From NCBI GenBank assembly GCA_020627705.1, contig JAHDGJ010000001.1, positions 410,398 to 474,397 on the forward strand: DNA of 64,000 nucleotides, read 5' to 3'. The DNA comes from Saprospiraceae bacterium. GTDB lineage: Bacteria > Bacteroidota > Bacteroidia > Chitinophagales > Saprospiraceae. Below the pieces are notes generated by a model. That model was not told where the DNA came from and did not search any database. It saw nothing but the letters and a program-made list of their open reading frames with translations. The position numbers and the translations under genes were made by a program. Shown in pieces: positions 1-64,000 of the stretch (its first letter is position 1; every line of letters starts with the position of its first letter).

Positions 1-1
1 T

Positions 2-394
2 AAACCTGGAGAACATGGTTCTACTTTTGGTGGCAATCCATTAGCATGTGCCGTAGCTATGGCCGCACTTGATGTAGTGAGGGATGAAAACCTCGCTAAG
101 AATGCTGACAATTTGGGTCAAATATTTAGAGAAAGAATGAATGGACTGGTAGAAAAATCTGATCTCGTAACCTTAGTTAGAGGAAAAGGATTACTCAATG
201 CAATTGTGATCAATGATTCTCCCGAAAGTTCCACGGCATGGGATATTTGCGTTTCACTGAAAGACAATGGTTTGCTTGCAAAACCAACACATGGCAACAT
301 TATCCGATTTGCACCACCTCTGGTGATGACGGAGGAAGAACTTCACCAATGTTGTGATATCATCGAGCAAACAATTTTGAATTTCACTTCTTAA
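2..394 (+). CDS. rocD: Ornithine--oxo-acid aminotransferase, C-terminal part (5' truncated by window)
   Basis: This is the last ~130 residues of a class-III PLP aminotransferase; the start lies before the window. The reading frame is open from base 2 and encodes [17 protein letters not shown], the segment after the PLP lysine that is typical of ornithine aminotransferases, followed by the small C-terminal domain ([24 protein letters not shown]). The family transfers the delta-amino group of ornithine to 2-oxoglutarate to give glutamate semialdehyde, in arginine/proline metabolism. The stop at 392-394 faces the convergent LytTR gene only 5 bp away. Acetylornithine aminotransferase is the main alternative, but the [13 protein letters not shown] wording and the AKPTHGN motif favour RocD. 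Confidence 0.85.
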
Positions 395-399
395 AGGGC

Positions 400-1188
400 C
401 TAAAGAAGATTTTTATTCTTTAGAATTTTCATGGTTTGAGATTTCTTTCTTTGCGCAATGACTATTTCAGTGCCATCTTTCAAGACAAACAAATTGTCTG
501 CCTTGTTTAATTGGTCTATATAGTTGAAGTTTACAATATCGCCGTGATGCACACGCATGAAAAAATGCTCTGATGACTCTTCTTCATTCGGCAACAACTT
601 TTCGTATTCACCCAAGTTTTTGGACGACACAATCATTCTTCCATCTGAGAGAAATATTTTTGTAGAGGAGCCATCAGCTTTCATCCTAACAACAGTACTC
701 ATTTGAATATATTCTCTTCCACTTTTAGATGGTATGGCTATTTTATGATTTTCAATCTTTGGTTCATTCAAGTCTTCAATCAGTGCTTTCAATCTTTCAT
801 GATCATTTTGTGAATCAATGACATCTTCTAGTTCTTCTAATGTATTGATCAGCTCATCAATATTGACTGGCTTTAAAATATAGTTGAATGCATGAAACTT
901 TATGGCTCTTAATGCGAAGCCTTCATAAGCTGTAATAAAAATTACATGATATTTTCTTTTTGGAATTTGTTTCAATAAATCAAAGCCAGTCTCGAAAGGC
1001 ATATTAATGTCCAACAACAATAAATTTGGCTCCACTTGCTGAATCAATTTGATTGCAGCTTTCACTGAATCTGCCTCTCCAACTATACTGGTATTTTTAG
1101 TATACTTCGAAATTATCGCCGAGATGGTGTTTCTACTTTTTTGCTCGTCATCGATAATTACTGCACGTATTGGCTTAAGTTCTTCCAT
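400..1188 (-). CDS. LytTR-family response regulator
   Basis: 262-residue two-component response regulator. Residues 7-125 form a receiver domain with the acidic pocket DDE (13-15), the phospho-acceptor Asp60 in LLLLDINMP, and the conserved lysine in the ILKPV motif. Residues ~150-255 form a LytTR DNA-binding domain (YIQMSTVVRMKADGSST, then HFFMRVHHGDIVNFNYI). It lies 3 bp downstream of the sensor kinase gene at 1192-4146 on the same strand, so the two should be co-transcribed and form a cognate pair: the kinase phosphorylates Asp60 and the LytTR domain then binds promoter repeats. The target genes are not visible from the sequence. The family call is secure; the pairing is inferred from adjacency. 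Confidence 0.92.
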   Translation of the reverse strand: MEELKPIRAVIIDDEQKSRNTISAIISKYTKNTSIVGEADSVKAAIKLIQQVEPNLLLLDINMPFETGFDLLKQIPKRKYHVIFITAYEGFALRAIKFHAFNYILKPVNIDELINTLEELEDVIDSQNDHERLKALIEDLNEPKIENHKIAIPSKSGREYIQMSTVVRMKADGSSTKIFLSDGRMIVSSKNLGEYEKLLPNEEESSEHFFMRVHHGDIVNFNYIDQLNKADNLFVLKDGTEIVIAQRKKSQTMKILKNKNLL

Positions 1189-1191
1189 TAT

Positions 1192-4146
1192 TTAGTCAAT
1201 TTTCAAAATTCTAATTTTCACTTTGGTCCCAGGATATTCTTTATTCAAAGGATCCAAATCGGTCATTTCGTAATCAATTTCGGTATTGTACATTTCATTC
1301 ATAAGCTCCATCCTCGTATTAATCATTTGGGTTCCTTGGGACTTATGCTTTAAACCTGATTTACTTTTTAATTCTTGCGACTTTTTAATTCCAATGCCAT
1401 TATCAGTAATAAGCACGATGATTTTTGAACCTTCGATATAAATATTTAATTCTAAACGTCCAGCTTCTTTCCGATGCAACAATCCATGATTGATAGCATT
1501 TTCAACAAAAGGTTGAATAATCATCGTTGGAATTTCTGTAGCCATTTGATCAATGCTCCCTTCGATATCAATTTGGTAGTCAAACTTGTTTTGAAATCGA
1601 AGTTTCTCCAAATCAATATATAGACGAATCATTTCTAATTCTTCATACAAATAGATGTATTTCTTTTTGGATGCATCCAAAATCTTCCGCATCAATTTGG
1701 CAAACGAACTGATATACTTATTGGCTTCTCTGCTGTCATTTTTAAAAATATAATCCTGGATAGAATGCAAGGCATTAAACAAAAAATGTGGATTCATTTG
1801 GCTACGTATGGCTTGCATTTCGAGCTCGGCAAATTTTTTATTGACTTCGTTTTCACGATCTGCTTTCAGCTTTGTTTGCCTGATTCTATATTGAGAATAA
1901 AAGGAAAAAAGAAGAAAAGCCAAAGTCAAGTAAAGCAACCTAAACCACCACCGATTCCACCATGCTCTTTTAATTTTGAATTGTAAAGCCAGAGGGGCTG
2001 ATATCAAATTACCCCCAATATCCTTAGCTCTTAAATGAAAGATATACTTGCCTGGATTCAAAGTTTGATACTCTCTAAATCTATCTACGGTAGTTTGCCA
2101 CGTAGAATCTATCCCTTCCATTTTGTACTCGTAAAGTATTTTGCCCAAATTCTGATACGAAAGCGAAGCAAACTCTATTTTTAAGTCGTTCTCATTGTAC
2201 TCCAAAGTATAGATGGAATCTACTGCTTTACCAATCCCATTGATCTTGATCGATTTGACCACCAGCGGACTCATTACGGTACTCTTATCGGTAGATGTAG
2301 GTATTGGAATAATGGAAACACCATCTTTGGTTGCAGCAAATAATTTATTTCCCGAGACCAAGATGTCATTTACTTCTTCTGATGCTAAACCATGCGCCAA
2401 CGAAAAATAATTGATATCGTATTCGCATGAATCATCGCCATCTTTTTTCTTGTTGATTTTTACCACTCCCCGATTTGTGGCAGCCCATATTTGATCGTAT
2501 TCATCGATGTATACAGATTTGATTATAAACCCATCAAGCTGTTCTATTTGACACAACGCCGTTCCCCTGTCGTGAAACAAACCAAAACCATCAGAACCTA
2601 TCCATAGACCATTTTCTTTGTCAACATCGATATCAGTTACAGACAAATCACTGATAGGATGATTACTACCAAGATTGACCAACTTACCATCCTTAAAACG
2701 ACTTATACCAGACGTCCTGCCAATCCAAATAAATCCAAATAAATCTTGTGCAACAGAATATGATCGAGATGAATCTAGCTTGGTGACTTCATAATAATCC
2801 TCTTTAAATTCTATGCGACTTACACCTTTAGAACTTGCCACATAAAGGCGGTTGTCTGGCCCCATTTTAAGTGCCTTTACTGTTGCCCTAAAGACAGCAT
2901 TATTATCTTTTGTACGAAAGGTGTTTTTTTCCGTCAAGGAATACTGATAACTCTTATTTTGAAGCTTATCTAAATTATTTAGGCGAAAGCAACCAAACTC
3001 TTCTGTTGCCAGCCATAACTTCCCATAGCCGTCCTGAGCTAAGTCCCGAAGTCCTTTTAATCCTGTTTTAAAGAGCAATTTAAGCTCTTCATTTTCATAT
3101 CTATAAATACTTCCTTCAACCGTAGCAACAAGAATATTCCCAGCCGAATCTTTAATAATTTTAATCGCAGTTTCGTTCGAAGCTTTTTTTTGTCGTCCAA
3201 AATAAAACGATTGACTATTGGTCGCACCACGTGTTACGAACAGCAATCCATCCTTTGTCGCAAACCAAAAATTACCTTCAACATCTTCATAAACATTGTT
3301 AAAGTCCAATTGATTGATAAAATCGAATTCTCTAGTCGTGATAAAATCAAAACCGACTATTGCCGTTTTGAACTTTGATTGAACCAAAAATCCAGAATGA
3401 AGTATATCCACACGAGTAAGTGGTGATTTAAAACCCATTTTTTTATGGTCAATAAATTTTAAGTCCCTACCCTCGAGATATTGTATTCCTTCTTTTCCAG
3501 ACCAAAAGTGCCTGTCCTGTATCCATGCCCTATCAAACTTTTTATCGAAAGGAAATTTTAAATCAAAATCTTGAATTGTTTCCGAGTTCTCAAACTTCGA
3601 TATAATAAATGCCTTCGAATCCTTGGCTCTCACTATGGAGTAATCTTGGGGTGAAGTATAATTGACTACAAAATGGTCTGGAAAGCCCAAAGGGACCATT
3701 TGCAGCGAGTCGTCTAATACAAAATTTAATGACAAATCCCCCCCCCTTACTATATGCCTTTCATTTTTATCAAAAAAATGAGAATGCACGCCAATATTCT
3801 CTGGATGATTAACTGTATAAATTTTCCCTTCCTCTACAAACGCACAATGATCCAATGTATTCAGCCAAACACGACCATCACTGTCTTTTTCAAAACCAAA
3901 AACATCGTTGTTGGGCAAGCCATCTTTGACCGTATAATTAGTAAACTCCTTACCATCAAATTTAGAAATCCCTTTATCCGTGGCCACCCAGATGATACCT
4001 TCGTCATCCTGAATAATGTCGTAAATAAACGAACTTGGTAAGCCATCCTTTACTCCGTATTCCACAAATATTGGTTCTTTAGCCATCAGACTAAAAGAAT
4101 TAAGGCATAAACCAATAAGTAGGAATAAAAAAATGCGCATATACAT
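1192..4146 (-). CDS. Sensor histidine kinase with periplasmic Reg_prop beta-propeller and Y_Y_Y domain
   Basis: 984 residues. A signal peptide (1-22) is followed by many Reg_prop propeller blades (patterns such as DDEGIIWVATDKGISKF and EDVEGNFWFATKDGLLF), a Y_Y_Y immunoglobulin-like domain ending near 725 (LNPGKYIFHLRAKD), one transmembrane helix at ~731-752, and a LytS-type kinase core. The core has the phospho-acceptor His787 in QMNPHFLFNALH, an N-box PFVENAINHG (~879) and a G-box DNGIGI. The periplasmic half probably senses an extracellular ligand or polymer, with signal passed to the LytTR regulator 3 bp downstream. Unlike the related hybrid two-component systems it carries no receiver or AraC domain of its own. 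A run of nine G at codons ~134-136 (positions 3738-3746) is unusual for this AT-rich DNA. Confidence 0.92.
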   Translation of the reverse strand: MYMRIFLFLLIGLCLNSFSLMAKEPIFVEYGVKDGLPSSFIYDIIQDDEGIIWVATDKGISKFDGKEFTNYTVKDGLPNNDVFGFEKDSDGRVWLNTLDHCAFVEEGKIYTVNHPENIGVHSHFFDKNERHIVRGGDLSLNFVLDDSLQMVPLGFPDHFVVNYTSPQDYSIVRAKDSKAFIISKFENSETIQDFDLKFPFDKKFDRAWIQDRHFWSGKEGIQYLEGRDLKFIDHKKMGFKSPLTRVDILHSGFLVQSKFKTAIVGFDFITTREFDFINQLDFNNVYEDVEGNFWFATKDGLLFVTRGATNSQSFYFGRQKKASNETAIKIIKDSAGNILVATVEGSIYRYENEELKLLFKTGLKGLRDLAQDGYGKLWLATEEFGCFRLNNLDKLQNKSYQYSLTEKNTFRTKDNNAVFRATVKALKMGPDNRLYVASSKGVSRIEFKEDYYEVTKLDSSRSYSVAQDLFGFIWIGRTSGISRFKDGKLVNLGSNHPISDLSVTDIDVDKENGLWIGSDGFGLFHDRGTALCQIEQLDGFIIKSVYIDEYDQIWAATNRGVVKINKKKDGDDSCEYDINYFSLAHGLASEEVNDILVSGNKLFAATKDGVSIIPIPTSTDKSTVMSPLVVKSIKINGIGKAVDSIYTLEYNENDLKIEFASLSYQNLGKILYEYKMEGIDSTWQTTVDRFREYQTLNPGKYIFHLRAKDIGGNLISAPLALQFKIKRAWWNRWWFRLLYLTLAFLLFSFYSQYRIRQTKLKADRENEVNKKFAELEMQAIRSQMNPHFLFNALHSIQDYIFKNDSREANKYISSFAKLMRKILDASKKKYIYLYEELEMIRLYIDLEKLRFQNKFDYQIDIEGSIDQMATEIPTMIIQPFVENAINHGLLHRKEAGRLELNIYIEGSKIIVLITDNGIGIKKSQELKSKSGLKHKSQGTQMINTRMELMNEMYNTEIDYEMTDLDPLNKEYPGTKVKIRILKID
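3738..3746 (-). repeat. G9 homopolymer tract inside the sensor kinase gene
   Basis: Nine consecutive C on the plus strand (G on the coding strand) encode Arg-Gly-Gly in the N-terminal propeller of the sensor kinase. Poly-G runs of this length are rare in AT-rich coding DNA and can gain or lose bases by slipped-strand mispairing; a one-base change would truncate the kinase at about one seventh of its length. It is equally a hotspot for sequencing indels. The frame is intact here. Confidence 0.9.
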
Positions 4147-4269
4147 AGGACTACAATATATTGAAAGGTTACAAAATCAAGTCCAATCTATGCTTATTAG
4201 AGAATTATATATATAGTTATTCGTTATATGTAAAAAGAGTTGCATTTTTACCTTTATAAAACCACGTTC

Positions 4270-7200
4270 TTGACTAGAAATCTAAAAATCGTTTGGACCC
4301 TGATAATAATTTTTCTGATCACAGCTTTTGGGCTTGCACAGGAAACAATCACTTACGATCATCAAAAAACGAATGTAGACCTTGCCTTCGAATTAGATAA
4401 ACTTTCGCTTTCTGGAATCGCAATGGATTTTTTTGAGGAAGAAATCAATAATCCGCTGTTTGAGTTTAAGGAGGCAAAAATCTCAGCAGAATTACAAAAA
4501 TCGAAAGAAGCGCTGCTATTAAAACTAGAAAACGCAGAGAATAATTTGAATACGGTTTTAAAAAATTACTCTTCCTCAAGTGAAGTAAAAAAACTCTATC
4601 CTGTTTTGGCAAATCATTATTTTGCTATTAATGACTTTGGGCAAGCATTAAAATTCTATGAGCGCATCAACGCCACGAACGTCACCGCGAAAGAAAAGCA
4701 AGAACACCATTTTAAAAAAGGCTATTGTCAGTTAATCAAGAAGGACTTTGCAGGAGCCCAAAGAGATTTTAATAATTCCACGAACTCAAAATTTGAATAT
4801 TATGAGCATGGTGTTTATTATTTAGGCATTACAAACTTTTTTCTAAACCAAAGAAAACAAGCCCTCGCTAATTTCGAAAAACTAAAGGGTTCTAAGTTTT
4901 ATGCAAAGCATGTCCCTTATTATATTGTACAGTTTTACTTTGATGAAGGAGATTTTGCCAAAACCATTACTTATGGAGAATCGGTATTAAACAAAGCCGG
5001 GCTAGAAAACAAAGAAAAAATACATTTGCTTGTAGGTCAAGCTTATTACAAAAAGCAAGACTTTGAACAAGCCTTATTCCATCTTGAAGCATATAATGAA
5101 GCCAGCGCCAAACTTAGAAAAGAGGAGTTTTTCTTGTTAGCCTTTCTTCAATACAGAGCCAACAAATTGGACGCAGCCATTGATAATTTTAAAGAAATAT
5201 CCAGAACAAAAGATAGCCTAGGGCAATACGCCAATTATTATTTAGCAGATTGTATGCTAAAAACCAACGACAAAAAGTCTGCTCGTTCTGCTTTTAAAAA
5301 TGCATCGACATTTTCGTATTCCCAAAGTGTAAAAGAACAATCCGCATTTTATTATTCCAAACTTAGTATGGAGCAAGGATTTGATGCGGAGGCATTGCAG
5401 GGCTTGAGTAAAATTAATCCTGCTTCACCTTACCATACGGAGTCTCAAAAGCTTTTGGCTGCACTTTTTCTCAGGACTACAGATTACCAAAGAAGTATAG
5501 CAACCATAGAGGGAATGACAAATCGTTCGAGTGAAGTAAATGCAGCCTATAAAACCTTAGCGTTAAAAGCAGGCAAACAAGCAGTAATTGACAAAAAATA
5601 CAAAGAAGCTTTTCCAAATTTTGACAAAGCGAACTCAATAAAAGTACTTCAAGAACTCAACGATGAAATCCTTTTTTGGCAAGCTTATGCCTATTTGAAA
5701 GACGGGCAATTTCAAAAGGCTCAACCTCAATTCGAAACCTTAGCTAAAAAACCTCATTCCTCTCAATGGATAGATAAATCCAATTACTACTTAGGCTATA
5801 TTCATTTGGAGAAAAATAAATTAAAAAAAGCCCTTAATTCGTTTGAGTCCTACCTTATTGCTTCGAACACCGAAGCACAAATTGCTTTGGATGCGCGGCT
5901 CAGGGCTGCTGATTGTGCCTTTGCCCTAAACCAGTACAGCAAAGCCAACGAACATTATTCAAGTGTAGCAATGAAAAAGGGCCCTAACGCAAACTATGCC
6001 CTATATCAAAGTGCTATAATTCAAGGATTAAGTGGAGATCAATTTGAAAAGATCTTATCTCTGGAAGAACTCTTAAAAAGATCACCCAACAGTGCTTATG
6101 CTGACAATGCTTATTATCACATTGGAAACGCTTATCATACATTAGGAAAAAATGCAGAAGCCTTCGAATCTTATCAAGAGCTCATAAATCTCTTCCAAGA
6201 GCAAAGTCCACTGGTAAATAAAGCATTATTAAAATTAGGTTTATCAAGTTACAATCAAGGCGACCTATCAAATGCCTTAAAGTTCTACAAGAAAGTTATG
6301 CTTAACAACCCTACCTCTGCAGAAAGCACCGAAGCAATGTTAGCCATTGAAGAAATTTATGTTAATGACCTCAATGAATTAAATCAGTATATGGATTACT
6401 TAAAAAAGATTCCTGGAATGGATTTAAGTAATCGAGAAAAAGATTCACTCAATTTTAAAATTTCTGAATTGCAATTTGAAGAGGGTGAATATTCTAAAGC
6501 AATAATTTCGCTTGAAACCTATTTAAAAAAATACCCTAAGGGTAAATCATCTTTGGATGCCTTATTCATGCTGGCAGAGTCGTACACTTTCACAAAATCC
6601 TATAGTAATGCCCTTTTGAGATACGATCAAATCATCTCCTTGGGAATGAGCGGATATCAAGAAACCAGTTTGAAAAAAGCTGCCACCATCGCGTATAATC
6701 ATGAAGAGGCCTATGCTAAGGCATACAAATATTACACACAATTAATGCTTCTTAGCGAAAAACAAGAGCAGTATGATGATTTTCACTTTAAGGCTTTACA
6801 AAGCGCATACAAAGCCAACAAATTACCTGAAGCTGCCGGGCTTTCCGAAAAGCTCATTGTCGAAAATAAAAGGGACAAAGAAGATCTTGTCGTTGCTCAC
6901 TTTATTGTGGGAAAACATGCGTTAAGTATTCAAGACAATGGACGAGTGATTTCATCTTTCAATTATGTTGTACGTAACAACAACGCTGCACTTGCTGCAG
7001 AATCCAGCTATCTCTTATCAGAATTATATTTCAATATTGGCAATTTGGAACAAGCAGAGCAACAATGCAAAAGCACCAATACTGTGAGCAGTAATTATCC
7101 TTTTTGGATTGCGAGAAGTTTGTTGCTCCTCAGTGAAATTTATATGGCAAAAGACGACCTCTACAATGCACGCGCCGCTACAGAAGCAGTTATTGAAAAT

Positions 7201-7317
7201 TTTACAGAGGATGAGGCAGTCTTACTAAAGGCAAATGAAAAATTGGAGCAAATAAAAATTAGAGAAGAAGTAAAAAGCCGCCTGCTACCAAAGGACAATG
7301 ACCTAAATCAAAATTAA
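4270..7317 (+). CDS. Large secreted TPR-repeat protein
   Basis: A protein of ~1015 residues made almost wholly of tetratricopeptide repeats after a signal peptide (WTLIIIFLITAFGLAQ). Repeat units such as ALKFYERI, SANEHYSSVAMKKG and AYHTLGKNAEAFESYQELI are easily seen, so it is a helical protein-binding scaffold, probably periplasmic or on the inner face of the outer membrane. The TTG at 4270 is chosen because it gives a normal 23-residue signal peptide; a TTG at 4240 in the same frame would add ten residues and lies upstream of a TACCTTTA promoter-like box (4249-4256). The stop overlaps the next gene's ATG by one base (TAATG), which implies coupled translation with the beta-barrel protein. 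The pairing of a ~1000-residue TPR protein with a small TonB-receptor-like barrel is recalled from other Bacteroidota. The exact role is unknown. Confidence 0.8.
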   Translation: MTRNLKIVWTLIIIFLITAFGLAQETITYDHQKTNVDLAFELDKLSLSGIAMDFFEEEINNPLFEFKEAKISAELQKSKEALLLKLENAENNLNTVLKNYSSSSEVKKLYPVLANHYFAINDFGQALKFYERINATNVTAKEKQEHHFKKGYCQLIKKDFAGAQRDFNNSTNSKFEYYEHGVYYLGITNFFLNQRKQALANFEKLKGSKFYAKHVPYYIVQFYFDEGDFAKTITYGESVLNKAGLENKEKIHLLVGQAYYKKQDFEQALFHLEAYNEASAKLRKEEFFLLAFLQYRANKLDAAIDNFKEISRTKDSLGQYANYYLADCMLKTNDKKSARSAFKNASTFSYSQSVKEQSAFYYSKLSMEQGFDAEALQGLSKINPASPYHTESQKLLAALFLRTTDYQRSIATIEGMTNRSSEVNAAYKTLALKAGKQAVIDKKYKEAFPNFDKANSIKVLQELNDEILFWQAYAYLKDGQFQKAQPQFETLAKKPHSSQWIDKSNYYLGYIHLEKNKLKKALNSFESYLIASNTEAQIALDARLRAADCAFALNQYSKANEHYSSVAMKKGPNANYALYQSAIIQGLSGDQFEKILSLEELLKRSPNSAYADNAYYHIGNAYHTLGKNAEAFESYQELINLFQEQSPLVNKALLKLGLSSYNQGDLSNALKFYKKVMLNNPTSAESTEAMLAIEEIYVNDLNELNQYMDYLKKIPGMDLSNREKDSLNFKISELQFEEGEYSKAIISLETYLKKYPKGKSSLDALFMLAESYTFTKSYSNALLRYDQIISLGMSGYQETSLKKAATIAYNHEEAYAKAYKYYTQLMLLSEKQEQYDDFHFKALQSAYKANKLPEAAGLSEKLIVENKRDKEDLVVAHFIVGKHALSIQDNGRVISSFNYVVRNNNAALAAESSYLLSELYFNIGNLEQAEQQCKSTNTVSSNYPFWIARSLLLLSEIYMAKDDLYNARAATEAVIENFTEDEAVLLKANEKLEQIKIREEVKSRLLPKDNDLNQN

Positions 7318-8927
7318 TGCGGACCATGAAATATATTTTTTGGATATTTTTTCTATGCGCATTCCAAATGGCAGCGCAGGATCAAATTTTGCCTATATCC
7401 GATGTCGAAGTAATTAAAGCGTTCGAAGCGAAGCTAAAAGAAGCCAAAATGCTAAATGTCGCACCAGAGATAAAAGACCCAAAACCCGACAATACCGTTT
7501 ATAGTTACCTCTTAGATATCGAGCCGTTAAAACTCAACTATCCAGATCCTAAAATTCGACCTCTAGCCTATTCGGAAAACGAGGAAAGCCATATACATTA
7601 CAACTGGATAAAGCTCGGATTTGGCACCTTAAAAAGGCCATCTGCTCAGCTTGGTCATTTTAATTTTTTGGAAGACAAATATCGATGGTCCGTATTTGCC
7701 GATTATCATGATGGAATATTTAAAGATTCTCTGTTTTCAAGAAATATAAACCTTAAAGCAAATGGCGAATATTACATCAATGAAGACCTGGAACTGAGAA
7801 CTGATGTATTCTACAATAATCAATACCGAAGTACTTTTCCTTTTTCTGATGCGCAAATAATCAGTGATCAAGTTTATTCATCCACTGGTCTTGCATTGGG
7901 TCTTCACTCCCATAAGCGATTCAAAGATATATTCGAATTTGGATTGGATCTTGAATTCCTTAACAATGCAATGGACCGTGACCCTTACGAAGTATTTCCG
8001 AATATAGAACCCAATTTTAAAGAGGTAAGATTTGCTATGCCTCTATATGTGTATGCCCATTTGTCAGAATCTACTTTGCTCTCAGCAAGATATAAGGTGG
8101 AGTATTTTAAAATTAGCGATACCAATGCATTTTTCAGTAATCAAGTTATGGCTAAGATCCACAGTCAGTTGAATGATTTTCATATTGATGCAGGAGTACA
8201 CTTGGCTGTTGCTAGCGAAGAATCAAAACTATTTCCTATCCTTTCATTGCAATATCGTCCACAAGAATCTGCCGTATCAATTTTTATCAAATCATCAATG
8301 GATGTCCAGATTAATGGTTTAGCTCATTTGTATTCTAGAAATCACTTCTTGCAAAGCCCCGTGACTGATGATGACGAAAGACTTTATACTGATTGTAGTG
8401 TTGACGGTGGAGTCTCTTATTCTACTTCCAAGCTTAATGCTAGTATTTCTGGTGGGTATCACTTTTATAAAAACATTTCAGATTTTGTTTTTGTTGGCCG
8501 ATACTTCGACTCGCGTTTCACTAACGGTACAGGTGTGGGTCTAATTGGTTCATTCGAATATGCGCTCAATGCAAACCTCCTCGTAAAATTTGAAGGTGAA
8601 AAGATTTTTTATTCGCTCGACAATCCTTTTGGCCTACCAGATGTAGATTTAACGGCATCCTTGATTTTCAAAGAAGGAACCAAATATCGTATCGTTCCTA
8701 AAGTTAACTATAGAAATGCTGCAGAAATTCTTTTGCTGGCTCCTACTAATTCAGATTTTGACACCAACGCTTTATTTGATGTGTCGGTGTACGCTGATTA
8801 TTACATCACTGATCATATGGGGTTATATCTTGAAGCCAACAATTTATTAAATCAACGCTATACCCGATGGGTTGGACAACCAGATTTTGGAACCAATGTT
8901 TACGGAGGAATCAAAGTGAAATTTTAA
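7317..8927 (+). CDS. Outer-membrane beta-barrel protein resembling the barrel of TonB-dependent receptors
   Basis: 536 residues with a signal peptide (IFWIFFLCAFQMAAQ) and then alternating amphipathic strands characteristic of an outer-membrane barrel. The C-terminus (LYLEANNLLNQRYTRWVG, then YGGIKVKF) matches the last strands of TonB-dependent receptors, including the terminal aromatic Phe. No complete plug domain or carboxypeptidase-regulatory domain is seen, so this may be a plugless barrel or one with a shortened N-terminus. Translation may begin at 7317 (overlapping the TPR stop) or at the second ATG at 7326, which places the signal peptide closer to the start. It is translationally coupled to the TPR protein and the two probably act together. 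The 3' end overlaps the convergent carboxypeptidase gene by 4 bp. Confidence 0.75.
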   Translation: MRTMKYIFWIFFLCAFQMAAQDQILPISDVEVIKAFEAKLKEAKMLNVAPEIKDPKPDNTVYSYLLDIEPLKLNYPDPKIRPLAYSENEESHIHYNWIKLGFGTLKRPSAQLGHFNFLEDKYRWSVFADYHDGIFKDSLFSRNINLKANGEYYINEDLELRTDVFYNNQYRSTFPFSDAQIISDQVYSSTGLALGLHSHKRFKDIFEFGLDLEFLNNAMDRDPYEVFPNIEPNFKEVRFAMPLYVYAHLSESTLLSARYKVEYFKISDTNAFFSNQVMAKIHSQLNDFHIDAGVHLAVASEESKLFPILSLQYRPQESAVSIFIKSSMDVQINGLAHLYSRNHFLQSPVTDDDERLYTDCSVDGGVSYSTSKLNASISGGYHFYKNISDFVFVGRYFDSRFTNGTGVGLIGSFEYALNANLLVKFEGEKIFYSLDNPFGLPDVDLTASLIFKEGTKYRIVPKVNYRNAAEILLLAPTNSDFDTNALFDVSVYADYYITDHMGLYLEANNLLNQRYTRWVGQPDFGTNVYGGIKVKF

Positions 8928-10627
8928 AAAAACACTTTCTTAGTACTGGCCCCATTAGCTTCTTCAACTTGCACTAAATACACTCCCGGAATTTGAGGCC
9001 TCTCAAGTACTAATGATGTAGCATTGGTTTGTGCAGAATTAATCAATGCGCCCCCTAAACTATACACGCTAACTACTCTATTTGAAACTGAGCTAAATTG
9101 AACGGCAAAACTTTGTTCGTAAACAAGGACCTCAAACCGATCTTTTTCCAATTCATTGGTTGAAACACTTCGAGGTACCAATTCCACATTTAATTCCAAC
9201 TTTTCTCCTTTCACCACATTAACATCGATGGTTTGAGAAACATAGTCTTCTGCCGAAAAACGTAAAGAATAAGGCCCTGTATTCAAATAGCGTGCATAAA
9301 AGCCTTTGCTGTTTGTGAAAACTTGGGAGTTATCAAAATCATGATTTTCCGTAAAAACTTCTACTCCTTCTATTGGCTCTAAAGTTTCGGAATCCCTTAC
9401 AGATCCCTGTACACCTTTGGTGCCTTCTTCTAAAAAATTTATAAACGACCGGTAATTATATTCCCAATGGATGGGCAACTGATCACTATCAAGTACTTTT
9501 TGATTGGATATTTCTAGAGTAAATTCTCTTCCATTATGGAAGTAGCTGACAAAATCCTGACGACTACCATCCGCCTCAAACCAATCCCAGCCATTCACAA
9601 CTCCATTATCAAATTCATCCATGTAGGTTGGTGGTGCGTACGCATGTACAGTATCACAGTATTGCCTTCCCATACAAATCCACCAATCATCATCTGCTGG
9701 CCTTGTGCTCCAAGTATCCCATGGGTAATTAAACAATTCAATCCCTCCATGCACATTCATCGACAAATTGAATTTCTCACTTTCCGCCAAGGCTTTAAAT
9801 ATCAAAGTTTCTTGTTGCTCAGGATTTCCATCTGGACTAATCCCATCCAACGGATCAGGAAAATTCCGATTTAAATCTACTCCATTGCTATTGGTTCTTT
9901 TTGCATTTGTAACGGTGCTGTTATCCATTCGGTAAGTTCCATCCGGATTTGCAAGTGGGTTTATCCATATTTCAGAATCATCCAACAACTGAGTAATATT
10001 TTCTTCAACCCCGTAATTACAAAGTAAATAATCTGCAAGCCTCAAAAGCAAAACAAAGCCCGCAGTTTCGTCTCCGTGCATAGTAGAGGTGTAAAAGCTC
10101 TTTGGCCTTCCAGTTGTGGCATCTAAATTATTGCCCAATTGAAGAGCAAGGATCCTCCTTCCCGATGATAGTGTACCCAATTGATGAAAAGTGCAAAGCG
10201 AGGGATATTCATCGGCTAACTGCATCATAATCCCTTCATAGGCCTCATAGGTCGGGTAAAAATCCCAAGAAGTCGATATACAATCGCTTTCATCAGGACC
10301 AAGGATTTGATGTAAGTCGTACATTTTAATTTTAGCCCCTTGATAATAATCCTCTACAAGATTAAATCCAACCTGCAAATCTAAAAATGAGGTGAAATTT
10401 TCTGGTGTAAGATATAAGTACCAAGCATTCCCTTTCGATCTATGATCAATGATATAACCTTCCTTTTGAATAGTGGATATATTAAGATCACTTCTAGACA
10501 ATTGGATGTAGAGCTCGTCGTTTAATTCGAGGAAGTGTGAGCACTTTTCTAACAATTCGGCCGAATGTTGTGCCATAAGTACCAGGGGACTAAAGAAAAG
10601 AAAAAAACAAAATAGTATTCTTAGCAT
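8924..10627 (-). CDS. Secreted M14-family zinc carboxypeptidase with T9SS sorting domain
   Basis: 567 residues. A signal peptide (1-20) and a propeptide-like region precede a peptidase M14 domain (~120-400). Visible zinc ligands are His184 and Glu187 in MHGDETAG and His293 in NVHGGIELF; the catalytic base is probably Glu372 in FTLEIS. Substrate-pocket motifs NPLANPDGTYR and DLNRNFPDP are also present. A carboxypeptidase-regulatory beta domain follows (~415-495), and the C-terminus (from VLVYEQSFAVQF to STKKVFF) is a type IX secretion type-A sorting domain. The enzyme is therefore exported through T9SS and removes C-terminal residues from extracellular peptides. The start codon overlaps the upstream AAA+ gene's stop by one base (TAATG). 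Family call secure; substrate specificity not readable. Confidence 0.93.
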   Translation of the reverse strand: MLRILFCFFLFFSPLVLMAQHSAELLEKCSHFLELNDELYIQLSRSDLNISTIQKEGYIIDHRSKGNAWYLYLTPENFTSFLDLQVGFNLVEDYYQGAKIKMYDLHQILGPDESDCISTSWDFYPTYEAYEGIMMQLADEYPSLCTFHQLGTLSSGRRILALQLGNNLDATTGRPKSFYTSTMHGDETAGFVLLLRLADYLLCNYGVEENITQLLDDSEIWINPLANPDGTYRMDNSTVTNAKRTNSNGVDLNRNFPDPLDGISPDGNPEQQETLIFKALAESEKFNLSMNVHGGIELFNYPWDTWSTRPADDDWWICMGRQYCDTVHAYAPPTYMDEFDNGVVNGWDWFEADGSRQDFVSYFHNGREFTLEISNQKVLDSDQLPIHWEYNYRSFINFLEEGTKGVQGSVRDSETLEPIEGVEVFTENHDFDNSQVFTNSKGFYARYLNTGPYSLRFSAEDYVSQTIDVNVVKGEKLELNVELVPRSVSTNELEKDRFEVLVYEQSFAVQFSSVSNRVVSVYSLGGALINSAQTNATSLVLERPQIPGVYLVQVEEANGASTKKVFF

Positions 10628-13257
10628 TACTTAGATTTAGCTCTAAATCCTATTCCAGATTTCTGGAATACATCTTTTAATAAATGTGAATCAATAATAG
10701 ACTCTAAGTCAACTAAGCGAATCTTTTTTAATTCTCTGTTGTCAACTTCTTTGTTTTCTGCGAGTCTTAAGTTTTGATTTTTAATAATTAAATCCACAAT
10801 GCTTCTTACTGTTCGTGCATTTCCAAAATATTTGTCCTTGGTTTCAATTAATTGATCAAAGTAGTTTTTGATAAAATCCTTTCCTTCTTTTAGAAGTTTG
10901 TAGGATTGATCCTTAAACATCTTTTCCGAAATTTGAAGCATTTCAACACTGTTGTAATCCTCAAATTTTAGGAATTTATCAAACCTTGAGCGCAATCCAG
11001 GATTTGCCTTTAAAAACTTTTCCATATTGTCGGGATACCCCGCAACAAAAACAAAAAACTGTCCTCTGCTGTCCTCCATTCTTTTAAGAATGGTTTGAAT
11101 AGCCTCGTTGCCAAAATCTCCTTGTAAGCCATTAAAATTTGATAATGCATAGGCCTCATCAATAAACAAAACACCTCCCATGGCTTCATCAATACGCTCC
11201 GCAGTTTTAATAGCAGTTTGTCCCACAAATCCAGCGACTAACCCTTGGCGATCGGTCTCAACCATATGGCCTCTTTCCAAAATACCTAGTGCCTTATAAA
11301 TACGAGTTAATATTCGCGCCACCGTAGTTTTTCCAGTTCCAGGATTACCTATAAATACGGTATGCAAATAGAATTTTTGGAGCACATTGCGACCTATTTT
11401 CCTGTGGTAACTTACAATGTCCACCAATTCTTTTATTTCCTTTTTTACCGCATCTATCCCTATTAGTTCCTCCAAGTCTAACATTGCCTCTTCTAATAAT
11501 TCTTCATCAATAGGCAAATCGGGTAATCGTATTTCTTCCTTATTCGGAAGTTTAAGCACATCTTCTTGAGTAATTTGTGATAATTCATGATCTCCTAATT
11601 TTTCTGGAGAACGTTGAGACATCACTCTTAAGCCCAAATTTATTTTGGATCTTTCTACCAAATCATACACAAATCGTGCATTTCCAAAACTTGCGTCTCT
11701 GTTCCTAAAGGCTTGTCTAATTAAATAATCCAAGTTTTCTTTTGCCTCAAGTGAAAAACTGACTTCTTTCTCCTCTGCTGCTATATCCAATATTTGTGAA
11801 AGCTCATCAGGCATGTAATCTTTGAAGTCGAAAAAATGCTTAAATCTTGATTTGAATCCTGGATTGCTTTCTACAAAATGTTTTATTTCTTTAGGATATC
11901 CAGCGACAATTATAGCCATGTCTCCAGGACCATTCGACATTTCTTTTACCAGTATCTCTATTACCTCACGACCAAAATCTTTGGTATCATCATTGGCTCT
12001 TGCCAAGCTATAGGCCTCATCAATGAATAAAACACCTCCCCTGGCTTTTTCGATTACCTCTTTTACTTTAGGTGCCGTCTGACCAATATACTCTCCAACC
12101 AAATCAACTCGGTCAACCTCCAGCACATGTCCCTTACTCAATAGGCCCATTTTTTTGTACAGGGCCCCCATCATCTTAGCCACCGTTGTTTTTCCCGTTC
12201 CAGGATTTCCAGAAAACACCGAATGAATATTTAACTGATCATCTTCAGCAAATCCCTTTTCCTTTCTCAATTTTAAAAACTGAATATACTTCGCATGGTT
12301 CCTAACTTGTTTTTTTACTTCAGAAAGGCCAACCAATCTATCTAACCGCGAAATAACCTCTTGAAAACTTTCTAAATTGTCATAATCCTCAGCCTGCTGT
12401 AGTGTTTTGTTTTCGTAAGGCAGATTTAACACTGGAATCCCTTCTTCAACTTCGTCTTTAATTTCGAATGGAACTACGCCCAACAATCGATCGAGGAAAA
12501 TAATCTCCACCGTGTACTTACCTTCTCGCCAACTGCCTTTTACATTGGACCCCCATCCTGCGGAGATTCGCAATTCATTGTCCCCTTTTTTAATATTATT
12601 GAGCCGGACCACTTGCCCTTTAAGTTCTTTGGCTTCATTGTAAAACTTCACGAACAACTCACAATGCCAAGGCCAAGAATTATTGATATTTTCTAAGCTT
12701 ATATCTGCATATACATACCTAGTTTCTTCAGCAGAAAAAGTCTTCAAAAATTTTCGGTCATTTTCGTCTACATCATCATATTGCCCTTCATACAACTTTA
12801 CGGCATTGAGCTTTAGAAAAACACCTTTGTTGTTTTCATCTTTTTGCTGTGCGTCTTCGACGTAAAAATATTTTGATGCAACCTTTTCGTTTTCGATATA
12901 GGCCTCCCAGAAATATGTACCCTTTTTCCAAAAAGCTCCTTCTTTCTTGTTTCCCCAACCTTCACGTATGTAAACTACACTGTCATACTTGCTTACTTTT
13001 CGTTTAAAAACCAAAGAACACACCTCCTTCTTGCGGCTTTTCAATTGATAACACTTAAGGCGAACTTTTACTTCCCAGACATCTTGATCGAACAACTTGT
13101 TATAAAATGAAAGTTCGGCATAGACATATGTGGTATCACTTCGATCGAAAACTTGCCGATATTTTTTCTTATTGTCAGCTAACCATTCGGTAGACGAATA
13201 GACTTTAAGTTCTTTAAACTTAAAATGCTTGGGTTTTTTGATGACTTCTTCAGACAT
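10627..13257 (-). CDS. Double AAA+ (CbbX/SpoVK-type) ATPase with tandem N-terminal beta domains
   Basis: 876 residues. Two related N-terminal domains (~10-135 and ~148-268) each contain a Y-V-Y-A-(E/D) strand, a (E/A)GWG motif and a G-x-Y segment, indicating an internal duplication. Two AAA+ modules of the CbbX/CfxQ subfamily follow: Walker A GNPGTGKTT at 350-358 and 637-645, Walker B FIDEAY at 411-416 and 698-703, and sensor/arginine-finger regions GFKSRF and GLRSRF. CbbX-type ATPases form hexamers that remodel protein partners; a Rubisco role is not expected because no carboxylase is present. The duplicated beta domains presumably recruit substrates. No signal peptide, so cytoplasmic. It is co-transcribed with a T9SS-secreted carboxypeptidase (one-base overlap), which is an unexplained pairing. 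Confidence 0.85.
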   Translation of the reverse strand: MSEEVIKKPKHFKFKELKVYSSTEWLADNKKKYRQVFDRSDTTYVYAELSFYNKLFDQDVWEVKVRLKCYQLKSRKKEVCSLVFKRKVSKYDSVVYIREGWGNKKEGAFWKKGTYFWEAYIENEKVASKYFYVEDAQQKDENNKGVFLKLNAVKLYEGQYDDVDENDRKFLKTFSAEETRYVYADISLENINNSWPWHCELFVKFYNEAKELKGQVVRLNNIKKGDNELRISAGWGSNVKGSWREGKYTVEIIFLDRLLGVVPFEIKDEVEEGIPVLNLPYENKTLQQAEDYDNLESFQEVISRLDRLVGLSEVKKQVRNHAKYIQFLKLRKEKGFAEDDQLNIHSVFSGNPGTGKTTVAKMMGALYKKMGLLSKGHVLEVDRVDLVGEYIGQTAPKVKEVIEKARGGVLFIDEAYSLARANDDTKDFGREVIEILVKEMSNGPGDMAIIVAGYPKEIKHFVESNPGFKSRFKHFFDFKDYMPDELSQILDIAAEEKEVSFSLEAKENLDYLIRQAFRNRDASFGNARFVYDLVERSKINLGLRVMSQRSPEKLGDHELSQITQEDVLKLPNKEEIRLPDLPIDEELLEEAMLDLEELIGIDAVKKEIKELVDIVSYHRKIGRNVLQKFYLHTVFIGNPGTGKTTVARILTRIYKALGILERGHMVETDRQGLVAGFVGQTAIKTAERIDEAMGGVLFIDEAYALSNFNGLQGDFGNEAIQTILKRMEDSRGQFFVFVAGYPDNMEKFLKANPGLRSRFDKFLKFEDYNSVEMLQISEKMFKDQSYKLLKEGKDFIKNYFDQLIETKDKYFGNARTVRSIVDLIIKNQNLRLAENKEVDNRELKKIRLVDLESIIDSHLLKDVFQKSGIGFRAKSK

Positions 13258-13409
13258 ATCACTCAGGTGGTTCTACGATTAAAATAAGGCAGAATCTTAA
13301 TCAAAGCCATTATTTGAGCACTTTTATTTAACATTTAGTGCCTAATTTTCTTATGGAACCAATTTTTGTAAGCAAATAGAGTATAAAATGGAACTAGATG
13401 GCTACTTAA

Positions 13410-13443
13410 TTGTTACACATAATTGATAAGTGTAATTTTACAC
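13410..13443 (+). promoter_or_regulatory. Putative promoter with three TTACAC/GTGTAA half-sites before the ferredoxin gene
   Basis: A TTG (13410-13412), 20 bp spacer and TAATTTTA (13433-13440) resemble the Bacteroidota promoter consensus TTG-N17-23-TAnnTTTG. Overlaid on it are TTACAC at 13413-13418, GTGTAA at 13430-13435 and TTACAC at 13438-13443, so the middle copy can pair with either neighbour. This could be an operator or alternative hairpins. Inferred from sequence only. Confidence 0.35.
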
Positions 13444-13464
13444 AACAAATTGATTAAACGGAAT

Positions 13465-13803
13465 ATGGTAAAAATCACTTTCCACTTTGAGGATAAGAAC
13501 ATAGAGAGTAAAGAGGTTGAAACGGAGGCTGGATACTCAATTCAAGAAATAACCGAAGATCACGACATTCATCTCAACCACAATTGTGGATGCGTTTGTG
13601 CGTGCTCCACCTGTCATGTTTATATTGACAAAGGAGAAGAGCATTTACCTGAGATTAGTGACAGAGAAGAAGATTTTATTGATCGTGCAATCGACCCTAG
13701 AATTGAATCGAGATTAGGTTGTCAATGCATCATCCAAAAAGACAACGTGGAATTGGTCGTTACAATTCCAGATCAAAGTAATATTATTGGACACGAACAT
13801 TAA
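13465..13803 (+). CDS. Adrenodoxin-type [2Fe-2S] ferredoxin
   Basis: 112-residue ferredoxin. The cluster ligands are visible as C-x5-C-x2-C in NCGCVCACSTC plus a distal Cys in RLGCQCII, the adrenodoxin/Isc-Fdx arrangement, and HVYIDKGEEHLPE follows as in the family. Such proteins are soluble electron carriers used in Fe-S cluster assembly or with monooxygenases. Three extra cysteines lie in or near the cluster loop (the third and fifth of the CGCVCAC stretch, and the one in CQC), more than usual. The ATG at 13465 is used rather than an in-frame upstream ATG at 13423, because the protein then begins directly with the first beta strand (MVKITFHFED). The next gene, iscX, starts 6 bp downstream, which supports an Fe-S assembly role. 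Confidence 0.92.
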   Translation: MVKITFHFEDKNIESKEVETEAGYSIQEITEDHDIHLNHNCGCVCACSTCHVYIDKGEEHLPEISDREEDFIDRAIDPRIESRLGCQCIIQKDNVELVVTIPDQSNIIGHEH

Positions 13804-13809
13804 GTAAGC

Positions 13810-14055
13810 ATGGGATTTGAAGATTTTGACGATCTACCAATAAACTGGGAAGATCACGAAGACATAGCAATTAAACTTTACGATAAATTCGGAGACGATT
13901 ATCCAGAAAGTAAAATTTATAGAATCAGATTTACAGATCTTCTGGAATGGATTTTAAGCATTCCAACTTTCGAAGGAAAAAGAGAAGATTGTACCGAAGG
14001 CCATCTAGAGCAAATTCAAGCAAAGTGGGTTTACGAATGGCGTGACAATCAATAA
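13810..14055 (+). CDS. iscX: Fe-S cluster assembly protein IscX
   Basis: 81-residue acidic protein matching IscX: the NWEDHEDIAIKLYDKFGDDYP helix, the RFTDLLEWI motif and the C-terminal IQAKWVYEW helix line up with the small winged-helix IscX family, which binds the cysteine desulfurase IscS and iron and modulates cluster synthesis. It is 6 bp downstream of a ferredoxin gene, recalling the fdx-iscX end of the isc operon, although the rest of isc (iscU, iscA, hscAB) is not here. It is slightly longer than the usual ~66 residues because of an acidic N-terminal extension (MGFEDFDDLP) and a KREDCTEG insert. Confident call. Confidence 0.88.
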   Translation: MGFEDFDDLPINWEDHEDIAIKLYDKFGDDYPESKIYRIRFTDLLEWILSIPTFEGKREDCTEGHLEQIQAKWVYEWRDNQ

Positions 14056-14057
14056 AC

Positions 14058-14552
14058 GTGGATTATTCAAAGTTTAATTCTATAAAAGCATTTGTTTTTG
14101 ATGTTGATGGAGTACTATCTGATGGCAAGTTAACGGTTCAAGAAGACGATTTGGTTCGTGTCGTCTCGGCAAAAGATGGCATGGGCATCCGGGTAGCTTT
14201 AGAGCACGGATATCATGTTTTTATTATCACAGGCGGCAAATCCAAAAATGTAGAATCTAGATTTAAAGAGCTTGGAGTGAAAGAATTTCATGGAAGCATT
14301 TGGAACAAAAAAGATCACCTTTCTGAGCTTTTGCAAAAGCACAATCTAACTTTTGAACAAGTTTTGTATTGTGGAGATGACATCAATGATCTGGAAGCTT
14401 TAAAAATGTGCGGTATTGGATCTTGTCCTCGAAATGCCGTAATAGATATCATTTCTGTAAGCGACTATATTTGTGCTGCCTCTGGTGGTGAAGGATGTGC
14501 TCGAGAACTCATAGAAAAAGTTATGCGCATTCAAAATTCTTGGCCCGTTTAA
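14058..14552 (+). CDS. kdsC: 3-deoxy-D-manno-octulosonate 8-phosphate phosphatase
   Basis: 164-residue HAD-IIIA phosphatase. The catalytic FDVDGVLSDG motif contains both nucleophile and acid aspartates, ITGGKS is motif II with the following lysine, and YCGDDINDLEAL is motif III/IV. The short length and the SAKDGMGI segment match the tetrameric C0-type KdsC family, which removes phosphate from KDO-8-P in lipopolysaccharide core synthesis in the cytoplasm. The gene uses GTG at 14058, 2 bp after the iscX stop; no ATG fits the N-terminus. It appears to be part of a run with iscX and the downstream prenyltransferase. N-acylneuraminate phosphatase-like HADs are an alternative, but KdsC is the usual annotation. 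Confidence 0.87.
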   Translation: MDYSKFNSIKAFVFDVDGVLSDGKLTVQEDDLVRVVSAKDGMGIRVALEHGYHVFIITGGKSKNVESRFKELGVKEFHGSIWNKKDHLSELLQKHNLTFEQVLYCGDDINDLEALKMCGIGSCPRNAVIDIISVSDYICAASGGEGCARELIEKVMRIQNSWPV

Positions 14553-14561
14553 AAAATACCT

Positions 14562-15488
14562 TTGCATTTTATCAAACTATTACGATTCAAAAATTTAGTT
14601 CTTGTTGCTTTAACTCAAGTCTTCTTTCAGCTTGCTATAATCAACCCCTTTTTGATCAAAAACCATATTCCACTCAGCCTAAATAGCACAAATTGGATCC
14701 TACTTATTCTGTGCACAGTACTTATAACTGCAGGAGGTAATATAGTCAATGATATTTTTGATTTGGAAGTTGATGAGCACAACAACAAAGAAGGATCAGT
14801 CGTCAAAAAAATGGGAAAACCCAAGGTTTGGATATTTTACCTTGTAGTGGTTTTACTTGGCGGTGCAATTGCGGCATATGTCGCCGAATCCATTAATAAT
14901 TTCAAATTGTTTTTTATTTATCCAGCCGCAGTCACTGTGTTGTTTTTCTATTCGTACAAATTCAAACACATTCCATTGATTGGAAACATAATTGTTTCGC
15001 TCTTCACGGCACTGGTTCTTTTTATTTTGCTTTTTGCAGAACGACAAGGTTTGCATACATTAAGATCAGTTGACCCCCATGGTTTTCAATTACTTAAATC
15101 TATTTCAATTGGGTTTATGGTATTTGCGTTTCTAGCAAATTTGATTAGAGAAATAGTTAAAGACATTCAAGATCTCGAGGGAGATCGTATCGTTGGCAGC
15201 AAAACCATTGCGAGCTATTATGGCAAAGAAACTTCTAAGCTTATTGGTTCTTATCTGGCGCAATTCTTACTCATATTGATTCTCCTCTGGCCATTCTATA
15301 TGGAAGCCTTACACTTCCCTTTTGCTAGTAAACTATATTGTTGTTTTTTATTGGCCATACCGTTGCTCATGATTGTTAGAGCCATTCATCTGTCACGTTC
15401 TTCGAAAGAATTTGGGAATATAAGTTCGGCACTCAAAGCGTATATGCTGGTTGGAATTCTCTACCTACTTTTTTATTCTGCATTATGA
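14562..15488 (+). CDS. UbiA-family prenyltransferase (geranylgeranylglycerol-phosphate geranylgeranyltransferase-like)
   Basis: 308-residue integral membrane protein with about eight to nine hydrophobic helices. The two aspartate-rich prenyl-diphosphate/Mg2+ motifs are visible: NDIFDLEVDEHNN near residue 64 and KDIQDLEGD near 200. In Bacteroidota such proteins are usually annotated as geranylgeranylglycerol-phosphate geranylgeranyltransferase; the true acceptor (quinone, haem or lipid) cannot be told from sequence. The start is TTG at 14562, the only usual start codon after the in-frame stop of kdsC; oddly it lies within a perfect TAnnTTTG box (TACCTTTG, 14557-14564). The 3' end overlaps maf by the ATGA quartet, implying coupled translation. 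Confidence 0.82.
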   Translation: MHFIKLLRFKNLVLVALTQVFFQLAIINPFLIKNHIPLSLNSTNWILLILCTVLITAGGNIVNDIFDLEVDEHNNKEGSVVKKMGKPKVWIFYLVVVLLGGAIAAYVAESINNFKLFFIYPAAVTVLFFYSYKFKHIPLIGNIIVSLFTALVLFILLFAERQGLHTLRSVDPHGFQLLKSISIGFMVFAFLANLIREIVKDIQDLEGDRIVGSKTIASYYGKETSKLIGSYLAQFLLILILLWPFYMEALHFPFASKLYCCFLLAIPLLMIVRAIHLSRSSKEFGNISSALKAYMLVGILYLLFYSAL

Positions 15489-16066
15489 AAAAATTTGATC
15501 AATACTCAATAATTCTAGGTTCGGGTTCCCCAAGACGCAAAGCATTGTTGAGTCAAATGGGATTCAGCTTCAAGCAAATTGTAAAAGAAATTGATGAAAG
15601 CTTCCCAAAAGAATTGCCAAGCGCAGAAGTCGCTGAATATATAAGCCGAAAAAAAGCACAAGCGTTTGAATCCATTCTTTCAAAGGATGATATTTTAATT
15701 TGTGCTGATACCGTAGTGGCCTATGGAACATCCATATTAGGCAAACCTACAGATGAAGCTGAAGCCAAACTAATGCTTCAAAAAATGAGCAATTCTCATC
15801 ACTTAGTTTATACTGGAGTGAGTATTTGGAGCTGCAACAAATGCTTGAGCTTTACCGATACTTCTGAGGTCGTATTTTCTAATATTTCTGATGAAGAAAT
15901 TCAATATTATATTGACCAATACAAACCTTTTGATAAGGCGGGCGCATACGGCATTCAAGAATGGTTGGGGCACAATTTTATAAAACACATCAAGGGATCT
16001 TACACCAATATCATGGGTTTCCCTACCGAAAAAATATATCGTAACCTTCAATCCTTTATCTCTTAG
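15485..16066 (+). CDS. maf: Maf family nucleoside-triphosphate pyrophosphatase
   Basis: 193 residues with the signature LGSGSPRRKALL at the N-terminus, the ADTVVAYG catalytic segment, the KPTDEAEAKLML helix and the YTGVSIW strand, all diagnostic of Maf/YhdE. These cytoplasmic enzymes hydrolyse non-canonical or methylated nucleotides such as dTTP, UTP or m5UTP to monophosphates and have been linked to septum control. The start overlaps the prenyltransferase stop (ATGA). The 3' end overlaps the convergent prmA by 11 bp (16056-16066), so the two mRNAs share an antisense segment. Length is normal for the family. Confident. Confidence 0.93.
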   Translation: MKKFDQYSIILGSGSPRRKALLSQMGFSFKQIVKEIDESFPKELPSAEVAEYISRKKAQAFESILSKDDILICADTVVAYGTSILGKPTDEAEAKLMLQKMSNSHHLVYTGVSIWSCNKCLSFTDTSEVVFSNISDEEIQYYIDQYKPFDKAGAYGIQEWLGHNFIKHIKGSYTNIMGFPTEKIYRNLQSFIS

Positions 16067-16895
16067 GCGCAAACACCAAACATAACCATTCGCCTTTCTG
16101 TCTTTGATTCACTAAGTGAAAAAAAGGAGCATATGTTGCTTTGATCAATTCAAAATCTACTTCTAAGATGCCGCTCATTATGAGGGTACCTGAATGGGTT
16201 AATTTTGAGAACAATTGAGAAGCAGTTTGCAATAACACCTTTCGATTAATATTGGCAAGTATAACATCATATGTTTGGGTTGAATTCAATATTAACAAAT
16301 CTCCTTCTAAAACTTCTATTCGTTCGGCATTATTTAGTTGTATGTTTTCGAGGGTATTATTAACTGATTTAATGTCATAGTCAATAGCCTTAATTTGAGC
16401 GGCATTTCTTTTCTCAGCCAACAAAGCTAAAATACCCGTCCCACAGCCATAATCAAGTATGTTTTTATTGGACAAGTCAATATCCAGCATGGTCGAAAGC
16501 ATCATATAAGTCGTTTCATGATGCGCCGTTCCAAAAGCCATTTGAGGATTGATTAGTATATCAATAAGATTCGATTCACTTGCTTTATGGAATGGGGCTC
16601 TGACTCTTATTTTGTTATCGACTACAACGGGTTCGAAATTTTCTTCCCATTTCTTATTCCAATTTTCTTCTTCAATAGAATGTATTGCATATTGAATAGG
16701 AAATAATGCTGAAACTTTTTTGAGCTGATCCTCTAGCTCTGATTCCAAAACATTTTGGGGCAGAAAATAACAAAGCAAACGGTTTTCATCTTCATGAAAA
16801 GAATCAAAATCAAGTATCGACATCATGGCACATATCAATTCTATGTTCTCCATTTCGGAGGTGATTTCTACAACTTTATATGCTGAAAGTTTCAT
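16056..16895 (-). CDS. prmA: Ribosomal protein L11 methyltransferase
   Basis: About 279 residues. A small N-terminal domain is followed by a class-I SAM methyltransferase with VRAPFHKAS, the PrmA-specific NPQMAFGTAHHETT substrate loop, the SAM-binding LDYGCGTGILALLAEK glycine motif and LANINRKVL as motif IV. PrmA trimethylates lysines and the N-terminus of ribosomal protein L11. The ATG at 16895 is chosen because it forms the ATGA overlap with the folD stop and gives a normal N-terminus (MKLSAYKVVEI); the longer frame upstream only shadows folD. It is co-transcribed downstream of folD. Confidence 0.92.
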   Translation of the reverse strand: MKLSAYKVVEITSEMENIELICAMMSILDFDSFHEDENRLLCYFLPQNVLESELEDQLKKVSALFPIQYAIHSIEEENWNKKWEENFEPVVVDNKIRVRAPFHKASESNLIDILINPQMAFGTAHHETTYMMLSTMLDIDLSNKNILDYGCGTGILALLAEKRNAAQIKAIDYDIKSVNNTLENIQLNNAERIEVLEGDLLILNSTQTYDVILANINRKVLLQTASQLFSKLTHSGTLIMSGILEVDFELIKATYAPFFHLVNQRQKGEWLCLVFAPKR

Positions 16896-17773
16896 GAAAA
16901 TTTTCTTGCCTTTAGCGTATTCAACATGAGAGAGCAGACGGTCATAGGACCTACTCCACCCGGAACAGGAGTAATCAAAGAGCATTTTGGCAAACAAGAC
17001 TCAAAATCAACGTCACCGACCAAACGATATCCTCTTTTACTACTTTCATCTTCCACTCTATTGATTCCAACATCAATGACCACCGCTCCGTCTTTGATCA
17101 TATCTCCATTCACAAAATTTGGAAAACCTATGGCGGCAATAACGATGTCAGCTCTCCTAACTTCTTCTGCAATATTCTTGGTTCGACTATGAGTTAAGGT
17201 TACTGTACAATTGCCGATTTTAGTTTTTCGCGACATCAAAATACTCATTGGTGTACCTACTATGTTAGATCGACCAATAATCACACAATGTTTCCCTGAG
17301 GTTTCAACACCATATCGATCCAACATTTGGACAATACCATATGGTGTAGCGGGAACAAACGAGTCAAGTCCCAAGGACATCTTACCCAAATTGACCGGAT
17401 GAAACCCATCAACATCTTTGGAAGGATCAATTGCCATGGTTACTTTCATTTCATCAATGTGACTTGGTAAGGGCAACTGAACAATAAAACCATCAATACG
17501 CTCGTCGTTGTTTAATTCTTCTACCAGAGTCAACAATTCTGATTCGGTAATCTCTTTTTCTTTTTCGATTAAAGATGAAGTAAACCCCACTTCTTCACAA
17601 CTTTTCACTTTGCTTCGTACGTATGACATACTCGCAGGATTACTCCCTATCAATACAGCAGCTAAGTGTGGTGCTCTAAAGCCTTTGGCTTTCATTTGAT
17701 CAACTTCCTGAGCAATTTCTGCTTTGATTTTTTTCGACAAAGCCTTGCCGTCGATCAGTTTATTTTGTTCCAT
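16892..17773 (-). CDS. folD: Bifunctional methylenetetrahydrofolate dehydrogenase/cyclohydrolase
   Basis: 293 residues, full length for FolD. Visible motifs are LIGSNPASMSYVRSKVKSC with the catalytic lysine and the substrate-binding tyrosine, DGFIVQLPLP, the NADP-binding IIGRSNIVGTPM and the closing PGGVGPMTVCSLM. The enzyme oxidises 5,10-methylene-THF to methenyl-THF and hydrolyses it to 10-formyl-THF in one-carbon metabolism. A TAGATTTG promoter-like box lies just 4 bp upstream of the ATG. The stop overlaps prmA by four bases, so the two are probably one transcript. Very secure identification. Confidence 0.97.
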   Translation of the reverse strand: MEQNKLIDGKALSKKIKAEIAQEVDQMKAKGFRAPHLAAVLIGSNPASMSYVRSKVKSCEEVGFTSSLIEKEKEITESELLTLVEELNNDERIDGFIVQLPLPSHIDEMKVTMAIDPSKDVDGFHPVNLGKMSLGLDSFVPATPYGIVQMLDRYGVETSGKHCVIIGRSNIVGTPMSILMSRKTKIGNCTVTLTHSRTKNIAEEVRRADIVIAAIGFPNFVNGDMIKDGAVVIDVGINRVEDESSKRGYRLVGDVDFESCLPKCSLITPVPGGVGPMTVCSLMLNTLKARKFS

Positions 17774-17777
17774 GGTG

Positions 17778-17785
17778 CAAATCTA
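17778..17785 (-). promoter_or_regulatory. TAGATTTG -7 box upstream of folD
   Basis: Perfect match to the Bacteroidota TAnnTTTG element on the minus strand, with a TTG about 22 bp further upstream. It ends only 4 bp from the folD ATG, so a transcript from here would be leaderless or nearly so. Pattern match only. Confidence 0.35.
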
Positions 17786-17802
17786 AAACCAAATACAACA
17801 TA

Positions 17803-18381
17803 CTATACAATTTGATCAAAAGGGTTTGGAAAATGTCTGGAATAAAATCCAAAAGAGATAAAAGCGATCATCATCCCCAGTATTGCACCACAAAAAATAT
17901 CGATAGGAAAATGGACCCCGACGTAGACTTGAGCAAATGAAATCGATGCTGCCCAAAACATTAACCCTCCTTTTATCCATTTTCGTTTTCCGCGATATAC
18001 CAGAAAAAGAAAAAAAGCAACAGCAAAATGATTTGTGGCATGTGATGAGGTAAAGCTAAATCCTCTCCCGCATCTGGCTCTTAGTTCGACATGAAGGTCT
18101 GTATGTCCATCATGACAAGGCCGAGCCCTTTCTACCCAAGGCTTAATTACCTTGCTGCTCATTAAGTCCGAGATCCCAACAGTAACAACCAACATTAAAA
18201 TCAACCAATAGCCTTTCCTACCAAAATTGAGTAGCAAAAAGGCGAAGAGGAAAATGTACAAAGGAATCCATACGAGCTTTTCTCTTAGCAAAGGCAGCAC
18301 AGCGTCAAAAAAAGGATTAGAAATCCCTGAGTTAATGAACTCAAACAATGTATGATCCCAATCAATGAGGAGTGCCTCCAT
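17803..18381 (-). CDS. PAP2-superfamily membrane phosphatase
   Basis: 192 residues with about five membrane helices. The acid-phosphatase motifs are KPWVERARP (motif 1), FTSSHATN (motif 2, with the catalytic His) and AQVYVGVHFPID (motif 3, with His and Asp). In motif 3 the usual Ser-Arg is Ala-Gln, a departure from the SRx5Hx3D consensus. Family members dephosphorylate lipid phosphates such as undecaprenyl pyrophosphate, phosphatidic acid or PGP at the membrane. The ATG at 18381 (MEALLIDWDHTLFEFIN) gives the canonical N-terminus; the longer frame upstream would overlap glmM on the other strand. It is downstream of no close gene and is divergent from glmM. The specific substrate is not determinable. 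Confidence 0.87.
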   Translation of the reverse strand: MEALLIDWDHTLFEFINSGISNPFFDAVLPLLREKLVWIPLYIFLFAFLLLNFGRKGYWLILMLVVTVGISDLMSSKVIKPWVERARPCHDGHTDLHVELRARCGRGFSFTSSHATNHFAVAFFLFLVYRGKRKWIKGGLMFWAASISFAQVYVGVHFPIDIFCGAILGMMIAFISFGFYSRHFPNPFDQIV

Positions 18382-18451
18382 GCCCACAATGATATAAAAA
18401 AGAGCGCAACATTTTAATAAAATGCTTTCAATGATATACATTGATTTCGAA

Positions 18452-18459
18452 TAACTTTG
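18452..18459 (+). promoter_or_regulatory. TAACTTTG -7 box upstream of glmM
   Basis: Perfect TAnnTTTG match 16 bp before the GTG start of glmM, in the divergent gap with the PAP2 gene. No TTG -33 element stands at the ideal distance (only a TTTCA near 18426-18430). Position relative to the gene is right for a Bacteroidota sigma-ABfr promoter. Confidence 0.45.
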
Positions 18460-18475
18460 CGCCAAATAAATAAGC

Positions 18476-19858
18476 GTGGCGTTAAAGAAAAGTATATCAG
18501 GAATAAGAGGCACCATTGGTGGGGAATACAGAAAAAACTTGACTCCTCTAGACATTGTCGAGTGTACCGCAGGATTTGGTCAATGGCTCATCAACAATGG
18601 AGCAGTCAAGAAAGTAGTGGTAGGAAGGGATGGCCGTATCACAGGTCCTTTGGTCAGCCAATTGGCCATTAACACCTTAGTTAGTATGGGAATTGATGTG
18701 GTGGACCTAGGTTTATCGACTACCCCAACGGTAGAAATGGCGGTTCCTTGGGAAGAGGCAGGAGCCGGAATTATATTTACCGCAAGTCATAATCCCAAAC
18801 ATTGGAATGCTCTAAAATTTTTAAATCATAAAGGCGAATTTATTTCTCCTGAAGGCGGAAAGGCTGTATTAGACATCATCGACGAGGCTTCCTTTGATTT
18901 TGCCTCGGTCGAGAATTTAGGAAAAGTTACCCAGGGCTCCGGATATATAGAAAAACACATTCAAGCCATTTTGGCATTGGATTTTATAGATCAACACTTA
19001 ATTGAAGGCAAAAAATATCATGTAGTCGTAGATTGTATTAATTCTACTGGAGCCATATCTATCCCACCTCTATTGGATAAGCTGGGCTGTACGTATACCC
19101 TTCTCAATTCAGATATTACTGGAGACTTTGCTCATAACCCTGAACCCTTACCTCAACACCTTACCGAATTATCAAATGCTGTTGTCTCTGAAAATGCCGA
19201 CTTAGGTATTTCGGTTGATCCTGATGTTGATCGTTTGGCTTTTGTGAGCAATGATGGATCAATGTTTGGAGAAGAATACACCTTAGTGGCAGCTGCAGAT
19301 TTTCTGTTGAGCAAAAAACTAGGAAGTACAGTTTCTAACCTTTCTTCTACACGAGCCCTACGCGATGTTACTCAAAAATTTGGTCAGTCTTATGCTGCTG
19401 CTGCGGTTGGCGAAGTCAACGTAGTAAACAAAATGAAAGAAACTAATGCCGTCATTGGTGGAGAAGGAAATGGAGGGATTATTCTTCCTGCCCTGCACTA
19501 TGGCAGAGATGCTTTAGTTGGAATAGCCATGGTTTTAAACCTTCTAGCCGAAAGAAATATTTCGATGACCGAATTGAAATCCTCTTATCCTTCTTATCAA
19601 ATTCGGAAGCATAAAATTGAGCTTACAGATGATATAGATGTGCGTGCGATACTATCAAAACTAACAGAGAAATACAGCAATGAAGACATCAATACCATTG
19701 ATGGACTCAAAATTAATTTTGAAAAAGGATGGGTGCATTTGAGGGAGTCAAATACCGAACCTATATTGCGCGTTTATTCTGAATCTGATTCTGCACAGAG
19801 TGCAGATCAAATGGCTGAAATGATTAAAACTGATGTCCAAACAATTATGCGTTCATGA
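18476..19858 (+). CDS. glmM: Phosphoglucosamine mutase / phosphomannomutase family
   Basis: 460-residue alpha-D-phosphohexomutase. The N-terminus SISGIRGTIGG, the active-site phosphoserine loop TASHNPKHWNALKF, the Mg2+ loop DPDVDRLAF, the sugar-binding GGEGNGG loop and the C-terminal phosphate-binding RESNTEPILRVYSE are all visible. The SGIRG start and the GEGNGG variant are typical of the GlmM-like group annotated in Bacteroidota, which makes glucosamine-1-phosphate for peptidoglycan and LPS; phosphomannomutase or phosphoglucomutase activity is possible. GTG start at 18476, 16 bp after a TAACTTTG box. The stop overlaps the next gene (ATGA). Confidence 0.85.
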   Translation: MALKKSISGIRGTIGGEYRKNLTPLDIVECTAGFGQWLINNGAVKKVVVGRDGRITGPLVSQLAINTLVSMGIDVVDLGLSTTPTVEMAVPWEEAGAGIIFTASHNPKHWNALKFLNHKGEFISPEGGKAVLDIIDEASFDFASVENLGKVTQGSGYIEKHIQAILALDFIDQHLIEGKKYHVVVDCINSTGAISIPPLLDKLGCTYTLLNSDITGDFAHNPEPLPQHLTELSNAVVSENADLGISVDPDVDRLAFVSNDGSMFGEEYTLVAAADFLLSKKLGSTVSNLSSTRALRDVTQKFGQSYAAAAVGEVNVVNKMKETNAVIGGEGNGGIILPALHYGRDALVGIAMVLNLLAERNISMTELKSSYPSYQIRKHKIELTDDIDVRAILSKLTEKYSNEDINTIDGLKINFEKGWVHLRESNTEPILRVYSESDSAQSADQMAEMIKTDVQTIMRS

Positions 19859-21348
19859 CCGAATTAGAAAAATATTTTGAGCCTTTTCGAAAAAACACCA
19901 TTGGTTGGGATCAACATTTTACCACACCTTTTGGTGAAAAGAAAATTCATTATGCCGATTGGACAGCAAGTGGCAGGCTGTATGCTCCAATCGAAGATTT
20001 AATCATCAATAAAATTGCCCCATTTGTAGGCAATACCCACACCGAAACAACAGTGACTGGCTCCTCTATGACAATTGCTTATCACAAAGCCAGAGAAATC
20101 ATTAAAAAACATGTTGGAGCACGTCATACAGACATCCTCATTAGTTCTGGCTCTGGGATGACCGGTGTGGTCAATAAATTTCAAAGAATACTCGGATTTA
20201 GGTTGCACGAACGTTATTATGGCAAAATAGATATACCTAAAAGTGAAAGACCTATTGTTTTTGTCACCCATATGGAACACCATTCTAACCAAACCTCATG
20301 GTTAGAAACCATTTGTGACGTAGAAATTATTAAGGCTTGCCCGGAAGGCAAATGCGACCTCAAGCACTTTGAAGAGCTATTAACAAAATACAGCGACAGA
20401 AAAACTAAAATTGCCGCGGTGACCTCTTGTTCTAATGTAACAGGCGTCTTTACACCTTATAAGGACATTGCAAAAATGATTCATAAAGCAGGTGGTTTGT
20501 GCTTTGTCGATTTTGCTTGTTCGGCTCCTTATATCAACATTGACATGCATTCTGATGACCCATTGGAAAAACTGGATGCTATTTATTTTTCACCGCATAA
20601 ATTCTTAGGTGGCCCTTCAAGCAATGGGATACTTATATTTTGTCAGAGCCTTTATAACAATAAAATCCCTGACAATCCAGGAGGAGGTACGGTAGATTGG
20701 ACGAACCCTTGGGGCGAACACAAATACCATGATGCCATCGAAGCAAGAGAAGATGGAGGCACTCCGGGCTTTATCCAAACTATGCGGGTTGCTCTTTCTA
20801 TTCAATTAAAGGAAGAAATGGGCATTCAAAAAATGCACAAAAGAGAAGAGGAACTTTTAGGATTGGTTTGGCAAAAACTATTGCCCCTACCCAACCTACA
20901 TATATTAGCCGAAAACATACAAGAGCGATTGCCAGTCATTTCCTTTTATATTGAAGACCTTCACTACAATTTGGCGGTCAAATTACTCAACGACAGATTT
21001 GGTATTCAAGTTAGAGGGGGTTGTTCGTGTGCAGGCACCTATGGACATTATTTACTCTCTGTCTCCTATGAAAATTCTAAACAAATTACCGATTCCATCA
21101 ACTGTGGTGTGTTGTCGGAAAAACCTGGATGGGTTCGTATGTCCTTACACCCAACAATGAGTACCGAAGAGGTCGAATTTATTTTGGAGTCAATAAAAGA
21201 ACTCACTCTTTTTCACAAGGATTGGGCAAAAGACTATACCTATCAAATATCAACAAATGAATGGACCTTTGTCGATGGAGATCAAAAGACAGAACATCGT
21301 GTGGACTCTTGGTTTAAACAATTAAGTCCAGAACCTTCAATGATTTAA
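19855..21348 (+). CDS. Aminotransferase class-V / cysteine desulfurase-like protein
   Basis: 497-residue PLP enzyme of fold type I, class V. Recognisable parts are the ADWTASGRLYAPIE N-terminus, SSGSGMTGVVNKF cofactor loop, FVTHMEHHSNQTSW, the FVDFACSAPY segment with the PLP-ring Asp, the Schiff-base lysine in YFSPHKFLGG, and VRGGCSCAGTYGH near the end, corresponding to the SufS-like RxGxxC loop. The protein is about 90 residues longer than SufS and resembles selenocysteine-lyase/isopenicillin-epimerase-like members. Activity could be cysteine desulfuration or another beta/gamma elimination. It starts within the glmM stop (ATGA) and is followed 5 bp later by a NifS-like desulfurase, so two class-V enzymes are made from adjacent genes. 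Confidence 0.82.
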   Translation: MTELEKYFEPFRKNTIGWDQHFTTPFGEKKIHYADWTASGRLYAPIEDLIINKIAPFVGNTHTETTVTGSSMTIAYHKAREIIKKHVGARHTDILISSGSGMTGVVNKFQRILGFRLHERYYGKIDIPKSERPIVFVTHMEHHSNQTSWLETICDVEIIKACPEGKCDLKHFEELLTKYSDRKTKIAAVTSCSNVTGVFTPYKDIAKMIHKAGGLCFVDFACSAPYINIDMHSDDPLEKLDAIYFSPHKFLGGPSSNGILIFCQSLYNNKIPDNPGGGTVDWTNPWGEHKYHDAIEAREDGGTPGFIQTMRVALSIQLKEEMGIQKMHKREEELLGLVWQKLLPLPNLHILAENIQERLPVISFYIEDLHYNLAVKLLNDRFGIQVRGGCSCAGTYGHYLLSVSYENSKQITDSINCGVLSEKPGWVRMSLHPTMSTEEVEFILESIKELTLFHKDWAKDYTYQISTNEWTFVDGDQKTEHRVDSWFKQLSPEPSMI

Positions 21349-21353
21349 AACCA

Positions 21354-22469
21354 ATGGTGCGAGTTTATCTTGACAACGCCGCGACAACCCCATTATTGGG
21401 TGAGGTAAAGGACGCAATGAAAGATTCCATGGATCTTCATTTTGGCAACCCTTCCTCCATTCACCATTTTGGAAGAATTACCAAAACAGCAATCGAAAAT
21501 GCTAGAAAAAGCATTGCAGAAAAATTAGAATGTTCGATAAGCGAAATTTACTTTTTTTCAAGCGCCACGGAAGCTTCAAACTTAATAATTAACCAATGTG
21601 TACAAGGCCTTAATGTTGAAAGAATCATTACCTCGCCTTTAGAACACCCATGTGTTTTGAAAGCCATTGAAAAAGAAAAATCCAACTGTGAAGTTGTTTA
21701 CTTAGATGTTGATCAAGAGGCCAATCTTGATTTGGAGCAATTGTCAAACTATCTGGAAAACCCGTGCAAAACCTTGGTTAGCTTGATGTATGTCAACAAC
21801 GAATTAGGAACAATAAATCCAATCTCGAGCATTTATCAAATGTGTCAAGAACACCTTGCCCTGTTTCATACCGATGCAGTTCAAGCCATTGGAAAAGTAC
21901 CTGTAAACCTTTCGCATGGGGGAATAAATTTTATGACAGCCTCGGCACATAAATTCCACGGACCCAAAGGCATAGGATTCGCATACATCAATGGAAACAA
22001 CAACATCAATCCATCCATTCTTGGTGGTGCTCAAGAGCGAAATATGCGTGCAGGCACCGAAAATGTGATCGGGATTTGTGGGATGCATAAAGCCTTTGAT
22101 TTGGCTATTGAACACAGTTTGGAAAGAATGAATTATATAACATCTTTAAAAACTAAATTCAAGGAAGGATTGTTAGCGCTTGACAAGAACATCAAGTTTT
22201 TAGGTGATCCACAAAAGACCGTTCCTCATATCCTGAATGTTTCTTTCCCAGCTTCTGAGTTTGCCGAAATGATCATGTTCAATTTGGATATTAATGGCAT
22301 TTGTGCCTCAGCTGGCAGTGCATGCAGTTCGGGTGTAGAACACGAATCCGATGTTTTACAGGCAATTAGACACGAAAAAGGGAGAAAAGCCATTCGATTT
22401 TCTTTTTCGCACCTTAACACCAAAGAAGAAATCGACTATACCTTAGAAAAGATAAAATCTTTTGCATAA
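21354..22469 (+). CDS. Cysteine desulfurase (NifS/IscS family)
   Basis: 371 residues. YLDNAATTPLL begins the protein as in NifS/IscS; FSSATEASNL binds the PLP phosphate, FHTDAVQAIGK carries the cofactor Asp, ASAHKFHGPKG holds the Schiff-base lysine, and the mobile catalytic cysteine lies in SAGSACSSGVEHES. The enzyme converts cysteine to alanine and a persulfide for Fe-S clusters, tRNA thiolation or other sulfur transfer. It lies 5 bp downstream of the other class-V enzyme and 7 bp upstream of ribD. No scaffold gene adjoins it, but a NifU-domain protein and Mrp are encoded at 36.7-38.0 kb. Family call firm; the particular pathway is open. Confidence 0.93.
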   Translation: MVRVYLDNAATTPLLGEVKDAMKDSMDLHFGNPSSIHHFGRITKTAIENARKSIAEKLECSISEIYFFSSATEASNLIINQCVQGLNVERIITSPLEHPCVLKAIEKEKSNCEVVYLDVDQEANLDLEQLSNYLENPCKTLVSLMYVNNELGTINPISSIYQMCQEHLALFHTDAVQAIGKVPVNLSHGGINFMTASAHKFHGPKGIGFAYINGNNNINPSILGGAQERNMRAGTENVIGICGMHKAFDLAIEHSLERMNYITSLKTKFKEGLLALDKNIKFLGDPQKTVPHILNVSFPASEFAEMIMFNLDINGICASAGSACSSGVEHESDVLQAIRHEKGRKAIRFSFSHLNTKEEIDYTLEKIKSFA

Positions 22470-22476
22470 ACCAGTA

Positions 22477-23517
22477 ATGGATAAAAATAAATACTTAAGA
22501 AGGTGTTTTGATTTGGCACGCAAAGCAGGCAAAGAGGTAAAGTCTAATCCTAAGGTAGGCGCAGTGCTCGTGCATAAAAACAAAATTATTGGTGAAGGCT
22601 TCCATGCAGTATATGGCGGACCCCATGCCGAAATAAATTGCTTTAATTCGGTCAAAGAAGAAAATCATGAACTTATCAAAGAGTCCACGCTCTTTTTGAG
22701 CTTGGAACCTTGTTGTTTCGAAGGAAAAACACCGGCATGTACTACTCGAATTATCTCCGAAAAAGTTAAAAAAGTTGTTTTTGCTCTAGAAGATCCTCAT
22801 GATAAAGTAACAGGTAAATCAAAAAAGATTCTAGAAAAGGCAGGCATTTTGGTAGAATATGGCTTTATGGAGGAGGAAGCCAAAACACTCATAAAGGAGT
22901 TTTCCATTCAATTAAAAAGAAGGCCGTACATCACACTAAAATGGGCACAATCCAAGGACCAATACATAGGTCTAAAATCCAAGCAAATTTGGCTTTCCAA
23001 CTCATATTCAAAGATATATGCACACAAGCTTAGAGCTAATGTTGATGCCATATTAATCGGTACAAACACCGCACGTATAGACAACCCAAGTTTGACGACT
23101 CGTGACTATCCGGGCGAAAATCCAGTTCGAATCGTCTTTGATCGTACATTAACTCTAAATAATGAGCTTCAAATATTTGCTGACGAACATGAAACTTGGA
23201 TAATTAATCAAAGCAAAAACGACTTAGGTGGAGCAAAGAAATTTATAAAATTGGATTTTGAAGATGACGATTTTTTAAACCTGTTATTAAATAAAATGTA
23301 TACACTAGGAATTCATAGATTACTCATTGAAGGTGGTGCCTTCACGCTGAAGCAATTTCTAAAAAAAGAGCTGTGGGATGAAGCACATGTTATTCAAACT
23401 AAAAGCTTATTGCATGATGGGATTAAAGCGCCGGTAGCAAAAGGAAAGCTAATAAATAAGATTCCGTTAATTGATGATCAAATTTTGATAATTAATGCTC
23501 AAAATTCCAATAGTTAA
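22477..23517 (+). CDS. ribD: Bifunctional riboflavin biosynthesis deaminase/reductase RibD
   Basis: 346 residues. The N-terminal ~145 residues form a zinc deaminase with PHAEINCF and LEPCCFEGKTPAC (ligands His and two Cys, general base Glu); the C-terminal domain (~150-345) is a dihydrofolate-reductase-like pyrimidine reductase with LKWAQSKDQYIG, ILIGTNTARIDNPSLTTR and HRLLIEGGAFTLKQF. Together they convert the pyrimidine product of GTP cyclohydrolase II to 5-amino-6-ribitylamino-uracil phosphate. The residue after the first Cys pair is Phe where many RibD proteins have His (PCxHxGxTPPC). The ATG at 22477 is used rather than a TTG at 22462 inside the previous gene's end. ribF is 15 kb away. 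Confidence 0.94.
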   Translation: MDKNKYLRRCFDLARKAGKEVKSNPKVGAVLVHKNKIIGEGFHAVYGGPHAEINCFNSVKEENHELIKESTLFLSLEPCCFEGKTPACTTRIISEKVKKVVFALEDPHDKVTGKSKKILEKAGILVEYGFMEEEAKTLIKEFSIQLKRRPYITLKWAQSKDQYIGLKSKQIWLSNSYSKIYAHKLRANVDAILIGTNTARIDNPSLTTRDYPGENPVRIVFDRTLTLNNELQIFADEHETWIINQSKNDLGGAKKFIKLDFEDDDFLNLLLNKMYTLGIHRLLIEGGAFTLKQFLKKELWDEAHVIQTKSLLHDGIKAPVAKGKLINKIPLIDDQILIINAQNSNS

Positions 23518-23604
23518 AGTTGTTTTAAAAAAGCATTAAAATAAACCCTTCGCTTGGAAAAATGAGTTTACTTAGTGTTATTTGTCACAGTAAAAAGCAC
23601 CTCG

Positions 23605-24162
23605 GTGAGCAGAAAAATTAGAAATTTTATTTGTTTGTTTGGAATTCTTCTTTTTGGAATCAATGAGGTTGATGCTCAGAGAAAAATTCAATGGAGAACT
23701 TGGAATGAAGTATCAGAACTTCAGAAAACAAATCCAAGGAAAATCTTTGTGGATATTTATACAGACTGGTGTGGTTGGTGCAAAAAAATGGACAAAGCCA
23801 CCTTTCAATTAGATCATATTGCTAAATATGTCAACGAAAACTTTTATGCCGTCAAATTTGATGCTGAATACAAAGCAGATATTAAATTTAACGGGCGTAC
23901 CTACAAGTACGTAAAAAACGGCAAAAGAGGTTACAACGAACTCGCTGTTGAATTAACCAAAGGGAGATTGAGCTTTCCAACAATCGTTTTCTTAGATGAG
24001 AGCAACTTAGTAATTCAACCTATTCCTGGATTTCAAAATTCAGAAACCTTCGAAATGATTGCGACTTACTTTGCCGATAACCATTACAAAGACACGCCTT
24101 GGAAAAGGTATACTAAAACATTTTCACGCAAAAGTCCTCAAGGCATTCCTGTGAAAAACTGA
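23605..24162 (+). CDS. Secreted thioredoxin-fold protein
   Basis: About 185 residues. A signal peptide (KIRNFICLFGILLFGINEVDA) precedes a thioredoxin-like domain with the redox motif DWCGWCKKM and a cis-Pro region FPTIVFLDES. The WCxWCKxM wording and the segment VNENFYAVKFDAEY match the thioredoxin_7/DUF255-like group found in Bacteroidota periplasm, which may reduce disulfides or act in cytochrome maturation. No ATG is available: GTG at 23605 gives a normal signal peptide, and an alternative GTG at 23575 would add ten residues. It is preceded by a 57-87 bp gap after ribD and may have its own promoter, though no clear box is seen. Confidence 0.82.
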   Translation: MSRKIRNFICLFGILLFGINEVDAQRKIQWRTWNEVSELQKTNPRKIFVDIYTDWCGWCKKMDKATFQLDHIAKYVNENFYAVKFDAEYKADIKFNGRTYKYVKNGKRGYNELAVELTKGRLSFPTIVFLDESNLVIQPIPGFQNSETFEMIATYFADNHYKDTPWKRYTKTFSRKSPQGIPVKN

Positions 24163-24227
24163 TACCCCAGCAAATTTCAGTCTTCCCAATTTTATAATTA
24201 AATTCATAGTAACAGAACCAACTTTCT

Positions 24228-24626
24228 ATGAAACAAACGATTATTGCAATATTAATCTTTATTGCTTGTGCTTTTGCCGGAGGTATACTAAATATGGCCC
24301 TAGTGACAGGTGGAATGATGGCTTTCGGGTTACCGGAGGGTTATGATCAAATGAATCCTGATTTCACCCTTTTTGAAACAAAACAATTCATTGCTCCTTT
24401 TTTAGCACATGCTTTGGGAACATTACTAGCTGCATATTTAGTCACCAAATTTGGAAAAGGAAAAATCTTTTATCAAGCCATGGGTATGGGATTGTTGTTT
24501 TTCTTAGGAGGTTTATCTATGGTACTCATGTATCCAGCACCTACTTGGTTTTCTGCTGTAGATTTGATCGTAGCATATTTCCCATTTGCATATATGGGCT
24601 GGAGACTTGGTGGCAGTAGAAGCTAA
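24228..24626 (+). CDS. Small four-helix membrane protein of unknown function
   Basis: 132 residues with four strongly hydrophobic segments (about 3-27, 55-72, 80-105 and 108-128) separated by short loops; GKGKIFYQA is the only notable polar loop. The overall look is of an uncharacterised integral inner-membrane protein frequently seen in Bacteroidota. No catalytic motif was recognised. The downstream alpha/beta hydrolase begins inside its 3' end, so the two are likely co-expressed. Function unknown. Confidence 0.7.
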   Translation: MKQTIIAILIFIACAFAGGILNMALVTGGMMAFGLPEGYDQMNPDFTLFETKQFIAPFLAHALGTLLAAYLVTKFGKGKIFYQAMGMGLLFFLGGLSMVLMYPAPTWFSAVDLIVAYFPFAYMGWRLGGSRS

Positions 24627-25503
24627 ATACAAAAAAGTGATCAAATACATTATATGGAGCATACCCATATTAATCTTGATTTTCATTCTTTCTCTACATG
24701 TATTGGGATTCTATTTTAACTCGAGTGATTCTAAGATTACCAAAATCTTTCAAAATGCAAACGTTGTGCATTCAGTGGAATACTTAGATTTTGAGAAGAA
24801 AAAACTTAGATATATTTCGTCTGGAGAGATTGATTCAAATTTGGTCATATTTATACATGGTGCGCCAGGTACTTGGGATGCTTATGAGCGTTATATGCTT
24901 GACTCTACACTACTGGATCTAACAAAAATGTTATCTATTGATCGCTTTGGATATGGGCCTTCATCACCTGGTGATCCCGTAATTTCTATCCAAAAACAAG
25001 CCCAAGCAGTCGCCAAACTTGCCAACAAATACCCCAGCAAGCGCCTACTCTTGGTAGGACACTCTTATGGAGGACCTATAGCAGCAATGAGTGCTATACT
25101 ACTACAGAATCAAAGATCCGTAGAGACTTTGATGATCGCTCCATTAAACGACCCAAATAATGAGCCTGTAAAATGGTATGCAAAACTGAGTAATTTAAAA
25201 CCGATCTATGTGGTCCTGCCCAATTTTATTCAATCCGCCACAAAAGAAAAAATGACGCATGCTGAGGAGCTTCGACTAATTACTCCTATGTGGAATAAAA
25301 TAGAATCCCCTATCATACATTATCACGGCACAAAAGACAATCTTGCTCCATTCCAGGCTAATTTTGATTTTTCGAATGAGAACATCCCTTCCATACATCT
25401 GAGTCAAATACAAGAAAAAGAAGGCAACCATTTGCTTATTTGGAATCAATTCGAAAAAGTAAAAAACGTAATTCTGAAAAGTTTTGCTACTCCATCAAAC
25501 TAA
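24610..25503 (+). CDS. Membrane-anchored alpha/beta hydrolase
   Basis: About 297 residues: one N-terminal transmembrane anchor (IIWSIPILILIFILSLHVL) followed by an alpha/beta-hydrolase domain. The oxyanion-hole motif HGAPGTWDAY, the nucleophile elbow VGHSYGGP and the C-terminal catalytic His in EGNHLLIW are visible, with an acid candidate in HGTKDNLAP. Substrates of this superfamily (esters, amides, epoxides) cannot be inferred. The start is uncertain: the GTG at 24610 overlaps the previous gene by 17 bp, and TTG codons at 24607 and 24586 are possible. The overlap indicates translational coupling to the four-helix membrane protein. Confidence 0.82.
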   Translation: MAVEAKYKKVIKYIIWSIPILILIFILSLHVLGFYFNSSDSKITKIFQNANVVHSVEYLDFEKKKLRYISSGEIDSNLVIFIHGAPGTWDAYERYMLDSTLLDLTKMLSIDRFGYGPSSPGDPVISIQKQAQAVAKLANKYPSKRLLLVGHSYGGPIAAMSAILLQNQRSVETLMIAPLNDPNNEPVKWYAKLSNLKPIYVVLPNFIQSATKEKMTHAEELRLITPMWNKIESPIIHYHGTKDNLAPFQANFDFSNENIPSIHLSQIQEKEGNHLLIWNQFEKVKNVILKSFATPSN

Positions 25504-25690
25504 ATGAAATCAAAAACGCGTCATAAAACATCCCTATATCACTTAAATAATAGGCTCTAAGCGGACATTTTTTCGAAAATGGCCAAGTGGAAGTACGTTT
25601 TCATACCCATTCGTCGTCTTATTTTGATTCATTGAAATTTGACTAACCTTTTCAAAGGCTATTGCGTAACATAAAAAAGAAAGCAAAATT

Positions 25691-26251
25691 TTGTTCGAGA
25701 TCTCATCAACAGAAATAAATTCATTAAAATCCAAAAAGGAAAGGGCTTTGTATGCGCTTTACAAAAAGTACTACTCTGGGATGAAAACAATCTGTATGAG
25801 GTATCAAAAAAATGACATCGACGCAGATGATGCGATTAATCGTAGTTTCTTAAAATTGGTAGATAAAATAGACAGTTATAACCACCAAAGATCTTTTAAC
25901 TCATGGTTTAGCACTGTCATTGTAAACACCAATTTAGATCTCCTAAGGAAGGAAAAAAGAAACAAAGAACAGCACTTATACGTCGACACCTATTTTGAGA
26001 TTTCTGAGGACAAAGTATTTGAAGACGATTTAGAGATTGAGTTTGATCAATTGCTACATTTTGTTAGAAAATTAAGCGGTACTGCCCAGTCCATTTTTAA
26101 TTTATATTGCATTGACGGCTATTCTCATAGAGAGATTGCTGCCAAACTCAATATATCAGAAGGCAATTCGAAATGGCACCTTTCTAACGCAAGGAAAAAA
26201 TTACAACTCGAATTAGAAAATTTTACACTTCAAAAAAAGCAAGCCGTATGA
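25691..26251 (+). CDS. ECF-type RNA polymerase sigma factor
   Basis: 186 residues. Region 2 is seen in ALYALYKKYYSGMKTICMRY and DADDAINRSFLKLVDKI with the helix SYNHQRSFNSWFSTVIVN; region 4 in LSGTAQSIFNLYCIDGYSHREIAAKLNISEGNSKWHLSNARKKL, a classic ECF helix-turn-helix. The start is TTG at 25691: an in-frame stop lies at 25667 and no ATG occurs before residue 31. The gene ends in an ATGA overlap with a gene encoding a single-pass membrane protein, the usual arrangement of an ECF sigma factor and its anti-sigma regulator. Targets are not known, but the Kazal-like lipoprotein downstream is a reasonable candidate. Confidence 0.93.
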   Translation: MFEISSTEINSLKSKKERALYALYKKYYSGMKTICMRYQKNDIDADDAINRSFLKLVDKIDSYNHQRSFNSWFSTVIVNTNLDLLRKEKRNKEQHLYVDTYFEISEDKVFEDDLEIEFDQLLHFVRKLSGTAQSIFNLYCIDGYSHREIAAKLNISEGNSKWHLSNARKKLQLELENFTLQKKQAV

Positions 26252-27453
26252 AAAACGAATCAATAGATAAAATAATTCGGAGTTCGGTAGAAAAGAAAAA
26301 ATTCGATTTCGATGAAAGCAATTGGCAAGCTTTCAAAAAAGAGAATACAACACTATTTGCAAAACCCAACAGAAAATATAGAGCCTTTTTATTCGTTCTT
26401 TTAGGTGGGTTTTTAGTTGCAGGAGTAGTATACATTTCGAGCAACTATTACAAAATTGTTCCTGTTGAAAGCACGAAAGATATTGCTTCTCACAATTCAA
26501 CAAATGATCTAAAAAAGCTTCTCATTGCTCAAGAGGGCGAAGATCCAAATACTTCGATTTTCCTTGCTACAAATAAGCAAATAATTGAGGAACATACCGC
26601 ATCAAGCATAGGAGATAACTCAACTAAAGAAATAAATAGAAGCACATCTGATCTACAGAATAATTCCAATGTAACCATTGCAAATCTCTATTCAAATACC
26701 CAGGTGAAAAGGGTTAACAGCAAGCCCAATACAAGCAATTCCGAATCAAGTATTAAAGGGATACAAGAAAAAACAATCTTATATGCCTCAGCGAGCAAGA
26801 TTCCAACTTTGATTCATCAACTTGTTTCCCCTACGCGTCAAACAGTTTTGAATCACAAAATTCAAATTTCAAAAGTAGAGGTCCCGAGATTAGATTTTAA
26901 GCGATCAAAAACTTTTAAAATTGGTTTGTATAGTGGTTTGGGAAGTTTAAAAAGCAGGCACTTTGGCATTGCTCCTCAAATATCTATTCCAATTAAAAGA
27001 CACTGGAATGCAAATTTGGGCTTGGCATATAGCTATGCAAGCACGACACATTTGCCTATCCATAGAGAGGCTGAAACGAAATATAATTTTTTGAGAGGGT
27101 CATTTTATACAAACAGCATTGAAGCCGATGGTATTCACAAAGTTGCTGTCCCGATATCTATTTCATACATGAAGAATAGACATGAAATAGATTTAGGAAT
27201 GAGTCTTGAGTATGCCATACTTACCAAAGGAACGCTCAGACATAATAAAGATGGTGATTACGTTGCAAAATCAGCTTGGATTGTAGAAACAGGAATGGAC
27301 CGTATTTGGAGCTCGTTAAATTTGGGCTACTACTACCGAATCAATAATTCACATAGTATAGGTGTATCAGCATCCAAACAACTGCGGAGCGTACTAGACA
27401 ATAGAAATACAAAACTCAACCATATTGGTCTGAGTTATAAAATTAACATATAA
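26248..27453 (+). CDS. Single-pass membrane protein: putative anti-sigma N-terminus with C-terminal beta-rich domain
   Basis: 401 residues. The first ~45 residues are polar and contain a helix of the kind seen in Bacteroidota anti-sigma proteins (FDESNWQAFKKEN); one transmembrane segment (AFLFVLLGGFLVAGVVYIS) follows; residues ~65-190 are Ser/Thr/Asn-rich linker; and ~210-401 is beta-rich with strands resembling an outer-membrane barrel (NLGLAYSYAS, SLNLGYYYRINNSHSIGVSAS, LNHIGLSYKINI). Thus it may be a sigma regulator fused to a barrel-like sensor domain. The ATGA overlap with the sigma gene supports that role. No FecR or zinc anti-sigma signature was recognised, so the anti-sigma call rests on context and topology. 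Confidence 0.65.
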   Translation: MKNESIDKIIRSSVEKKKFDFDESNWQAFKKENTTLFAKPNRKYRAFLFVLLGGFLVAGVVYISSNYYKIVPVESTKDIASHNSTNDLKKLLIAQEGEDPNTSIFLATNKQIIEEHTASSIGDNSTKEINRSTSDLQNNSNVTIANLYSNTQVKRVNSKPNTSNSESSIKGIQEKTILYASASKIPTLIHQLVSPTRQTVLNHKIQISKVEVPRLDFKRSKTFKIGLYSGLGSLKSRHFGIAPQISIPIKRHWNANLGLAYSYASTTHLPIHREAETKYNFLRGSFYTNSIEADGIHKVAVPISISYMKNRHEIDLGMSLEYAILTKGTLRHNKDGDYVAKSAWIVETGMDRIWSSLNLGYYYRINNSHSIGVSASKQLRSVLDNRNTKLNHIGLSYKINI

Positions 27454-27458
27454 AAAAA

Positions 27459-27527
27459 GAGGATAAACTAACCTAGGTTAATCTATCCTCGTAAACATTG
27501 TGATAACAATATTTGGACATAAGTCCA
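27459..27527 (+). promoter_or_regulatory. Three tandem stem-loops upstream of the acidic lipoprotein gene
   Basis: The 93-bp gap holds three consecutive inverted repeats. H1 (27459-27490) pairs GAGGATA with TATCCTC around the palindrome TAACCTAGGTTA. H2 (27497-27510) is ATTGT-GATA-ACAAT. H3 (27514-27527) is TGGAC-ATAA-GTCCA. The lipoprotein ATG follows at 27547. H1 has seven A before it and no T-run after it, so it reads as a terminator only for minus-strand transcription, where no gene exists. Possible roles are an operator array, an attenuator or mRNA processing/stability element between the sigma regulator and the lipoprotein. Confidence 0.6.
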
Positions 27528-27546
27528 TCAACTAAAATTATTAAAA

Positions 27547-28467
27547 ATGAACTTAACGTTTGTAAAAAGATTTAAATTCTTCTTTTACTTGTCGTGCTTG
27601 AGTCTTATTATCACTTCTTGTGCCAAGGAAGACATTGACAGCCCAACTACTCCTCAAGATCCTGAAGTAGTAAACAACATTATCGAAAGAAGTAATCTAG
27701 GTGCTTTTAATGGCCTCGCTGGATTTGAAGATTGCGAGTGCGATCCTTTCATGAATATTGATTGGGAAAATGGGACAGAGGAAGAAATTATTGCTCAAAT
27801 CGAAGCAATCTTAGAAACACTTAGTGAAGAAGAATTAGCGGCTTTATTTACACCAGTATGTACAGAAGATGGCGAATTTTATCCGAACGCTTGTTATGCA
27901 GATTGCATGGGCGTTACAGATTACGATGTTTGTGAAGGAGAAGATTGGGGATGTGATGGAGATGAAATCGAAATCATTGATTGTTACGAAATTGTTTTCC
28001 CTGTCAATGCGGTTTACCCTGATGGGACTACTGTTTCATTCAACAATTATGATGAGTACATAGAGGCTATTTTTAGTGGCAACGAAATTCCAGAATTAGT
28101 TTATCCTTTTGATGTTGTTGATTTAGAAGGCAATGTTACTACCGTAAACTCAGCTGACGAATGGGCAGCATTAGGTGTGGATTGTTTTGGTGTAGGCGGT
28201 GACGGATGGGATCCTTACGAAAAAGATCCATGTATAGAGTACGTATTCCCTCAAACATTAATTATTAATGGTGAGTCCATGACTTTTAATAGTGAGGAAG
28301 AATTATTTACATACTTTGACGAAATATTTTCGCAACAAGAGCCACCTGAAGACTTAATTATTGAACAAGGTTACCCTATAAACGTTGTAGTAATTGAGAC
28401 AGGTGAAACCATTGAAGTCAATTCAGAAGATGAGTTGTTTGACTTGTATGTTGAGTATTGCGATTAA
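27547..28467 (+). CDS. Acidic lipoprotein with Kazal-like domain and four short internal repeats
   Basis: 306 residues. A signal peptide ends in a lipobox with Cys25 (LIITSC). Residues 102-129 look like a Kazal-type protease-inhibitor module: FTPVCTEDGEFYPNACYADC and a final Cys. Four ~26-residue repeats of the form h-P-x-x-V-x5-G-x4-V-N-S-x-x-E occur at ~148-174, 184-209, 231-258 and 275-301, arranged in two pairs each introduced by a Cys. The mature protein is extremely rich in Asp/Glu, and several Cys could form disulfides or bind metal. Located after the ECF sigma/regulator pair and closed by a strong terminator at 28499, so it may be the output of that regulon. Inhibitor activity is not demonstrated. 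Confidence 0.75.
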   Translation: MNLTFVKRFKFFFYLSCLSLIITSCAKEDIDSPTTPQDPEVVNNIIERSNLGAFNGLAGFEDCECDPFMNIDWENGTEEEIIAQIEAILETLSEEELAALFTPVCTEDGEFYPNACYADCMGVTDYDVCEGEDWGCDGDEIEIIDCYEIVFPVNAVYPDGTTVSFNNYDEYIEAIFSGNEIPELVYPFDVVDLEGNVTTVNSADEWAALGVDCFGVGGDGWDPYEKDPCIEYVFPQTLIINGESMTFNSEEELFTYFDEIFSQQEPPEDLIIEQGYPINVVVIETGETIEVNSEDELFDLYVEYCD

Positions 28468-28498
28468 GAATCATATTTGACTAGATCTTATTCTAAGG

Positions 28499-28529
28499 GG
28501 GGAATCATTTTTGATTCCCCTTTTTTTTT
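28499..28529 (+). terminator. Rho-independent terminator after the Kazal-like lipoprotein gene
   Basis: A nine-base stem (GGGGAATCA pairing with TGATTCCCC) with a TTTT loop is followed by nine T. It lies 31 bp after the lipoprotein stop and is the clearest intrinsic terminator in the window, closing the sigma-factor locus. Confidence 0.92.
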
Positions 28530-28554
28530 ACCCACTCCAGTTTGTTGATATATC

Positions 28555-28568
28555 GTACCAAAAGGTAC
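28555..28568. repeat. Short inverted repeat GTACC-AAAA-GGTAC
   Basis: Five-base arms around AAAA in the gap upstream of the membrane protein gene at 28656. It may be an operator or chance; no regulator is identifiable. Confidence 0.3.
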
Positions 28569-28655
28569 ATTTTACATAATTTATTTATTTAATAGCTTCT
28601 TTTTAACTTCGGTGACATTAATATACTTTTTGACGTCATAAAAAAAAGCGAATAA

Positions 28656-29360
28656 ATGAGCGAATCACAAGTTTTTCAAGCGAGCCCAGAAGCAAAATCC
28701 AAGGCAAAACAATTAAGAATCTTTGCTTTTATAGCTTGGATTGCAGCTATGGCTGGACAGGTCTATGCAATTTTCAATCTAATCAGCGATGACAAATTAG
28801 TTTGGCTTATAACAGCCATTGTGGTCATTTTAATTTTAGCTATCACTGGTTCTACCCTTTGGAAAAAAGCCAATAGACTTGACCCTGCATCAGAAAAAGA
28901 TTCGACTAGGTTTTTTATACAAAACCAACTTGGAGCCATTATGGGTGTTTTGGCTTTCTTACCCCTTGTTATTTTAATATTTACGAATAAGGACATTAGC
29001 GGAAAAACAAAGGGCATTGCTGGAAGTATTGCGGCAATCGCAATGGTTGCAGCGGGTATTACAGGTGCCGACTTCAACCCACCTTCTGTAGAAAAGTACA
29101 CTAAAGAAATACAAGAGCAAAATGCTGCAGCCAAAAGTCTAAGCATTGATACGGATAATGTGTATTGGATAAAAACAGGCACAGGCAAAAACAAGTACCA
29201 CGCTTTTAATGACTGTCAATACCTAAAGGGAAAAACTGTAGCCAATGGCAGCATTCAAGATGCCTTCGAACAAAGAGGTTCTTCCGAACTGTGTAAGGTT
29301 TGTCAGAAAAAAGCAGCAAAAAGAGTTGTCCCGGTAGAAGTACCTGTAGAAACAAACTAA
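28656..29360 (+). CDS. Membrane protein with C-terminal Cys/His metal-knuckle domain
   Basis: 234 residues. Four hydrophobic segments occur (about 23-42, 48-68, 93-110 and 123-140), then a soluble C-terminal domain. That domain reads VYWIKTGTGKNKYHAFNDCQYL ... SIQDAFEQRGSSELCKVC; spaced as tyrosine-His, Cys, and a closing CxxC, this resembles the small zinc-binding module that follows many secreted micrococcal-nuclease or competence-related proteins (YH-x4-C-x2-L with CKVC). The domain placed after membrane helices would face one side of the membrane and may bind metal or nucleic acid. The C-terminal tail is rich in valine and proline. Function unknown; the module match is from memory of its pattern. 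Confidence 0.65.
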   Translation: MSESQVFQASPEAKSKAKQLRIFAFIAWIAAMAGQVYAIFNLISDDKLVWLITAIVVILILAITGSTLWKKANRLDPASEKDSTRFFIQNQLGAIMGVLAFLPLVILIFTNKDISGKTKGIAGSIAAIAMVAAGITGADFNPPSVEKYTKEIQEQNAAAKSLSIDTDNVYWIKTGTGKNKYHAFNDCQYLKGKTVANGSIQDAFEQRGSSELCKVCQKKAAKRVVPVEVPVETN

Positions 29361-29390
29361 ATTGCAACTAGACTTTAGAGAATAATTACT

Positions 29391-30341
29391 TTAAGGATTA
29401 TCCGCCATCTGCGTTAATAGTCCCTGCCTTTTTTCTTCAAGTTTGGAAATGCTTTTTTCCAAAGCATCATAGGTAGAATCCAAAATCTCAGCTATAGAAA
29501 CAATTGTTTTGTTAAGTTCTTGAGACAACTCCTGTGTCTTACTTAATGCTTTGCCCAATATCCAATCGGATATTAAGCTTGAATAAAATTTAAGCTCAAA
29601 ATGGACATTCTTTTCCAATTCGTCTAAGTTGATTTTGGTTAAGGCAATAACGTCTTTCAACTCCTTATTCATTAACACCAATAGTCTACTAATCTGTAAG
29701 CTATACACCTCTACCCGGTCCAAGTAATGCATTTTTTTTTCTTTGCCATATTGAATATCATTGTAAAAGGTTCCCCAATTATCATATAGCTTCGCCTTTT
29801 GCAAATATCCATTGAGCGACTGAAATTCGTTTACAATCTGATCAACCAATTGTTTCGCTTCCCAAATTTCAGATTTTAATCGAATACGCTTTTTAATTTC
29901 TTCATTTAGATTAATAAGTTCTTTTACTTGCCAATCACTTCCCTCACCTGAAGAATAGTTTGAATCAAGTAAGAGATTTAATTTTGAAAGCAAGCGCGCT
30001 TCCTCCCCTATCTTATTTTCAACCAAATCCATCTCAAACAATATAAGGTCTCTCTTCTTTAGAGCGCTACGAAGATTGAGTAGTGCAATCAAATATTCCT
30101 GCCGTTCTTTCTCTAATTGCTCTTCGTGATTCTGTAAAATTTTGGAAAATAAATTTTTAAGGGATTGCGCTTCTAACAGTTCTATATCTCGATATTCCTT
30201 GTTTGATATATGCTCTAAATGTTGAATCTTGACATTTAATTCATTTAATTCTTCAGCTAGATTTTCACTTCGCTTCTTCGCCAAATGTATAACCTGGTAT
30301 TCTTTAAGTAAGCGCTCTAGTTTGTAGGATTCATTTTTCAT
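29391..30341 (-). CDS. Coiled-coil protein of unknown function in the HerA/nuclease operon
   Basis: 316 residues with no hydrophobic segment, dominated by long amphipathic helices with Leu/Glu/Lys heptads (LAEELNELNVKIQHLEHI, LEKERQEYLIALLNLRSAL, VSIAEILDSTYDALEKSISKLEEKR). It looks like a cytoplasmic coiled-coil partner or tether. It starts 25 bp downstream of the HerA-like ATPase on the same strand, and is the last gene before the gap at 29361. The HerA-like protein itself ends in a charged coiled coil, so direct helical contact between the two is plausible. No enzyme motif is seen; I do not recognise the family. Confidence 0.7.
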   Translation of the reverse strand: MKNESYKLERLLKEYQVIHLAKKRSENLAEELNELNVKIQHLEHISNKEYRDIELLEAQSLKNLFSKILQNHEEQLEKERQEYLIALLNLRSALKKRDLILFEMDLVENKIGEEARLLSKLNLLLDSNYSSGEGSDWQVKELINLNEEIKKRIRLKSEIWEAKQLVDQIVNEFQSLNGYLQKAKLYDNWGTFYNDIQYGKEKKMHYLDRVEVYSLQISRLLVLMNKELKDVIALTKINLDELEKNVHFELKFYSSLISDWILGKALSKTQELSQELNKTIVSIAEILDSTYDALEKSISKLEEKRQGLLTQMADNP

Positions 30342-30366
30342 TTCTTACTATACCATGGAGTATTTC

Positions 30367-32826
30367 TTATCCTAGAGCCAATGTTCTTTTCGAACCAGAC
30401 ACCCAATAGGGAGTCCATACAAGCATGACTTTATCTACCTTAACATCAGCTCGTCTTGGTTTGATTTCGACCTTTGATACCTGCATTGACAATTCCTCAT
30501 ACTGAGATTTTATCTCTTCGATCTTTGTGTGCAAATCTTCTTTTAAATCATTCAAATCGTGTTCGAGCTCTACCAACTCCTCTTCGCTCTCAGCAATTTT
30601 CTCATTTGCCCTACGAGTCATTCTTCGTTTTGATGTTACTGAACTTAAAGATCTACTGCGCCGGCCTCCAAATACGGCTCCAAATATTTTGGTTGCCGCA
30701 TTGATTAATTCATCATTTCGTCTATCTCTTTTTTCGGCTTCGGCTTCTGCCAAGTCCCTCTCTTCTTTTCTGATCTTGTCATGGATAGATTCTATTTTCT
30801 TATCAAAACGCTCCTCTAAAGCATCAATTTTTTCATCCCGCAATTCTTTACTCGCCGTTTCAACTCGCATTAAAAATGCCGATACAGACTCATCCTCTTT
30901 TCGACTCAATTTTAATTTCTTATGCTCCAATACCTCAAATCTTTTAGTCCCATATAACCAATCCGAAAATTCATCCTCCACTCGGTTCAATTCCTTCGAG
31001 GTATTTAAGCTTTCCGGGATATCTTCAAATTGCACTTCAATATTGTCCGGATGATCTGGAACATTTAATACAGACTGCTGCCAATTTGATATAGGCATCG
31101 AATTATTCCAATCTACTCTCCCAAATTCATCTGGTGATGAGCTTAGCAAAGAAAACTCTTCCACATGATCAACTTCTCTTCTGGAATCATAAAATCGAAC
31201 TTTGGCAAGCGCCAAAACTTTTGGTTGGTACTGAATCTTCTTTTCTTCATCTGCACCCATACCAGCCTCAATCGCAGATTTCCACACTGCAAGAAATCGT
31301 TGGTCAATGGAAGGGTCTATCGAAACAGGCATACTTTGAGGAGGAGAACTCTGTTGGGTCTGGTTTGTTTCGTTTACTTTGGAATAGGTCACTTTGAGAT
31401 CCATGCTCTTTTTGCCGTCCATGAGAGCTTTGATTTGAGGCCTAGTCATTGGACCATGTAAATAAGACATGACCCAACGGGTGTTAAAAAGTACAGGTGC
31501 ATCCTCATGAACATTATGCATCAAGAAAACTCTAGAATCTAAAGCCGAGATCAACGTATCAAAATCAATATTCGAAGATTTACCACTTTCTGACAATGCC
31601 CCTTTCAACCCATCAGCAACTCGCATTTTATCTCTTTCAGTTTGCAACTTGCCGATAAACCAAGTCCCTGCATTACTCAATCCTTTGTAATCAATATCTA
31701 CTGGGTTCTGAGTCACCAATACCGCACCGACACCATAAGCCCGCGCTTGCTTTAATATGGTCAACAAGGGTTTTTTGGAGGGTGGATTTGCAGTCGGTGG
31801 AAAATATCCAAAAATTTCATCAAAATATAGAAGTGACCTCAGGCTTGAAGTTCCTGATTGCCTTCTAATCCAACTCACCAAAGTATTCAACAACAAGGTG
31901 ACAAAAAACATTCTTTCTGACTCCGAAAGATGCGCGATATAAAAAATACTATGTCTAGGTTTCCCGTCTTCGGTAAAATAAATTCGATCGATATCCAGGT
32001 CTTCTCCTTCCAGCCAATTTTTAAACGAAGGCGAAGCTATCAAAGCATTAAAATCCATTGCCAATTTAAAGCGTTCCTTTTCTGGATAAAAGGTCTCCAT
32101 ATCAAATACCCCAAGTTTTGACATCGGTGGCGATTGGATGCCCATAATGAGCTTGGTAATATCTAAATCCTCATTTTTGGACCAATAATACTCAAACAAA
32201 TTGGTAAGCAATATGCCCTCCTTACTTCTTGATGGATCCTCCGCATTGCCAATCATGCCCAATAATGCACCAACGGTGCCTAATATGCGTTCTCTTATCT
32301 CTTCTGCATATTCATCAAATACTAATTTTGGAGCTTTGAAGGAACCTAGAATATTTATTGGAATTCCAGCGGATGATCCAGGCGTATATATGGTATATTC
32401 TACACTAGATTTTAACGTTCTAATCCGTTCTTTACTCTGCCCCCAATCTTTTAATCCATCTTCCCACTTTTTAGCCATGGTCTGCGCATAGGCATCCAAG
32501 GTCAACCCCTTGCGGTTTGCGTCTTCTTCATTTAGCCAGGGCTTAAATTGTTCGGCCGATAGGTTTTCAAATTGAAGCAACAAATTGGTCATATCTCCCT
32601 TGGGATCAATAACGATTGCTGGCACTTTATCCATTGCAGCTTCCTCTAGCAAACCAACACAAAGTCCTGTTTTACCACTTCCAGTCATACCCACACAAAC
32701 AGCATGGGTCGTTAAATCTCTCGCATCATAATTTACAGGAATCTCTAGACGCTTTGATGCATTCACATCGTACTGGGCACCTAAATAAAACGATCCTATT
32801 TTTTCGGAAGGCAGTTTGATCATCAC
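30367..32826 (-). CDS. HerA/FtsK-type ATPase (DUF853-like) with C-terminal coiled coil
   Basis: 819 residues. Walker A GMTGSGKTG at 46-53 opens a RecA-fold ATPase core: VPAIVIDPKGDMTNLL is the DUF853/HerA signature, and the Walker B region is LLYFDEIFGYFPP near 346, followed by QARAYGVGAVLVTQNPVDIDYKGL (sensor motif). Residues ~640-790 form a highly charged coiled coil (EERFDKKIESIHDKIRKEE, EELVELEHDLNDLKED), after which a short conserved domain (VMLVWTPYWVSG) closes the protein. HerA-like ATPases are hexameric DNA pumps or helicases. Upstream, 8 bp away, is a membrane-anchored NUC1-type nuclease; downstream is a coiled-coil protein. This suggests a nucleic-acid-processing operon, possibly defensive, but that is inference. 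Confidence 0.83.
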   Translation of the reverse strand: MMIKLPSEKIGSFYLGAQYDVNASKRLEIPVNYDARDLTTHAVCVGMTGSGKTGLCVGLLEEAAMDKVPAIVIDPKGDMTNLLLQFENLSAEQFKPWLNEEDANRKGLTLDAYAQTMAKKWEDGLKDWGQSKERIRTLKSSVEYTIYTPGSSAGIPINILGSFKAPKLVFDEYAEEIRERILGTVGALLGMIGNAEDPSRSKEGILLTNLFEYYWSKNEDLDITKLIMGIQSPPMSKLGVFDMETFYPEKERFKLAMDFNALIASPSFKNWLEGEDLDIDRIYFTEDGKPRHSIFYIAHLSESERMFFVTLLLNTLVSWIRRQSGTSSLRSLLYFDEIFGYFPPTANPPSKKPLLTILKQARAYGVGAVLVTQNPVDIDYKGLSNAGTWFIGKLQTERDKMRVADGLKGALSESGKSSNIDFDTLISALDSRVFLMHNVHEDAPVLFNTRWVMSYLHGPMTRPQIKALMDGKKSMDLKVTYSKVNETNQTQQSSPPQSMPVSIDPSIDQRFLAVWKSAIEAGMGADEEKKIQYQPKVLALAKVRFYDSRREVDHVEEFSLLSSSPDEFGRVDWNNSMPISNWQQSVLNVPDHPDNIEVQFEDIPESLNTSKELNRVEDEFSDWLYGTKRFEVLEHKKLKLSRKEDESVSAFLMRVETASKELRDEKIDALEERFDKKIESIHDKIRKEERDLAEAEAEKRDRRNDELINAATKIFGAVFGGRRSRSLSSVTSKRRMTRRANEKIAESEEELVELEHDLNDLKEDLHTKIEEIKSQYEELSMQVSKVEIKPRRADVKVDKVMLVWTPYWVSGSKRTLALG

Positions 32827-32834
32827 ACCATTAT

Positions 32835-33758
32835 TTAATTATTATTCCAATTATTTACACGCTGCTTAAATCTCTTTTTATCAAACGCCCATTGTTTTAT
32901 AGAAAAAGCTGATTCTAATTCTTCTTCATTTTGATCAAGCAGCGCAGCAAAAAAGTCCAAGCCAGTTCGCTTTTCAACTTCGTCAATTTTGACTGCAAAA
33001 TCTTGCAATGGCTTGGTTGATTTTTCGTGTGGAAAAATAAACGCAATCCCCTTTTTTTCCTTTCCTTCTATATCCAAAATAACTTTGTAGAAAGAATCCG
33101 GAACCGCAACTCTATTTTGACCTATAAATTCTTTGGGTTTGGAAGTAAAAATAGGACCGCTTACCACATAAAGTTCTTCATTGTCCATCGCCCAATCCCG
33201 CACAGTTTCTTCGAGTTCTCTCCAGATTCCACCATTAAAGGCCTTGATCTGTGGAGACATATTGCTCATAAAAAAAGTTTGTTTCATGGCATTTCTATTA
33301 AAAGCCATATCCCCCGCTGGAACCAAATGACCTCTAGTAAATCCAGAATGACTGTAATCCTTATGTCTGGCTGATTTTGATTTGATTTCGTAATCTTCCG
33401 TAAACCTTCTTTCTCTTTTCACATTGGGTTGTCTCAAAGATTCCGCGGTTAGCCGATATGCAGTCCATTCGGCTTGCTCATACTCCTCAATGTAAGAAAG
33501 CGCATAGTGATCATGAAATACAATTTGACCTGACGAATTAGAAGGAATAAAATCAAAGGATTCTTCTAAAGGCATTTCAAAATCTTGGTCATAACTTGCC
33601 CGCTCTACCTTTTTAGATGACAACTCGGTGGTATTCAACATTCGATAGAGATATATAAAAGCCATGATCGCAACAATGAAAAACAGAATGACTCGGACAA
33701 ATAAGGTAGAAAAGCCAGATTTGTCCTTTCGTTCATGATTTCTTCTCAATTTCGCCAT
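32835..33758 (-). CDS. Membrane-anchored DNA/RNA non-specific endonuclease (NUC1 family)
   Basis: 307 residues. An N-terminal basic stretch and one transmembrane helix (~19-39) anchor the protein, with the nuclease domain likely outside the cytoplasm. The beta-beta-alpha-metal motif is visible as FTRGHLVPAGD with catalytic His144, followed by FFMSNMSPQIKAFNGGIWRELE, which holds the metal-binding Asn. The family cuts DNA and RNA without sequence preference. It is the first gene of a three-gene set with the HerA-like ATPase (8 bp downstream). Spatial separation between a periplasmic nuclease and a cytoplasmic ATPase would need an export or membrane link, unless the anchor has the opposite orientation. 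A TAAATTTG box lies 5 bp upstream. Confidence 0.9.
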   Translation of the reverse strand: MAKLRRNHERKDKSGFSTLFVRVILFFIVAIMAFIYLYRMLNTTELSSKKVERASYDQDFEMPLEESFDFIPSNSSGQIVFHDHYALSYIEEYEQAEWTAYRLTAESLRQPNVKRERRFTEDYEIKSKSARHKDYSHSGFTRGHLVPAGDMAFNRNAMKQTFFMSNMSPQIKAFNGGIWRELEETVRDWAMDNEELYVVSGPIFTSKPKEFIGQNRVAVPDSFYKVILDIEGKEKKGIAFIFPHEKSTKPLQDFAVKIDEVEKRTGLDFFAALLDQNEEELESAFSIKQWAFDKKRFKQRVNNWNNN

Positions 33759-33763
33759 ATCCG

Positions 33764-33771
33764 CAAATTTA
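33764..33771 (-). promoter_or_regulatory. TAAATTTG -7 box upstream of the nuclease operon
   Basis: Perfect TAnnTTTG match on the minus strand, 5 bp before the nuclease ATG, but no TTG element at the usual -33 spacing. Suggests transcription of the nuclease/HerA/coiled-coil set begins here with a very short leader. Confidence 0.33.
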
Positions 33772-33848
33772 ATACAATCACTTCTTTCGAATAAGTATTG
33801 TATTTATTGAAATTAGGCAACTATCTTAAGGGTAAATTAAAGGCCAAA

Positions 33849-34664
33849 ATGTATAGATATTTTATCACGTTTTTGTTGTGCTTGTATTCTGCTTCTTTCC
33901 TTTCAGGCCAAGGTGGTATAAACCCAACCGAAGGATCTAAGTCCCTTGCCATGGGCGGTACTGGATTAAACAACACAGATGCTTACAGCACTCTTCTCAA
34001 TCCTGCCGGAATGGTAAATATCAAAAACATTAGTGCCATTGTGGACGTTCAGCAACGTTTTGAATTGAGCGATTTACGCGGTGTTGCCATGGGAATTGGT
34101 AAGAATACCAAACTAGGAACATTTGGATTAATTCTGAACAGTTACGGAAATGATCTTTATACAGAACAAAAAATTGGCATCGCATATGCCCGGCCTTTAT
34201 CCGAACTTTTGAGCATTTCTGGACAGGTCAATGCCCTTCTTTTTAACATTGACAATTTTGGATCGGCCACCCGATTTAGCGTAGATTTTGGAATGCAGTC
34301 CAAATTAAATGATGAGTTGTTTTTCTCTGCCCATATAAGCAACCCTATCGGCATCGAACTCACAGAAGGATCTGATTTGTTGACTCGATTTAGATTTGGT
34401 TTACTTTATCAACCTTCAGATAAAATCGAATGTCATTTGGAGGCTGACAAACTTGTTGACCAAGTTTTAGGGGTGCGATTTGGAGTACAATATCAGCTCA
34501 TCGAAAAATTATTTGTTCGAGCAGGATACGCAACACAACCTGCAACATTTTCTAGCGGACTGTCCTATGCCCTAAACCCTTCACTAAAAGTAGAAGGTGC
34601 TTTTTCCATGCATCAACAACTGGGCTTAAGTCCTGGCATTAGTATCGTTTGGTCAAAACTCTAA
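33849..34664 (+). CDS. porQ: PorQ/PorV-like outer-membrane protein
   Basis: 271 residues. Signal peptide (FITFLLCLYSASFLSGQ), then GGINPTEGSKSLAMGGTGLNNTDAYSTLLNPAGM, the N-terminal motif of the FadL/PorV-PorQ family in Bacteroidota, and alternating barrel strands to the C-terminus. PorQ/PorV proteins are outer-membrane components of type IX secretion that help attach or shuttle CTD cargo; the window encodes two such cargo proteins (the M14 peptidase and the gene at 46.7 kb). The ATG at 33849 gives the normal signal peptide; an in-frame ATG-less extension to 33798 is rejected. The length is somewhat short for PorV (~390), closer to PorQ (~340). Symbol tentative. Confidence 0.68.
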   Translation: MYRYFITFLLCLYSASFLSGQGGINPTEGSKSLAMGGTGLNNTDAYSTLLNPAGMVNIKNISAIVDVQQRFELSDLRGVAMGIGKNTKLGTFGLILNSYGNDLYTEQKIGIAYARPLSELLSISGQVNALLFNIDNFGSATRFSVDFGMQSKLNDELFFSAHISNPIGIELTEGSDLLTRFRFGLLYQPSDKIECHLEADKLVDQVLGVRFGVQYQLIEKLFVRAGYATQPATFSSGLSYALNPSLKVEGAFSMHQQLGLSPGISIVWSKL

Positions 34665-34697
34665 GCTATTACTTATTAATTCATTTAAACCCACCCT

Positions 34698-35396
34698 ATG
34701 AAAATATTATTGGTAGCAGCAACCAGTTTTGAGTTAGCGGGTATAATCAAGCATTTTGATACCCATTTCAACAAAATTTCCTTTTTTGAATATGCTAAAG
34801 ATGGTCTACACATTTTTCCATTGGTTACGGGTATTGGGGCTTTAAAAACAGCCTTTGCCATTTCAAGACATTCAAAAATAGAAGACATAGATTTGGCCAT
34901 TAATGTAGGAGTATGTGGGCTCTTTGACACCTCAAAAGAGCTAGGCCATACAGTAGAAATCACTTCTGATCGTTTTGCGGATCTTGGTGTTGAAGAAGCC
35001 GATGGAACATTTACGGATGTTTTCGAAATGCAACTAGAAGTGGATTCGCATTATCCATTTAACGAAGGAGTCATATTAAACAATGAAAACAAATACCGGA
35101 GCAACTTCCCAAAAGTCTCTGGAATCACTGTAAACAAAGTAACAGGTACAGAGGAAACGAAAAATTTGAGAAGGAACAAATACGATGCACATGTCGAATC
35201 CATGGAAGGCGCAGGCTTTTTGTTCGCTTGTAAAATGCTTGACGTAGATTGTATACAATTAAGGAGTACATCGAATCATGTAGAAAAACGCAATAAAGAA
35301 CATTGGAAATTAGAGGAAGCTTTGGACAGTCTTACGATCTCCCTGCTCAATTATTTAGAAACCTTAAAAAATAATATTAATCAACCACAGGTTTGA
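34698..35396 (+). CDS. mqnB: Futalosine hydrolase
   Basis: 232-residue nucleoside-phosphorylase-like protein. Visible hallmarks are the N-terminal LLVAATSFELAGI, VTGIGALKTAFA, the INVGVCGLFD strand and the active-site region VESMEGAGFLFACKML with its conserved Glu and Met. MqnB cleaves futalosine to dehypoxanthine futalosine in the futalosine route to menaquinone. Other MTA/SAH-nucleosidase members share the fold, but the Bacteroidota orthologue with this opening is futalosine hydrolase. The 3' end overlaps the convergent NTF2-like gene by 16 bp. The remaining mqn genes are not in the window. Confidence 0.83.
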   Translation: MKILLVAATSFELAGIIKHFDTHFNKISFFEYAKDGLHIFPLVTGIGALKTAFAISRHSKIEDIDLAINVGVCGLFDTSKELGHTVEITSDRFADLGVEEADGTFTDVFEMQLEVDSHYPFNEGVILNNENKYRSNFPKVSGITVNKVTGTEETKNLRRNKYDAHVESMEGAGFLFACKMLDVDCIQLRSTSNHVEKRNKEHWKLEEALDSLTISLLNYLETLKNNINQPQV

Positions 35397-35848
35397 TCAC
35401 TGCTGATCAACCATTGTCCATTCTGATAGACCCAGATTAAGGTAAATATCCCTGAAGGCTTATCTTCTTTTCTCTCAAGTTCGTAAGTCCCGATCATTCT
35501 GTAAATGTGATTTGACAGACTGTCAAGTTCTAGCACTTCAAAATTTAGTTTACCCATGGTCTCCAGATCGGGATAAGACCTTTTGTAATTGGTCAAGGTT
35601 TGTTCCCACCCCTTATTCAAACCAGATCGTCCGACAAAAACCAACTCCTCAGATTTTATATATCCTTCCATAAAGGCATCAATATCACCTTTATTCCATG
35701 CGTTCATCTGATCAAACAATACTTTCTCAATATCAGATTTTGCTGTAGAAAAAGGAATCGATTCAATGATGTGAACTTCTTGAATGGATCTTTTACAAGA
35801 GGACAATAAAAAAATTAATATCACCACAATCGACGCTACGTTTCTCAT
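35381..35848 (-). CDS. NTF2-like (SnoaL/DUF4440) lipoprotein
   Basis: 155 residues. A lipobox with Cys18 (IFLLSSC) follows a short signal peptide; the remaining ~130 residues show the NTF2-like cone fold pattern: an initial helix [21 protein letters not shown], strands [22 protein letters not shown] and a closing strand [22 protein letters not shown]. Members are often small-molecule-binding or scavenging proteins without known substrate. The start overlaps the pyrF stop (ATGA), so it is the last gene in the mrp-nifU-pyrF transcript. The 3' end overlaps mqnB. No catalytic residue can be assigned. Confidence 0.8.
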
Positions 35849-36663
35849 GCTCCAAATTTGTTTGTCAAGATTTTATCCATTTCTAGTTTATAACTAAGGG
35901 CAGCTTGTCTCGATGCATCAGAGAATGAAGCATCATTTCCAGCGTAGATTATGGATCTTGAAGAGTTAATCAATAGCCCACATGAATCATTCATTCCGTT
36001 GTGACATACGGCCTCCAAGTCTCCTCCCTGCGCTCCTATTCCTGGCACTAAAAGAAAATGATCCGGAACCTCTTTTCTAATATCCAAAAAGTTTTCTGGG
36101 TGGGTAGCTCCTACTACATACATCAAATTCTCTTTGGACCCCCATGTTTTAGATTTTGCCAAAACATGTTGGTACAATGTCTTGCCTTCTGATTCTAAAA
36201 ATTGAAAATCTCGACTTCCTATATTAGAAGTAAGCGCTAAAAGTATCGCCCATTTTCCAGGATATTTAAGAAATGGGGAAACAGAATCTTCACCCATGTA
36301 TGGAGCTATGGTTAAGCCATCACAATGCAATGTTTCAAAAAATGCTTCAGCATATTTGTTACAAGTGTTTCCAATATCGCCACGTTTGGCGTCAGCAATA
36401 ACAAAGATTTCTTCAGGTATGTATTTTAAAGTTTTTTCCAAACTTATCCAGCCTTTGACTCCCATTGCTTCATAAAAGGCAATGTTTAATTTGTATGAAA
36501 CGCACAAATCTTTAGTGGAATCAATGATTTGTTTGTTAAACTCGAAGATGGGATCTTCTGTTTGAAGTAGATGGGTTGGAATTTTTTTAAGATCAGAATC
36601 TAAACCAACACTTAGAAAGGAACGCTTCTTTAAGATTTGATCAAAAAGCTGCTGATATGTCAT
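35845..36663 (-). CDS. pyrF: Orotidine 5'-phosphate decarboxylase
   Basis: 272 residues, of the longer type-2 (PyrF_II) group. [12 protein letters not shown] at the start binds substrate, [22 protein letters not shown] contains the catalytic Asp-Lys-x-x-Asp array, and [16 protein letters not shown] is the phosphate-binding loop. The enzyme makes UMP from OMP in pyrimidine synthesis. It sits between the NifU-domain gene (12 bp upstream) and the NTF2-like lipoprotein (ATGA overlap). Confident. Confidence 0.95.
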
Positions 36664-36675
36664 TTTAAAATTTAG

Positions 36676-36939
36676 TTATTGAGCAAATTCGACACCATTA
36701 ACCGCTGTAACGCTTTTGATCTCTGGTACTTGCTGTTTAATTGCTTCTTGAATTCCTGCCTTCATAGTCATAGCAGACATGGAACAAAATTCACAATTGC
36801 CCAACCATTTAACTTTTACTTCAAAATCTTCATTAACGTCAACAATTTCTACATCACCACCATCCACCTTTAAATGAGGACGGATCGTATCAAGTGCTTT
36901 ATCAAGCTTTGAAATAAGTTCTTTTTTATCGAATGACAT
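36676..36939 (-). CDS. NifU C-terminal-domain Fe-S scaffold protein
   Basis: 87 residues that consist only of a NifU C-terminal (Nfu) domain: ALDTIRPHLKVDGGDVEIVDV, then the cluster-ligand motif GNCEFCSMSAMTMKAG (CxxC) and VPEIKSVTAVNG. Nfu proteins carry or deliver [4Fe-4S] clusters. The ATG at 36939 is preferred; a TTG nine bases upstream lies inside the TACCTTTG box (36946-36953). The gene is 17 bp downstream of mrp, a Fe-S carrier ATPase, so the pair forms an Fe-S trafficking module; the desulfurase at 21.4 kb could supply sulfur. Confidence 0.93.
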   Translation of the reverse strand: MSFDKKELISKLDKALDTIRPHLKVDGGDVEIVDVNEDFEVKVKWLGNCEFCSMSAMTMKAGIQEAIKQQVPEIKSVTAVNGVEFAQ

Positions 36940-36945
36940 ATGACG

Positions 36946-36953
36946 CAAAGGTA
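36946..36953 (-). promoter_or_regulatory. TACCTTTG -7 box between mrp and the NifU-domain gene
   Basis: Perfect TAnnTTTG on the minus strand, 6 bp upstream of the NifU-domain ATG, with a TTG about 23 bp further upstream in the end of mrp. Suggests an internal promoter that may uncouple the NifU-domain gene, pyrF and NTF2 genes from mrp. Confidence 0.4.
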
Positions 36954-36956
36954 CGT

Positions 36957-38042
36957 TTAATTATTCTTGATTTGTACAACTTCTGTCGGTGAAGCCGTTT
37001 CGTTTCTCAAGTTCACTTGACGAATAACATTTGTAGCTAAAGCCTCATAATAGCTTCTCACGACACTTTCATCGTGTAAAAAAGCAGGATTACCGGAATC
37101 TCCTCCTTCTCGTATTCCTTGAACCAAAGGAATCGAACCCAAAAGCATGGTGTTTGATTCTAGGGCTAATTTTTTTCCAGCACCTTTGCCGAAAATATAA
37201 TATTTACTTTCTGGCAACTCTTTTGGTGTAAACCACGCCATATTTTCTACCACTCCTAATATTGGGACATTGATATTTTCCAGTCGAAACATATTCATTG
37301 CTTTGAGAGCATCAATATATGCGACTTCTTGGGGCGTTGAAACCATCACCACGCCAGTAAGTGGAATCGTCTGCACCAAGGTTAGCTGAATATCACCCGT
37401 GCCTGGAGGAAGATCTATGACCAGATAATCAAGCTCTGGCCACAAACAATCATTAATAAATTGCTTGATTATGCCTCCCAATCTCGGCCCCCTTAATACA
37501 ACAGCTTGTTCTGGCTCTACAATGTTGCCGATGGAGATGGTATGTAAACCATGTTTTTCTATGGGTACAATCTTATGTTTACCATACAGTTGCTTAATCT
37601 CTGGACGAATACCCTTAATATCCATCATAGTCGGAACAGATGGGCCATATAAATCTGCATCCATTAACCCCACTCTTGCACCTTGCGCTTTAAGAGCCAA
37701 GCTCAAATTGACGGCAACCGTAGATTTCCCTACACCACCCTTACCAGAAGCAACAGCAATGATATTTTTAACCTGAGGCAAAGTTCTTGATGGCTGATTT
37801 GGTTTAGAAGATTTTAAATGAATATGAACCTTTGCATCGGGATACTCCGAATTGATCTTTTCGATACAACTAAAATTCAATTTTGCCTTCGTCTCCGAGT
37901 CGATATTATCTACCACTATCGAAAAGCTTACATTGGGTGGAATCACCTTAAAATCCTCGATCAACCTCAAGCTTATAATATCTTGTCCAGTCTTGGGATC
38001 TTTAATTTCTCTTAGTAATTCTAGTATTCTATTATTGTCCAT
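36957..38042 (-). CDS. apbC: Mrp/ApbC-type Fe-S cluster carrier ATPase
   Basis: 361 residues. Residues 1-90 form an N-terminal MIP18/DUF59 domain (LLREIKDPKTGQDIISLRLI), then a ParA-like ATPase with deviant Walker A VASGKGGVGKST, the switch region DADLYGPSVP and Walker B LVIDLPPGTGD. A CxxC motif typical of many Mrp C-termini is not obvious in this protein, which may affect cluster binding. The family loads Fe-S clusters to apo-proteins. It is followed 17 bp later by a NifU-domain gene, supporting the role. A TACTTTTG promoter-like box lies 10 bp upstream. Confidence 0.9.
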   Translation of the reverse strand: MDNNRILELLREIKDPKTGQDIISLRLIEDFKVIPPNVSFSIVVDNIDSETKAKLNFSCIEKINSEYPDAKVHIHLKSSKPNQPSRTLPQVKNIIAVASGKGGVGKSTVAVNLSLALKAQGARVGLMDADLYGPSVPTMMDIKGIRPEIKQLYGKHKIVPIEKHGLHTISIGNIVEPEQAVVLRGPRLGGIIKQFINDCLWPELDYLVIDLPPGTGDIQLTLVQTIPLTGVVMVSTPQEVAYIDALKAMNMFRLENINVPILGVVENMAWFTPKELPESKYYIFGKGAGKKLALESNTMLLGSIPLVQGIREGGDSGNPAFLHDESVVRSYYEALATNVIRQVNLRNETASPTEVVQIKNN

Positions 38043-38052
38043 GTCTTGCGTA

Positions 38053-38060
38053 CAAAAGTA
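38053..38060 (-). promoter_or_regulatory. TACTTTTG -7 box upstream of mrp
   Basis: Perfect TAnnTTTG match 10 bp before the mrp ATG on the minus strand, in the divergent gap with the ribF-GT2 gene. No TTG at the ideal -33 distance. Confidence 0.37.
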
Positions 38061-38130
38061 ACATTGTAAGTTGGCTTTTGTTTGTCTAGATTTATATTAA
38101 ATAAAGCTCATATATATCTAATTTTACAGT

Positions 38131-40125
38131 ATGAAAGTCCACAAGAACTTAAATGAGCTTCCATCGTTTAAAAATGCGGTCCTAACCATCGGATCCTTTG
38201 ATGGAGTACATCGTGGACATCAAGAAATATTTAAACAATTACGCACATTAAGTACCCAGTTTGGAGGAGAAAGTATCGTTGTCAGCTTTCATCCGCACCC
38301 TAGAAGTGTTATATATCCAAAGGCAAATGATCTAAAACTCTTAAATAGTCTTGACGAAAAAATTAGATTACTCTCTAGGTATCAAATTGATCACTTGGTA
38401 TTGGTTCCATTCTCCATAGAATTTTCGCAGCAGCCTGCAAGAGAATACATTGAAAAATTTCTTTTAGGAAAATTCAATCCAAAATGTATTGTTGTCGGTT
38501 ATGACCACCGCTTTGGTTTAAATCGTGAGGGTAATGTTGATTTATTAAAAGAATATTGTCAAGCCACAGATTTGGAAGTAATTCAAATCCAAAAAGAAAC
38601 GCTGGATGAAATCACAATCAGTTCGACCAAGATAAGAGAGGCTATTGCTAAAGGAGACATACTTGAAGCCAATCAACTTTTGGGTCACCCTTACCTCATT
38701 GAAGGACGAGTGATACATGGCAAAAAAGTGGGGCAAACCATCGATTTTCCCACCGCTAACATCAAGCTAAGTGACGATAAAAAACTCATTCCTGCAGAAG
38801 GGGTTTATGCGGTCAATTGTGATCTAAATGGTCTTCATAAAGGCGGCATGATGTACATCGGATCAAAAAAGAAAAAGGATGGCCAACGAAGAGTTTTTAT
38901 GGATATCGAAGTGCATGTATTTGATTTTGAAGGCAACATTTACGACGATTCACTCACCGTAGAAATCATCGAACACGTTCGAGACAATAGAACATTTGAA
39001 TCTTTGGAAGCCCTTCGAGCACAATTAATTCTTGATAAGGAACGCTGCAAAAAAATTCTAAGATACCATGATGGCATAAAGCCCAAACCCAAAGTAAGCA
39101 TTGCTATTCTCAATTATAATGGTCTTGATTACCTCGATCGTTTTTTACCAAGTGTGCAGCAAAGTTTAACGGAGGATTTTGAATGCGTTGTTATAGACAA
39201 TGGCAGTACAGATGACAGCCTCGAATTTTTGGAGGAATGGTATCCTGAAATTCGAGTAATTGCCCTTGACAAGAATTATGGCTTTGCAGAAGGCTACAAT
39301 AAAGGCATAAAAGAAATTGATGCACCCATCATCGGTATTCTAAATTCGGATGTACAACCCGATTCCAAATGGTTAAAATCTTTGCTGGTTAAACTAGAAA
39401 ACGACCAAACCATTGCGTGTATACAACCCAAAATATTATCCTTAGAAGAAAAAGAATATTTCGAATATGCAGGAGCATCAGGAGGATATCTAGACAAACT
39501 CGGATATCCTTTTTGTAGAGGAAGAATTTTTGACACGATTGAGCAAGACAATGAGCAATACGAGTCTGATGAAGAGGTATTTTGGTGCAGTGGTGCTGCA
39601 ATGCTCATAAGAAAAGAAGCATTTGAAAAAAGCGGCGGCTTTGATACAAGCTTTTTTGCTCATCAAGAAGAGATAGACTTGTGTTGGCGATTGAAACGTC
39701 TGGGTTTTAAATGCCTGGTGGCTCCAACAGCTAAAGTCTATCACTTAGGAGGAGGCACATTGGACTACTCAAATCCAAAAAAAACATACCTAAACTTTAG
39801 AAACAATTTGACCATGTTACTTAAAAACCAGGCATCCGGGTCACTTTGGTTCATTTTTGTTGCTCGTCTTTTTCTTGATGGCGTTGCTGGGATTAAATTT
39901 TTATTTGGAGGGCAGCTTAAAAATACATGGGCAATTATAAAAGCACATTTTTATGTGTATGGAAATATTCTCAAAATTTTAAACTCCAGGAAGGCATTCA
40001 AAAAAATAATTTCTGAGCACAAGGCGCAAGACAATTCGAAAACGGGAAGGTTGAACAAAGCATTACTCTTTCAATACTATTTAAGGGGAAATAAAAAATT
40101 TAGTGACTTAGATTTTGAGAAGTAG
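38131..40125 (+). CDS. ribF: RibF (riboflavin kinase/FAD synthetase) fused to a family-2 glycosyltransferase
   Basis: 664 residues. Residues 1-310 are a complete RibF: the nucleotidyl-transfer motif GSFDGVHRGH (21-30), VVGYDHRFG and ISSTKIRE for FAD synthetase, then the riboflavin-kinase loop GQTIDFPTAN (201-210) and the C-terminal NRTFESLEALRAQL helix. At ~320 a GT2 domain begins: KVSIAILNYNG, VVIDNGSTDDSLEFL, YGFAEGYNKGI, a metal-site NSDVQPD, and HQEEIDLCWRLKRLG, resembling rhamnosyl-transferase-like GT2 proteins with a hydrophobic C-terminal patch. Both halves look intact. No ATG, GTG or TTG exists in frame between residues 310 and 325, so the second half has no start of its own nearby. 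RluA overlaps its end by 11 bp. Fusion of FAD synthesis with a glycosyltransferase is not one I know. Confidence 0.88.
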   Translation: MKVHKNLNELPSFKNAVLTIGSFDGVHRGHQEIFKQLRTLSTQFGGESIVVSFHPHPRSVIYPKANDLKLLNSLDEKIRLLSRYQIDHLVLVPFSIEFSQQPAREYIEKFLLGKFNPKCIVVGYDHRFGLNREGNVDLLKEYCQATDLEVIQIQKETLDEITISSTKIREAIAKGDILEANQLLGHPYLIEGRVIHGKKVGQTIDFPTANIKLSDDKKLIPAEGVYAVNCDLNGLHKGGMMYIGSKKKKDGQRRVFMDIEVHVFDFEGNIYDDSLTVEIIEHVRDNRTFESLEALRAQLILDKERCKKILRYHDGIKPKPKVSIAILNYNGLDYLDRFLPSVQQSLTEDFECVVIDNGSTDDSLEFLEEWYPEIRVIALDKNYGFAEGYNKGIKEIDAPIIGILNSDVQPDSKWLKSLLVKLENDQTIACIQPKILSLEEKEYFEYAGASGGYLDKLGYPFCRGRIFDTIEQDNEQYESDEEVFWCSGAAMLIRKEAFEKSGGFDTSFFAHQEEIDLCWRLKRLGFKCLVAPTAKVYHLGGGTLDYSNPKKTYLNFRNNLTMLLKNQASGSLWFIFVARLFLDGVAGIKFLFGGQLKNTWAIIKAHFYVYGNILKILNSRKAFKKIISEHKAQDNSKTGRLNKALLFQYYLRGNKKFSDLDFEK

Positions 40126-40843
40126 AAAGACAGAAATCGTTTTTGAAGACAACAACTTCATCATTGTCAATAAGCCACCAGGCTTATTGGTCATTCCAGA
40201 TCGCTTCGATCATGATGCTGCCAATCTTTATCACCAATTACAATCAAAGCATCCAGAGCTACTTTTGGTCCACCGCATCGATAAATTTACAAGTGGTTTG
40301 GTTTGTTTTGCTAAAAATGAAAAAGCTCAAAAACACTTCACTGAGCTGTTGATGAGCAATAAAGTAGAAAAAATTTATCATGCGCTTTGTCATAATGTTC
40401 CTAGGACCGAAAGCGGTACAATAGATATTTATTTAAAAGAAGACCCTTCTAAAAAAGGAAAAATTATTGCTGCCAAAAAAGGTAAAAAAGCAATTAGCCA
40501 CTTTAAGGTTTTGAAGAGTTGGGAAAGATTTTCTTTACTCGAAATAAAGATAGAAACGGGGAGAACACATCAAATAAGAGTACATCTCAAAAACATAAAT
40601 TGTCCCATTATAGCGGATGAAAAATATGGCATATCGTCTGCGTTTTATTTAAGTCAATTGAAACGAAAAAAATACAAGCACAAAAAAAATGTTGAAGAAC
40701 GCCCACTAATATATCGACAAGCCTTGCATGCCTTTCGTTTAAAATTTAAAGACTTGAGTGGGAAATTTATAGAAGTGACTAGCGATGTGCCAAAAGATAT
40801 GAGGGCTTTAAAAAATCAACTGGATAAGTTTTACGAAATCTGA
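40115..40843 (+). CDS. RluA-family RNA pseudouridine synthase
   Basis: 242 residues, lacking the S4 domain. VFEDNNFIIVNKPPGLLVIP opens the catalytic domain, the catalytic Asp lies in HRIDKFTSGLVCFAK, and ETGRTHQIRVHLKNINCPIIADEKYG is the RluA motif III. Members isomerise uridine in 23S rRNA or tRNA; the target is not readable here. The start is TTG at 40115 (an in-frame stop lies at 40109 and no ATG is available), overlapping the upstream fusion gene's stop by 11 bp. The 3' end overlaps the convergent ABC-F gene by 13 bp. Confidence 0.88.
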   Translation: MRSRKTEIVFEDNNFIIVNKPPGLLVIPDRFDHDAANLYHQLQSKHPELLLVHRIDKFTSGLVCFAKNEKAQKHFTELLMSNKVEKIYHALCHNVPRTESGTIDIYLKEDPSKKGKIIAAKKGKKAISHFKVLKSWERFSLLEIKIETGRTHQIRVHLKNINCPIIADEKYGISSAFYLSQLKRKKYKHKKNVEERPLIYRQALHAFRLKFKDLSGKFIEVTSDVPKDMRALKNQLDKFYEI

Positions 40844-42735
40844 GAAACCAAGTCTTCCCATTTTGCTTCGGCCTCTTGTAATTGCTTTTGCAACTGTTGA
40901 TAATCCTTAATAATTTTTTCGCTATCCGAAGATTCGTAGAACCCCTCAACGCTCATTTTCTCCTCTTTTTCATTAATCCATCCTTCCAGCTGATTTATTT
41001 TTTTCTCCGCTTTTTGAATTTCCTTTTGAATATTTTGATCTTGTTTGGGAGGGCTAGCCTCTGATTTTTCGGGCTTTACTTTTACTTTTTTCTCTTGATA
41101 AGACTGCTCTAATTGTCTAAAATCCTCAGCCGCTCTTTTTTCAAGAAAATAGTTTACATCGCCTAAATATTCTCGCACTTTTCGATTGGCAAATTCATAT
41201 GTTTTATCCGTTAACCCAGATAGAAAATCTCGATCGTGAGAAACGATAATTAAGGTGCCTGTATAATTCATCAAAGCCTCTTTTAGAGTTGCTTTTGACA
41301 ACATATCCAAATGATTGGTAGGTTCATCCAGAATGAGCAAATTAATAGGATTGACAATGAGACACGCCATAGAAAGTCGAGCACGTTCTCCCCCAGATAG
41401 AACTTTGATTTTTTTGTCTATATCTTCTCCAGAAAATAAAAATGAGCCCAAAATAGAACGCACACGGGTCGTAAGCTCCGGAGGACATGCATGATATAAT
41501 GTGTCGTAAAGCGTACTGTTTAAATCTAAAGTTTCGTGATGATTTTGGGCATAATACCCCATCTCCACTGTCGGGTTAAGGGTTATTTCACCACTTGTGG
41601 ATTTAATGTCCTTGGTAATTAGTTTGGCTAAGGTTGATTTGCCTTGTCCATTTTGACCAACAAAGGCTATACGGTCTCCTCTTTCTACGACGAGATCTAC
41701 ATCGCGAAGTACTTCATTATCGCCATATGACTTTCCTAATTTTTCGACTTTGACCATTTCTCGACCAGCTCTTGGTGGTTCTGGAAATCGAATTTTCATG
41801 ACCTTGGTGTCTTCCCCGTAGACCTCTACCCTGTCCATTTTATCCAATTGCTTGATTAAAGATTGGGCCATCTTTGCCTTACTGGCTTTGGCTCTAAATT
41901 TTTCTATCAATCTTTCTTTTTGCGCAATTTCTTTTTGCTGATTTTCGAATGAGGCTTGAAGAATCTGAGATTGGTTTTTCTTTTCAACTTCGAAACCACT
42001 GTAGTTCTTCTTAATGTCGAAAAGCCTTCCTAATTCTACTTCAATCGTTCGGTTAGTGATGTGATCCAAAAAGGCTTTGTCGTGAGAAATAACCAAAATG
42101 ATACCTGGATATTTAGACAAATGATTTTCAAGCCAAATAATGGACTCAATGTCCAAATGGTTGGTAGGTTCATCTAATAAAAGGACATCGGGTTGTTTGA
42201 GAAGTAATTTTGCCATTTCTACCCGCATTAACCAACCTCCACTAAAGGTGGATAAACTTCTATCCATTTCCTCAATCGAAAAGCCTAGTCCTTTAAGCAC
42301 CTTTGAACACAAGGCTTCGGGGTTGTCATTATCAAATACCGCGAGGCGATTGCTTATGTCTGTAATTTCTTGAATTAGTTTGGCATATTCCACAGACTCA
42401 TAATCCTCTCTTGTTGATAATTCGACATTAATGTTTTCTAACCTTTCATTAAGTGCAATGAACTCCTCAAAAGCTTTCATTGCTTCTTCCTTTACCGTTT
42501 GATCTCGATCAAAGCTTAGTTCTTGGCGCAAAAAACCAATGGTGCTTTCCTTGGGTACTTCGATTGTACCGCCATCAGCACTGATTTCACCTTCTATTAA
42601 CTTAAGCAAGGTACTTTTGCCTGCACCATTTCGTCCAATCAATCCTACACGCTCTCCATTTCTGATTGTTGCAGAGATATGATCAAAGAGCACGCGATCC
42701 CCGTACTTCAAAAAGAGGTTATTTATTTTTAGCAT
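40831..42735 (-). CDS. ABC-F family ATPase
   Basis: 634 residues with two ATP-binding cassettes and no membrane helices. Walker A GRNGAGKST and GQNGQGKST, ABC signatures LSTFSGGW and LSGGERAR, Walker B VLLLDEPTNHLD and LLILDEPTNHLD, and the charged linker with KFRAKASKAKMAQS between cassettes are visible; a C-terminal coiled coil (KAEKKINQLEGWINEKEEKM) completes a Uup/YdiF-like layout. ABC-F proteins act on the ribosome to relieve stalls or in antibiotic protection. The gene is 3 bp after yqgE, completing a folE-fabD-yqgE-abcF transcript. The subtype is not certain. Confidence 0.92.
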   Translation of the reverse strand: MLKINNLFLKYGDRVLFDHISATIRNGERVGLIGRNGAGKSTLLKLIEGEISADGGTIEVPKESTIGFLRQELSFDRDQTVKEEAMKAFEEFIALNERLENINVELSTREDYESVEYAKLIQEITDISNRLAVFDNDNPEALCSKVLKGLGFSIEEMDRSLSTFSGGWLMRVEMAKLLLKQPDVLLLDEPTNHLDIESIIWLENHLSKYPGIILVISHDKAFLDHITNRTIEVELGRLFDIKKNYSGFEVEKKNQSQILQASFENQQKEIAQKERLIEKFRAKASKAKMAQSLIKQLDKMDRVEVYGEDTKVMKIRFPEPPRAGREMVKVEKLGKSYGDNEVLRDVDLVVERGDRIAFVGQNGQGKSTLAKLITKDIKSTSGEITLNPTVEMGYYAQNHHETLDLNSTLYDTLYHACPPELTTRVRSILGSFLFSGEDIDKKIKVLSGGERARLSMACLIVNPINLLILDEPTNHLDMLSKATLKEALMNYTGTLIIVSHDRDFLSGLTDKTYEFANRKVREYLGDVNYFLEKRAAEDFRQLEQSYQEKKVKVKPEKSEASPPKQDQNIQKEIQKAEKKINQLEGWINEKEEKMSVEGFYESSDSEKIIKDYQQLQKQLQEAEAKWEDLVSQIS

Positions 42736-42738
42736 AGA

Positions 42739-43305
42739 CTAGTTATCAAATTTGCTGTCAGGCATTTGAGAAATCACAGTAAAAACATCGCCTTTATTAA
42801 TTAAACTGTTTTTCCAGAGCAAATCTGGTGTCTTATAAAATGCGTAATTAGAATCCATGTCGTTTACAATCCAAGATCCTGAATCCAATTCGTCTTCCAA
42901 CTGACCCGGAGACCATCCGGAATACCCCACAAAAAACTTTATGTTTCGTGGTAAAACAAGCTCTCTTTCGATTAAGAATTTGAGCTGTTGAAAATCTCCG
43001 CCCCAATAAATATTATCGTGTACTGGAATACTCTCTTCTAAAATATCACCGACATCATGAATGTAATGAATGGTATCTGTGGCTACTGGTCCTCCAAAAT
43101 AGACTTGGCTTTCAAATTCTGGAAAATCTTGAAGTATTTCGTTGATACTGAGATTCATTTTCTTGTTGAGCACAAAGCCCACAATCCCATCCTTCTCATC
43201 CTTTTCGCAAATCAAAACCACCGATCTCTTGAAATTGGGATCTGACATAAAGGGTTCTGCAATCAGAATACTGCCTGCAACAATCTTCGCTTTTTGATTG
43301 CTCAT
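42739..43305 (-). CDS. yqgE: YqgE/AlgH family protein
   Basis: 188 residues with the family motifs ILIAEPFMSDPNFKRSVVLICE, GIVGFVLNKKM, VYFGGPVATDTIHYIH and FVGYSGWSPGQLEDEL, which together define YqgE/AlgH (DUF179). The molecular role is unknown; some members affect transcription of alginate genes. The ATG overlaps the fabD stop by one base (TAATG), so translation is probably coupled. Confidence 0.93.
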   Translation of the reverse strand: MSNQKAKIVAGSILIAEPFMSDPNFKRSVVLICEKDEKDGIVGFVLNKKMNLSINEILQDFPEFESQVYFGGPVATDTIHYIHDVGDILEESIPVHDNIYWGGDFQQLKFLIERELVLPRNIKFFVGYSGWSPGQLEDELDSGSWIVNDMDSNYAFYKTPDLLWKNSLINKGDVFTVISQMPDSKFDN

Positions 43306-44177
43306 TACAACTGCTCCGTTTCTATTGCTCTATCTAATTTTTTAAACATCCCGGTCAACACTCTGGCACCAACTTCTACATATTTTGTGAGCCCATCTTC
43401 CTTCATTTGCATCATACTTTGCGTCCATCGAACCGGCGACGTCAATTGTTTTTCAAGGTTCACCTTAATTTGTTCTACATCATTAATAGCTGAAGCTGTG
43501 ACATTCTGATATATCGGACAACGAGGTTGTTGGAAGCTTGTATTTTGTATAGCATTAGAAAGTTCTGTTTGTGCAGAAGACATTAAAGGAGAATGAAAAG
43601 CACCACCCACCGGTAGAACTAATGCTCTTCGTGCCCCTGCCTTTTTTGCTTTTTCAACGGCAGAATCGATACCATCCACACTACCTGAAATAACCAATTG
43701 TCCAGGACAGTTGTAATTAGCTGGAACAACCACGGCACCCACAGACGCACAAATTTCTTCTACTTGACTATCCTCAAGACCTAAAATAGCGGCCATTGTA
43801 CCTGGTGTTTCTACGCAAGCCTGTTGCATCGCATTAGCCCTTTTTTGCACGAGACGTAATCCATCTTCAAAACTCAACACACCAATACTAGTCAATGCTG
43901 TAAATTCGCCCAGCGAGTGCCCAGCCACGGCATCTGGCGCAAACTCCTCTTCAGCCAACACGGATTTAATATAACTGTATACAAAAATAGCAGGCTGGGT
44001 TACATCTGTTCTTTTAAGTTCTTCCGCGCTGCCTTTAAACATTATTTGACTCAGACCAAATCCTAAAATTTCGTCTGCCTTATCAAATAAGGCTTTTGCT
44101 TTTGGATTAGATGCATAAAGGTCTGCCCCCATTCCTTCAAACTGAGAACCCTGTCCTGGAAATACAAATACTTTCAT
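43305..44177 (-). CDS. fabD: Malonyl-CoA:ACP transacylase
   Basis: 290 residues. The N-terminal GQGSQFEGMG loop, the catalytic serine in AGHSLGEFTAL, ATP-independent malonyl-binding Gln/Arg regions and the second catalytic His in GGAFHSPLM are all in place. FabD loads malonate from CoA onto acyl-carrier protein to begin fatty-acid elongation. The gene abuts folE with no gap. Confident. Confidence 0.96.
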   Translation of the reverse strand: MKVFVFPGQGSQFEGMGADLYASNPKAKALFDKADEILGFGLSQIMFKGSAEELKRTDVTQPAIFVYSYIKSVLAEEEFAPDAVAGHSLGEFTALTSIGVLSFEDGLRLVQKRANAMQQACVETPGTMAAILGLEDSQVEEICASVGAVVVPANYNCPGQLVISGSVDGIDSAVEKAKKAGARRALVLPVGGAFHSPLMSSAQTELSNAIQNTSFQQPRCPIYQNVTASAINDVEQIKVNLEKQLTSPVRWTQSMMQMKEDGLTKYVEVGARVLTGMFKKLDRAIETEQL

Positions 44178-44774
44178 TTATCTCAATTTGGCTTGAACTA
44201 AATTTAAAAACTCGGTACGCGTTTCTTGTCTATTAAATGCCCCCGTAAAGGCACTCGTGGTAGTCACAGAATTTTGCTTCTGAACCCCTCGCATCATCAT
44301 ACACATATGCGCGGCTTCTATAATTACAGCTACTCCTTGTGGTTTTAGGGTTTCATCAATGCATTCTAACACCTCTCTGGTTAGTCTTTCTTGCACCTGC
44401 AATCTTCTAGCATAGGCGTCGACTACACGTGGGATTTTACTCAATCCAACTATTTTACCATTTGGAATATAAGCTACATGAGCTTTGCCATAAAAGGGCA
44501 AAATGTGATGTTCGCACAAAGAATACACCTCAATATCCTTTACAATGACCATTTCATTGAAATGCTCTTCAAAAAGAGCTCCTTTCAAAATCGAAACAGG
44601 ATCCAAATCGTACCCATGGGTCAAAAACTGCATGGCCTTTGAGGCACGCTCAGGAGTTTTTAACAACCCATCTCTTTCTTTATCTTCTCCTATAAAATCA
44701 AGAATATCTCCAAACCTATTTTTAAGTTTATCCGTCGTCTCTTGATTGTAGGATTCTTTTTTAGTGTAACTCAT
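44178..44774 (-). CDS. folE: GTP cyclohydrolase I
   Basis: 198 residues. The zinc-site Cys and His are visible in [10 protein letters not shown], followed by [37 protein letters not shown], the family signature, and a further Cys in the [16 protein letters not shown] segment. The enzyme converts GTP to 7,8-dihydroneopterin triphosphate, the first step of folate or queuosine biosynthesis. First gene of the folE-fabD-yqgE-abcF run; a TAACTTTG box lies 16 bp upstream. Confidence 0.96.
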
Positions 44775-44790
44775 TTCAATATATTACATA

Positions 44791-44798
44791 CAAAGTTA
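44791..44798 (-). promoter_or_regulatory. TAACTTTG -7 box upstream of folE
   Basis: Perfect TAnnTTTG on the minus strand, 16 bp before the folE ATG and divergent from the LytS-type kinase gene. Likely promoter of the folE-fabD-yqgE-abcF operon, though no TTG sits at the ideal upstream distance. Confidence 0.48.
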
Positions 44799-44911
44799 AT
44801 CATTCATCCAGCATAGAGGGCGCTAGATTTTAGTCTTATCAATAGTTACTTTAATCTATTTTATTAGGCATCATGTTAATAATAACCGAAATTTAAAGGA
44901 GTTGTTTAGGT

Positions 44912-45970
44912 TTGGAAATACTGCAAGAAAATAACATTGGTCAATCCCAAATTCGTTCGATTTTAGAACGTTATAGTAACCACATCCTCTTTTGGTTGGC
45001 TTTTTACTTGTTCTTTGTTTTGAACGACAGCAAAGAACAAGGCATTTTATTCGTTTTGAGCAAAGAGCTGATCAACGTAGGATTTTATGCCTTGATCGTT
45101 TACATTAACCTGCTTTATTTAATCCCAAAATATCTTAACGACAAGGGAGTCATTCAATACTTACTGGCTTTAATTGTTACCGCTTTACTCCTAACGCCAA
45201 TAAAAACGCTGGCCTTTTATCTTTTTTATTCGGACAATCCAGACATTCAGGGGTATTTTATCGAAAGACAAGGTGACATCTTTTTATCCAGCTTATTAAT
45301 AGCTATTGGTTCGTCTGGTTTTAAAATCATAAATGATTGGGCTTTTCATCAAAGGGAAAAACAAGAACTTCAGAAAAGGTCCTTAGAAAGTGAGCTAAAT
45401 TTTTTAAAATCTCAGATAAATCCGCACTTCTTATTTAATACCTTAAATAACTTATACGCTTTGACGCTTAAGAAGTCGGACGATGCACCAGAAATTGTAT
45501 TGAAGCTTTCAGAAATGATGAGATACATGTTATATGAATGCAACGAGCGGCGTGTGATGTTGAGTAAAGAAATCAACTACTTGAGAAACTACCTTGATTT
45601 AGAAAGTATTCGTCAAGGCAAAAAAGTAAACATTGATTTTAACTCCAAAGGAGTTATTGAAAATCAGAAAATTGCTCCTTTGGTTTTCATCCCTTTTGTT
45701 GAGAATTGTTTCAAACATGGACTTAAAAATGAAATTGGAGATGGATTTGTAAAAATAAATTTAGACGCTAGTCAAAATGAATTAAACCTCACTGTGATAA
45801 ATAGTAAAGCGCCAAGCCTACCTTCTCCTGCAAGCAATAAAAAAAGTGGAGGAATTGGGCTTTTAAATGTGCGCAAAAGGCTAGAATTGCATTATGGCGA
45901 GCATTATAACTTAGATATTAAGGATTTTCCTAATGAATATATTGTAAACCTTTATTTGAAACTAGATTAA
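44912..45970 (+). CDS. LytS-type sensor histidine kinase
   Basis: 352 residues. Four hydrophobic segments (about 20-40, 50-72, 85-110 and 122-145) form a membrane sensor without a periplasmic domain; then a His_kinase domain with the phospho-acceptor His in LKSQINPHFLFNTLNNLY, an N-box PFVENCFKHGLKNE and a G-box GIGLLNVRKRLEL. TTG at 44912 is the only usual start codon; an AAAGGAG lies at 44895-44901, and the TTG also forms the end of a TAGGTTTG box. The regulator gene follows 7 bp later, forming a cognate pair. The ligand is not known. Confidence 0.9.
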   Translation: MEILQENNIGQSQIRSILERYSNHILFWLAFYLFFVLNDSKEQGILFVLSKELINVGFYALIVYINLLYLIPKYLNDKGVIQYLLALIVTALLLTPIKTLAFYLFYSDNPDIQGYFIERQGDIFLSSLLIAIGSSGFKIINDWAFHQREKQELQKRSLESELNFLKSQINPHFLFNTLNNLYALTLKKSDDAPEIVLKLSEMMRYMLYECNERRVMLSKEINYLRNYLDLESIRQGKKVNIDFNSKGVIENQKIAPLVFIPFVENCFKHGLKNEIGDGFVKINLDASQNELNLTVINSKAPSLPSPASNKKSGGIGLLNVRKRLELHYGEHYNLDIKDFPNEYIVNLYLKLD

Positions 45971-45977
45971 TTGAAAT

Positions 45978-46691
45978 ATGCTTAAGACTATTATAGTTGA
46001 CGATGAGCCATTGGCTCTTGATGTACTCGAAACATATATTTCTAAAATGCCTAATATAGAGCTAGTTCAACGCTGTAATAACGCAATTGAAGCTAATGAG
46101 GCATTAAAAAACCATCAGATTGATTTGATGTTTTTGGATATTCAAATGCCACAAATTACTGGTATGGAATTTTTAAAAAGCTTAGAAAATCCTCCAAAAG
46201 TAATTTTCACCACGGCCTATCCTGATTATGCAGTCGAAGGGTTTGAATTAAATGCCAGCGATTATCTCCTCAAACCAATTTCGTTGGATAGATTTATGAA
46301 ATCTGTAAATAGAGTTACAGAAGAACTTGGAGCAACAAATCAAGTCGAGGAAGCTGATGGAGATGATTTCTTTTTCGTAAAGGCGGACAAAAAACTAATC
46401 AAAGTCATTTTTGACGATATATTATATATCGAAGGTTTGAAGGACTATGTGATAATTAAAAGAAGAGATTCTCGAATTGTCACTTTGCAAACTATGAAAA
46501 GTTTGGAACAAAAATTACCTGCAAATATCTTTAAACGAGTCCATCGGTCGTATATAGTGAATTTGAGTAAAATCAATGCTATCGTTGGAAATATGGTAGA
46601 AATTACAGAGAAAGGAGAGAAAAAACATATTCCTATAGGTAAGAACTACAGAGAAACTTTGTTAGAAATAATAAATGGAAACAGATTGTAA
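45978..46691 (+). CDS. LytTR-family response regulator
   Basis: 237 residues. Receiver domain 1-120 with the acidic pair DDE (8-10), phospho-acceptor Asp54 in LMFLDIQMP and the lysine in YLLKPI; LytTR DNA-binding domain ~135-235 (FFFVKADKKLIKVIFDDILYIEGLKDY, RVHRSYIVNLSKINAI). It is encoded 7 bp downstream of the LytS-type kinase and should be its partner. This is a second, independent LytS/LytTR pair besides the one at 0.4-4.1 kb. Confidence 0.95.
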   Translation: MLKTIIVDDEPLALDVLETYISKMPNIELVQRCNNAIEANEALKNHQIDLMFLDIQMPQITGMEFLKSLENPPKVIFTTAYPDYAVEGFELNASDYLLKPISLDRFMKSVNRVTEELGATNQVEEADGDDFFFVKADKKLIKVIFDDILYIEGLKDYVIIKRRDSRIVTLQTMKSLEQKLPANIFKRVHRSYIVNLSKINAIVGNMVEITEKGEKKHIPIGKNYRETLLEIINGNRL

Positions 46692-46698
46692 GGAAGTC

Positions 46699-49161
46699 TT
46701 ACTTTAAAACGTAAAACATTTTACTGACCCATCTTCCGTTAGACCGAACAGAAGCAACATATGTGCCTGGATTCAATGCAGAGGCGTCATAGCTTAACTG
46801 ATTGGATTCAGAATCTGCTCGCCGTAATATCTGAGCACCCGATAAATCACTGATGATCAAATCATCAATACTTCCACCATTCATATGAATGTTTACTTGA
46901 CCTGATGTCGGATTAGGGAAAAGAATTAAGTCTTGAGGTGTAATCGGATGATTTTCAGGCCGTATGCCGCCTAAAGGAATTTCTATTTCTCCATCAGTTA
47001 GACGGAAAGCATTTCCTTTTGAATCAAGTGAACTGACATTACTAGAGCCTATTTTGACTGTATTTAATTCTTCACCAGATCGAATCCCACCCAAGTCCTC
47101 TTCAACGATAAAACATGCCTGGCCAATGATCCCATTTCCTGCCATAGCCATACCATCAGACCTACTCACCGCAGCATGGATGATGCCATCATATGGTTGT
47201 TGTACCAGTTCTATTTGTGCTGAATTATAAGTTAGCCAACTATTTTCTACGAAGCTTAAATCCAAACTACTCGAATCAATGGCTTCTGGTCGTATGTTTA
47301 GATTGAAAGCCAATCCGTGCATATCCTTCACTGGAAAAATCTCAGATCCAATCGAAATCCCAAGACATAGTGTTTCTCCAGCATAAACGGTATCTACCCC
47401 ATTTAGATTAACCAAACTCAAACCATATGCTTTTGTCCCTAAAATTTTGTTCGCAAAAAGATTATGAGCTCCATTATAATTTTCAGTTATGGCATCTACA
47501 TCTGAAGCTTCTATAAAACCATTACCATTGGCGTCAATAAACTTGAGGTTCTCTCCTATTTCACCCTGGCTGGTTTCCCAATCATCACTGCTTTGGCCAT
47601 TCCAATGATTGTAAGTTATATCACTACGATTAGCTCCTATTTCTCCCATGTATAATCCAATGGGCAATAAATCATCTACGAAAACCCGTCCATCATTGTT
47701 GACATCACCGGGCCAGACGCAATCTGGACCAATACAAGGACATACCGTGTCATCTGTAAAATCCACCACATTAACCTTAACTTTAATTACTCCAGCTGTA
47801 TTCCCGTTAACTTTATATCTAAGATCAAATTCGTCTAAGCCAACATAATCTACTCCAGGTTGATAGACTATGAGACCTCCAGAATTGATTTCGTTGCAAT
47901 CCACTGCAATACTATCTACGTCAACCTGTAATTGTCCATTAGAAGGAGCATTTAATACTTCAAAAGAATACCCATCGATAGGTACCTGATAATCCAAAAC
48001 TATGGCACTATTTTTCAGTCCAGTTATTTGATGGCCAGATAGGCTTTGTGGGACAAAATTATCAACCGTGATGTAGACCCTAGCCGTTTGATTTTCAAAC
48101 CCATTATAAGCAGTATAGTAAAAGAATCTTGTTCCTTGGGACCATTGAGGTGGTGTATACGAAAACTTACCCAAGGTATCATGAATCATATCTGCAGAAT
48201 GATCCACTATGAACTCATCCTGAGGGTCAAAGTCGTTGGCAAATACATCCAAATCAACACTCGTGTTCATTGGGGTGAAAACATAATCGTCTTGGACAAA
48301 ATCATCCGAAGGAGTGTTGTCGATTACATTGAAAACAACCACTGTGGTTGCGTTCCCATCACTTAAGGTCGTTTCATCCGAACCTTGAGAATAGGCATCA
48401 GGCTTATAGCTCATCATGCTTCCAACGAGCTCTAGTTCTCCAAAATCTGTAGAATCGACAATGGTACACGTTTCGTTAGGCAGGATCACTTCAAAGGGTC
48501 TATTGTTTACAATCGTAAACCTTAAGGTATCCTGTGGCTGGACATTATCTGCTTGAAGCACCACAGTTGCCAAATCAGAATTGCCTTGATCATCAATAGC
48601 TACATACTCGATAAAAATTGGTCTCGATTCATCATCAGGAACAAATTCTATTAGATTATTTTCATTGACTGTGGCAGTACCATTAGAAACCTGAGCAATC
48701 ATCACTTCTGCCAATCCAGAAGAAGAAGTTACATCATTCTCCAAAACATTGATAGCAACCAGATCTGATCCCGCTTCATACACTACAAAATCATCTTTAG
48801 CGGTAACAATTGATGTCTTGTAATTTATCTCGTATCGAATATATTTTGGTGTTGCTTGACCTGCCGTACCTGAGAAATATTTGACATTGACGACATCTTT
48901 TCCCAAAAACTGAGGGTTAGGCAAAAAACTAAATTCGTATTCATCATTACCAAAACCGCTAATACCTGGCGTATTTATAGGATTGTGATAAGGAGGAACT
49001 TGTGTCGGAGGTAAGCTAGAAACAATGGTGTCCTTAAAAATAACACCCTGTGGAAGATCGATAGTAACCAAAGCCGGGTTTGTCTGAGACCATGAGATAA
49101 GGCACATCAAACATCCAATTATCAAAGTAAAAGCTTTCTTGACAGAAAGAATCTTATACAT
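46699..49161 (-). CDS. T9SS-exported multidomain surface protein with cadherin-like repeats and dockerin-like calcium motifs
   Basis: 820 residues. A signal peptide (KKAFTLIIGCLMCLISWSQ) leads to several ~90-residue beta domains of the cadherin-like/tandem-95 type (DDFVVYEAGSDLVAINVLENDVTSSSG, DDYVFTPMNTSVDLDVFANDFDPQD). Near 500-570 there are two calcium-loop sequences, GDVNNDGRVFVDDL and IDANGNGFIEASDV, spaced like a dockerin duplication. A further beta domain follows, and the C-terminus (LFPNPTSGQVNIHMNGG to WVSKMFYVLK) is a T9SS type-A sorting domain. The protein is probably displayed on the cell surface and may take part in adhesion or calcium-dependent contact. Precise role unknown. Confidence 0.88.
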   Translation of the reverse strand: MYKILSVKKAFTLIIGCLMCLISWSQTNPALVTIDLPQGVIFKDTIVSSLPPTQVPPYHNPINTPGISGFGNDEYEFSFLPNPQFLGKDVVNVKYFSGTAGQATPKYIRYEINYKTSIVTAKDDFVVYEAGSDLVAINVLENDVTSSSGLAEVMIAQVSNGTATVNENNLIEFVPDDESRPIFIEYVAIDDQGNSDLATVVLQADNVQPQDTLRFTIVNNRPFEVILPNETCTIVDSTDFGELELVGSMMSYKPDAYSQGSDETTLSDGNATTVVVFNVIDNTPSDDFVQDDYVFTPMNTSVDLDVFANDFDPQDEFIVDHSADMIHDTLGKFSYTPPQWSQGTRFFYYTAYNGFENQTARVYITVDNFVPQSLSGHQITGLKNSAIVLDYQVPIDGYSFEVLNAPSNGQLQVDVDSIAVDCNEINSGGLIVYQPGVDYVGLDEFDLRYKVNGNTAGVIKVKVNVVDFTDDTVCPCIGPDCVWPGDVNNDGRVFVDDLLPIGLYMGEIGANRSDITYNHWNGQSSDDWETSQGEIGENLKFIDANGNGFIEASDVDAITENYNGAHNLFANKILGTKAYGLSLVNLNGVDTVYAGETLCLGISIGSEIFPVKDMHGLAFNLNIRPEAIDSSSLDLSFVENSWLTYNSAQIELVQQPYDGIIHAAVSRSDGMAMAGNGIIGQACFIVEEDLGGIRSGEELNTVKIGSSNVSSLDSKGNAFRLTDGEIEIPLGGIRPENHPITPQDLILFPNPTSGQVNIHMNGGSIDDLIISDLSGAQILRRADSESNQLSYDASALNPGTYVASVRSNGRWVSKMFYVLK

Positions 49162-49428
49162 GTCAGGTTTTGGTTACTGTTTTCGAATGCAAAATACTTC
49201 ATTTTTAGCTGATTTTCAGAAGATATCTGGATTTTATTAATTAATTTTTTCCTAATACGAAATCCACTGATAATCAATAACTTAAAATGATTAAGAATCA
49301 ATTAATTATATATTATTAAATTGACGCATTCATTATGCACATGGACCAATCATATAGAATATAAGTTTAATATGTAATCAAATGGTTTATAGAATAATTT
49401 AAATATGATAATTGTCTAATATATTGCC

Positions 49429-50862
49429 TTGAGAGATTTTAAACTCATATACGCCCTTTCGCACCTCGATGTGTACGAATTAAACAAATTCAAAAAATTT
49501 GTTAAGTCTCCCTATTTCAATGCCAATGAGACCTTAATCAAATATGTTTTAATTCTAGAAAAGTATGTTAGGAAACCGAATAAGAAAATAGAACGAGAAA
49601 AAGTATTTTCTGAAGTGTTTCCTAACGAAAAATATTCCGACAAAAAATTCAGAAAACTAAACACTGATTGTATTTCACTTTTTGAAGAGTTTTTGGCTGT
49701 AGAAAACTACTCGAATAAAAAATTAGCTAAGACCAATCATTTGCTCTCAGAATTACGAGAACGCAGGTTGGAAAAGCTTTACAATTCTATCCTTTCAAAA
49801 TCAAAGAGATATTCGGAGCAATCCTTTTCAAAAACAAGTGACTTTTATTATCAGCAATACAGCTTGCAAAAAAACATTTTTTCTCTCACTTCAGAATTTG
49901 AGCGAAAAGCCAAGTCTAAGGATGAATTAAGTAATTTCAACATTCCCGAAATATCCTATAACCTCGACCTCTTTTATATCATAGAAAAATTGAGGTATAT
50001 GTGCACGGTGCTCAGTTGGCAAAGTGTACGTAATCAGAAAGTTCAAATCAATTTTATTGATTCGATTATTGAAATCGTTGAAAATTCGGCCTTATTACGA
50101 AATCGAGTAGTAGAAATTTACTACCAAATCTACATGACTCATATTCATGAAGAAGACGAAAAACATTACTTCAAATTAAAAGAACTGATTAAAGACTATC
50201 TCGATGTCTTTCCATTGTTGGAAGCAAAAGAGATTTTTGAAGCGGCTTTTACCTATGGTATACGAAGGGTCAATAAAGGAGATACCAAATTTCAAAGTGA
50301 AGTATTAGATCTATACAAATATGCATTAACAACAGAATTACTTCTGACAGACAGCTTTTTGTCTCCTACTACCTTTAGAAATATCACAATGACTGCCTTA
50401 CGTCTAGGCGAGTATGCATGGACGAATGAGTTTATTAAAACCTATAGCGAAAGGCTAGATCCCAAATTTGCAGACAGTGTCATTAATTATAACAAAGCCT
50501 TGCTTTCCTTTTACCGCAAGGAGTACCAAAAAGTTATTGAATACCTCGTTTCTTTTGAATACGATGAAGTAAATTATTCTTTGGGTGCTAAAAATCTATT
50601 ACTGTCAACCTACTACGAACTTGATGAATACGAAGCTTTACACTCCCTTCTCAATAGTTTTAACGTCTATTTAAACCGTAATTCGAGGATAATTGACCGG
50701 GTAAAAAAAGCGTATAAAAACCTTATTCAGTTTACAAGAAAATTGACGAAGGTTAAATATCAGGACAAGCTTTCTATTGAGAATCTTAAAAAGCAAATTG
50801 TCGAAACAGAACTTCTTTTTAGCAAGCAGTGGCTTCTTTCAAAAGTTGAGGAACTTTTATGA
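49429..50862 (+). CDS. Conserved hypothetical helical protein
   Basis: 477 residues, no signal peptide or membrane segment, almost all helical and rich in Lys, Glu, Tyr and Leu. The start YELNKFKKFVKSPYFNANE recalls a family of 450-500-residue proteins seen in Saprospiraceae and relatives, with no assigned function; the helix-loop pattern in the second half (KALLSFYRKEYQKVIEYLVSF) is TPR-like. The only start is TTG at 49429, preceded by an AT-rich 267-bp gap in which nothing else was recognised. The 3' end overlaps the convergent photolyase gene by 6 bp. No function can be offered. Confidence 0.7.
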   Translation: MRDFKLIYALSHLDVYELNKFKKFVKSPYFNANETLIKYVLILEKYVRKPNKKIEREKVFSEVFPNEKYSDKKFRKLNTDCISLFEEFLAVENYSNKKLAKTNHLLSELRERRLEKLYNSILSKSKRYSEQSFSKTSDFYYQQYSLQKNIFSLTSEFERKAKSKDELSNFNIPEISYNLDLFYIIEKLRYMCTVLSWQSVRNQKVQINFIDSIIEIVENSALLRNRVVEIYYQIYMTHIHEEDEKHYFKLKELIKDYLDVFPLLEAKEIFEAAFTYGIRRVNKGDTKFQSEVLDLYKYALTTELLLTDSFLSPTTFRNITMTALRLGEYAWTNEFIKTYSERLDPKFADSVINYNKALLSFYRKEYQKVIEYLVSFEYDEVNYSLGAKNLLLSTYYELDEYEALHSLLNSFNVYLNRNSRIIDRVKKAYKNLIQFTRKLTKVKYQDKLSIENLKKQIVETELLFSKQWLLSKVEELL

Positions 50863-52176
50863 TTCCTGATTTAGAGCCATCTTATAGGTACTAAGGCATC
50901 GCTCTCTGGCCTCTTTATGGTCTACCATTGGTGTGACATATGATGCTGTACCATACTCTGGAATCCATTTTTTTATGTAGCGTTTTTCTTTGTCAAATTT
51001 TTCCATTTGGCTCGCAGGGTTAAATATCCTAAAATACGGGGCTGCATCAGTGCCACAGCCTGCGGCCCATTGCCAACCGCCATTATTGGAAGCCAAATCA
51101 AAATCCAAAAGTTTTTGAGCAAAGTATGCTTCCCCCCATCTCCAATCAATAAGTAGATGCTTGGTTAAAAAACTAGCGACGATCATTCGCACACGGTTAT
51201 GCATATGACCTGTAGCGTTCAACTCTCGCATACCAGCATCAACCATAGGATACCCAGTCTTACCTTGACACCATAACTTAAATTCGTCCTCATTATTTCT
51301 CCATTCTACTCTTTCGTATTTGGCTCTAAAAGCATTGGTCTCGACATGTGGAAAATGCTGTAAAATTTGAGAATAGAAATCTCTCCAAATGATTTCCGAT
51401 AAAAATGTCTCACTCAATTTGAGCGACTTTCTAGCCTTTTCGCGAATACTAATGGTGCCAAACCTAAAATGTATTCCTAAACGTGTCGTGGCATCTTGCG
51501 CTGGAAAATTTCTTTTGGCTTCATATTCTTTTATCCTTTTTTGTTCTACGATTGTAGAAGGAATTTCAATCTCCGATTTGGAGAAACCCATGGAAGTAAG
51601 GCTAGGAATAGATTGCCCCGATGAGGCATTGAGGGAAGTAAGATAGTTTTTTACAGGATATGATTTTAGATAGTAAAGCTCCTCTCCCCATTTTTTAGAC
51701 TCCAGTCTAGCTAACCACCTTCTCTTATAGGGGGTGAATACGGTATAGGGATTTCCATCACTTTTTAATACCTCATGGCCTTCGAATAGCACATGATCTT
51801 TAAAAGTTTTGAAAGATATATTTTCTGTATCTAATAATGCTTGTATCTCTTTATCACGATCTAAGGCATACGACTCATAATCTCTATTAACAAAGACGTT
51901 TGAAATGCTGTTGCTTTTTATCAATGCCCTCCATACCTCTATAGGTTTCCCATAAAAGACCCATAAGGAAGATCCCAATTTGAGGAAATCCTCGTTTAAT
52001 TTTGTAATTGTTTCATGTAAAAAACTCACCCTCGCATCGGCTTTATCCTCTAAATCATCCAATATATTTTGATCAAAAATGAATATAGGCTGAACATTAG
52101 AACCTTTTTTCAAGGCATGATACAATCCTGCATTGTCTGTGCTGCGAAGGTCTCTTCTAAACCAAAATACATCCAT
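50857..52176 (-). CDS. phr: Deoxyribodipyrimidine photolyase / cryptochrome family
   Basis: 439 residues. The N-terminal photolyase domain opens with DVFWFRRDLRSTDNAGLYHAL; the FAD-binding domain shows TRLGIHFRFGTISIRE, WRDFYSQIL, the KTGYPMVDAGMRELNATGHMHNRVRM signature, and LLIDWRWGEAYFAQKLLDFDLASNNGGWQWAAGCGTDAAPYFRIFNP. These are the hallmarks of class-I CPD photolyases, which repair cyclobutane pyrimidine dimers using light. A cryptochrome function is possible but the length and conserved tryptophans favour repair. It is isolated, convergent with the hypothetical gene at 49.4 kb and divergent from the TPR lipoprotein. Confidence 0.93.
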   Translation of the reverse strand: MDVFWFRRDLRSTDNAGLYHALKKGSNVQPIFIFDQNILDDLEDKADARVSFLHETITKLNEDFLKLGSSLWVFYGKPIEVWRALIKSNSISNVFVNRDYESYALDRDKEIQALLDTENISFKTFKDHVLFEGHEVLKSDGNPYTVFTPYKRRWLARLESKKWGEELYYLKSYPVKNYLTSLNASSGQSIPSLTSMGFSKSEIEIPSTIVEQKRIKEYEAKRNFPAQDATTRLGIHFRFGTISIREKARKSLKLSETFLSEIIWRDFYSQILQHFPHVETNAFRAKYERVEWRNNEDEFKLWCQGKTGYPMVDAGMRELNATGHMHNRVRMIVASFLTKHLLIDWRWGEAYFAQKLLDFDLASNNGGWQWAAGCGTDAAPYFRIFNPASQMEKFDKEKRYIKKWIPEYGTASYVTPMVDHKEARERCLSTYKMALNQES

Positions 52177-52228
52177 AATGTTATTGCAACAATATTATTC
52201 TACAGGGGTTCATCATATGGAATTGTTT

Positions 52229-52258
52229 TTGCATATATAACAGCAATTCTTAAGTTTG
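52229..52258 (+). promoter_or_regulatory. Promoter TTG-N19-TAAGTTTG
   Basis: TTG at 52229-52231, a 19-bp spacer and a perfect TAnnTTTG (TAAGTTTG, 52251-52258) match the Bacteroidota primary-sigma promoter at both elements. The ATG of the TPR lipoprotein is at 52280, leaving a short leader. The best full promoter match in the window. Confidence 0.7.
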
Positions 52259-52279
52259 AACTACTTTAATGATTGCCTT

Positions 52280-53206
52280 ATGAACAAAAGCTATGTATTT
52301 GTCCTTTCCTTTGCTTCTCTTGTCTTTTTAGGAGCATGTAAAAATGATGCTTCCACTACTAATGAAGCCAATACTTTACAAAGCCTGAGTGAAACCTCAG
52401 AGCCGGCTAAAGCAAACGAACTTCTAAAAACACTGAATAAAGAAATTAGCGAAATCAAAAATGACGATAAGGAATCATTTCGACTAATTTCGAAAGGATT
52501 AGAAATTTCTCGAAAATTCAATCTGAAGAATCGAACCGCTGGGTATTTGACTATGTTGCTTCGTTCACATCGTTCTAAACTTGAAAGTAAAGAGGATGCC
52601 CTATGGGAACTTGCTAATATTATGCAAGCAAGTAAGAGAACACAACCGGCCAATATTTTATACCGAGCACTTGTGGATCAATACCCTAATTATAAGCATG
52701 TGGAAAGTGCTAAGGGAATTCTTGGTGATTTCGCGGGAGCAAATCTTAACGATTTTATATTATCTGCAGGCAAGGCGGCATTTGAGGAACCTGATTTTTT
52801 TGGAATGAACAGAAGTAATTCTTTGGAATATGTCAATCTGTGCGAGGCCTATGCACTGGGATTCGCTGACGAAGAATCTCCAAATTATCTTTATAAAGCA
52901 GCAGAAGTTGCACGATCTATACAAACCTTCCCAAAAACCCTCAGTCTCTATGATTGGATCTATGAACAATACCCAACGAATGACAAAGCCTCTACTTCTT
53001 TGTTTTTAAAAGGATTTATCATAGACAACGAACTTAAAAACGAAGAATTAGCTCGTACAGTTTATCAAGAATTTCTCGAAAAGTTTCCTGAAGATGATCT
53101 GGCTGATGATGTCAAATTTTTACTTGACAACCTTGGAAAAACGAATGAAGAAATTTTGGACATAATTGAAGGAGAAAAAGGATCCAAACAAAAACCTGCG
53201 AATTAA
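52280..53206 (+). CDS. TPR-containing lipoprotein
   Basis: 308 residues. A lipobox with Cys20 (VFLGAC) follows the signal peptide; the rest is helical with TPR-like units (ALWELANIMQASKRTQPANILYRAL, KASTSLFLKGFIIDNELKNEELARTVYQEFLEKFPEDDLADD). Such proteins often act in envelope complexes, for instance as BamD-like scaffolds, but no specific homology is claimed. The ATG at 52280 is supported by a consensus promoter ending at 52258 and the normal signal peptide; an earlier in-frame TTG at 52256 lies inside the promoter box and is rejected. Confidence 0.8.
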   Translation: MNKSYVFVLSFASLVFLGACKNDASTTNEANTLQSLSETSEPAKANELLKTLNKEISEIKNDDKESFRLISKGLEISRKFNLKNRTAGYLTMLLRSHRSKLESKEDALWELANIMQASKRTQPANILYRALVDQYPNYKHVESAKGILGDFAGANLNDFILSAGKAAFEEPDFFGMNRSNSLEYVNLCEAYALGFADEESPNYLYKAAEVARSIQTFPKTLSLYDWIYEQYPTNDKASTSLFLKGFIIDNELKNEELARTVYQEFLEKFPEDDLADDVKFLLDNLGKTNEEILDIIEGEKGSKQKPAN

Positions 53207-53209
53207 TCT

Positions 53210-54290
53210 TTATTTGCCATCCCACATAAGGAAGGCTTTCAAAAAGCCTTCTATGTTTCCTCCAAGTACAGCATCTGTATTGCGGTCTTCAAATTTGGTA
53301 CGGTGATCTTTAACTCTTCGGTCATCCAATACATACGATCTGATTTGAGAGCCCCATTCATTTTTCATTTTACCGGCTTCAACTTTATCTCTTTCTGCAT
53401 ATTGTCTCTCGAGTTCTTTTTGGTACAATCTGGATTTGAGCATTTGGATTGCCTTCTCTCGGTTCATGTGCTGCGAACGTTCTTCCTGACATTCTACAAC
53501 AATTCCGGATGGCAAGTGACGAACCCGTACTGCAGATTCCGTTTTATTAACATGCTGTCCTCCAGCTCCACTTGCCCTAAATGTATCCCAGTCAAGATCT
53601 GCAGGATTTACTTCTATTTCGATCGTATCATCAATGGAAGGGTGCACAAAAACTGAAGCGAAAGAAGTCATCCGTTTTCCTTGAGAATTGTAAGGGCTCA
53701 CCCTCACCAGTCGGTGCACACCGTTTTCTGATTTTAACATGCCATAGGCATATTCTCCTTCTAATTCTAGCTCCACGGATTTTACTCCTGCAACATCCCC
53801 ATCAACCCGAGTTAATTCTCTTACCTTATACCCTGCTTTTTCTCCATACATCAAATACATTCTATAAAGCATTTCGGCCCAATCACAAGCCTCTGTACCT
53901 CCAGCTCCAGCATTGATTTCTAAAATACATGACAAGGCATCTTCGGGCTTGTTCATGGTTGAGGTAAATTCTACGTCTTCAATTTCTTCAACAGTCAATT
54001 GATACTTCGTGGCAATTTCGTCTTCTGTAGGTTCTCCCATTTGCCTGAATTCTTCAAGCACAGCAAGCTCATCGATTTTTTCTTTAATCCCATCGTACTT
54101 GGCCACCCATTTTTTATGCAGCTTAAGTTCCTTTAAAAGTACTTCCGCCTTTTTGGGGTCATCCCAAAGATTGGGGTCCATAGAAAGTCCCTCTTTTTCT
54201 TCTATTTCTTGTAATCTTCGGTCAACGTCAAAGATACCTCCTAACCAACGTCAAACGAGACAGCAACTCTTTGTATTGATCTGCAGTCAT
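53210..54290 (-). CDS. prfB: Peptide chain release factor 2 with programmed +1 frameshift
   Basis: Full-length RF2 of about 359 residues encoded in two frames. Translation starts at the ATG at 54288-54290 (MTADQYKELLSRLTLVRRYL), meets an in-frame TGA at 54228-54230, and continues after a +1 shift (LDVDRRLQEIEEKEGLSMDPNLWDD) to the stop at 53210. The shifted frame carries the RF2 core: the GGQ peptidyl-hydrolysis motif in SGAGGQHVNKTE and, at the codon-recognition tripeptide, Ser-Pro-Tyr rather than the usual Ser-Pro-Phe (VSPYNSQGKRMTSF). RF2 terminates at UGA and UAA, so shortage of RF2 favours frameshifting and its own synthesis. The gene is third in an nrnA-FKBP-prfB run, 26 bp after the FKBP stop. 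A start at 54181 would delete the N-terminal domain. Confidence 0.93.
54227..54242 (-). promoter_or_regulatory. prfB programmed +1 frameshift site
   Basis: Read on the minus strand, the site is AGG AGG TAT CTT TGA C: a Shine-Dalgarno-like AGGAGGT three bases before the slippery CTT, followed by the in-frame stop TGA and C. This is the classical RF2 autoregulatory signal. Reading GAC after slipping restores the RF2 frame. Confidence 0.95.
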
Positions 54291-54316
54291 TTGTCCTCTT
54301 TTATAAGGTTAATAAA

Positions 54317-55231
54317 TTAGAGCACCTCTACGTAAAATACCAAATCTGATTTAGCCGGAATCCTAGGCGGTCTGCCTGATTCACCATATGCCATAGGATA
54401 AGGAATTACAAGGGTAGCTCTACCTCCTTTACGGATTTTAGCCATTCCTTCATCCCAACCTTTGATAACTTGCCCTTGTCCAAGGGTAAAGGTAAAAGGC
54501 ATTCCTTTACTAAATGAATTATCAAACATGCTTCCAGTCTCTTTTACAACCCCGTAATAATGTGCTTTGATCTGCTTTCCGTTTGGAACATATTGGCCAT
54601 CTCCTTCCTCGTGCATTATAATCTCTAGCCCTGAATCCAATTTTGTGGGGTTTGTTTTACCTGCTTTATAATCTGCAAGCGTTTGCTCAACGAATGAGGC
54701 GATTTCTTGGGTTTTAGCTTTGCTTTCTTCTGGACTCATACGCAAGGCGTCCATTTCTGCTTTTTGCTGGAGCTTGAATGCGTTAGCACGATCTAAATAT
54801 GTTTTTTGATCCGTAAATTCTTTGACCTCCAAACAATATGCAATGTGCTCTATATCTCCATACTGCCCTCGAATGCCTGGCAAAGAATCACTCGGGATAA
54901 TAAGCTCTAAGCTATCACCAACGGCGCTCATTTCTAACAATTCTATAATGGCATTAGGCTTAGATCCAACCTGTGTTTCAACAGGAATTTGGACTGCAGG
55001 CATTTGGTCTAAATTTCTCATGGATTGCAACACCTTTCCATTGTTATCTTTTATATCCATTTCGAAATAGACATAGTCCCCTTTTTGAGGATTGGGGCCC
55101 TTGGAATCAAAATGCTTCGTGTAGCTGTATCCAGAAGGTGTTTTGCCAGATTTACTGCTGGAAGACTGACATGAGGTCAAGCCTGCGAGAATCAGGGCCA
55201 AGGCGGAAAATTTTATAGTCTTTAAGATCAT
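54317..55231 (-). CDS. FKBP-type peptidyl-prolyl isomerase lipoprotein with two FKBP-like domains
   Basis: 304 residues. A lipobox with Cys21 (LAGLTSC) and a Ser-rich linker lead to a first, divergent FKBP-like domain (~40-140: GDYVYFEMDIKDNNGKVLQSM, ELLEMSAVGDSLELIIPSDS) and then a canonical C-terminal FKBP domain (~210-304: YYGVVKETGSMFDNSFSKGMPFTFTLGQGQVIKGWDEGMAKIRKGGRATLVIPYPMAYG). It should be an envelope protein-folding catalyst, with only the second domain keeping most active-site aromatics. Its start overlaps the nrnA stop (ATGA). Confidence 0.92.
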   Translation of the reverse strand: MILKTIKFSALALILAGLTSCQSSSSKSGKTPSGYSYTKHFDSKGPNPQKGDYVYFEMDIKDNNGKVLQSMRNLDQMPAVQIPVETQVGSKPNAIIELLEMSAVGDSLELIIPSDSLPGIRGQYGDIEHIAYCLEVKEFTDQKTYLDRANAFKLQQKAEMDALRMSPEESKAKTQEIASFVEQTLADYKAGKTNPTKLDSGLEIIMHEEGDGQYVPNGKQIKAHYYGVVKETGSMFDNSFSKGMPFTFTLGQGQVIKGWDEGMAKIRKGGRATLVIPYPMAYGESGRPPRIPAKSDLVFYVEVL

Positions 55232-56235
55232 AGAGTCTCTATTTTATCTATATAATTAGGTAATTCTTTTTTAAATCTTGAAATGATATCCTTTAAGCTC
55301 GCATAAGCTGCTCCCCCTGCCGCATTTTTGTGCCCTCCACCATTGAAATGATTTCTGGCAATATCGGCAACAGAAATATCTCCTTTGGATCGAAAGGACA
55401 TTTTAACTATGGTCGGTTGTTCTCTAATAAAAGCGGCTACTTTGATGCCATCAATCATAAGAATATGATTCACGATACCTTCAGTATCTCCTCTTCCAAT
55501 TTTAAAGCTGTGGTAGTCGTCTTTGGTCAAACTAATTATACCAGTTTGGTACTCAGGAATAAGCTCTAATCGGTTGGCCAAGCAATGCCCCAAAAGTCTG
55601 AGTTGTTTCTCCGTGAGGGTATTATGAATTTTATCATTTAATTGATAATCATCTACACCTCTCTCCTTAAGCTGTGAAGCAATTTGATAAGCCCGAGGAT
55701 TGGTGCTATACTTAAAAGATCCTGTATCAGTTATTATACCAGTAAGGATACATTCACCAATGGGAACATTTATTTTTTCCTTTTGGCCTAGATTTTCTAT
55801 AAAGTCATAAACCAACTCACATGTACTGCTGGCCTTGGTGTCACTAAACTGAAAATCAGCAAAAGGTTCTGGATCCAAATGATGATCTATAAGAATCTTT
55901 TTAGCATTTGATTCTTGTACTTTGAGTCCCATTTTGTCAATTCGATCTAGGCCATTAAAATCCAAACAGAAAATGACCTGTGCTTTTTCGATTTGCTCTA
56001 AAGCATACTCTTGATTCAAATCATATACTGCACATGATTCAATGCTAGGCAAAAAATGAAAGATCTTAGGGTACTCGCTGGGCAAGATTACTTTTACACT
56101 ATGCGCTTGTTCTTCTAAAAATAGTTTGAGCGCCAAACTAGAACCGAGGGCATCTCCATCAGGATTGCGATGCGTCAAAATAACTATGTCTTTAGGTAGA
56201 GCAAGTATTTCCTTTATTTGTTCTATTTCGTTCAT
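55228..56235 (-). CDS. nrnA: DHH-family phosphoesterase, NrnA-like oligoribonuclease/pAp phosphatase
   Basis: 335 residues. The DHH domain contains HRNPDGDALGSSLA (motif I), VIFCLDFNGLDRID (motif II), LIDHHLDPEP (DHH motif) and TGIITDTGSFKYS (motif IV); the DHHA1 domain closes with the GGGHKNAAGG nucleic-acid-binding motif. NrnA-type enzymes degrade very short RNAs and 3'-phosphoadenosine 5'-phosphate with Mn2+. The ATG at 56235 is used; a TTG at 56247 has no support. First gene of the nrnA-FKBP-prfB transcript; a TACTTTTG box lies 29 bp upstream and is divergent from ndk. Confidence 0.92.
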   Translation of the reverse strand: MNEIEQIKEILALPKDIVILTHRNPDGDALGSSLALKLFLEEQAHSVKVILPSEYPKIFHFLPSIESCAVYDLNQEYALEQIEKAQVIFCLDFNGLDRIDKMGLKVQESNAKKILIDHHLDPEPFADFQFSDTKASSTCELVYDFIENLGQKEKINVPIGECILTGIITDTGSFKYSTNPRAYQIASQLKERGVDDYQLNDKIHNTLTEKQLRLLGHCLANRLELIPEYQTGIISLTKDDYHSFKIGRGDTEGIVNHILMIDGIKVAAFIREQPTIVKMSFRSKGDISVADIARNHFNGGGHKNAAGGAAYASLKDIISRFKKELPNYIDKIETL

Positions 56236-56264
56236 AAATGTGTGCAAAAGTCGTCATTTAGAAT

Positions 56265-56272
56265 CAAAAGTA
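56265..56272 (-). promoter_or_regulatory. TACTTTTG -7 box upstream of nrnA
   Basis: Perfect TAnnTTTG on the minus strand, 29 bp before the nrnA ATG, inside the 106-bp divergent gap with ndk. Likely promoter for nrnA-FKBP-prfB; no consensus TTG at -33. Confidence 0.42.
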
Positions 56273-56306
56273 CATATAGGAGTAAGCATTAATATTTTCA
56301 GTTCTT

Positions 56307-56314
56307 TACATTTG
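56307..56314 (+). promoter_or_regulatory. TACATTTG -7 box upstream of ndk
   Basis: Perfect TAnnTTTG match 27 bp before the ndk ATG. The -33 element is weak (no TTG at the expected spacing). Confidence 0.47.
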
Positions 56315-56341
56315 CAGCGATTTTTAAATTAAATAAGTCAA

Positions 56342-56764
56342 ATGGCTACGAACAGAACTTTAACAATGATCAAACCTGATGCTGTGAGAAACGGACATAT
56401 CGGTGGGATTCTAGAACAAATGGTTGGATCTGGATTCAAAATTATTGCAATGAAATACACCAAACTCTCCAAAGAGAAAGCTGGTGAATTTTATGCAGTT
56501 CATAAAGAACGACCTTTCTATGGCGAATTGGTAGATTTTATGTCTTCTGGACCAATTGTGGCTGCCGTTTTGGAAAAAGACAACGCAGTAGAGGATTTTA
56601 GAACTCTCATTGGTTCGACCAATCCAGCGGAAGCTGCACCAGGTACCATACGAGCTAAATATGCCACGAGCATTGGTGAAAACGCAGTACACGGATCTGA
56701 TTCGGATGAAAATGCAGCTTTAGAAGCTAGTTTTCACTTTGCTGCAACCGAAATATTTGCCTAG
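56342..56764 (+). CDS. ndk: Nucleoside diphosphate kinase
   Basis: 140 residues, full length. [19 protein letters not shown] at the N-terminus, [29 protein letters not shown] in the middle and the phospho-histidine in [15 protein letters not shown] define the family. The enzyme equilibrates nucleoside di- and triphosphates. A TACATTTG promoter-like box lies 27 bp upstream. Its stop shares the CTAG palindrome with the stop of the convergent desaturase (4-bp overlap). Confidence 0.97.
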
Positions 56765-57816
56765 GAAATTATCCTAGCTTTTTCTAAACGATAAAACTCT
56801 GTGAAGGAAATCATCTTCTTTTGATTTTCATCCCAGAGTTTGTTGTTTATCATCTTCAAGCTTTCCCAAAAGCTCACTTTCGTCACATATTTGTTGAGCA
56901 CCTTATTTTCTTTCATACATTTTTCTAGGTTGTAGTTTGGAATCAAACTACTTAAATGATGAATGTGATGGATGCCAATATTTCCGGTCAACCATTGCCA
57001 CATTTTGGGCAATTTATAATACGTAGCGCCTTTGATGGCCGAAAGAAGAAAATCCCAATTGTCCTTCCATTCTTTATAAGCGTATTCATGCTGATGTTGC
57101 ACGTAAAAGAACCAAAAGGAGATTATCCCAAAGAAGAAAACGAGCATTAATTGAATGAACAAGAATTTTGCCCAACCTAAAGTAAATCCGAAAACAATGT
57201 AAGCCAATGCAATCCAGAAATTATCCTTTAATTGCATAACAAAGGTTTTTCTTAAGTTGTTAAACTTAAAAATGGGGAACCTACACGACACGATGAAATA
57301 ATAAATTGGAGCGATTACAAATGTAACCAAAGGCATACGCCAGATCATGTAACCCAATCTGCCCCACCATTTTCTTTCTCTAAACTCTGAAACAGTGAGC
57401 ATCGGAATATCTCCTATTTCTCGCACCTCTAACATACCAGAATGCCCGTGATGATAGTTATGTGTCTTTGCCCAATACCCAAAAGGCATGAAGCTAAAAA
57501 CACTACATATCTTACCAACGACGTTATTCCACCATCTTGATTTGAAAAAGGATTGATGTCCACAATCGTGTTGAATAATAAAAATTCGAACCAAGAAAAA
57601 AGCATTGATTAAGCCTAGTCCCAGGGTTATAAAAACAGACCATTGCAAACTGATGTACATCAATGCCCACAAGGCAATAAATGGCAAGAACGAATTTAGA
57701 ATTTGAATGATAGCTTTACGCAAATCAGGCTTTTGATATTTGACTATCATTTGCCTCCAATTCTTGAGTGCTTCTTTTATTTCTAAATCTGATGCTGAAA
57801 GCCTTTTCCAACTCAT
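56761..57816 (-). CDS. Membrane fatty-acid desaturase
   Basis: 351 residues with about four to six membrane helices and the three histidine boxes of the di-iron desaturase family: HDCGH (83-87), HNYHHGH (119-125) and, near the C-terminus, IHHIHHLSS. The [11 protein letters not shown] stretch supplies further conserved His. Such enzymes insert double bonds into acyl chains of membrane lipids, for example on cooling; the regiospecificity is not readable. It stands alone, convergent with ndk. Carotene or sphingolipid hydroxylases are less likely because of box spacing. Confidence 0.9.
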
Positions 57817-57927
57817 ATCTTTTCTCTTTGGCTGACTAAAAGTAATTCAAATAAACCATACTCAAAGTCAAAAAATGACACTAATAGGTTTACTAACAAA
57901 TTTAATTAAGATATGGTTCTATCGCAT

Positions 57928-59097
57928 TTAAAAAGGATCTGACCAGCGCGAATCTGTCAGTAAGAAATCATCACTCATCGTCTTCAAAAAGTTAACTAAA
58001 TCCGATTTTTCCTGTGCTGTAAAATTGAATTTCATCGGGCTATTCCCATCTTTTAATCTGGAATCCAAATTTGGATGGGCTGCGATATCTGTGCTGTAAA
58101 AATCAACTACCTCCTCTAAAGTCTCAAACCGACCATCGTGCATATAAGGGCCAGTCTGTGCGATATTTCTCAATTGAGGGATTTTGAATTTTGCCATATC
58201 TACAGCCAAATTGGTATGAACACCTAAGCCTGCATCCTCATAGTTTTGTTGCAAACCATTATTAGCAAAACTGTTGTCGCTAAACCCAGGGTCAAAAAAT
58301 CCTACCAAAGCACTAGAATGACAAGAACCACAAGAGTGATTAAAAAATATGTCCTTTCCTCTGTTTTCAGAAGCGCTCAAATTGTCAAATTCGCCAAAGA
58401 TGTCACCTTGCTGAACGAACCCTTGATCAAACGCTGAGTTACTCCCTTCCATAGTGTTCATAAAGGCCTCCAGTGCGATCAAAATTTTATCATTCTCTAT
58501 TTGTTCTGACCCAAAAGCGCGTTTAAACAATACCTTGTAATGATCTTGGCTTTCTAGGCGTGCAGCCAATTCGTTGATGTCAATATCCATTTCTATTGGA
58601 TTAGACATCGTTTCTAATAACTGCTCATGAACAGAAAAGGCACGGCCATCCCAAAATAATGGTTGCGGATTTCCAAAAGAACCTGATCCATCATATTCTG
58701 AACCGAAACTGGCAAACTGACCAAGAGCGATAGAATTTCGAAGGGTTAATTCGCCTCTTACTCCTTCACTAAAAGCAACATCATCTGCAAAAGCTAGCTC
58801 TTGTTTGTGGCACGAAGCACAAGAAATTTCTCCAGCATTTGACAGGGTTTTATCATAGAATAAAACTCTTCCCAACGTGGCTTGTTCGTTGTTGTGAAAA
58901 GCTGCTGGAACAAACGGGTTGACGTTTGGCTTTGCATTGTAATCTACAACCTCCGATGGAAGATTAAGCACTTCGCTAAGTTTTTGAAAATCTTCAGTAG
59001 TATAATCTCCGGTATAAACCTCCTCTATGTCTTTGGTACAAGAGAATATTGCACAAATCGCAAAGAAAGAACAAACATAGTAGATGGCGTTTTTCAT
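57928..59097 (-). CDS. Di-haem cytochrome c peroxidase (MauG/CCP family) lipoprotein
   Basis: 389 residues. A lipobox with Cys20 (CAIFSC) anchors the protein. Two haem-c sites are present: CASCH at 93-97 and CGSCH at 256-260. LGRVLFYDKTLSNAG and TGPYMHDGRFETLEEVVDFY near 330-350, the latter with the distal/axial Met-His region, are family motifs. CCP-type enzymes reduce H2O2 in the periplasm; MauG-like ones oxidise proteins. It is followed, after a 122-bp gap, by the alpha-2-macroglobulin gene on its 3' flank. Confident at family level. Confidence 0.93.
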   Translation of the reverse strand: MKNAIYYVCSFFAICAIFSCTKDIEEVYTGDYTTEDFQKLSEVLNLPSEVVDYNAKPNVNPFVPAAFHNNEQATLGRVLFYDKTLSNAGEISCASCHKQELAFADDVAFSEGVRGELTLRNSIALGQFASFGSEYDGSGSFGNPQPLFWDGRAFSVHEQLLETMSNPIEMDIDINELAARLESQDHYKVLFKRAFGSEQIENDKILIALEAFMNTMEGSNSAFDQGFVQQGDIFGEFDNLSASENRGKDIFFNHSCGSCHSSALVGFFDPGFSDNSFANNGLQQNYEDAGLGVHTNLAVDMAKFKIPQLRNIAQTGPYMHDGRFETLEEVVDFYSTDIAAHPNLDSRLKDGNSPMKFNFTAQEKSDLVNFLKTMSDDFLLTDSRWSDPF

Positions 59098-59219
59098 AGT
59101 AGATGTGTTTTAATAAAGTTGCTGATAATCAACGTAATATGCAAACAGTTCATAGCAATTTATACACTGTTTAACACTTTCAATCAATACTTTAACGTAT
59201 CAAAGGAGATTTTGGTCTC

Positions 59220-62200
59220 TTAATTAGATCGAATTTCCAAGCGCTCCCCTTTGCTATGGCTAGTATACTCTGGAGCATACATGCATTGAATAGTGGTTAG
59301 TCCATTGGAAAAGCTTCCCTCATGCTGTGCTCGCAGTGGATATTCAAAAACATACTTGCCCTTTGGCAAATAGGAAATGAAAAAATCCGTAGCCAAATCT
59401 CTTGAGCTTTGGTAATAACCCAAACCATGACGGTACTTATAACCACTCAAGGTATTTAGGGGTTCCAAGCCACTGGCACGCATATCCTTTAGGTGAACAA
59501 ACTCCATACTCCGATCTACTTCCAGCTCCAATCTTACGATAAGTTCGTCCCCTATCTTTAAAGTATCGCTTGTCAATGGCAATAATTTTTCGCCATAATC
59601 ATCCAAGACTTTTTTGAATAAGGATTTTTTGAGCTTGAGTGGTGTCTCCTTAAAATGAGTGATGTTTTCGATCTCATCAAAGTATTGCCAATATACTCCA
59701 CCCCACGAAACATGATCGTTTGGATTAGCAATTTCGACAGAAGAAAAAGAAGCGTCAATCTCAGCTCCTTTCCATGATCTTTTTACATAATCCGTCCCAT
59801 CTTCCGTTTGATTCGAAAAATCCAAGGTTTGACCTCCCAATTTGATGGTGGCTAGTTTTCCTTCCAAAATCCATTTGGAAATTCCTTGCTGCTCAGCTTC
59901 TATCAGCAGCGCATAGATCGCTTTCGCAGTGGCCTTGGTATTTCCCCAGTGATTCGTTTGTTTGTTTCTGAGTAACCATAGTTTAAGATCATTGAGATGA
60001 TTTTTCTCCCCCATTTCTACCATCAATTCTATCAAGACTGCATGTCGCTCAATGGGTAATTCAAACCATCTAAACCCAGTGCCTTCATTCCAATACATGC
60101 CAAGCTCCTCATGAATTAATGCCCGTTCAATTAACGAAGCGGTGATCATCTCTGCTTCATCCGTTTGCCCATAACGCTTAAGCACTAATGCGATGATCGC
60201 ACTTTGATATATTCCAAATGAAAGTCCATTTTCCTTGGCTTTTTCTAAATAGTGCGTTAATGCTTTTTTGGACTCTTTGGAAGCGGGCTCTTCCTTAAAA
60301 AAGCTTCTCACATATAAATATTGAATAGCACTTTGACTTATGTCTTTTTTATCAGACTTTTTATACTCCACCACGATTTGCGCATCACAGTAGGCAAGTA
60401 AATTTTGCAACACAGGATGTAACCCTTGTGGTTTACTTTTTAATGCGCCTAATCGTTTGAGGTGGCCCAAGTTTTCGAGAATATAGTGAGACACATATCG
60501 ATTGGATCTGTTTTCGTCAAACCATGAAAATCCGCCATCCGGTTTTTGATATTTAGCCAAGCGATTAAAGGTTCCCTTAATTTTGTCCGACATGGTGTTA
60601 AGATCAAAAAGCAAAGCTATATTTTGCTTCTGCTCAGATTCACTCATTGCTTGTCTAACCCACGGGGTTTCCTGAAGCAAGGCGCTTTTAAGTTCTTCAT
60701 TTTTAAAAAGCTTGCTTTGAAGCTCTTCACTGCTCTTTCGTTTCCAAGAATCAAAAATCGCCTTGATTTTTGGATGGCTGTTTGCCATCTGAGTGGATAG
60801 CGTTTGTGCGTAAAACATATCACTGAGGTGCATCGAATTTTCACTGCACCCACGGTAATCAATAATGTATGGCATAGCTTGGATGGCATACCATGCTGGA
60901 TTACTCGTATACTCCAAAGCATAATTATGGTAGACCTTTGTACCATGGGCATCCCTTAGTTGTTCTATTGTAAATTGTTTGGTGTCCTGTCCTTTGACAG
61001 TTAAAGGTTTTGACTCGGTGACCAGTAATTTATTGGTCAACACTGGAAAAATATTTTCTTCTCCATCTGATTGATTGCCTGCTGAAGCATAAACCCGATA
61101 GCTCAATGCATCAATTACTCGATCTGGAATGTGCAACGACCATTGCACAAAGTCGGATGAAGAAGAATCAATTTTAAGTGAATGTCTAGAAGGCGATTGC
61201 AACAAGTTGTCATCTACTCGTTTATTTGAAATTGGATCAAATAATTCTATCCAAACTTCTGCATCGATAGGCGCTTTAGATAGATTATTGACTTTGGCGG
61301 TAAGTACAATTTTGTCCTTATCCCTTACAAATCTTGGTGGATTCGGGACAACCATTATATCCTTGCTTGTTACCAATTCTTTCAGATCGAAACCTGACTT
61401 CAAATCCTTGGTATGGGCAAAAGACATTAACTTCCATTTGGTCAATGCTTCATTCATTTGGAATTCAAACTCGACATTACCCTTATCGTCAGTTCGAAGC
61501 GATGGAAAGAAGAATACTGTTTCTTTAAGGTTCTTCCTTAACTGTGGACTTAGCTCCTGGCTAGTGTTGCCTTGAGGTGTATCCTCCGAACGAACTCCAG
61601 CAGAATGCGCAGCAATAGCATTGATGTTTTTGGTTGGAAGCGCACGGATTTCGTCGGCTGAAACCACCTCGTTTGATGAGGCATAATCCATTTGCCTTTT
61701 AGGCATTTTTCTTTCGGTGATGACCACCTCATCCATCATTTCGGCATCTGTTTCGATACTTTTGTTTACTCGCACTCCATCGATGTACGTGTTATACCCA
61801 CTAAATCTTCCTCCCCTCAGGTGAATGCTATGATGCACTCCAAAATCATGAAATCTAGGATACCATCGTGAAACTCCTTTCCATTGTAATCGTTGCTGGG
61901 TTCCAGATAAGTAATACGAGCTTCCTATCTGTTGAAATGAATTCCTTCGATTATACACCGAACCTCTATATGATGAGAAAAAATTATGTTGCCACTGATG
62001 CGGCACAAATTCATCCAACGAAGCATCATACATGCCGCAAAGCAATTCGGCCGCTACTTTTTCTTTTTCATTACCAGAAATCTTAATGGAGTATTTTTCT
62101 TTTTGTCCTGGAAGCAATTCTGATCTAAAGCTTTTAAATTTTATTTCAAGTTCTTTATTAATCCATGGTATTTGGGGACTTAGGTTTAGGTCGTACGCTC

Positions 62201-64000
62201 TGTTATTTATTACATAACTCATTTTGATATCAAGACCTCCTCTATCCCTTTCTTCAATTGGAATTACGATTTTGGCTTTTTTGTTTACGAGCACCCATCG
62301 CTCTTCCAAATCCTTATCTCTTCTATCGATGCGCACTAGGACATGTAAATCTTCTGTATTGGACAACAGTTCAATTTCATATTTTTGATCTGGAGCTATA
62401 GGTTCTTTTTTATCCTTGACCCACCAATACAAATGTTGGCTTTTTGGTAGAATGTTTTTGGAAGGATTTAAATACTCAAAACTAGCTATGGCATCTATTT
62501 TTTCCCCGTTTTCGTCCTTAAGCTTGGCGTGTAAAATATACTGCCCTCCCTTTAATTTGGGCAAATCAAAAAAAGCATCTCCTTGGTGATCAAATGAAAG
62601 CTCACCTACTTTTTCTTTTTTCGAAGGTTGATTTTCTGCCCTTGCTTTGTATACGTCATCGGGATGGCGTGCAGCAAACTGAATAGAATCTAATTCTTGA
62701 TATACCGTATTTTGTCCCCATAGTCTTTGATTCAGAACTTTTGAAGATTCTTTGGCCTTCCAAATCTCAATAGTTCCTTTTCCGCTTTGTGGATTGCCGT
62801 TTAAATCTTTGATGGACAAAGTAAAGGCCTTTGCTTCCCTGCCTTTTACAATCTTGGCATCGGTAAAATTCAAACCAAGCGTTCTGGTTTTTGAACCTAT
62901 CCGTACATATTGAATTGCGCTTTGGGTTTCGCCATTGCCATCGGTAATATCCAAATAGACTGTATAGATATACATGGGATTCCATTTGGGCAGTACCTCC
63001 AAATTTTCCAATGCTTTGAATGAGATAGATGCAATCCCTTGTGCATCTGTTTTCACTTCCCCATTGGCAATTTCTTGCATGCTTTGGTTGTGTGAAGGAA
63101 AGCGAAATCCGCAGGACCAATTCCACCAAGGAAATCTAACCTCTCTAACCACTCGATATTTTGCATCCATGTTTTGAATAGCCGCTCCAACAAAAGACTT
63201 GGCTTCAAATCTTACCTTGACAGTATCTCCCATCTTGTATCCTTCACTTAGCGGAAGCTCTGTTATCGAAAATTTTGGGCGCTTGTATTCTTCAACTCTG
63301 ATGTTTTGAACAAACTTGCCATTGACTTTTAAAACAAAGGAACCGTTGAGTGTACCTTTTGGAAGTTGCACTGTTGCATTGGTACTTCCGTATTGGTTGG
63401 TCTGAGTTTCTTTTTTAAAAACTTCTTGTCTATTGGCGTTTAAGAGCTGTATCGAAACTTGATGATTGGGCAATAAAGAAGGGATTGAATTGTTGTCCCT
63501 TTGCATGGCTAACAACTTGTAATGAAGCGTTTGGCCAGGTCTGTATATTGCACGGTCCGTAAATAGCACATATTGATTATGTGCATTGGATCTGGAGGGC
63601 CTCCAATGTGATCGCCCATTTTCCTTTAAATAATCATCCTGATAAAAGACCTCTGTGTAAATAGATTTTGACGCATCCGTTGACAGATCAACAGCGCCAT
63701 CTTTGTCGGTAGTTTTAGAGTTTATCTTATTTCTTATCGATTTTCGCGATTGATAGTTATACTCTTGAGTAAAAATATCCACCCTTGCTCCTTCTATGGC
63801 TTTTCCAGAATTCCGATCTGTAACAAATGCCTTGTAAGAATCTTTAGAGAAGCGATGTTCTATGGCAAGATCAGAAACATTTAATATGATCGCAGTGGAC
63901 AGAGATTTTTTATGGTCAAAATTTTCGTCCTCGCCGACCAATAAAAAATAACGCCCTTTGGGTAAACCATCAAATGACATCTCAAAATTGGTGTCGTACT
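59220..64000 (-). CDS. Alpha-2-macroglobulin family protein (5' end beyond the window), with TonB-plug-like insert
   Basis: More than 1590 residues; the frame remains open to the right edge, so the N-terminus (signal and first MG domains) is missing. The order seen is MG2 (DRAIYRPGQTLHYKLLAM), further MG domains, an insert with TonB-receptor-plug-like motifs (61585-61830: LRGGRFSGYNTYIDGVRV, DEVVITERK, SADEIRALPTKNINAI), the A2M domain (LRTDDKGNVEFEFQMNEALTKWKLMSFAHT), and a terpenoid-toroid thioester-type domain ending near 59.7 kb. At 60837-60848 the expected thioester CxEQ reads Cys-Ser-Glu-Asn, so a Cys-Gln thioester cannot form. Bacterial A2Ms trap proteases in the envelope; here trapping would be without covalent capture. 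A full-length ATG lies outside the window. Confidence 0.88.
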   Translation of the reverse strand, partial: YDTNFEMSFDGLPKGRYFLLVGEDENFDHKKSLSTAIILNVSDLAIEHRFSKDSYKAFVTDRNSGKAIEGARVDIFTQEYNYQSRKSIRNKINSKTTDKDGAVDLSTDASKSIYTEVFYQDDYLKENGRSHWRPSRSNAHNQYVLFTDRAIYRPGQTLHYKLLAMQRDNNSIPSLLPNHQVSIQLLNANRQEVFKKETQTNQYGSTNATVQLPKGTLNGSFVLKVNGKFVQNIRVEEYKRPKFSITELPLSEGYKMGDTVKVRFEAKSFVGAAIQNMDAKYRVVREVRFPWWNWSCGFRFPSHNQSMQEIANGEVKTDAQGIASISFKALENLEVLPKWNPMYIYTVYLDITDGNGETQSAIQYVRIGSKTRTLGLNFTDAKIVKGREAKAFTLSIKDLNGNPQSGKGTIEIWKAKESSKVLNQRLWGQNTVYQELDSIQFAARHPDDVYKARAENQPSKKEKVGELSFDHQGDAFFDLPKLKGGQYILHAKLKDENGEKIDAIASFEYLNPSKNILPKSQHLYWWVKDKKEPIAPDQKYEIELLSNTEDLHVLVRIDRRDKDLEERWVLVNKKAKIVIPIEERDRGGLDIKMSYVINNRAYDLNLSPQIPWINKELEIKFKSFRSELLPGQKEKYSIKISGNEKEKVAAELLCGMYDASLDEFVPHQWQHNFFSSYRGSVYNRRNSFQQIGSSYYLSGTQQRLQWKGVSRWYPRFHDFGVHHSIHLRGGRFSGYNTYIDGVRVNKSIETDAEMMDEVVITERKMPKRQMDYASSNEVVSADEIRALPTKNINAIAAHSAGVRSEDTPQGNTSQELSPQLRKNLKETVFFFPSLRTDDKGNVEFEFQMNEALTKWKLMSFAHTKDLKSGFDLKELVTSKDIMVVPNPPRFVRDKDKIVLTAKVNNLSKAPIDAEVWIELFDPISNKRVDDNLLQSPSRHSLKIDSSSSDFVQWSLHIPDRVIDALSYRVYASAGNQSDGEENIFPVLTNKLLVTESKPLTVKGQDTKQFTIEQLRDAHGTKVYHNYALEYTSNPAWYAIQAMPYIIDYRGCSENSMHLSDMFYAQTLSTQMANSHPKIKAIFDSWKRKSSEELQSKLFKNEELKSALLQETPWVRQAMSESEQKQNIALLFDLNTMSDKIKGTFNRLAKYQKPDGGFSWFDENRSNRYVSHYILENLGHLKRLGALKSKPQGLHPVLQNLLAYCDAQIVVEYKKSDKKDISQSAIQYLYVRSFFKEEPASKESKKALTHYLEKAKENGLSFGIYQSAIIALVLKRYGQTDEAEMITASLIERALIHEELGMYWNEGTGFRWFELPIERHAVLIELMVEMGEKNHLNDLKLWLLRNKQTNHWGNTKATAKAIYALLIEAEQQGISKWILEGKLATIKLGGQTLDFSNQTEDGTDYVKRSWKGAEIDASFSSVEIANPNDHVSWGGVYWQYFDEIENITHFKETPLKLKKSLFKKVLDDYGEKLLPLTSDTLKIGDELIVRLELEVDRSMEFVHLKDMRASGLEPLNTLSGYKYRHGLGYYQSSRDLATDFFISYLPKGKYVFEYPLRAQHEGSFSNGLTTIQCMYAPEYTSHSKGERLEIRSN

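Follow-up and report, generated by a model that had tools for sequence, protein, structure and literature searches.

The joining of RibF, the riboflavin kinase/FAD synthetase, to a glycosyltransferase (GT2) in one open reading frame is strongly supported as a real, old, family-level trait of the Saprospiraceae. We consider it likely that the product is one polypeptide of ~75 kDa with two independent enzymes, the sole riboflavin kinase/FAD synthetase and a GT-A-fold GT2 that would act on an envelope glycolipid or LPS; that two adjacent, co-oriented operon genes were joined within this family; and that the effect of the fusion is obligate co-expression, with no shared reaction. In some relatives whose seam between the two halves carries nine to eleven adenines (A9-A11), slippage in transcription (or translation) would then give both RibF alone and RibF-GT2. 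These A-runs are a more surprising part than the fusion itself, and the A-run hotspot at the seam is new.

The window, meaning the whole stretch of DNA analyzed, comprises 64,000 nt from Saprospiraceae bacterium GCA_020627705.1 (contig JAHDGJ010000001.1, positions 410,398-474,397, forward strand). In its sequence, positions 38131-40125 (+) form a single uninterrupted open reading frame of 664 codons, with RibF and GT2 separated by a linker of ~6 residues. Neither this linker nor the whole span from residue 310 up to the GT2 domain contains an ATG, GTG or TTG codon. The preliminary description, which reported a 664-residue frame holding a full RibF and a full GT2 with no in-frame start between the halves, was exact in both respects as judged from the sequence, Pfam and TIGR00083. 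The features of the locus are as follows.

38131-39066, + strand: RibF module, residues 1-312 (Pfam, NCBIfam, conserved motifs)
38170-38631, + strand: FAD synthetase part of RibF, residues 14-167 (Pfam)
38680-39060, + strand: riboflavin kinase part of RibF, residues 184-310 (Pfam)
39049-39055, + strand: A7 run, codons K307 K308 I309, within the C-terminal helix of RibF (sequence)
39067-39084, + strand: linker HDGIKP, residues 313-318 (sequence)
39085-40122, + strand: GT2 module, residues 319-664 (PF00535, invariant residues, AlphaFold, Foldseek)
40123-40125, + strand: TAG that ends the fused frame (sequence)
40115-40843, + strand: RluA-family pseudouridine synthase gene, overlapping the fused gene at its 3' end (PF00849)

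Pfam assigned FAD_syn to residues 14-167 (1e-46), Flavokinase to 184-310 (4e-36) and Glycos_transf_2 to 323-500 (4e-25), the last scoring 89 bits against the PF00535 cut-off of 23.3, and the NCBIfam model TIGR00083 (ribF) matched residues 17-310 with 249.9 bits against a cut-off of 184.35. Both modules look active from their sequences. Across the 39 relatives compared, the RibF motifs GSFDGVHRGH, ISSTKIR and PTAN along with E260 are invariant or nearly so, and the GT2 residues D356, D407, E513, E514 and D516 are invariant. The RibF half is probably active as a riboflavin kinase/FMN adenylyltransferase because it is the only copy in the genome: PF01687 has one match there, the fused gene, which is thus the sole riboflavin kinase, and a spare RibF copy elsewhere is ruled out. 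The GT2 module consists of a GT-A domain (323-500), the catalytic DNGSTD, NSD and HQEEID motifs and a helical, hydrophobic C-terminal part (569-629), and its next-best match in the same genome has only 32% identity. AlphaFold modeled the fusion as two modules, each well folded (pLDDT 86), and the pTM of 0.55 gives no confident placement of one relative to the other. In Foldseek the first half matched FAD synthetases, with TM scores of 0.83-0.88 by target length; the matches of the second half were GT-A enzymes, GalNAc-T2 and GlfT2 among them. Of the 20 fused loci compared (L060-L079), 16 have an RluA-type gene (cluster c1) following the fusion, and the one at 40115-40843 is probably in the same operon as the fused gene.

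Our search of relatives found the same unbroken fusion in most genera of Saprospiraceae, with uninterrupted full-length homologs of 41-54% identity in many genera besides that of the window. In the family sample, 363 of 398 genomes had a match, the large majority as one full-length alignment, a table that slightly overcounts fusions since an in-frame stop is read through in L174, L175, L199 and L200. Reading base by base the 175 distinct loci that entered the tree gave 125 with one open frame, 48 with split neighbors and 2 with the genes apart, so that the RibF-GT2 fusion is the commonest state in the family. Fused isolates include the named records Neolewinella persica DSM 23188 and Portibacter marinus, which place the family as Saprospiraceae. 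Every fused match in the order sample (78 of 299) and in the phylum sample (5 of 396) belonged to Saprospiraceae, and neither sample contained a fusion outside it. Literature searches found no description of a RibF-GT2 fusion. We also observed that five genomes (G001, G016, G179, G233 and G262), 90-98% complete, have no PF01687 match; these are probably assembly gaps, or could be real losses accompanied by flavin uptake.

The polarity of this change was read from a tree of RibF and GT2 columns that excluded the linker, with other families of the order as the outgroup (FastTree, with many open forks). On the deepest Saprospiraceae branches ribF and GT2 are either separate neighbors or lie apart. 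Nearly all fusions fall in a single large clade (123 fused, 29 split), with the splits nested inside it. Parsimony requires 16 changes between fused and split, at least 11 of them forced by well-supported branches. Many split forms have usual operon layouts, namely ATGA, GTGA or TTGA overlaps, an in-frame stop a few bases ahead of an ATG, or short gaps. Given the separate neighbors at the base of the family, the fusion arose, on this phylogenetic reading, inside the Saprospiraceae, when two operon genes lying side by side in the same orientation were joined. The preliminary description had left the choice between a true fusion and the loss of a stop codon, and had proposed looking for the same fusion in relatives; its presence across the Saprospiraceae, isolates included, settles the choice for a true fusion, and stop-codon loss survives as an ancient joining of operon neighbors, and not as an error of assembly or an accident of this one genome. 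Separately, in L278 (a linker of 71 residues), L264 and L154 the stretch that links or spaces ribF and GT2 is long and built of short repeats, as if repeat expansion separates the genes or maintains the frame.

Of 165 distinct seams, 20 contain a run of at least nine adenines and 13 a run of at least ten; among 3904 control windows of the same size in the same genes, the corresponding counts are 2 and 0. About a tenth of the Saprospiraceae have such long A-runs at the seam. The runs might be mere lysine-rich linkers or relics of an A-rich GT2 start region, with no programmed slippage, an account we find plausible though somewhat improbable. When synonymous codons were redrawn with the protein held fixed (1000 draws, 122 fused seams), lysine-rich linkers alone predicted 6.75 seams with A≥9, but 16 were observed, a number never reached in the 1000 draws; linker composition therefore accounts for only part of the runs. 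Within the RibF body the same redraw showed the usual avoidance of A≥9 (1 observed, 4.2 expected). Exact A10 is likewise rare in most of these genomes, G141 having 11 in 7.5 Mb over both strands, one of them at the seam. Across the 398 genomes, a pattern of A9, 18-48 bases and ILNYNG matched in 31 genomes from 21 genera, 30 times at the ribF-GT2 junction, while the reversed pattern had no match. The sole match off the junction was in G074, a family member in which GT2 stands apart and A9 lies upstream of its own ATG. The starts of 43 standalone GT2 genes from other Bacteroidota have no A≥9 nearby, so simple inheritance of a start region does not explain the seam run, and we reject it as an ancestral feature of GT2 starts, G074 being the exception in the family. 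An in-frame ATG does follow the run in L011, L017, L312 and L343, and A-runs mutate easily, so some at the seam may be relics. Against the absence of slippage, however, stand the frame relations described below, in which an out-of-frame GT2 lacks a start in three genera and slipped-frame stops are conserved in one genus. We also note a T9 run (CATCCTATTTTTTTTTACC) at the RibF end of the fused locus L240; the seam counts are of A-runs.

Frames were examined at the 36 distinct loci with A≥9 (30 fused, 6 split). At the six split loci, all A10 or A11, the RibF frame stops 1-10 codons past the run and one extra A enters the GT2 frame. The GT2 of L143, L147 and L151, from three genera, is out of frame and has no ATG, GTG or TTG ahead of its domain, while its frame is intact and retains the DN.STD and NSD motifs (the strict FAHxEEID string is unmatched in L151). 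To judge from these frames, this GT2 is reachable only by slipping on the A-run. A TTG is the only candidate start in the linkers of L149 and L153, and a GTG might serve in L320. Metagenome assemblies can miscount a homopolymer by one, and the out-of-frame loci could be undercounts that are really plain fusions: all six lie in the +1A frame and therefore one more A would make each an in-frame fusion, as an undercount would give. We think this unlikely, as the arrangement is shared by L143, L149 and L153, which are three species of a single genus, and recurs in L147 and L151 from two further genera, and the stop right behind the run differs, being TAA in L149 and TAG in L153.

At the fused loci with A≥9 a stop is soon reached in the slipped frames. 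The five run-bearing species of genus g114 all have one directly after the run in the one-A-shorter frame (TAA, TAG, TAG, TGA or TAG), and four of them build that stop with the rare isoleucine codon ATA and without ATG. A slipped-frame stop close behind the run is also conserved in three A9-TGA loci, a pattern that is only suggestive overall. The distance to the slipped-frame stop at fused A-run loci differs from that at other positions of the same genes (KS p 0.008 for +1A, 0.0002 for -1A) and from that in run-free fusions (Mann-Whitney p 0.06 for +1A, 0.013 for -1A), tests that are only suggestive since the loci are related and the p-values thus optimistic. Taken with the enrichment, the seam A-runs of these relatives fit a putative programmed slippage of the dnaX/mxiE type. 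Slippage could work in two directions, an in-frame fusion slipping off to RibF and an out-of-frame pair slipping on to the fusion. We see an even chance that in part of the Saprospiraceae the seam is a programmed slippage switch that controls, in both directions, how much free RibF is made relative to RibF-GT2, and that A-run slippage was a stepping stone from neighboring genes to permanent fusion. It is also possible that GT2 is made by internal initiation at a non-standard codon, or that the linker of the fusion is cut by proteolysis.

The same GT2, of ~340 residues, is a standalone protein across the Bacteroidota (L080-L139), with 43-50% identity to the fused form. A PF03279 lipid A acyltransferase gene lies directly upstream of the standalone GT2 in 14 of 60 such loci outside the family, spanning Sphingobacterium, Bacteroidales and one Chitinophagales genome; the genome of the window has two PF03279 genes, both away from the fused locus. 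Judging by these neighborhoods, the GT2 substrate is probably an envelope glycolipid or LPS. The retention of a single polypeptide over more than 100 genera could reflect a physical or functional advantage beyond mere co-expression. A rival reading is membrane tethering, in which the hydrophobic helices of the GT2 tail anchor FAD synthesis and localization is under selection. The C-terminal part is indeed hydrophobic and helical in the AlphaFold model, but split relatives have a free RibF, and we regard tethering as a poor prospect. We find very improbable a functional coupling in which GT2 adds sugars to flavins, or in which the making of FMN/FAD supplies or controls the sugar-transfer step. 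Retention over the whole family would be in its favor, but GT2 has long existed in the Bacteroidota as a gene of its own with envelope-type neighbors, the fused clade contains repeated splits, and the modeled interface between the modules is not confident. The flavin-glycoside, or flavin-to-sugar link, suggested at the outset is therefore not upheld.

Most fused genomes, that of the window included, have no run of A≥9. The A7 of the window is short of the ~9 or more adenines expected at a decision point and lies upstream of the usual place. Loss of one A from it would bring TAA (39059-39061) into frame, with no conservation seen. Since the run lies upstream of the usual place and is not shared with the nearest relative, L005, a simple in-frame fusion is the best reading of the window sequence. 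Early suspicion of this run was apt in that seam A-runs are enriched across the family, but the run itself is shorter and placed differently, and is no read error. A sequencing or assembly error, chance, or a stop-codon loss private to this genome, which the closeness of A7 to the seam might suggest, can be dismissed because the same unbroken, full-length fusion occurs in many genera and in isolate genomes.

In a large environmental family, a housekeeping enzyme that is the sole route of FMN/FAD synthesis permanently shares one reading frame with an unrelated glycosyltransferase. If slippage is true, the same two genes offer a natural series of neighbors, frame-shifted pairs and in-frame fusions in which the fusion of adjacent genes, and the rise and decay of slippage sites, would be directly testable. 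The ribF-GT2 loci may also get annotated as frameshifted or as two genes.

Compared with known RibF proteins (TIGR00083; 2x0k from Corynebacterium ammoniagenes, 1mrz from Thermotoga maritima), the RibF module of the window is complete with all motifs, whereas none of the solved structures has a glycosyltransferase behind it. The GT2 module has the same full domain (PF00535) and catalytic motifs as the standalone, pan-Bacteroidota GT2 but, unlike it, lacks its own start codon and forms the C-terminal half of a RibF fusion. Many bacterial genomes avoid runs of nine or more; slippage on the A9 of Thermus thermophilus dnaX gives a shorter product, and the longer product of mxiE requires slippage (PMC1088944). 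Relatives with long seam runs resemble dnaX in their coding A9-A11 with a close stop in the slipped frames, and mxiE where GT2 would be reachable only after slippage. They differ in that the seam joins two unrelated enzymes, that relatives of a single gene show both layouts, and that seam slippage is putative, with no such run in the window copy. Gene pairs that are frameshift-linked in some genomes and fused in others, such as those of the magnesium chelatase cluster, have been described in a text that mentions neither riboflavin nor glycosyltransferase (PMC3711429), and ribF-GT2 follows the same pattern of shifted and fused forms.
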